Virus record (IMG/VR): IMGVR_UViG_3300030107_006751
Location: 1-24,763 of that record
DNA length: 24,763 bases
DNA from: a virus
Reading direction: 5' to 3' (one strand)
Shown here: positions 1 to 24,763 of the stretch, piece after piece
How the letters are laid out: the number at the start of each line of letters is the position of its first letter
How positions within the stretch are numbered: the first letter of the stretch is position 1
Notes under the pieces: generated by a model
Told to the model about the DNA's origin: nothing
Seen by the model: only the letters and a program-made list of their open reading frames with translations
Database searches by the model: none
Translations under genes and position numbers: made by a program

Positions 1-1481
1 TGGCCTTGATCTATGTGTTTTTGTCTTTGCGCTGCTTGAATGACTATCTCTTTTTGAGAAATCTCTCCAAAGGTTTTAAACACAGCTTTCTCTTTTTCCG
101 ATAGAAAGTCCAAGTGTTGAACAGATCCACCTTTAACCAGAATAGATTTCCAAGTTGTTTGAGTGTTCTTTTTCTTTTCTTCTAGTAATTGTTCTAGATA
201 TGGATTCTTGTAAGTGAATTTACCTTTAGCTAAGTCTTTAGTAAAATAATTACTATTAAGTGGCTCGATAGAGGGTGAGACTTGGCCCAAAATGAAAGAG
301 CTAGAAGTTGTGGGAGCGATAGCCATCGTAGTCATATTTCTTTTCCCATATCCCTTTAGATGTTCTGGCTCTTCAAATAATACAGCTAATTCTTTTGTAG
401 CTTTGTCGCACTTTTCTGAAATGGTTTGGTGGATTTCAGAATTCAAAAACTTAGCATCCATACTCTCAAAAGAAATCATTTTTGATTGCAAGTAAGAGTG
501 CCAACCCAATACCCCCAAGCCTAAAGCTCTCTGCCTTTTGGCAAAGTTATGAGAAGCTTGCATGAATGGGATATTCTCAGTTTTCTGGATATATTCCTCC
601 ATTACAGCGTCTAAAAAATAAGTCAGGGTTTCTACGGCATCCGTCTCTTTTATCTCGTCCCATTTCAAGAGATTAAGAGATGACAGACAGCAAACAAAAG
701 ACTCATCCTCTGAAGAGTGTAAGAAGATCTCACTACAAAGATTAGAAGCGTGAATTTTAAGACCCTTATCTTTGTAGGCACTGGGGGCATTGGCATTAGC
801 CGTATCTGTGAAAAAGATATAAGGATAGCCCGTTTCAAACCTTTTCTTAACTATACTAGCCCAAATAGATCTTTTCTTCCGATCACCATCAAGCATAGAC
901 CTCATCCACTCGTCAGTAATACAAACGCCAAAGGACATTTCTTGTATTGGATTGCCTTCCTCTCTAATTCTTAAAAACTCATTTATGTCTTTATGCTCTA
1001 CTGGTAGATAAGCGGCAAAAGATCCTCTTCTTACGTTGCTTTGCGAAACAACAGAAGTGACCTTATCAAAAAGCTCCATAAAGTGAATAGGTCCACTTGA
1101 TGTTCCACCAGCAGAAATATCTGCGCCTCTAGATCTCAATCCACCGAAGTAAGCGGATGTGCCCGACCCATGTTTAGTCTGCATACCTACTTCAGCCTGT
1201 TTATCAAGAATAGCATCCATACGATCTTCGATATAGACACCATTGCACGATATAGGGAGACCCCTTTCTCTGCCAAAGTTAGCCCAAATAGGACTCGATA
1301 AAGAATAAAATCCTTTAGAAAGATAATGCTCAAACTTTTCAGCAAACCCTTTTACTTTCAAAAGCTTCTCAGCAGCGACAGCAATGTCATGCCCTCGTTG
1401 CTCTGCTGACTCTCCAGCTTGCAAATAGCCTCTTTTTAAAAAATCTCTGGAGTCCTTGTTAAGCCACTTATATTTTTTCAT
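1..1481 (-). CDS. nrdA: Class I ribonucleotide reductase large (alpha) subunit, C-terminus cut off by the window edge
   Basis: This subunit reduces ribonucleoside diphosphates to deoxyribonucleotides in partnership with NrdB, supplying phage DNA synthesis. The frame is open from an ATG at 1481-1479 to the left edge (about 493 codons). Visible family signatures are SLSSPIW (60-66), PISCNG with the redox Cys at about residue 79, the active-site NLCSE (247-251; radical Cys249, Glu251), the second redox cysteine region VCCLSSLNL (263-271), APTTSSS, and SPSIEPLNSN followed by RQKHIDQGQ. The protein begins almost directly at the catalytic core, so the N-terminal ATP-cone found in E. coli NrdA is absent, which predicts loss of overall activity control by dATP. 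The radical-transfer tyrosines and C-terminal cysteines lie outside the window. The ATG overlaps the nrdB stop by one base (TGATG), indicating translational coupling. No intein is seen. Confidence 0.95.
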   Translation of the reverse strand, partial: MKKYKWLNKDSRDFLKRGYLQAGESAEQRGHDIAVAAEKLLKVKGFAEKFEHYLSKGFYSLSSPIWANFGRERGLPISCNGVYIEDRMDAILDKQAEVGMQTKHGSGTSAYFGGLRSRGADISAGGTSSGPIHFMELFDKVTSVVSQSNVRRGSFAAYLPVEHKDINEFLRIREEGNPIQEMSFGVCITDEWMRSMLDGDRKKRSIWASIVKKRFETGYPYIFFTDTANANAPSAYKDKGLKIHASNLCSEIFLHSSEDESFVCCLSSLNLLKWDEIKETDAVETLTYFLDAVMEEYIQKTENIPFMQASHNFAKRQRALGLGVLGWHSYLQSKMISFESMDAKFLNSEIHQTISEKCDKATKELAVLFEEPEHLKGYGKRNMTTMAIAPTTSSSFILGQVSPSIEPLNSNYFTKDLAKGKFTYKNPYLEQLLEEKKKNTQTTWKSILVKGGSVQHLDFLSEKEKAVFKTFGEISQKEIVIQAAQRQKHIDQG

Positions 1482-2452
1482 CAAAAAAGATCGTCAGCAT
1501 CAAATGTTTGCGAATTTTTAGAATACTCTACGGGACGAGAGTGAAAGAAGTCTGTAGCATTGTTGCCCATCAGTTCTTCTTCGAACCACATTGTATCTTC
1601 CAGAAAGGAAGTGTCAACTTCGAACGCAGAAGAAAACCCGATTTTTTCTAAAGAATCATTGATACGATTTTTGATAAACTCTTTTAAAATATTTGCGTTT
1701 AGACCTGTCTCGTTAAAACCATTTACCATCCAATCAATTATCTTGCTTTCTGCTACGAAAGCAGCTTGCGCCTCATGAGCTATCCTCTCCTCAAGCTCTT
1801 CATCGAAAAGATCTGGGTGCTCGCTTCTAATAGTGTTGATAATCTTGATACCAGCAAGCGCATGAATGTTTTCCTCATTTCTGGTATACTTGACTTGCTG
1901 CCCAGTATCTTTCAACACATTCCTGTAGCGATTAAACCAGTTAACAATGTAGAACTGACTAAACAAAGAGACATTCTCCACAAACAAAGTAAAAAGAATT
2001 AGCGCGTAAACATACTGCTTCTTAGAATCCTTGTAGAACTTATGGGTATACTTCCTCAAATATTTAACACGACCCTCGATGAAATCTAGCTTCAGATTTT
2101 CTTCAAAAACATCCTCTAGCCCCAAAACTTTTAGAAGTCTCTCGTAAGCGTTATTGTGAATCACTTCCACGTTAGCCATAACGTAACCTAAGTCGGTCAA
2201 GCTCGGATGAGGCAAGTTGTCTCCCAACTTACTCCAAAACTTCTTGACAGCGACCTCTATCTGCCCAATCGCAGATAAAGTCCTGATTATCATCTCTCTT
2301 TCATTATCATTGAGGTTCACATTAAAGTCCTGAATATCACTACTAAAGCTAAATTCTTTGTCGGTCCAAAACCCATTGTGCATCGCCTCGATGAACTCCT
2401 GCGCCCACTCGTAATGGTCGGGCTTCCTTGATACTTGCTCTTCAAAAATCAT
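1481..2452 (-). CDS. nrdB: Class I ribonucleotide reductase small (beta) subunit
   Basis: This is the radical-generating dimetal subunit that partners NrdA. The 323-residue protein has the ferritin-like ligand set: Glu66 (QIEVAVK), Glu96 and His99 with the radical Tyr103 (EVIHNNAY), Glu159 (FVEN), and Glu194 with His197 (EENIH). The first ligand is Glu, where E. coli NrdB has Asp84; known subgroups also use Glu. The radical tyrosine is kept, so this is not the tyrosine-less Chlamydia type. The tail ends FDADDLF, an acidic aromatic C-terminus of the kind that binds the alpha subunit. It is the first gene of its unit, with nrdA coupled behind it. The ATG at 2452 has no Shine-Dalgarno sequence: the bases before it read TCTCCTTTAAG. 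Confidence 0.95.
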   Translation of the reverse strand: MIFEEQVSRKPDHYEWAQEFIEAMHNGFWTDKEFSFSSDIQDFNVNLNDNEREMIIRTLSAIGQIEVAVKKFWSKLGDNLPHPSLTDLGYVMANVEVIHNNAYERLLKVLGLEDVFEENLKLDFIEGRVKYLRKYTHKFYKDSKKQYVYALILFTLFVENVSLFSQFYIVNWFNRYRNVLKDTGQQVKYTRNEENIHALAGIKIINTIRSEHPDLFDEELEERIAHEAQAAFVAESKIIDWMVNGFNETGLNANILKEFIKNRINDSLEKIGFSSAFEVDTSFLEDTMWFEEELMGNNATDFFHSRPVEYSKNSQTFDADDLF

Positions 2453-2520
2453 CTTAAAGGAGATTACACTTACAGAGCATTGCCGTCATCGTCAATGGAA
2501 AAATTTATGAAAATTTTGTT

Positions 2521-2549
2521 TTGACATCCTAAAAGCGCGTGATTATAAT
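2521..2549 (+). promoter_or_regulatory. Perfect sigma-70 consensus promoter for the sigma/SSB operon
   Basis: TTGACA lies at 2521-2526 and TATAAT at 2544-2549 with exactly 17 bases between them. The AT-rich stretch at about 2499-2520, with A- and T-tracts, resembles an UP element. Transcription would start near 2556 and run toward the gene at 2698, leaving a leader of about 140 bases. This suggests that host RNA polymerase transcribes the operon, probably early in infection. Confidence 0.85.
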
Positions 2550-2550
2550 T

Positions 2551-2563
2551 ACCGTGAAACGGT
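2551..2563. promoter_or_regulatory. Palindrome at the predicted transcription start (possible operator)
   Basis: ACCGT-GAA-ACGGT is a perfect 5-bp inverted repeat with a 3-base centre. It sits over the expected start site of the promoter at 2521-2549. It could be a repressor site or a small 5' hairpin in the RNA. No binding protein can be named. Confidence 0.4.
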
Positions 2564-2592
2564 TCTAAGACGTTTCTTCTTCTTTTACGATT

Positions 2593-2624
2593 TAGTAAGG
2601 TAATACGTTATCGCTTACTATTAC
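2593..2624 (+). repeat. Interleaved inverted repeats in the leader of the sigma-factor gene
   Basis: TAGTAAG (2593-2599) pairs with CTTACTA (2614-2620), and GTAATA (2600-2605) pairs with TATTAC (2619-2624). The order is arm 1, arm 2, arm 1', arm 2', with the last two arms overlapping by two bases. The stems are therefore either alternatives or, if trimmed, an H-type pseudoknot. Being in a leader of about 140 bases suggests a regulatory role, but the stems are short and AT-rich and no known riboswitch is recognised. The rest of 2453-2697 is AT-rich, with a TATAAATA at 2629-2636 and no gene. Confidence 0.4.
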
Positions 2625-2697
2625 GTTTTATAAATATATTATAAAATAATGTATTTTTTTGTTGAAAAACCAAAATTCGTTTTTATGATGAGTTTCA

Positions 2698-3270
2698 GTG
2701 CAAAGCGATCTCACATTAATTGACAAAATAAAAAGCGAGAACGACGATCAGAGCTTGATAGAATTAATAGATAGACACTCTGGGATTTACCATACAATGG
2801 TTAACCAATATTTATCGTCACCACGATACAGCATCGACAAAAGACAGGCTGTAAAAGAAAAAGATTACGTAATCTACAATTCTGCGGTTAGCTTTGACCC
2901 AAACAGGAAAACAAAGTTTTCGACATATTTAGCAAATCAAGCTAAATGGAAATGTCTCAACATTCTTAACAAGAAGAAACGCGAGAATGAATATTCCATA
3001 GAGGAAATGTCTTTTAGTCAAGAACCCTCTGATGACTCGTTTATAAAGCAAATAAACAAAGAAGAGGCTTTTTCTTTGTTCCAAACTATTTTAAATAAAG
3101 AAAAAGATCTTAGGATTAAAAAGATAATTGACTTAAGGTATAACGTGGACAACAATAAACTCACCCCTTGGAGAAAAATTTCAGAATCTCTTGACATGAG
3201 TATCCAAGGATGTATAAACATCCACAATCGGTTTATTAACAAAGTAAAAAAAGAACTTAATTATGTTTAA
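2698..3270 (+). CDS. Phage-encoded RNA polymerase sigma-like factor
   Basis: This 190-residue protein looks like a small sigma-70-family factor that would redirect host RNA polymerase to phage promoters. The segment around residues 56-84, with the motif SFDPNRKTKFSTYLANQAKW, matches sigma region 2.3/2.4 (compare FDP..G.KFSTYA in bacterial factors). A variable lysine-rich linker follows. Residues 135-187 form a region-4-like helix-turn-helix (RIKKIIDLRYN, then PWRKISESLDMSIQG). Sigma regions 1 and 3 are missing. Size is close to T4 gp55, but gp55 lacks a full region 4. GTG is the only reasonable start because an in-frame TGA lies at 2689-2691; no good Shine-Dalgarno is present. It is first in the operon and overlaps the SSB gene by 8 bases. 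Promoter specificity cannot be read from the sequence. Confidence 0.72.
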   Translation: MQSDLTLIDKIKSENDDQSLIELIDRHSGIYHTMVNQYLSSPRYSIDKRQAVKEKDYVIYNSAVSFDPNRKTKFSTYLANQAKWKCLNILNKKKRENEYSIEEMSFSQEPSDDSFIKQINKEEAFSLFQTILNKEKDLRIKKIIDLRYNVDNNKLTPWRKISESLDMSIQGCINIHNRFINKVKKELNYV

Positions 3271-3619
3271 TTCAGTAACAGCAGCAGCGTATCTCGTAAA
3301 AGATCCAGAAGTAAGGAACACTAAGTCTGGTTCTAAAGTAGTTAATCTTAGAGCTGGTATCTCATCGGCAAACGCAAAAACAAAATGTTTTGTAGATATC
3401 GAGTTTTGGGACAAGACCGCTGAGATTGCGGAAAAGTATCTTACTAAAGGTCGTGAGTTTATGGTGCAAGGAGAACTTTGCATGTCTTCTTGGGAAAAAG
3501 ACGGGAAAAATTTTAGTAAGTATTTTATCAGAGGCAAAGATCTTCAGTTCTTGAGTTCTAAGAAGAAAGAGGATTCTGGTAGCGAGAGTCAAGAGGATGA
3601 TATTGAAGTGCCCTTTTAA
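3263..3619 (+). CDS. ssb: Single-stranded DNA-binding protein
   Basis: SSB coats single-stranded DNA during phage replication and recombination. The 118-residue protein has a bacterial-type OB fold: a start like FNSVTAAAYLVKDPEVR, a strand with FVDIEFWDK (43-51), AEKYLTKGREFMVQGEL (57-72), and an aromatic basic strand ending in YFIRGKDLQFL. A short, Ser/Gln/acid-rich tail closes with DDIEVPF, the conserved acidic tip by which SSB recruits partner proteins. It starts inside the end of the sigma-like gene (8-base overlap) and its TAA overlaps the next ATG by one base (TAATG), so the three genes are probably translationally coupled. Confidence 0.9.
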   Translation: MFNSVTAAAYLVKDPEVRNTKSGSKVVNLRAGISSANAKTKCFVDIEFWDKTAEIAEKYLTKGREFMVQGELCMSSWEKDGKNFSKYFIRGKDLQFLSSKKKEDSGSESQEDDIEVPF

Positions 3620-4704
3620 TGAAATTACTTCTAGAGGCTCCTATAAATAGGTTAAGCTTTGGTAATGTTTCATATAACTTTATCAGAGAGCTAAAAAAGC
3701 TAGATGTAGATCTAGGAATATTTCCTATTGGTGATCTAAATCAGCTAGATCTATCTGCTTTTGATCCTGAAGAGGACACTAAGCAATACATTGAGGACTG
3801 TATAAATAAAAGATGGGACTATCTAGACCCTTTGGTGCCCTCTCTAAAATTATGGCACCTTAACGGTAGCGATAATAGAAAAAACCCATCTCAATACCTT
3901 TATACTTTCTATGAGTGTAATCAACCTACACAGATAGAAAAACAAATAGCTCTTGTCCAAGACAAAGTTATCTTTAGTTCAAAATACGCAGCAGATCATT
4001 TTAGAGAGGCTGGGGTAGAACTAGCCATGAATATACCTCTTGGTTTTGATAAGGACTTCTTTAGGACAGAAAAGACATATCTAAAAGATACAATCCATTT
4101 TGGGTTGATGGGTAAGTTTGAAAATAGAAAGCACACTCAAAAAATCATCAAAGCTTGGTTAAAAAAATATGGTAACAACAATAAGTATCAGCTTACCTGT
4201 TGTGTAAATAATCCATTTTTTAATGAGCAACAAATGACAGGCTTAATAGCTGACACTTTGCAAGGTAACCATTACAATAACATAAATTTTTTGCCGATGT
4301 TAGAAAAGAATGCAGAAGTAAATGAGTTGCTTAATTCTATAGATATCGACTTGACTGGACTGTCTGGGGGTGAAGGCTGGAATCTTCCTGCTTTCAACGC
4401 TACCTGTCTTGGTAAATGGAGTGTAGTTTTAGATGCGACATCTCACAAAGATTGGGCTAACAATAATAATTCTATATTAATACAACCATCTGGTGAGATT
4501 CCTGTGCAAGATGGTGTTTTCTTCTCTGCTGACTCAACCTTTAATCGAGGGACTTTCTATACTTGGAAAGAGGATGAGGCTATTTCAGCTATGGAAAAAG
4601 CTGAACAAAAAGCAGGACAACTTAACACAGAGGGTCAAAAGTTGGCAGAAGAAATGACATACTCTAAAACTGTAGAGCAAATTTTAGCTGTAATTAACGC
4701 ATAA
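3619..4704 (+). CDS. GT-B glycosyltransferase (GT4-like)
   Basis: This is probably a nucleotide-sugar-dependent glycosyltransferase of 361 residues. The N-terminal half (1-150) carries acceptor-domain-like segments, including KLWHLNGSD and VIFSSKYAADHFREAGV. The C-terminal donor domain begins at FGLMGKFENRKHTQKIIKAW (161-180) and includes GLSGGEGWNLPAF (247-259), equivalent to the EGFGLP motif. In canonical GT4 enzymes the EX7E pair follows; here the first Glu is Glu252, but the eighth position after it is Asn260, so the second Glu is missing. The enzyme may glycosylate DNA, virion proteins or host surface polysaccharide; the sequence does not decide. No signal peptide or membrane segment is seen. 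It sits between SSB and a small heat shock protein, joined to SSB by TAATG. Confidence 0.75.
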   Translation: MKLLLEAPINRLSFGNVSYNFIRELKKLDVDLGIFPIGDLNQLDLSAFDPEEDTKQYIEDCINKRWDYLDPLVPSLKLWHLNGSDNRKNPSQYLYTFYECNQPTQIEKQIALVQDKVIFSSKYAADHFREAGVELAMNIPLGFDKDFFRTEKTYLKDTIHFGLMGKFENRKHTQKIIKAWLKKYGNNNKYQLTCCVNNPFFNEQQMTGLIADTLQGNHYNNINFLPMLEKNAEVNELLNSIDIDLTGLSGGEGWNLPAFNATCLGKWSVVLDATSHKDWANNNNSILIQPSGEIPVQDGVFFSADSTFNRGTFYTWKEDEAISAMEKAEQKAGQLNTEGQKLAEEMTYSKTVEQILAVINA

Positions 4705-4720
4705 AATTATGGCATAAATA

Positions 4721-5050
4721 ATGTTAAGTATTAGTATGAACTTAATTGAATCATTTTTTAATACAACAGATCACATGAAAACAGAACATCCAGTCATTGA
4801 CGCAGGAGACGTTTACAAAATGGAGCTAGAGTTAGCTGGTTTTGGCAAAGAAGATGTTAAGATAAAAGTTCTTGATGATATTCTATATGTTAATGCTAAA
4901 AACGAGGACAGATCACAGAAGTTTAGGTTGCGTTTGAATAATAGTGTTTCAGACAAACACATTGATGCAGTTCTTAAAAATGGCTTGCTTAAACTGACGC
5001 TGCCTAAAAGAGCTGTAGCTGAAAGCACTGAGATAGAAATAAAAACATAA
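4721..5050 (+). CDS. Small heat shock protein (Hsp20 / alpha-crystallin family)
   Basis: This ATP-independent holdase chaperone keeps unfolded proteins soluble. The 109-residue protein is mostly an alpha-crystallin domain (about 27-98): VYKMELELAGFGKEDVKIKV near the start and the family signature GLLKLTLPKR near the end. The N-terminal arm is very short, ending in ESFFNTTDHM. T4-like cyanophages are known to carry hsp20 genes. A second Met (position 6, at 4736) is an equally good start; neither has a Shine-Dalgarno. The gene follows the glycosyltransferase by 16 bases, which contain a two-codon ATG-GCA-TAA at 4709-4717. Its TAA overlaps the next ATG (TAATG). It could aid folding of virion proteins or protect host proteins. 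Confidence 0.88.
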   Translation: MLSISMNLIESFFNTTDHMKTEHPVIDAGDVYKMELELAGFGKEDVKIKVLDDILYVNAKNEDRSQKFRLRLNNSVSDKHIDAVLKNGLLKLTLPKRAVAESTEIEIKT

Positions 5051-5436
5051 TGCCTATTTACGTATATAAACATCCAGAGCGTAAAGAGTATAAAGAAATC
5101 ATTCAAGGTATGAATGATAAACATGTCTATTCAGAGGATGGCGTTGAGTGGAAGAGGGTGTTTCTTTCACCCAACGCCTCCATTGATAGTTCCGTAGATC
5201 CTTTTAACAAACAGCAATACATTGATGCCACATATAATAAAAAAGGAACTGTGGGTGATATGATGGATTTATCAGCTGAACTTAGCCACAAAAGAGCAGA
5301 GAAAGCTGGTGGGCTAGATCCTGTAAAAGAAAAGTTTTATAATAACTATTCTAAAGAGCGCAAAGGGGCAGAACACCCAAACAGGGTTAAAGAGCGCGGC
5401 TATGAAAGTAAGAATGTTAAGATAGAGTATGACTAA
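5050..5436 (+). CDS. FmdB-like phage protein without zinc-binding cysteines
   Basis: The 128-residue protein begins MPIYVYKHPERKEYKEIIQ, which resembles the start of FmdB-family regulatory zinc-ribbon proteins (MPIYEYxCxxCG...). It has no cysteine at all, so it cannot form the zinc ribbon. The rest (VEWKRVFLSPNASID, then a charged segment GGLDPVKEKFYNNYSKERKG) is of unknown function. It is the last gene of the plus-strand operon, coupled to the heat shock gene by TAATG. Its stop codon overlaps the stop of the opposing gene at 5433. Function unknown; the FmdB relation is judged from the N-terminus only. Confidence 0.6.
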   Translation: MPIYVYKHPERKEYKEIIQGMNDKHVYSEDGVEWKRVFLSPNASIDSSVDPFNKQQYIDATYNKKGTVGDMMDLSAELSHKRAEKAGGLDPVKEKFYNNYSKERKGAEHPNRVKERGYESKNVKIEYD

Positions 5437-6524
5437 TAAGCTGACCCGCTTATTTTCAAACCTTCTTTCTCTGTAACCTTAAAGCTAAACTGGGCATCGA
5501 ATGTCATAAAATCGTTAACAGGTATACCATAGTTATAACTGTTAAGTTTAGCGTTTTCGACTTTATAGATTAAATCTTTATGATTACTTGTTGATTGGAA
5601 TTTAACTTGAAAGTTATAATTTTTATCGCTATCTAATACTCCAGTCATTATACCGCTATCTAGTCCTGAAACTAAAGATGACACATTGAATGTCCCATTT
5701 GCTGGTAGTTGAGCTTTTCTTCCATAAGCAAAATTGTTACCTAATCCATAATTAGATACTCTAGGTAAATCTACTGACATATCTAGAGATTGGATAAAAT
5801 GAACTCCGTCTAGATTTTGGCCACCTACTTCTAAGTTTTCTAAAGTCACAGCTCCACCAGTTCCAAGTGGATCAACTAGTAAAACTTCTCTTGGGTTTGT
5901 AATATCTGGATTTATTTTAAACAAAGACCTACCAATGTTATTAGTGTTGCCACTAGCTAAATTTATTGATGGAAGAGTCATAGATGTCCCAGTAAGTTTT
6001 TCTGATACAACATTAGAACAAATAAAATTATTTGATACGACTGGCATCGCTCCAACTGAATAGTTCAAGCCATAAGTTGTGGGGAAACAGTTACCAAAAG
6101 CTATACAATCTAAACCAGATAGATTCATTAAGCTATCGTCGAATGTCATCTTATCAAAAACATCATTCCCTTGAACTGGGTCTACTATTACATAGAAATT
6201 AGTATCAGATTCTGAACTGCCAGAAAAAAAGTTTTTAAAGTTGGTAACAGCTAAAGCATTAACAAAATTGCTATTAGCTTCATTAGATGCGGAGACTTCT
6301 GGTATGTATGAGAAACTTAATTCTACATCTGGCTGGAAGAAAAATTCTCTAGATACTAAGTCTTGACTACCGACTTGTTTTAAGTCTTGTCTAGGCAGCT
6401 GTATAGAGTAATTGAAATCTTGAACAGTTTTGTATACTTTACAGTCAAGATTAGAAGTAGAAAAAGCTTGTCCGTCTTGGACTAGCACAGCTACATTATT
6501 ACTATTTATTATGTTTCCAGCCAT
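5433..6524 (-). CDS. Tail-tube-like minor tail protein (paralogue 2)
   Basis: This 363-residue structural protein shares the layout of the major tail tube protein at 19436-20563. Near the N-terminus, DFNYSIQLPRQDLKQVG matches NFSYTINRQDINQFG of the tube. At 144-172, GNCFPTTYGLNYSVGAMP matches GNCYLSDYSVDLSVGSIP. Later, FIQSLDMSVDLPRVSNYGLG matches VQSVSLSVPLSRSPLQRLG. The likely role is a tube-fold component at the distal tail end or a decorated tube subunit. It is last in the tail unit, one base after the gpM-like gene. The stop TAG lies over the stop codon of the convergent gene ending at 5436. Confidence 0.65.
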   Translation of the reverse strand: MAGNIINSNNVAVLVQDGQAFSTSNLDCKVYKTVQDFNYSIQLPRQDLKQVGSQDLVSREFFFQPDVELSFSYIPEVSASNEANSNFVNALAVTNFKNFFSGSSESDTNFYVIVDPVQGNDVFDKMTFDDSLMNLSGLDCIAFGNCFPTTYGLNYSVGAMPVVSNNFICSNVVSEKLTGTSMTLPSINLASGNTNNIGRSLFKINPDITNPREVLLVDPLGTGGAVTLENLEVGGQNLDGVHFIQSLDMSVDLPRVSNYGLGNNFAYGRKAQLPANGTFNVSSLVSGLDSGIMTGVLDSDKNYNFQVKFQSTSNHKDLIYKVENAKLNSYNYGIPVNDFMTFDAQFSFKVTEKEGLKISGSAY

Positions 6525-6525
6525 T

Positions 6526-7476
6526 TTATGTTCCTGTTGGGATTACACCAAGTGGGTCTTCTACAAGATCCACTGTTAAGTTGTTAGAATTAAATGCTAC
6601 CCAAGTATGAGTCCAAGTGGGCGCATAATAAACTTTAGGTCTATTGTAAACTGAAGGTATTTGGTGTTCAAATCTTCTATAGCCGCCCTTTCTCTCTAAG
6701 AAATGGATCATAGATTTTAATTGATGATCACTAATGTTAGAGAATGTATAACTCATATCAAAGGTAGAAATATTATCGTTAGTCTTTAACCTTTGTCTAA
6801 ATGAGTTTTTATAATTTTGTATGTCAGCTTTTATATCAACATTGTTACTAGTGCCGATATCAGGCTCAAAGAAAAACTTTTGACTCCAAGCAGTTGACGC
6901 TCCAGTAGGACTATTAGATTCATTTGATGAGTGATCACCAGAACAATAATAAAAATTGTCTAGCTTGTTTTGATTCACGCCACTAAATACAACATCATAC
7001 TTTTTATAAGATGTAGAAGGAGTCCAACCCTGAAAGGATACATTAGAAAAATTACCACCAGACCAATTTAGTAAAGTAGGAGCGCCATCCACGGCTATAC
7101 TTACTCCTACTTCTAGATGCTGGTTGTTAATAAAATTAACGGCATAATTATTACAGAAACCAGATAAAGTTTTGTAGGTTCTTGTGTCTGGAATAAATTC
7201 TATCTGTTTGTTACCAGATTGATTTTCTAAAAATGCTACTAGCTTTCTTGCGTTTGTTTCATTTACATCATACCTAACATTAAACTCTGCTGTCAAACTA
7301 TTGACTGACAATGGTATTGAATTGAAATAAAAATCATCTGTTACATAAGCGTTCGCCTCAGAGGAAAAACGAGCCTCAGATCCATACACTGGAGTCAAAG
7401 ACAGATCATTTAATTCGCTTGGAACTGTTACTCCTGAGATATTTAAATCTCTATTATAAAATAAACTCTCGCTCAT
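6526..7476 (-). CDS. Minor tail protein with two gpM-like domains and an inserted carbohydrate-binding-like module
   Basis: The 316-residue protein has an internal duplication. Residues 62-130 (AEFNVRYDVNETNARKLVAF) and 237-310 (FDMSYTFSNISDHQLKSMIHF) share the pattern of an antiparallel strand, a helix ending in FLE, then an aromatic strand pair, typical of lambda gpM / phage minor tail proteins. Between them, at 150-206, is a module with WTPSTSYKKYDVVF, NFYYCSGDHSSN, PTGASTAWSQ and FFFEPDIG. Its spaced W, Y and W residues resemble CBM5/12-type chitin-binding modules. It probably sits at the tail tip below the tube, and the insert could touch host polysaccharide. Its ATG overlaps the upstream stop (TAATG). 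The family assignment is by pattern and is moderate. Confidence 0.6.
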   Translation of the reverse strand: MSESLFYNRDLNISGVTVPSELNDLSLTPVYGSEARFSSEANAYVTDDFYFNSIPLSVNSLTAEFNVRYDVNETNARKLVAFLENQSGNKQIEFIPDTRTYKTLSGFCNNYAVNFINNQHLEVGVSIAVDGAPTLLNWSGGNFSNVSFQGWTPSTSYKKYDVVFSGVNQNKLDNFYYCSGDHSSNESNSPTGASTAWSQKFFFEPDIGTSNNVDIKADIQNYKNSFRQRLKTNDNISTFDMSYTFSNISDHQLKSMIHFLERKGGYRRFEHQIPSVYNRPKVYYAPTWTHTWVAFNSNNLTVDLVEDPLGVIPTGT

Positions 7477-8294
7477 TATAGACTTCCTACATAATTTAAA
7501 GTTAATCTTAATGAACCATCAGCAGTGGCATTAAGTTGTTCTGATACTAAAACGGGAGTAGGGATAATATAAAGAAGCTGTGTAGCTCCAGCTCTATTAG
7601 CTACAGTGAAAAACAAAGAAAAGGTTCCTTCTCCATCTTTTCCAGCGGTTAAAAAATTATAGCCACTTCTTGGCATAGTATCATCTACCTCAAGTTGAAC
7701 TTGGGCATTGAATTGAGTAGGGCCAACATATTTTACATCTGCTGGATGCTCTGACCCAATTGTATAGTAAGGCTTATAATTTACATCAGCACTATAATCA
7801 AAACCTATAACCCTATTAGTGGTGCTACCTTTGCAAGTCACTGAAATGTCTCCTTGAGTTGGTGTAAAAACAGCAGCCACAGTCTCTGTTCCTGATGCGC
7901 TAGCTCCTGATCTCAGTTCATCATAAACAGCAATATTATAATTTGCTTGTGGTATAGCGCCGATAGCACAATTAACTGAAACATTAGTAACATAACCACT
8001 TTGAAAACCATAAGCAGCCCCATCATAATTTAAACTACCAGAAAATGGACCTGTAAAACTACCTGTCGGTGCCTGACTAGCAGCATCTAAATACGCATTT
8101 CCTCCAACAAGATTTCTAGATATAGATAGTGTTTGGGATATAGGGCCACCAACCGTTGCGACACCGCGATGAAAACCTAAAGGTTTCGATATGTTTGCGG
8201 CATTATTATACCCTATATCTATGGAATTTATTCCAGATACCTCCGAACCATTTATAAAAAAATGTGAGTCGTAGTTTAATTTTGATCCAAACAT
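7476..8294 (-). CDS. Tail-tube-like minor tail protein (paralogue 3)
   Basis: This 272-residue protein is encoded directly after the tape measure gene. It has the tube-family signature in reduced form: YVTNVSVNCAIGAIPQANYN at 101-120 matches DYSVDLSVGSIPTVSV in the major tube. SISRNLVGG stands where the tube has TINRQDINQ. A second beta-rich half (about 185-272) has FNAQVQLEVDDTMPRSGYNF and ends LRLTLNYVGSL. It is likely a distal tail or tail-tip ring component built on the tube fold. The start ATG at 8294 follows an AAGAAGAG stretch that can serve as a weak ribosome binding site. It is coupled to the gpM-like gene by TAATG. Confidence 0.6.
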   Translation of the reverse strand: MFGSKLNYDSHFFINGSEVSGINSIDIGYNNAANISKPLGFHRGVATVGGPISQTLSISRNLVGGNAYLDAASQAPTGSFTGPFSGSLNYDGAAYGFQSGYVTNVSVNCAIGAIPQANYNIAVYDELRSGASASGTETVAAVFTPTQGDISVTCKGSTTNRVIGFDYSADVNYKPYYTIGSEHPADVKYVGPTQFNAQVQLEVDDTMPRSGYNFLTAGKDGEGTFSLFFTVANRAGATQLLYIIPTPVLVSEQLNATADGSLRLTLNYVGSL

Positions 8295-8295
8295 T

Positions 8296-11200
8296 TTATA
8301 CTCTTCTTAATGATCCACCTAATCTTTTCTCGTCATCAATAGTTTGTTTTACAACATCTTTGATCTTCTTAGCTAGTCCTTGTTGTTGTTCGTCACCACC
8401 ACCCTCTTGGTTTTCTGAGCCATCAGAATTTACAGTGATGTTTATCACCGTTTCTCCACTGTTTTGTGTTACAGCTATAAGCTCGTCCAGTCTTGCTACG
8501 ACAGCCTCTTTGCCTTCGCCGCCGCCTCCACCAGCGTTTGCAGCCGCTAAGTTACCAGCGCCTATTCTCTGCGTAGCAGCAGCGTTCATAACAAACTCAC
8601 CACCAGAGAGCATACTAGGAACATTATCAATGCCAGCTCTTGGAGAAACGTAACCACCAGTCGCTCTTTTCAATGGATCAGGCAGAGGCATTCCCTGAAG
8701 ATCAAGAGGTATAGTATCAGTGCCATCAGGATTAAGCATAGGTAACACTGGATAATCGAAATCAAAGCCACCTCTACTATCACCTAAGTCTATTATATTT
8801 TGTGGTGATATACCTGATCTAGCCCCGAGAGAACCTCCTCTACTCAACACACTTGAAGCGCCACCGACAGGCAGAGCGCTTAAAATTGATTTTTGATTTG
8901 GGTTAGGTTTCGGAATTTTATTGAAAATTTTGTTGGTGACACCTTTTAAAGCAGTTGCCGCTACCAATCCTATAACTGAAGCCAATAAACCTTTTCTTTG
9001 CTGTTTGGCTCTTTCTCTCTCTTGTTGTTCTAATTGCTCTTGTCTTACAAAGAGTCCAAATGCTGCGCGTTTAGATTCTTGTTCTCTTTGGAACATCGGG
9101 CTATTCGCACGACCAAAGGAGGTCAACCTGCCGCTTTGTGGTTCTAAGGATGCAAAGCCTAAGCCTCCACCACCACCTATGCGATCAAAGGCACCTCCAG
9201 TAAATGATTGTGTAGCAAAGCTGAGTAAATTAGATTTACCTGTTATAGCTCCTTGTCCGAAAGTTCCTGGGGTAAACATACCGCCAGTCTGCATACCACC
9301 AACACGACCAGCGTTAAGAGCTGCCATAAACTCAGGGCCGTATCTTTGCACAGCGCTTTTTCTCATCACAAACTCACCACCAGTTAAGAGAGTGGGAACA
9401 TCATCTCTTGTTCCAGATCCACCTCTAATCATACCGCCAGAGTTTTTTGTGTTGTTAAAGAAATCTGCAAAACCACCCATTATACCCCCGATACCTGTGC
9501 CTCCGACTATATCATTTACAGCACTTTGCATCAATGCTTGAGACATCATGCCAGCAAAGTTAGCTGCCGCACTCATAAGAGCGTCTCCTAAATCACCACC
9601 TCTAGCAATGGCATCAACCATAGCTGAACCTATGTTTTGAGCGAATGTTTCAGATGCAGTAATTAAGGAATCACTTAATTGGTTTGTTTCATTTAGTCTT
9701 CTAAGATCCGATAAAGCTTGACCTTTATCTGTGGTCATTGTAATTATACCTCTTTCATCTCTTGAAAAGTTTCTATTAAAGAATTCTCTTTGTCTTCTTG
9801 TATTCTGCAAGATTCTAGCATTACCAAAAGCACTAGCTCCTGTTTTTCCTCTAAACCTTTGTTCAGCTCTTCCTGTAAAAATAGAGTCTGCTTGATTAAT
9901 TAATAAGTCTGAGAGATTTTGAGTTTGTAAATTTTCCTTTAGTCTGAGCGCTGCCAGATTTAGTAGTTTAGACGAATCAGCTGCTCGATCTAGTTCGTCA
10001 CTACTAATTTTCAAACCACTTTCAACACCTAGTATATTTTCAATTAATGCGCTCAAACCAGCATTTAAAGCTTTGCTCAAAGCAGGATGAGTAACGATTT
10101 TATCTGTGACAATTAATGCTTTAGCCAAATCCTTTCTTGTTTTCTCTAACTGTTTAAGAGTTTGACTAGTTGTTAAACCGCTAAAGATTTCAGAAGCAGT
10201 CTGACCAAATAGATTATCCATCATAGTATTCATTGCATCCGAGCCTCCTAAAACTCCTATAGCTTGACTCGCAGCGCTTCTATCTAGGTCTCTTCGACCT
10301 AATTGTGTTTCTAGATCGCCTTGCCTGATTCTAGATCGCAATATCTCTAATTCAGCAGCTCTTTGAGCGGAAACATTAGGTCTAGCATTCGCAAGCGCAC
10401 TTTGTTGGAAAAGAAGTTCTTTATCTATAGCTCCTCTATCTTTTAAATCTGCGGTTGCTCTGTTAGCATTAGCCACTCTCTCTGCTTGTTTAGCTGAAAT
10501 CTGTAACAATAAATTTTCTACTCTGATCTGTTCGTTAAGATCTTTTTTCGCTTTTAATCTGTCATTATCAGTTACTAAATTAGCTTTTGATACTGCCAAA
10601 GCATCAAACAAGCCATCTATCTGTCCTCTTAATTCTCTACCTTGCTTGTCTACTATTCCCTCTGCTTTTGTTAGTAAATCTAAACGAGCAGATTCAAGAT
10701 TTGCCTGATCCCCAGTAAGTCCATTTATTAATTTTAATAAATCTGCTTCATCTTTCTTTGTTACATCTAAAGCTTTGCCTAAATTAACGATTTTGCCAAC
10801 TGTATCTAGCACTGCGTTGTTTATGGACACACTAGTTTTCTCATCCATAACTTTTTTCTCAGCATCATGTATTAGACGTTTTCTAATTGGCTCTTCAGAC
10901 TGGAGGAGCGTTAGTGAATCTTCGGCATCTTCTAAAGAAGCCTTATTAAGTTTTGCCATCTCTTTAGCAAACTCAACTCTTCGTTTAAACTCTTGGTTAG
11001 CGAGTCTTAATTCTTCCGCAGCCATATCTTCAAGATTTAAGCTTTCACCTAAATTTGCGGCCAACTCTTTAGCCGCGACACCTCGGAACTGTGTGCCGAA
11101 TCTATCTTCTATGTCTTGTCTAGCAGACCGAACTCCTCCATCTATACCTCCTTCTCTAAACGCTGAAGGGAAAAATATTTGTGCAGCATTATCTGGAACA

Positions 11201-14200
11201 AGATCTGGTCTTGATTTTCTAACTTTTGCGATTTGAACTTCTTTCTTTTCTTGCGAAACTTTTAATTTGGCGACTTCTGCCTCAAAAGCTAATTGTTTAC
11301 CAAACGCTTCTAATTCTTTTTGAGGAATAGATCTGGCAATCTCATCAGCTACTTTTTTGAAATTTTCTGCTCCTATATTGTCTAACTGTTTTAAAGCTCC
11401 TTCAAAAGTCTCTTCACTCATCGGTCCAATCTTTCTAACAGCCAAAGGACCGATGCCTTTCCTAGTTTGTCCAGCTTCAAACAGAGTATCTATTATTGCA
11501 TTAACTTGAGCAGTTCTCCCTCCACCTTCAGGACCAAGTAATGGATTAGCTAAAGCTCGGGCTATTGATTCATTTAAAGTTTGCCTAGCCTTTTCATCGT
11601 CCCCTGGAAATACATTTGTTCCTATTGGACCAGTGCTCCTATCTCCTATAAATGGAGTTTGTCTAGCAATTCCTTCTGCTATATTAAGCAGTCCCCCACC
11701 AAGTCCCTTCAAAAGTCCTTCGCCACCTACAAGACCAAGCTCCTCTGCAAGAGTAGCATCTTGAATTTTACCTAAAGTTGTCGCAGAGGTTCCTACAAGC
11801 CTTTGACTTAATTTGTTCGCTTTTATTAATGACTCTTTTTGTAATCTACCTTCCAATTCTTCAGATAAATTAAGTTTACCTAATTGTTTCTCGAAACGAA
11901 CTTGCGATTCTTTAGATGCTAGATCTCTTCTTTCAGATTCTGCTGCTCGGCCACTTAAAACTTCAAATGCTTTTGATAAACCAACAGCCGCTGCTGCTAA
12001 CAAACCTAAAGGACCAAGCACTCTTGTAACTGCGCCACCCAATCCTTTTAGTAAGTTAAGACTCTGCGCTCCAGCTCCTTTGCCGATAAGTCCTCTAGCT
12101 CCTCCTCCTGCTGCGAAAGAAGCACTAGCACTACTCAGAATGTCTGCTCCCATTCGACCTGTTGCAAACCTGCCAACATTTTTAATTCCAAAACTTGAGG
12201 TAACAAAAGCAGCTGACATTGCTACGTTTAAAGCTGTCATAGCAGCAGACATAGCCTTGCTTTGATTTGTCATTTCACCCATAACAGGTGTCAACATCAT
12301 AAATGCTGCTTGAACAGCGAAGATTTTCGTTAATAAATCTCCAGCCCCCCTACCGCCACCAGCACTAGCGGCGACTCTTGCAGTGTTTTGAGCCATTCTT
12401 TGATTCGCTCCTGTGTCTAAAGGCATTATACCACCCTGCATCCCTGCTCCAAAATAATTTGGTATAAAACCTTTGGCAGCATTTGGAATAGCACCAGTAG
12501 GCTCATCTCGCATATTCGTCACAGCAAGACCCATTGGGTTTCCAGCGTTTCTTAGTGAGGAATCTTGATTAATTCTGATCTGATTTATTGGTAACCCAGC
12601 CGCAGATTCTCTTGCGATAGCTTGGTCTAAAGCTCCCATCGCAAAGTTAGGTATGTATCCACCAGCAGCTCTTCCACGTTTTTTCTGAGCGCGAGTGGCT
12701 CTGGCAAGAATAAATTTACGCTCACTAGGATCATTTAAAGCTTTAAATATTAATGACTGAACAGCAGAATTAGAAGCCGTTCTTTTTCCATCTGCTCTAA
12801 ACAAAGAATCAGTGAAACCAAAACTTCTTCTAAAAGCTTGATCTGCTCTTCCTCCTTCTTCAAAGTCAAAAGGCTCTCTTTCTGCTTCATGGCTTTTAAA
12901 CTCTTTTATGCTTTTCGCACCTTGAGTAACCATTCTTATTGCTGACTCAAAAATACCACCCTCTACAGAGGTGCTAAATAAACCTGCGCTTTTATTCTTT
13001 TTTATTAAGTTATTTAACTGTTTATCTATTGCTAAAGCCTCATCATTATTAAACGGAATATCTACAAGCTCACTGCCATATTGAAGTAAAGGTGCGGCGA
13101 ATAACCTGCCAATTTTTCTACGGTTTTCTGTTTCAGACATACCCCGCTTCATATTCCTCTGCATAGTTTGCAGATCAGAAACTTGCACACCACTAAATCT
13201 TATACCTGTAAATCCTCTTTTTAATAATTCTTGCGCTCCTACTGATTCACTGCCAGCAAGATTTGCAGATGTAATATCAGTTTTCTTACTGGGGAACATC
13301 GCTGCGACACCATATCTTGCTCCAGGAATCTCTAAAATACTTTGACCGCCCCCTCTTCCGAAAACATTTTTAGCTTGCGCTTCAGTAACTTTTACCCCAC
13401 CTATGACCCTAGTTGCCCCTGTCCCAGATAGCGCTCTAAATTGTTCCATATTGGTTATACCCGCTCCTCTTAAAGCGCCAGCAGGACCAACTGCAAAGTT
13501 AGGTATAAACCCTCCAGCCGCACCAATACTCTTAGCTCCAGCTGGCATCCCCATAGAAGATACCATGTTCTGATTAAATATCGCAGTGCCTCCTGTGCCA
13601 GCAAAGTTAGGCACCATAAACTCACTAGTATTAGCGACCATTGTGCCTCGCTGTCCTCCACCAAAATTAAAGTTCGGTATAGCAACAGCTCTAGCAGATC
13701 TTGGAGCACCGCCAACACCTCTAGCTATGTCAGAACTTTCAGCAGCGAAGTTAGGAGCGTAACCCATAACTGCATTATAGCTTGGAATAAATCCACCAGC
13801 TCCTCTACCAAAAGCACCCCTACCTCTTGTTGAGGCCATAACTCCAGGTGCTACTTTAGCTGCTATGCCTTGCATTGTTTGCATTACAGAGAGCTGTTCC
13901 CTAAGCGCCGTGGTGAAAAATTTTGTTTGTTGTGCTTTCTTCTCTTCAGCACTTATTTGCTTTCTTTCTATCGCTAGAATAGCATCTTGAACTCCTTTAT
14001 TATTTAAAAGAGTAGATGCTATTTGTCCTTGAAGAGTAGCTTGTTCCTTAGCTGCTTTGTTTATACCAAAGAAAGTTTGTAAGGAGCCAACTCCAAACTT
14101 TGCTAAGTCAGCAGTCAACTTTAAAATTATAGCTCCAAATATAGCTAACCCAGGTCCAGAGAGAACATTTCCTATTCCTTTAACTATACCCTTTGCAAAC

Positions 14201-15315
14201 TTACTGCCTATACTATCACCTTCTAAAACTTTGTTTATGTTTTCTGCTAATCCACTAAAGAAACCAACAATAGTTTTTAATTGATCAGTTACTCCAATCT
14301 TACCTAGAGTATCAAATAACTCTTTTAAATTAACTGTCGCTGAATTAATAGCTGCTGCTAATGTCTTGTTTAAGGCTTCATTACGTTCATAAGCTGCTGT
14401 AGAAGCGTTTTGTGAAATTTGTGTTAACTTAATAGCAATTGATTGCTGATCGTTAAAGTCTTCCAAAATAGAAACAAAAGGTGCCACTTGGAATTTACCG
14501 ACTAAATCCTCTGCTATTTGAAGTTGTTTTGCTTCAGGTAAATCTTGAATTGAAGCAGCTAAGTTTTTTATCAACTGTGTTGCGTTTAATATTTCACCAG
14601 AAGCATCAGTTACCTGCACTCCTAAATTCTGCATTGTTTCCAACTTATCCAGACTTTGTAGTCTAGTAAAAATTGTTTTAAATGAGTTACCAATAACAGC
14701 TCCTCCCCTTGAGGTCTTTTGCTGCACAGCACTGACAATACCCGCCAACTCATCAAAGCTGACACCAGCTTGTCCTGCCACAGCACCAGCTCGCTTAAAA
14801 GCTTCTGCCAAATCCCTCTCAGATACCGCAGCGTTCTTTGCAGCCTCTGAAAACTTGTTAACTACTTGTGTGCTTGTTATTCCTGATTTTTTAAATCCGT
14901 TGATAGCTGAAGTTAAACCTGCAACGGCTTCAGCGGCTCCTTGACCAGAGAGTCGGGCTAATATTAAAGCATCATTTAATCTTCCTGTTACTTCTTCAGC
15001 TGATAAACCTTGCCTACTTAACTCTAATGCTGCTTCAGCTACAGTGGAAAAAGATTGCTCTGTATTTCTAGCAACATCAAATATGGCCCCTTTGAATCTA
15101 TTTAGTTCCCCAGTTGTCTTACCTAAGATGGCATTGATAGCTGCCATTGATTTTTCGACCTCAATTGTCGTTGTGACAAGATCTTTAAAACCTTGAGTTA
15201 CAGCATTTAAAACTCCAACAGACGCACCGAAAGCTAACACCCTTGCGTTAGCGGCTTCCATTGATTTAGTGAACTGATCAGCTTTACCAGTTATTCTACC
15301 GAGAGGTTGGGACAA
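8296..15315 (-). CDS. Tail tape measure protein (TP901 family), very long, with embedded domains
   Basis: The 2,339-residue protein sets tail length, plugs the tube and helps DNA entry. The TP901-type core (about 45-240) includes EVEKSMAAINAILGKTTGEL, FDVARNTEQSFSTVAEAALE and SRGGAVIGNSFKTIFTRLQS. Hydrophobic helices lie near 385-408, 992-1015, 1095-1120 and 2108-2130. Residues 500-960 hold repeated GG[FY]IPNFA-type motifs around a possible PD-(D/E)xK region (623-880). Residues 1150-1750 are charged and helical. Two GGEFVM repeats occur near 1979 and 2238. The first standard start codon is the TTG at 15315, but the frame is open to a TAA at 15396-15394 and the extra 26 codons read like tape measure (NLKLNLGTNAKSIEG). 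The true N-terminus probably lies upstream at a non-standard codon such as ATA 15393 or 15390. Confidence 0.93.
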   Translation of the reverse strand: MSQPLGRITGKADQFTKSMEAANARVLAFGASVGVLNAVTQGFKDLVTTTIEVEKSMAAINAILGKTTGELNRFKGAIFDVARNTEQSFSTVAEAALELSRQGLSAEEVTGRLNDALILARLSGQGAAEAVAGLTSAINGFKKSGITSTQVVNKFSEAAKNAAVSERDLAEAFKRAGAVAGQAGVSFDELAGIVSAVQQKTSRGGAVIGNSFKTIFTRLQSLDKLETMQNLGVQVTDASGEILNATQLIKNLAASIQDLPEAKQLQIAEDLVGKFQVAPFVSILEDFNDQQSIAIKLTQISQNASTAAYERNEALNKTLAAAINSATVNLKELFDTLGKIGVTDQLKTIVGFFSGLAENINKVLEGDSIGSKFAKGIVKGIGNVLSGPGLAIFGAIILKLTADLAKFGVGSLQTFFGINKAAKEQATLQGQIASTLLNNKGVQDAILAIERKQISAEEKKAQQTKFFTTALREQLSVMQTMQGIAAKVAPGVMASTRGRGAFGRGAGGFIPSYNAVMGYAPNFAAESSDIARGVGGAPRSARAVAIPNFNFGGGQRGTMVANTSEFMVPNFAGTGGTAIFNQNMVSSMGMPAGAKSIGAAGGFIPNFAVGPAGALRGAGITNMEQFRALSGTGATRVIGGVKVTEAQAKNVFGRGGGQSILEIPGARYGVAAMFPSKKTDITSANLAGSESVGAQELLKRGFTGIRFSGVQVSDLQTMQRNMKRGMSETENRRKIGRLFAAPLLQYGSELVDIPFNNDEALAIDKQLNNLIKKNKSAGLFSTSVEGGIFESAIRMVTQGAKSIKEFKSHEAEREPFDFEEGGRADQAFRRSFGFTDSLFRADGKRTASNSAVQSLIFKALNDPSERKFILARATRAQKKRGRAAGGYIPNFAMGALDQAIARESAAGLPINQIRINQDSSLRNAGNPMGLAVTNMRDEPTGAIPNAAKGFIPNYFGAGMQGGIMPLDTGANQRMAQNTARVAASAGGGRGAGDLLTKIFAVQAAFMMLTPVMGEMTNQSKAMSAAMTALNVAMSAAFVTSSFGIKNVGRFATGRMGADILSSASASFAAGGGARGLIGKGAGAQSLNLLKGLGGAVTRVLGPLGLLAAAAVGLSKAFEVLSGRAAESERRDLASKESQVRFEKQLGKLNLSEELEGRLQKESLIKANKLSQRLVGTSATTLGKIQDATLAEELGLVGGEGLLKGLGGGLLNIAEGIARQTPFIGDRSTGPIGTNVFPGDDEKARQTLNESIARALANPLLGPEGGGRTAQVNAIIDTLFEAGQTRKGIGPLAVRKIGPMSEETFEGALKQLDNIGAENFKKVADEIARSIPQKELEAFGKQLAFEAEVAKLKVSQEKKEVQIAKVRKSRPDLVPDNAAQIFFPSAFREGGIDGGVRSARQDIEDRFGTQFRGVAAKELAANLGESLNLEDMAAEELRLANQEFKRRVEFAKEMAKLNKASLEDAEDSLTLLQSEEPIRKRLIHDAEKKVMDEKTSVSINNAVLDTVGKIVNLGKALDVTKKDEADLLKLINGLTGDQANLESARLDLLTKAEGIVDKQGRELRGQIDGLFDALAVSKANLVTDNDRLKAKKDLNEQIRVENLLLQISAKQAERVANANRATADLKDRGAIDKELLFQQSALANARPNVSAQRAAELEILRSRIRQGDLETQLGRRDLDRSAASQAIGVLGGSDAMNTMMDNLFGQTASEIFSGLTTSQTLKQLEKTRKDLAKALIVTDKIVTHPALSKALNAGLSALIENILGVESGLKISSDELDRAADSSKLLNLAALRLKENLQTQNLSDLLINQADSIFTGRAEQRFRGKTGASAFGNARILQNTRRQREFFNRNFSRDERGIITMTTDKGQALSDLRRLNETNQLSDSLITASETFAQNIGSAMVDAIARGGDLGDALMSAAANFAGMMSQALMQSAVNDIVGGTGIGGIMGGFADFFNNTKNSGGMIRGGSGTRDDVPTLLTGGEFVMRKSAVQRYGPEFMAALNAGRVGGMQTGGMFTPGTFGQGAITGKSNLLSFATQSFTGGAFDRIGGGGGLGFASLEPQSGRLTSFGRANSPMFQREQESKRAAFGLFVRQEQLEQQERERAKQQRKGLLASVIGLVAATALKGVTNKIFNKIPKPNPNQKSILSALPVGGASSVLSRGGSLGARSGISPQNIIDLGDSRGGFDFDYPVLPMLNPDGTDTIPLDLQGMPLPDPLKRATGGYVSPRAGIDNVPSMLSGGEFVMNAAATQRIGAGNLAAANAGGGGGEGKEAVVARLDELIAVTQNSGETVINITVNSDGSENQEGGGDEQQQGLAKKIKDVVKQTIDDEKRLGGSLRRV
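12450..13800 (-). repeat. Degenerate IPNFA-type peptide repeats within the tape measure gene
   Basis: Copies, by approximate tape measure residue: GGFIPSYN (506), GYAPNFA (520), FMVPNFAGTGG (567), GGFIPNFAVG (601), GGYIPNFAMG (884) and KGFIPNYFG (946). The core is G-G-aromatic-I/V-P-N-F-A with variable spacing, in Gly/Ala-rich linkers. They are too diverged at DNA level to be recent tandem duplications. The two widest-spaced copies flank the possible nuclease-like region. They may be interdomain linkers, processing sites or tube contacts. Confidence 0.7.
12678..13449 (-). other. Candidate PD-(D/E)xK-like domain inside the tape measure protein
   Basis: Between the IPNFA motifs at about 601 and 884 is a region that does not look like tape measure coiled coil. 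It begins MEQFRALSGTGATRVIGG (623) and includes a mixed alpha/beta stretch (RLFAAPLLQYGSELVDIP). It then shows Glu790 in a helix (GGIFESAIRMV), Asp817 in PFDFEE, and Asp842-Gly-Lys844 in LFRADGKRT. A helix SNSAVQSLIFKAL follows. The spacing E-27-D-25-DxK and the element order fit the PD-(D/E)xK nuclease superfamily. This is a pattern judgement without a profile search; a degenerate or unrelated fold is possible. Confidence 0.42.
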
Positions 15316-15405
15316 ACCTTCGATACTTTTTGCGTTGGTGCCTAAATTTAATTTTAAATTACGCCCTGCTCTCTTTGCTGCGGCTTGTATTATTTACACA
15401 AAGAT

Positions 15406-16395
15406 TTACACATCATGCCCAGCTAATCGCATCATTTGTTTCATATCTAATTTACCACCATGTTTTTCTAACTCTGAACTAAGAGTGACACCTCCTTTGG
15501 AACCACCAAGATCTGCCACATCTTCGTCTGTAGCTCCGAAAACAGCAGATGCATCAGCATCATCCTTAATCATTGGCTTATTAGAGTCTTTGTTTCTCTG
15601 GCTCTCTGAGAAGGCTAATAATTTCTTGGGATCTTCTCTTATATGATCAGGTATATCCTCAGTGTATTGAAAAATATTATGAAACATTCTACCAAATAAT
15701 ATAACTCTAAGTTGATAAACACTTAATTTAGTTATTGGCTTTTCATAAAAAGCGTAAGGATCTTCACAAAGCGAAAGATACATTGTAAAAAAAGGTCTTA
15801 ATACAGCTTCTTGTAATCTATCGTCAGAAAGCTTCGCTTGAATGTTAGTTTGAAGACTTGTTAACTTATTAACTTCCCAGACTTCTAACTCCCCGAACTC
15901 TTCTTCTGTATATAAATGATTTTGTAATGACTTATCCTTAAACAACAAGAACCTTAGAATTTCATCATTACTTCTTCGATTAGCATAGTCTTCTGCTGTC
16001 TTGCCTACAACCTCTAGTTTTCTGCTCTCTAAATCAGCTAACTTTAATAATTTAGCATTTATGTCCTCTTGTAACTTTTCTCGCTGAGAACGAAGAGGTA
16101 AAACTTTTTGTGTTTTTTTCAGATTATCTGTTTCAAATCTTAAAGTGGATATTTCTGTGTCTTCTTCAGAGGACCACATACCATCTTCCATGATAGCTTT
16201 AATTCGATCATCTTTTGACTCTAAACCTTTTTTCAAGGCTATGTTCACATACTTGTCGTAATACTTGTGGAGATACCTTTGATCTTTTATACTAAGATGT
16301 TTTATATAAATATCTTTCTCTTGAAATGAAACTTCTGTATACCCGTCAAAAGCTTCACCAACTAAAGATATATAATATTCCTCTTTATATTTCAC
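15406..16395 (-). CDS. Probable tail assembly chaperone, second of a pair
   Basis: The 329-residue charged protein is encoded immediately before the tape measure, where tail assembly chaperones (lambda gpG/gpGT type) normally lie. The N-terminus (YYISLVGEAFDGYTEVSFQE, then IYIKHLSIKDQRYLHKYY) looks globular. Residues 75-140 are a probable coiled coil. A helical aromatic segment follows (FFTMYLSLCEDPYAFYEK and LRVILFGRMFHNIFQYTEDI), and the tail is low-complexity and acidic. GTG at 16395 is preceded by GGAG four bases upstream, a good ribosome binding site. It overlaps the preceding gene by 11 bases in the +1 frame. Its TAA (15408-15406) is in the same frame as the tape measure. The assignment rests on position and charge, not on a clear family match. 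Confidence 0.5.
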   Translation of the reverse strand: MKYKEEYYISLVGEAFDGYTEVSFQEKDIYIKHLSIKDQRYLHKYYDKYVNIALKKGLESKDDRIKAIMEDGMWSSEEDTEISTLRFETDNLKKTQKVLPLRSQREKLQEDINAKLLKLADLESRKLEVVGKTAEDYANRRSNDEILRFLLFKDKSLQNHLYTEEEFGELEVWEVNKLTSLQTNIQAKLSDDRLQEAVLRPFFTMYLSLCEDPYAFYEKPITKLSVYQLRVILFGRMFHNIFQYTEDIPDHIREDPKKLLAFSESQRNKDSNKPMIKDDADASAVFGATDEDVADLGGSKGGVTLSSELEKHGGKLDMKQMMRLAGHDV

Positions 16396-17140
16396 CTTTC
16401 TCCACTTTTTCTAAAAGTGAGCTAAACTCATCAGGAGTAGATGCTTGATTATAAAACCAAAAAGCTAAAACTGTTGTGACTTTTTGAACTAACTTACCAT
16501 AAAAATCAGATGCCTCCTCCTCCTTCAAGTAATAATCTTCAAGTTTATCTTCAAAGTCTATGCCTTTAAAATAAGCTTCTGGTTCATCTTCACCCTCTTG
16601 TTGAAGATGCGTTAACATTAGAGTATACCAAAGAAGAAGACGATTTTGCGCTTTTATATCAGCCGTATGATCAAAGATGGTTTGCATTGAACTCTCAGCG
16701 TCCACCATTTGTTTTTTGCCTTTTACAATTTCATCTTTAAGTTCCTCTATACGTTTCTCTTCTTCTTTAGTCTTTTTTTCTGAGCTTTCTAATCTGATGT
16801 ATTCATTCTGCAAATCAAAAACTTTTTTGTAAATTTTGTAGTAATCTCTAGACTCTCCCTCAGTAAAAACGCCACCTGTATCGCTATACTTTTTAAATAT
16901 CATAGCTTTTGTGAGTATGCCTTTTTTAATACACCTACTCATTTCAACAGAGTATTCTAATTCAGCTTCTTCTAACTCGCGCCTTGATGGTCTTTTTAGA
17001 CGAACTTGAACTGGGACTTTTTCTTTAACTTTTTTAGTTACAGTGGTCTCCTCACCAGTTTTTTTGTTTTTGCGCGTGTGGGTTTTCTCCACTTCTTTCT
17101 CTTCTTCTAGAGAAAACGAATATAATTCTTTAAATTCCAT
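16385..17140 (-). CDS. Probable tail assembly chaperone, first of a pair
   Basis: This 251-residue protein is rich in Lys and Glu. It starts MEFKELYSFSLEEEKEVEK and has VPVQVRLKRPSRRELEEAEL followed by EYSVEMSRCIKKGILTKAMI (about 45-82). A long helical charged region follows (110-150), then a hydrophobic helix with NRLLLWYTLMLTHLQ (about 167-181). The order 'basic strand, RPSR, long helices' recalls tail assembly chaperones of marine phages. Such proteins bind the tape measure while the tube polymerises. A good ribosome binding site (AAGGA) precedes the ATG at 17140. The next gene overlaps by 11 bases and lies in the +1 frame; no classical -1 slippery heptamer is seen, so the two are probably made separately. 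Confidence 0.5.
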   Translation of the reverse strand: MEFKELYSFSLEEEKEVEKTHTRKNKKTGEETTVTKKVKEKVPVQVRLKRPSRRELEEAELEYSVEMSRCIKKGILTKAMIFKKYSDTGGVFTEGESRDYYKIYKKVFDLQNEYIRLESSEKKTKEEEKRIEELKDEIVKGKKQMVDAESSMQTIFDHTADIKAQNRLLLWYTLMLTHLQQEGEDEPEAYFKGIDFEDKLEDYYLKEEEASDFYGKLVQKVTTVLAFWFYNQASTPDEFSSLLEKVEKGEI

Positions 17141-17151
17141 AGCCTTTTTCC

Positions 17152-17439
17152 TTATTTAAAAATAAAACTTACAGTATAATTATCTAACCCAGAGTCAAAA
17201 TTTCTAATAGATTCATTGCCGATATCTAAGATTCTTTTTCTAATCCAGCTAACTTTTTCTGGGGTAAAGTGATTAGCAGTATTAATAATTTTGTGATGTT
17301 CCTCTGGTATGTTGTCGTAAAGCTTTTGATAATGAAAATCATGATCAGCTTTCATGTCCTCAAGCATTCCAAGCATTGTTTTGAAAAGCCTAGAAATTTG
17401 CTCGTTTGAATCCTTGCTCAACTTTTTTTTTGCATCCAT
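17152..17439 (-). CDS. Small protein of unknown function, first gene of the tail unit
   Basis: The 95-residue protein is not recognised. It is predicted to be mainly helical: a basic N-terminus (MDAKKKLSKDSNEQISRLF), KTMLGMLEDMKADHDFHYQK, then HHKIINTANHFTPEKVSWIR and a final strand-like YTVSFIFK. It has no membrane segment and no cysteine. Its ATG is preceded by AGGATTAAGG, a usable ribosome binding site, and by a sigma-70-like promoter in the 45-base divergent gap. It lies 11 bases upstream of the first chaperone-like gene, so a tail assembly role is plausible but unproven. Confidence 0.6.
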   Translation of the reverse strand: MDAKKKLSKDSNEQISRLFKTMLGMLEDMKADHDFHYQKLYDNIPEEHHKIINTANHFTPEKVSWIRKRILDIGNESIRNFDSGLDNYTVSFIFK

Positions 17440-17455
17440 GCCTTAATCCTATCTT

Positions 17456-17483
17456 ATTATATAAATAAAAGTGTAAAAATCAA
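17456..17483 (-). promoter_or_regulatory. Sigma-70-like promoter for the minus-strand tail unit
   Basis: Read on the minus strand, TTGATT (17483-17478) is followed by 16 bases and TATAAT (17461-17456). Transcription would start near 17449, about 10 bases before the ATG at 17439. The -35 element lies just upstream of the start codon of the divergent plus gene at 17485, so the two transcription units compete for one 45-base region. Confidence 0.55.
17460..17467 (+). promoter_or_regulatory. TATAAATA element upstream of the neck/tube cassette
   Basis: TATAAATA, identical to the T4 late-promoter core, sits 17 bases before the ATG at 17485. No good -35 element is found for this direction. A second copy is in the leader of the sigma-like gene (2629-2636). 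The octamer also occurs by chance inside genes here, for example at 3652, 3801 and 16305, so support is weak. Confidence 0.3.
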
Positions 17484-17484
17484 T

Positions 17485-17952
17485 ATGGCGGGATTTTTAT
17501 CACAGAATCAAATAAATAAGATACGAGCTTTGAATGATACCTTGCACACAACTTTTGCAAGAACTATCACTGTGTATAAGAACGCAAAGACTACATTAAT
17601 AGCATCTAATGATAACTGGAACGCTTTGTATGGAAGAACGAATACAGGATCGGATAGCTCTGTAGAATACAGTATTGCTTCTCAAGAATTTCAAGCTCGT
17701 ATCTACTATGATAACATGGACACATCATACCTAACAGATGATGGACCTGGAGAACAAGCTGGCACACAAAATAAAGTGGTCGCTTCTGATGGAGTTGTGC
17801 GGATAGTTGTCAACGAAGATGGATATAACTATATCAATGAGGCTCGTAGAGTAGAGTTTGATGGCACAAAGTTTTTAATAGAAAGCGATGGAAAACCAAG
17901 GGGTTTAACGTCTAACCAGTTTTATGAGTTTGAACTAAGTCCTGTAGAATAA
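17485..17952 (+). CDS. Probable head-closure (head-tail joining) protein
   Basis: The 155-residue beta-rich protein begins MAGFLSQNQINKIRALNDTL and continues FARTITVYKNAKTT, then a strand pair EFQARIYYDNMD. Two further beta segments follow: GVVRIVVNEDGYNYI and RRVEFDGTKFLIESDGKP. This layout of an N-terminal helix, a small beta-barrel and a dG-x-F-x-x-x-S-D segment resembles head-closure proteins (SPP1 gp16 / HK97 gp9 type), which seal the portal-connector channel and dock the tail. It is the first gene of the plus-strand neck/tail cassette, with a five-base gap to the next gene. The assignment combines shape and position. Confidence 0.45.
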   Translation: MAGFLSQNQINKIRALNDTLHTTFARTITVYKNAKTTLIASNDNWNALYGRTNTGSDSSVEYSIASQEFQARIYYDNMDTSYLTDDGPGEQAGTQNKVVASDGVVRIVVNEDGYNYINEARRVEFDGTKFLIESDGKPRGLTSNQFYEFELSPVE

Positions 17953-17957
17953 CCATA

Positions 17958-18539
17958 ATGGCTAGATTAGATGCAGATGTCAGACAAGCTATTAGGAAAC
18001 AAGCTCCTAAAGTAGCTAAAAAAGATATACGTAAAGAAGTAGAGAAGAGATTTAATAAGGTAAAAGATGAGATGATCGCAGAATTTCTGGCTCATCCTGT
18101 AACAAAAGAAATAGCCTCTGGACCAAATGGCTCTAATACAAGTGGCACGTTAGGTGGCGTTAGTAATCTTTTTGCCTTCATAGGTTTTGATAGTGGAGAT
18201 CAGCCTATACTTCCTATTCTAGAATTACTTAAAAAAACAGATATAATATTTAAGAGAGATTTGAAAGGTAGATTTGTAGGCTCAGAGTTTGAAATTACTT
18301 TACCAACTAGAGAGCAGATTTTTGCTATAACACCTTTACCATATATTGGTGGGCGAAGCTGGTCAGAGGGTATAGAAAGAGGAATATCTGGCTTAGGTTT
18401 CTTGATAAGAAAAAAAGCTGGTAGGTCAGGATCTGCGATACAAACCCGTGTAAAAGTAAGGAAGGGTAAGTTTCAAAATGTTCCTTACATATCCTCTTTA
18501 CTTAACAAATATAATAAAAAATTTAAAGATCTAAAATGA
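17958..18539 (+). CDS. Probable neck / tail-completion protein
   Basis: The 193-residue basic protein has an N-terminal helical region rich in Lys and Arg (VRQAIRKQAPKVAKKDIRKE, then RFNKVKDEMIAEFLAHPVTK). A middle segment reads GGVSNLFAFIGFDSGDQP. A conserved-looking core follows with WSEGIERGISGLGFLIRKKA and a strand TRVKVRKGKF. This recalls the HK97 gp10-type neck or minor tail proteins that link head closure and tail terminator. The next gene starts within its last codons (ATGA overlap at 18536-18539). No catalytic motif is visible. Function is inferred from position in the cassette. Confidence 0.42.
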   Translation: MARLDADVRQAIRKQAPKVAKKDIRKEVEKRFNKVKDEMIAEFLAHPVTKEIASGPNGSNTSGTLGGVSNLFAFIGFDSGDQPILPILELLKKTDIIFKRDLKGRFVGSEFEITLPTREQIFAITPLPYIGGRSWSEGIERGISGLGFLIRKKAGRSGSAIQTRVKVRKGKFQNVPYISSLLNKYNKKFKDLK

Positions 18540-19384
18540 AAGAACAATTCCAACACAAGATAACGAACTCATTCATTTTATGGTTTGACAACTTTTTACT
18601 AACAAAAGGAGAAGCTTTTAGTAATAAAACAGGAACTCTTTTTAATTATACTGATTCTAGACTAGATTCTAGATTCACACCATATGGGAGTGCTTATAAA
18701 CAGTGGGTAACAGACTCTTCAGTAACAGGTGCCACAATACCTTCTGGCGTTTTTATTAATGGAAACTTTTCTGGTCGTGATGATGGTGTAGTTTTAGACT
18801 TTGATAACGGAAGAGCACTAATATCTGGAGATGTAACCACATCGACTGTCACTGGTGAATTTGCTGTTAAAGATTTTAATATTTACCTCACGAATGATAC
18901 AGAAGATGATATAATTGTAGAAAACAAATATGTTGTTAATTCTAGACTACCCTCTATCACAGAGACTAATATAACGCCGTATGATGATGTTGTGCCAGCT
19001 ATATTCATTTCTACAACAAGAGGAGAGAACGCTCCTTATGCTTTAGGAGGATTACAAAATAGTAAAATAAATGTAAACGCTGTGGTCTTAGCAGAAGACA
19101 CTTACGGACTAGATGGTGTTTTATCAATATTTATGGACTCTGTTGATGAGTGTTTCGCAGAGCTGCCGATGAAAGAATATCCAGTAACAGAATTAGGAGA
19201 TCTAAAGGATAACACATATAATTATACAGGCACAGCGGCAGGTTTTGATGGTAACCTAAAATTTTATGTAGATAGGGTAACAACATCTAAACTTACTGAC
19301 AGAGAAAGAAACATATTAGCTAATGAATTATATGTTGGATTTATAGACTTTGACATAAATATGGCTAGGACAAGGTTCAGCTAA
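18536..19384 (+). CDS. Probable tail terminator / tail-completion protein
   Basis: This 282-residue protein immediately precedes the major tail tube gene, the usual place of the tail terminator (lambda gpU / SPP1 gp17), which caps the polymerised tube and docks it to the head. The N-terminus (ITNSFILWFDNFLLTKGEAF) is helical. The C-terminal half has VPAIFISTTRGENAPYALGG followed by GLDGVLSIFMDSVDECFAEL, a helix like those of small terminator rings. At 282 residues it is longer than typical terminators (about 130-170), so it may carry an extra beta domain in residues 45-125. It overlaps the preceding gene by four bases. A gap of 51 bases follows it. Confidence 0.42.
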   Translation: MKEQFQHKITNSFILWFDNFLLTKGEAFSNKTGTLFNYTDSRLDSRFTPYGSAYKQWVTDSSVTGATIPSGVFINGNFSGRDDGVVLDFDNGRALISGDVTTSTVTGEFAVKDFNIYLTNDTEDDIIVENKYVVNSRLPSITETNITPYDDVVPAIFISTTRGENAPYALGGLQNSKINVNAVVLAEDTYGLDGVLSIFMDSVDECFAELPMKEYPVTELGDLKDNTYNYTGTAAGFDGNLKFYVDRVTTSKLTDRERNILANELYVGFIDFDINMARTRFS

Positions 19385-19435
19385 TTTTTCACATTTTACC
19401 TAGAAAACTGTAAACAAGAGAAAGAATCTTTTATC

Positions 19436-20563
19436 ATGGCCAGAAATAGAGTAATTTACCAATCGGAAGCTTTATATGTAGGGCAAGATGCGTCACTTCT
19501 CGCAGCAGTCAACCATAACCAAATCGAGAGAACGCAGAGCGCCAATTTTAGCTATACAATTAACAGGCAGGACATTAACCAGTTTGGAGAACTCGCAAGA
19601 ATTGACTCATTAATTCTCGATCCTCCAACTGTATCGACTGACTTTTCTTATTATTTAACGGACGGTTTTAACGAACAAGCTTTAGGTTTCTTCGTTAATA
19701 CTGGAGCAGCAGGTGTTAATGACGGTCAGTTCGCATCTGGCCATTTAATCGGGAGTTCTGGTCGTAACGTATTTATTGTTACTGGCCCTGAAGGAAAAGA
19801 CCTTAACGGCGCTGGCGCTATTGCATCTGATGACAAAACAATTGGTATCGGTAACTGCTACTTAAGCGACTACAGTGTCGATCTTTCTGTTGGATCTATT
19901 CCAACTGTATCAGTTACAATGGAGGGTGCTAATGTCCGTGCGGACGCAGGTGGTGCCGCAATAGACAACCCAGCAGTTGATCAAGAAGCTGGAACAGCTT
20001 ATGGTGGAGTTGCTCAAGTATTATTACCAGCCCCAGTAACTGGAACTAGCACCGCTGGAATTAGCGCTCTTCGCCCAGGAGATGTTACTGTATCTCTTAC
20101 AGCGTTTGATGGATCTACCGTAGCAGATTTAGCTGGATCTGATGGAGCGCACGTTCAAAGTGTTTCTCTCAGTGTTCCGCTTTCTAGAAGCCCCCTGCAA
20201 AGACTTGGAAGTAGATTCCCATTTGCTCGGGAAGTTGATTTCCCAGTTGAGGTTAGCATGAGTGTTAACGCTTTGGTTAATGAAATCGGAGCAATGCAGT
20301 TAGCCAGTGTTTTAGAGTCTGGCTTCCAAGCAGCCAGTGTTACTGTAAAAGACGAGGATGGAGATCAAGCAGTTAAATATACCTTATCTGGTGCTAAAAT
20401 AGATAGTGAGAGCTTTTCTTCTTCTATCGGATCTAACCAAACAGTTGATCTTACCATTAGCGCACAGATCGGTGGAACTAATGATATAAGCGCTGGATTA
20501 TTCATGGAAGGCGCTAACCGTATTCATAGATCTGGATTTAACGGCAGACCTGGACCAATGTAA
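19436..20563 (+). CDS. Major tail tube protein
   Basis: The 375-residue beta-rich protein forms the hollow tail tube by stacking rings. Evidence is its place between the terminator-like gene and (on the other strand) the chaperone and tape measure genes, and its two tube-like halves. Features include ANFSYTINRQDINQFGELAR (36-55), the signature GNCYLSDYSVDLSVGSIP (139-156), and QSVSLSVPLSRSPLQRLGSR (about 236-255). Gly/Ala/Ser-rich strands fill the rest. Two minor tail proteins at 5433 and 7476 share these features. Codon use is shifted toward C-ending and CGT codons compared with neighbouring genes, as in the capsid gene, suggesting high expression. The leader contains AAGAGAAAGAA, a weak ribosome binding site. 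Confidence 0.75.
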   Translation: MARNRVIYQSEALYVGQDASLLAAVNHNQIERTQSANFSYTINRQDINQFGELARIDSLILDPPTVSTDFSYYLTDGFNEQALGFFVNTGAAGVNDGQFASGHLIGSSGRNVFIVTGPEGKDLNGAGAIASDDKTIGIGNCYLSDYSVDLSVGSIPTVSVTMEGANVRADAGGAAIDNPAVDQEAGTAYGGVAQVLLPAPVTGTSTAGISALRPGDVTVSLTAFDGSTVADLAGSDGAHVQSVSLSVPLSRSPLQRLGSRFPFAREVDFPVEVSMSVNALVNEIGAMQLASVLESGFQAASVTVKDEDGDQAVKYTLSGAKIDSESFSSSIGSNQTVDLTISAQIGGTNDISAGLFMEGANRIHRSGFNGRPGPM

Positions 20564-20814
20564 TGGCACTTAGCGACTTCAATAAAAAGGCCGCGCATCA
20601 TAAAAAGTTTGCAGAAGCTTCACCCACTCCGAAAGGGGTGGGTGAGGCTATTCCTTCAAAAGCTCCTTCTAAGAAACTGAAAGATAGATTCCCTACTATA
20701 TGGGATTTAAAACATCACATAAGTCAATCTAGCCATAAATCTGTGGCTGATTTATGTAGCTCATACGGAGCTAAGGACGCTGGCGATCTGTTAAATTTAT
20801 ATAGAGAGCAGTAA
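20563..20814 (+). CDS. Small basic protein of unknown function after the tail tube
   Basis: The 83-residue protein is coupled to the tube gene by TAATG. The N-terminus is basic (ALSDFNKKAAHHKKFAEASP) and Pro/Lys-rich to about residue 45. The C-terminus is helical (FPTIWDLKHHISQSSHKSVA and LCSSYGAKDAGDLLNLYREQ). It is not recognised; it may be a tail-associated chaperone or minor protein. Codons 19-29 lie in a very stable hairpin. Its TAA is immediately followed by the stop codon of the convergent gene, with no space for a separate terminator. Confidence 0.6.
   Translation: MALSDFNKKAAHHKKFAEASPTPKGVGEAIPSKAPSKKLKDRFPTIWDLKHHISQSSHKSVADLCSSYGAKDAGDLLNLYREQ
20616..20649 (+). other. 15-bp RNA hairpin with GAAA tetraloop inside a coding region
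   Basis: AGCTTCACCCACTCC (20616-20630), loop GAAA (20631-20634), then GGGGTGGGTGAGGCT (20635-20649). All 15 positions pair, with two G-U wobbles at 20619/20646 and 20628/20637. A GNRA loop adds stability. It is about 50 bases after the tail tube stop codon and is GC-rich in an AT-rich region. There is no T-tract behind it, so it is not a classical terminator. Confidence 0.8.
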
Positions 20815-21312
20815 TTAAGTGTAAGTCACATAACTTACTCCACCAACTCCGCTAGAATCTATACCGCCTAACTGTCTAGGCTGCGCTTGGTATATATTAT
20901 ACTGGGCTGCTAATTGTGTGACTCTATCCATACAGTCACTAGCAAGACCTCTGTAGACTTTAGATACTTCATTGCGATTAACGAACGTAACGGCGCTCTC
21001 ACCGTCTCTGAGTGATAAAATGTTGTCACCACTCACGGAAGAGTCTGCAATGCCTCTGAGGGCGTTTCTGGCCTGTTTATTGTAGTAATTAGAAAGGTAT
21101 AACTCTTTGAGCACACTTTGTGCTTCTACATCGATTGCTCCATAACTACCAGTGGCTTCATCGCCAAAAAAATCAGTATACAAATAAGTGTTAACTTGCC
21201 CTAAGTTTTCATTTAGCCAACCGCTAACAGCAGCCACAGTTGCTATACCCGTGTCACTATCAAATTCTGTGACAACTATTCCAGATGCTAGGTCTTCTAA
21301 TACGTTCGGCAT
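20815..21312 (-). CDS. Probable head-tail connector (adaptor) protein
   Basis: The 165-residue, mostly helical protein is encoded two genes after the major capsid protein. It includes VSGWLNENLGQVNTYLYTDF (about 29-48), EAQSVLKELYLSNYYNKQAR (about 63-82) and VYRGLASDCMDRVTQLAAQY (about 118-137). It ends in a Gly/Ser-rich tail. The pattern of four amphipathic helices fits connectors of the HK97 gp6 / SPP1 gp15 type, which form a ring under the portal. GTGTAA lies 9 bases before the ATG and no Shine-Dalgarno is present. Its stop abuts the convergent gene end at 20814. Confidence 0.55.
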   Translation of the reverse strand: MPNVLEDLASGIVVTEFDSDTGIATVAAVSGWLNENLGQVNTYLYTDFFGDEATGSYGAIDVEAQSVLKELYLSNYYNKQARNALRGIADSSVSGDNILSLRDGESAVTFVNRNEVSKVYRGLASDCMDRVTQLAAQYNIYQAQPRQLGGIDSSGVGGVSYVTYT

Positions 21313-21331
21313 GTTATATATTACACAAGCT

Positions 21332-21781
21332 TTAGCTGTTTAACCAATCCATAAGTTCTTTATGTTCAGGATTATTAGGATCTAATTCAAAAGCGGGTTT
21401 TTCTTGAGGCTGTGTAAATCTATTACCTCTGCTTTGATGCCTATGAAATTCCTTAATAATATTATCTTTTAAAGCGTTAGGTTGATAGTAAGGATTGATA
21501 CCAACTTTCCTAGCAAAAGATTGTAAGTCTGCTTTAGTCATTCTACTAAGTTTGCCTTTTAAAATATTTAAATCATTAGTGCCAAAGTTATTGGTTTCAC
21601 CAGTGCCATAAATAACTTCAACTTCTTGTAACACTTCTTGATATCTAGCTGTGCTTGTCTCTCCTTTACTTTTAAGTTCTTCTAGCTCCTCTAAAAGACC
21701 CTTCTTTGCAGGTTGTTCTTGACCAGTAGTGACCTCTTTGTATGGAGCACTTTTCTTTTTACCTGTTTTTTTCTTAGCCAT
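21332..21781 (-). CDS. SAP/HeH-like small protein between capsid and connector genes
   Basis: The 149-residue protein starts with a basic tail (MAKKKTGKKKSAPYKE). A charged helical stretch follows (GLLEELEELKSKGET, then ARYQEVLQEVEVIYG). Residues 87-112 read KLSRMTKADLQSFARKVGIN, then ALKDNIIKEF, resembling the SAP/HeH helix-extended-helix fold that often binds nucleic acid. In phage head modules such domains occur in small proteins next to the capsid gene. The C-terminus ends PEHKELMDWLNS. A sigma-70-like promoter has its -10 six bases before the ATG, so the mRNA may be leaderless. No other ribosome binding site is present. Confidence 0.5.
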   Translation of the reverse strand: MAKKKTGKKKSAPYKEVTTGQEQPAKKGLLEELEELKSKGETSTARYQEVLQEVEVIYGTGETNNFGTNDLNILKGKLSRMTKADLQSFARKVGINPYYQPNALKDNIIKEFHRHQSRGNRFTQPQEKPAFELDPNNPEHKELMDWLNS

Positions 21782-21786
21782 ATACT

Positions 21787-21815
21787 ATTATATACACTTA
21801 ATAAATAAATTACAA
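21787..21815 (-). promoter_or_regulatory. Sigma-70-like promoter beside the capsid terminator, giving a possibly leaderless mRNA
   Basis: On the minus strand TTGTAA (21815-21810) and TATAAT (21792-21787) are separated by 17 bases. The -35 element begins in the T-tract of the capsid terminator. A start 6-7 bases after the -10 would fall on or next to the ATG at 21781, so the message would have almost no leader. Confidence 0.6.
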
Positions 21816-21845
21816 AAAAAAAGCCGCCCCCGCAGGGACGGCTTC
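21812..21845 (-). terminator. Rho-independent terminator after the major capsid gene
   Basis: On the minus strand, AAGCCGTCCC pairs with GGGGCGGCTT around a UGCG loop (10 bp including one G-U pair), directly followed by a run of T. It lies about 20 bases past the capsid stop codon. This would end the abundant capsid message before the SAP-like and connector genes. Confidence 0.9.
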
Positions 21846-21864
21846 TTTTATATTTAAGGTTTGA

Positions 21865-23010
21865 TTACTGACCTTTAATGAGTCCGAGCAGGACGCGATT
21901 GTCGAGAACGATACGGCCCTCTTCGATTTGACCGAAGTAACCGATTTTGTTCTGACGAATGCTATACTGATCATCAGCGACCAGATTCATCTCACTCTGA
22001 CTATCAGGATCAGTAGCAACAACACGCATGAGCGAGTCACGGGTCCGATCAACACCGACGATGATCTCGTCAGATGCACCATCGAACACAGCGGAACGAG
22101 CGCCACCGAAGGTCTTGTAAGCCTGAGAACCAGCAGCGTTGTCAAACAACGTGTTGAACTTCTGGCCTTTACCGAATTCGTTGAATTCTAAGATGTTGAC
22201 ACCCATGAAGCTGTCAAGACCTGCATTCTGATAAAGCTCGTTACGGAGCTGCTCAGGAGCAGGAAGAACAGTAGATTCAGAAGTGTCAGGCACAGCAGTG
22301 GTGTTTACAGGGTTGTAAGCCATTGCACGGATGCTTCCAACAACCTCTGGTGAACAAACGATATCAGTGATACCGCGAGTCCGAGTTGCAGGAGTTCCAC
22401 CAATCCAAGAGGTATTAACCCGCTTTGCAAGAGTCATCAACTTGTTAAAGTCATCAATCAAAACAGTATCAGCAGTTACCGTCCTGAACACCTGCACATC
22501 ACCAGCGAGGGGAGAAGACTTGATGGTAGCGCCAGCAAGAGAACTCATGACAAGAGTAGCAGAAGTGCGATCTTGCTTGAGGAGAATCTCTTGAGCAACG
22601 CGAGTGAAAGTCTTGCTCACAACATCCATGCGGCTTTTAGCAGCATAGCGACGATCAAAGTCAACAGCGGAATCAAGAGTGTAAGTGGCGACCTTCAGCT
22701 CAGAAACAGTCGGAAGAACCTGACTGCTAGGAAGTCCACCAGCATGACTCTGACTCCACACCTTGACGTAATCTTCGTCAGCGATGTCGTAGTAAAGATC
22801 AAGCGGAATGCTTGGGTTATCATCAGCGTCGAACTGAAGCGACTGGAAAAGGCTGCTTACGGTAGGTGCATTGTTGATGACCTCGGCCAAAACTGGTCCG
22901 ATGAATTCAGCAAGTGCCACCTGCGCCTCGTATGCAACATTGCGATTACGAGAAGCCATAGCTTTAATAAGCTCGACTTGTTCGGGAGTTCTTTTTAAAG
23001 TAATTTTCAT
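21865..23010 (-). CDS. Major capsid protein (HK97-fold type)
   Basis: The 381-residue protein builds the icosahedral shell. N-terminal region: VALAEFIGPVLAEVINNAPT, then LFQSLQFDADDNPSIPLDLY. The middle has the E-loop-like and spine-helix area (RYAAKSRMDVVSKTFTRVAQ, about 120-139), with helical segments such as LIDDFNKLMTLAKRV. The P/A-domain-like C-terminal half includes ITDIVCSPEVVGSIRAMAYN, NAGLDSFMGVNILEFNEFGK and DEIIVGVDRTRDSLMRVVAT. Codon use is notably richer in G and C than in neighbouring genes, as expected for the most expressed virion protein. A good ribosome binding site (AAAGGA) is nine bases before the ATG. A terminator follows. It is preceded by the decoration-like gene with a 21-base gap. 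Confidence 0.85.
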   Translation of the reverse strand: MKITLKRTPEQVELIKAMASRNRNVAYEAQVALAEFIGPVLAEVINNAPTVSSLFQSLQFDADDNPSIPLDLYYDIADEDYVKVWSQSHAGGLPSSQVLPTVSELKVATYTLDSAVDFDRRYAAKSRMDVVSKTFTRVAQEILLKQDRTSATLVMSSLAGATIKSSPLAGDVQVFRTVTADTVLIDDFNKLMTLAKRVNTSWIGGTPATRTRGITDIVCSPEVVGSIRAMAYNPVNTTAVPDTSESTVLPAPEQLRNELYQNAGLDSFMGVNILEFNEFGKGQKFNTLFDNAAGSQAYKTFGGARSAVFDGASDEIIVGVDRTRDSLMRVVATDPDSQSEMNLVADDQYSIRQNKIGYFGQIEEGRIVLDNRVLLGLIKGQ

Positions 23011-23031
23011 GTTATAAAGTCCTTTCTTTTA

Positions 23032-23697
23032 TTAGTTACAATCAAACGATACGACGATGTAATTACCAGAGAACTGATCTGTGGTGTTACCCTCGTTAGC
23101 GCGGGTTCCAGTTCCAAGAACGTGACCAAAGACCTTATCCTCGTCTACTAGATCACCTGTGGTAATAGTTGTAGCAGTAACAGTGGAAAAACCAGTGATT
23201 TTACCAGCGTTAGAAGAAAGCTTAATCCTATTTCCTGGGGTGTAGCTAGTGAGAGGCCCGTCAAATGCAGCAGAACTTAAGGTAAAGATACCCTTAGTCG
23301 CGATAGGAACAGCTTGTCCTGGGAGCATCGCTTGGAGTTCCTCTTGCTTCTGTGGGTTATAAAGAAGCTTTTCGCCGTTCTCATCATTTTTAGCGGTTTG
23401 GAAGAGAGTCATGCCGATGCAATGATCCTCGTCAGCAGCGCCTGTAATTTTAAGATTAACTTCAGGATACATCTCCGTAGTTCCAAGGAACGGATAACTG
23501 GTATCACCCAGATAAGAGTTCGTTTGGTAAGTTATTGGATCTGCATCAAAGTTACCGTCAGCGACTTTAACAAAGAGGCCAGCATCGCCAGCCCCTGAGT
23601 CGGTCGTAGCCGTATTAACATCACTCGCAATTACCGAGAAGAGGTTAACGACATCGTGATCAGAATATTGTCTGAATGGTAGAATTCGTAATGCCAT
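23032..23697 (-). CDS. Probable capsid decoration / head structural protein
   Basis: The 221-residue, beta-rich protein has no signal peptide or membrane segment. Residues 1-20 (MALRILPFRQYSDHDVVNLF) are followed by alternating acidic and hydrophobic strands. The segment GQAVPIATKGIFTLSSAAFD and later TPGNRIKLSSNAGKIT resemble small capsid-decorating proteins such as those with a DUF2190-like fold. It lies between the scaffold and the capsid gene, the usual place of decoration proteins, and shares the GC-richer codon use of the capsid gene. The ATG has no Shine-Dalgarno (AACTAAAATC before it). It could instead be another head accessory protein. Confidence 0.5.
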   Translation of the reverse strand: MALRILPFRQYSDHDVVNLFSVIASDVNTATTDSGAGDAGLFVKVADGNFDADPITYQTNSYLGDTSYPFLGTTEMYPEVNLKITGAADEDHCIGMTLFQTAKNDENGEKLLYNPQKQEELQAMLPGQAVPIATKGIFTLSSAAFDGPLTSYTPGNRIKLSSNAGKITGFSTVTATTITTGDLVDEDKVFGHVLGTGTRANEGNTTDQFSGNYIVVSFDCN

Positions 23698-23716
23698 GAT
23701 TTTAGTTGGTTATTAA

Positions 23717-24763
23717 TTAAGAAATTTCAATATTATCGCGGGAAAATGCGCTCTTGAACTTGTCACGAAGAGAAGGCTCCTCAGTAGCTACAGATTCATT
23801 TGCATTAGAAACACCAACATCAGTAGGCTCTGCGTCATCAAGAGCTTCTTCCAACTCAACTTCTTCTTCAGAAGCGTTAGATACCCTCTTGGCGACTTCC
23901 TCATCAATACGAGCTTGAATCTCAGCATCAAATTCGGCTTGCACCTCTTTGTTCTTATGTTTCCAAAGGACTTCCAGCTTGGATGCAAATGCTTCATAAG
24001 CATCGGCATCATCAAGATCCCTAAGCTCAGTAGCAAGAAATTCGCGGTCTTGATCATCAAGTTGGAACTTCTCATCCAGAGAATCCATACGCTCATTAAA
24101 TGAGGCAACGGCTTCTTCAGCTTTCTTGTCCTGTTCAAAAGCAAGAATGCGCTCATTGGCAGCATTCAGCTTTTCTTCCATATCAGAAACCGAGGACTTC
24201 AACTCCTCGTATTCCTTGATTGCGCCCTCTTTGGCTGTCTTCTCTGCTTCAACATCCTTGCGGTATTGTTCATCCCGCTGACGGATAGCATCTGCAAATG
24301 TGTCAGTCATCGAAGCGACAGCTTCCTTGGAGAATTTCTTCTCGCTCAGAAGCTCCTTAAGTTCGGTAAGAGTCTTTTCAATTTCCATGTCGATAAAGTT
24401 CTTTTCGTTGTTTACATTTATTTCACGGTTTTGTGAAATTTTATCCCTTTTATCCCTTATAAAAAACTGGGATTTTTTAGGTGGTTCACCATACAGACCT
24501 TTGACTTGAGCTGCTGGGTTCAGAGTGTAAGCTATACCAAGAGGGTAGATATCACCCATGATTAACCTGTTAATAGTCTCTCCTTTGTCAGTCTTTCCGT
24601 TACCACCAAAACTTCTTAAAAACCCCTGTAATTTAAGTATTTCATCAGGGTCAGATACGATCCTAGATTCACTTAAAAGGTCACTGCCAACAGCTAAAAC
24701 ATAGCTATTGAAACCAACCTCCCAGCTGGCAGATACCTTTTGATAACTACCGTTTTCTGGGTC
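23717..24763 (-). CDS. Head maturation / scaffold protein, N-terminus outside the window
   Basis: The frame is open from the right edge (24763) to a stop at 23717, 348 residues, so the Met at 24559 is internal and not the real start. The first 120 residues (VSASWEVGFNSYVLAVGSDL, GGNGKTDKGETINRLI, GDIYPLGIAYTLNPAAQVKG) look globular and may be the end of a capsid maturation protease or another head protein. The C-terminal 223 residues from Met 24388 form long charged coiled coils (MEIEKTLTELKELLSEKKF..., EELKSSVSDMEEKLNAANER) with an acidic tail ending FKSAFSRDNIEIS, a scaffolding protein layout. Codon use changes at about that Met, becoming GC-richer. This suggests a fused protein with an internal scaffold start, as in lambda C/Nu3. 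Confidence 0.6.
   Translation of the reverse strand, partial: DPENGSYQKVSASWEVGFNSYVLAVGSDLLSESRIVSDPDEILKLQGFLRSFGGNGKTDKGETINRLIMGDIYPLGIAYTLNPAAQVKGLYGEPPKKSQFFIRDKRDKISQNREINVNNEKNFIDMEIEKTLTELKELLSEKKFSKEAVASMTDTFADAIRQRDEQYRKDVEAEKTAKEGAIKEYEELKSSVSDMEEKLNAANERILAFEQDKKAEEAVASFNERMDSLDEKFQLDDQDREFLATELRDLDDADAYEAFASKLEVLWKHKNKEVQAEFDAEIQARIDEEVAKRVSNASEEEVELEEALDDAEPTDVGVSNANESVATEEPSLRDKFKSAFSRDNIEIS
24386..24412 (-). promoter_or_regulatory. Candidate internal translation start for a scaffold protein
   Basis: ATG at 24388-24386 begins MEIEKTLTELKEL. The bases before it, GAACTTTATCGACATG, closely match the capsid gene's own start context GGACTTTATAACATG. Codon use rises in G and C from this point. 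This would produce a 223-residue scaffold from the same frame as the longer protein. Confidence 0.45.

Follow-up and report, generated by a model that had tools for sequence, protein, structure and literature searches.

Does the tape measure protein (TMP) of a phage carry, within its own chain, an enzyme that would enter the cell together with the phage DNA? TMPs lie inside the tail tube and leave it with the phage DNA, entering the envelope or the cell, and an earlier note on a virus record from IMG/VR had proposed that a mixed alpha/beta segment of the TMP, lying between two IPNFA motifs, is a PD-(D/E)xK nuclease-like region with Glu790, Asp817, Asp842 and Lys844 as its active-site residues. 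We refer to the whole stretch of DNA that was analysed, 24,763 bases long, as the window; residue and coordinate numbers follow this window and its TMP.

The tape measure protein and its internal slot

The 2,339-aa product of the longest feature listed below matches Pfam PhageMin_Tail (E=4.7e-33) and the PHROG TMP families (E down to 7.7e-42), its N-terminal part is matched by 246 isolate phage records, and judged by these matches it is a tape measure protein. The segment singled out earlier, aa 623-880 (window 12676-13449, minus strand), does lie inside this protein and between the two motifs: GGFIPNFA precedes it (IPNF at aa 604-607) and GGYIPNFA follows it (IPNF at aa 888-891), with the shared pattern GG[F/Y]IPNFA. 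Translation likewise places the four residues where the earlier note had put them, with Glu790 in the context GGIFE, Asp817 in PFDFE, and Asp842 and Lys844 in RADGK. The gene, the parts of the slot between the motifs and the neighbouring genes in the window are as follows.

8296..15315, minus strand: TMP gene, which carries the cassette; 2,339 aa, starting with TTG
13495..13722, minus strand: upstream anchor (aa 532-607), a conserved flank of the slot with the first separator, GGFIPNF, at its end; TMPs share ~77% identity here on average
12661..13494, minus strand: exchangeable cassette (aa 608-885) with a PD-(D/E)xK-type active-site signature, as judged from sequence comparison of slots
12475..12657, minus strand: downstream anchor (aa 887-947), the other conserved flank of the slot, with the second separator, GYIPNF, at its start; again ~77% identity on average among TMPs
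1481-2452, minus strand: ribonucleotide reductase small subunit gene, a neighbour in the window
3263-3619, plus strand: SSB gene, a neighbour in the window
3619-4704, plus strand: glycosyltransferase gene, a neighbour in the window
4721-5050, plus strand: Hsp20 gene, a neighbour in the window

Searches of IMG/VR with the window segment returned 3 loci first and 14 later. When the segment was compared with 84,980 species genomes, a single contig was matched (L016, CALFSW010000038.1), which comes from a Verrucomicrobiales MAG and encodes this TMP with a cassette of the same type; it is either a misbinned phage contig or a hint of the host, and the cassette was absent from the other 194 of the 195 genomes of its phylum that were searched. 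Five cassette queries against 50,697 isolate phage records gave zero matches. An alignment of 15 sequences, reaching down to ~20% identity, left as invariant a lone Gly, VEGGIFE with the next Ala, DFE, DxKR and one later Lys.

Since the flanks of the slot are far better conserved than the segment itself, we used them as anchors to fetch further loci. Both anchors were present in 162 TMP reading frames, from loci that overlap, and the slots comprised 94 distinct non-empty sequences, which form 48 clusters at 50% identity and 93 of which (93/94) were joined by blastp as one superfamily. The sole outlier, the slot of L148, keeps the same motif, with the helix Glu replaced by Asp. Apparently empty slots in three loci were rejected as an artefact of overlapping anchor hits. 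A scan of the loci examined with the slot-family profile gave matches inside TMPs only, with no stand-alone copy of the cassette among these loci, and a scan with another subfamily led to TMPs again, with flanking IPNF motifs in each of the new loci checked (3/3).

Exchange of the cassette between close relatives

TMP pairs that are 92-93% identical in their N-terminal part and 83-100% identical in the anchors may share just 22-28% identity in the slot, and among the 251 pairs with an N-terminal identity of at least 75%, slot identity fell below 35% in 193. The same breaks are visible in the DNA. Between L139 and L140, an identity of 80% runs up to base 10227, which is the end of the upstream anchor at its IPNF codons, and the alignment resumes from 10943, a few codons from the downstream motif. 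In L140, the slot is short, at 207 aa. Between L031 and the window, identity is 93.7% over 13508-15387, the slot is unalignable, and similarity returns, at 89%, at position 12678; L030 and L110 break against the window in the same pattern. In these comparisons, the TMP segment spanning aa 608-885 is an exchangeable cassette bounded by IPNF separators, and this exchange, which is absent from the earlier note, is the most striking property of the region. The separators at the two slot ends are themselves alike in DNA (~70% over 30 bases, and 80% in the window), a likeness that could help recombination.

The TMP past the downstream anchor (about 9646-12481 in the window) is also unalignable in DNA against the close relative L031, and the first 300 aa after this anchor have a median protein identity of 31%, nearly as divergent as the slot, implying that the cassette is one of several variable parts of the TMP and not the sole one. 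Slot copies that are still similar are under purifying selection, with a median dN/dS of 0.35 over 28 pairs.

We saw no neighbouring gene swapping with the cassette in the comparisons of L139, L140 and L138 and of L163 with L160, which covered stretches of up to ~10 kb on each side: the remaining ~18-20 kb of the first three loci are largely alignable, save for a ~250-base patch at the start of one ORF, and the upstream 10.2 kb of the other two are continuous. In L139 and L140, the gene after the TMP (L139:13613-16885, 1,090 aa; L140:13577-17485, 1,302 aa) has many internal repeats, which are 62-72% identical in DNA, varies in length between these close relatives, and perhaps encodes a repetitive tail protein.

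Polymorphic toxins are known to replace whole effector domains while the carrier stays conserved, and in them an adjacent immunity gene is exchanged too. The cassette resembles these toxins in being swapped on a conserved TMP carrier, with its breakpoints at the separators and with slots and carriers diverging to the degrees given above, but it lies within the chain and not at the C-terminus, and we saw no swapping of an immunity gene beside it. As no neighbour was seen to co-swap, the adjacent immunity gene that is a feature of polymorphic toxins does not appear within the stretches compared.

A putative active site and its predicted fold

To the main alignment of 87 distinct slot segments of at most 300 aa, the window contributes the following codons, listed with the residues that occupy their positions across the alignment.

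12958..12960, minus strand: Gly786 codon; Gly in 87/87 slot segments
12946..12948, minus strand: Glu790 codon; 84 E and 3 D of 87; predicted helix
12865..12867, minus strand: Asp817 codon; Asp in 87/87 slot segments
12790..12792, minus strand: codon of position 842 (Asp842); 49 D and 38 E of 87; start of the (D/E)xK motif; predicted strand
12784..12786, minus strand: Lys844 codon; Lys in 87/87; end of the (D/E)xK motif

The residues proposed as catalytic are kept in homologous TMPs, those at 790 and 842 as E or D, and Asp817 and the lysine without exception. When one representative was taken for each of 42 clusters (50% identity), with D and E merged, only 5 of the 173 usable columns were fully conserved, namely Gly786, Glu790, Asp817, position 842 and Lys844. 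Position 842 is Asp in 25 of these representatives and Glu in 17, and over the 42 clusters the spacing ranges from 18 to 31 residues between Glu and Asp and from 21 to 36 between Asp and the (D/E)xK motif. On these counts, the four-residue pattern in the slot exceeds chance.

The active-site pattern of PD-(D/E)xK enzymes consists of a helix Glu, then an Asp, then a D or E two places ahead of an invariant Lys. The alternation of D and E at position 842 with a fixed x-Lys, following Glu and Asp, therefore points to a PD-(D/E)xK active-site signature, and the invariant Glu, Asp and (D/E)xK occur in this order, with the lysine fixed, in all 87 segments and 42 clusters. The conservation pattern thus strongly supports the four residues as a putative active site.

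A first AlphaFold model, built on 4 aligned sequences, was poor (pLDDT 52); a second, built on 90 aligned sequences, is confident (pLDDT 87.7, pTM 0.77) and agrees with the earlier description of the segment as mixed alpha/beta. It places Glu790 in a helix (aa 782-798), Asp817 in a loop and Asp842-x-Lys844 in a strand (aa 840-846), with a helix between Asp817 and the DxK strand and one strand only after the Glu helix. The core fold of PD-(D/E)xK enzymes is alpha-beta-beta-beta-alpha-beta, with the active residues in one pocket, and the few strands predicted after the Glu helix, together with the predicted helix before the DxK strand, are the main points against plain membership of this superfamily.

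Searches for a known family or fold returned nothing that would decide the matter. Foldseek, which the earlier note had named as one route to a PD-(D/E)xK match in PDB, found none there or in BFVD with E below 1 when given the confident model, and a VIA second look at the same model gave short helical matches only. Scans of Pfam, PHROG, NCBIfam and PADLOC with up to 90 members of the cassette family gave chance-level matches only, and a sequence profile search of PDB with the cassette gave no match. A weak similarity to Ntox15 (E=0.17, in two members only) was set aside. HHalign comparisons with UPF0102, Mrr_cat, two PDDEXK_1 alignments and VRR_NUC, run with 19 decoys, stayed at background; the known families missed each other too, save for one close pair, so that this comparison is uninformative.

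The cassette thus has the active-site order of the PD-(D/E)xK superfamily (e.g. Mrr_cat, PF04471, and UPF0102, PF02021), with helix Glu, Asp, (D/E)xK and invariant Lys, and differs from it in matching no member by sequence, profile or fold, in the helix modelled between Asp817 and the DxK strand, and in sitting inside a TMP. Of the nuclease-like region suggested by the earlier note, the motif and its invariance stand, whereas a family match and a structural match did not emerge. Membership of the superfamily is in this sense partly supported, by the motif, with the fold a candidate only.

An enzyme of a different kind, with a new fold around an E/D/(D/E)xK metal site, such as a phosphodiesterase of nucleotides or signalling molecules or a TMP-processing enzyme, would fit a confident model that lacks a fold match, a topology past the Glu helix unlike the plain PD-(D/E)xK core, and the lack of a family match. 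We nevertheless consider it unlikely, given that PD-(D/E)xK nucleases typically show this very order, E - D - (D/E)xK, and let D and E alternate at the third position only.

Proposed delivery, precedents and meaning

The cassette is most likely a swappable, divergent PD-(D/E)xK-type nuclease that would be freed into the cell alongside the phage DNA. To this reading in its full form, in which the cassette is a self-contained, exchangeable, divergent and metal-dependent nuclease domain of PD-(D/E)xK type that acts on DNA in the cell after entering with the phage DNA, we give a somewhat better than even chance. The predicted metal site would be formed by the helix residue Glu790, by Asp817 and by Asp842-x-Lys844. 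General TMP biology leads us to infer that the cassette would accompany the DNA into the envelope or cytoplasm. On the cytoplasmic side it may fold, or be released at the IPNF separators, and would then cut or nick DNA, most likely that of the host or of a competitor. The pattern of swaps suggests an opponent that itself keeps changing, and exchange may be driven by host DNA modification, inhibitors, rival elements or another such counterpart. As no neighbour was seen to co-swap, self-harm would probably be averted by specificity, tethering, delayed folding or a single dose, and not by a dedicated immunity protein.

Instead of acting in the cell that is being infected, a nuclease-type cassette could have its task in the virion or in the cell that produces it, as in the joining of head and tail or at the end of the phage genome itself. 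The same active-site evidence would apply to such an enzyme, and the TMP adjoins the genome end in many siphophages, but an enzyme that always performed one step on the genome of its own phage should need no wholesale swapping between near-identical phages, and we regard this role as quite unlikely. Least probable is a fast-evolving structural or length-setting part of the TMP with no enzymatic activity, as TMP middle regions do vary and the ~300 aa past the downstream anchor are also very variable, yet in the slot the catalytic-type residues are invariant while nearly all else changes, the model is mixed alpha/beta and selection is purifying.

For a nuclease on a TMP-like carrier, there is a precedent in Tme, the TMP-related effector of contractile injection systems in Streptomyces davawensis; its EndA-type domain, at the C-terminus, is an active endonuclease (PMC11126660). 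Both Tme and the window protein would be TMP-like carriers with a nuclease domain, Tme being loaded in a tail-like particle (PMC11126660) and the nuclease nature of the cassette being deduced from its signature. Tme belongs to a bacterial injection system and has just the one C-terminal domain of EndA type, marked by DRGH and H-N-N motifs, whereas the cassette is internal and exchangeable, has the E/D/(D/E)xK signature and is encoded by a phage. Phages and conjugative elements also have polyvalent proteins, multidomain effectors predicted to enter cells with DNA, DNases included (PMC5512222); the text of that report names no TMP carriers, and among the curated families searched, none matched the cassette family. 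In mycobacteriophage TM4, a peptidoglycan hydrolase motif embedded in the TMP aids infection (PMC1796659); that motif targets the cell wall, whereas the cassette has the signature of a nucleic-acid enzyme and is swapped among close relatives.

The window TMP carries one cassette, and a few relatives add P-loop or more nuclease-like modules. In the 2,712-aa TMP of L015, two copies of the slot-family domain are present (residues 736-896 and 1181-1273). In four loci, the cassette is preceded by one more module set between IPNF motifs, with the Walker-A sequence APAGAGKS/T or GPAGSGKST (L169:3331-3816, L150:10226-10723, L170:10226-10717 and the start of L164:10763-11902); the two of these four modules that were scanned resemble AAA_30 weakly, with E=0.0013-0.004, below the cut-off. 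Further separator-bounded segments, whose motifs resemble PD-(D/E)xK sites in their own right, occur at L156:10226-10723 (for example SVDGYKIKGSSIDLLEVKSG), L164:10226-10762 and L015:9418-10446, and have no Pfam match. The presence of extra P-loop and E/D/(D/E)xK-like modules in some relatives fits a reading of the slot as a place for cargo. We put this forward tentatively, at a little less than an even chance, as a general model: in an uncultivated tailed-phage lineage, the TMP would serve as a cartridge, with an IPNF-bounded internal slot for rapidly exchanged PD-(D/E)xK-type nucleases, and occasionally other enzymes, that would be released into the cell at DNA entry without dedicated immunity genes.

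The new part is the exchangeable cassette inside a tape measure protein; in the open-licence literature, to which our search was confined, we found no report of phage TMPs that contain nuclease cassettes or modules bounded by IPNF motifs. If the preferred reading is true, TMPs would, besides serving as ruler and conduit, carry fast-evolving enzymes into the cell to act at the very start of infection, for which, to our knowledge, few phage counter-measures have been described. The slot would then give studies of what enters the cell besides phage DNA a definite starting point, and its sequences would make up a large natural collection of divergent, nuclease-like domains (48 clusters at 50% identity), none of which matches curated families in the libraries searched. 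That related phages swap these modules while keeping their catalytic-type residues suggests a variable DNA-acting enzyme that would be delivered with the genome.
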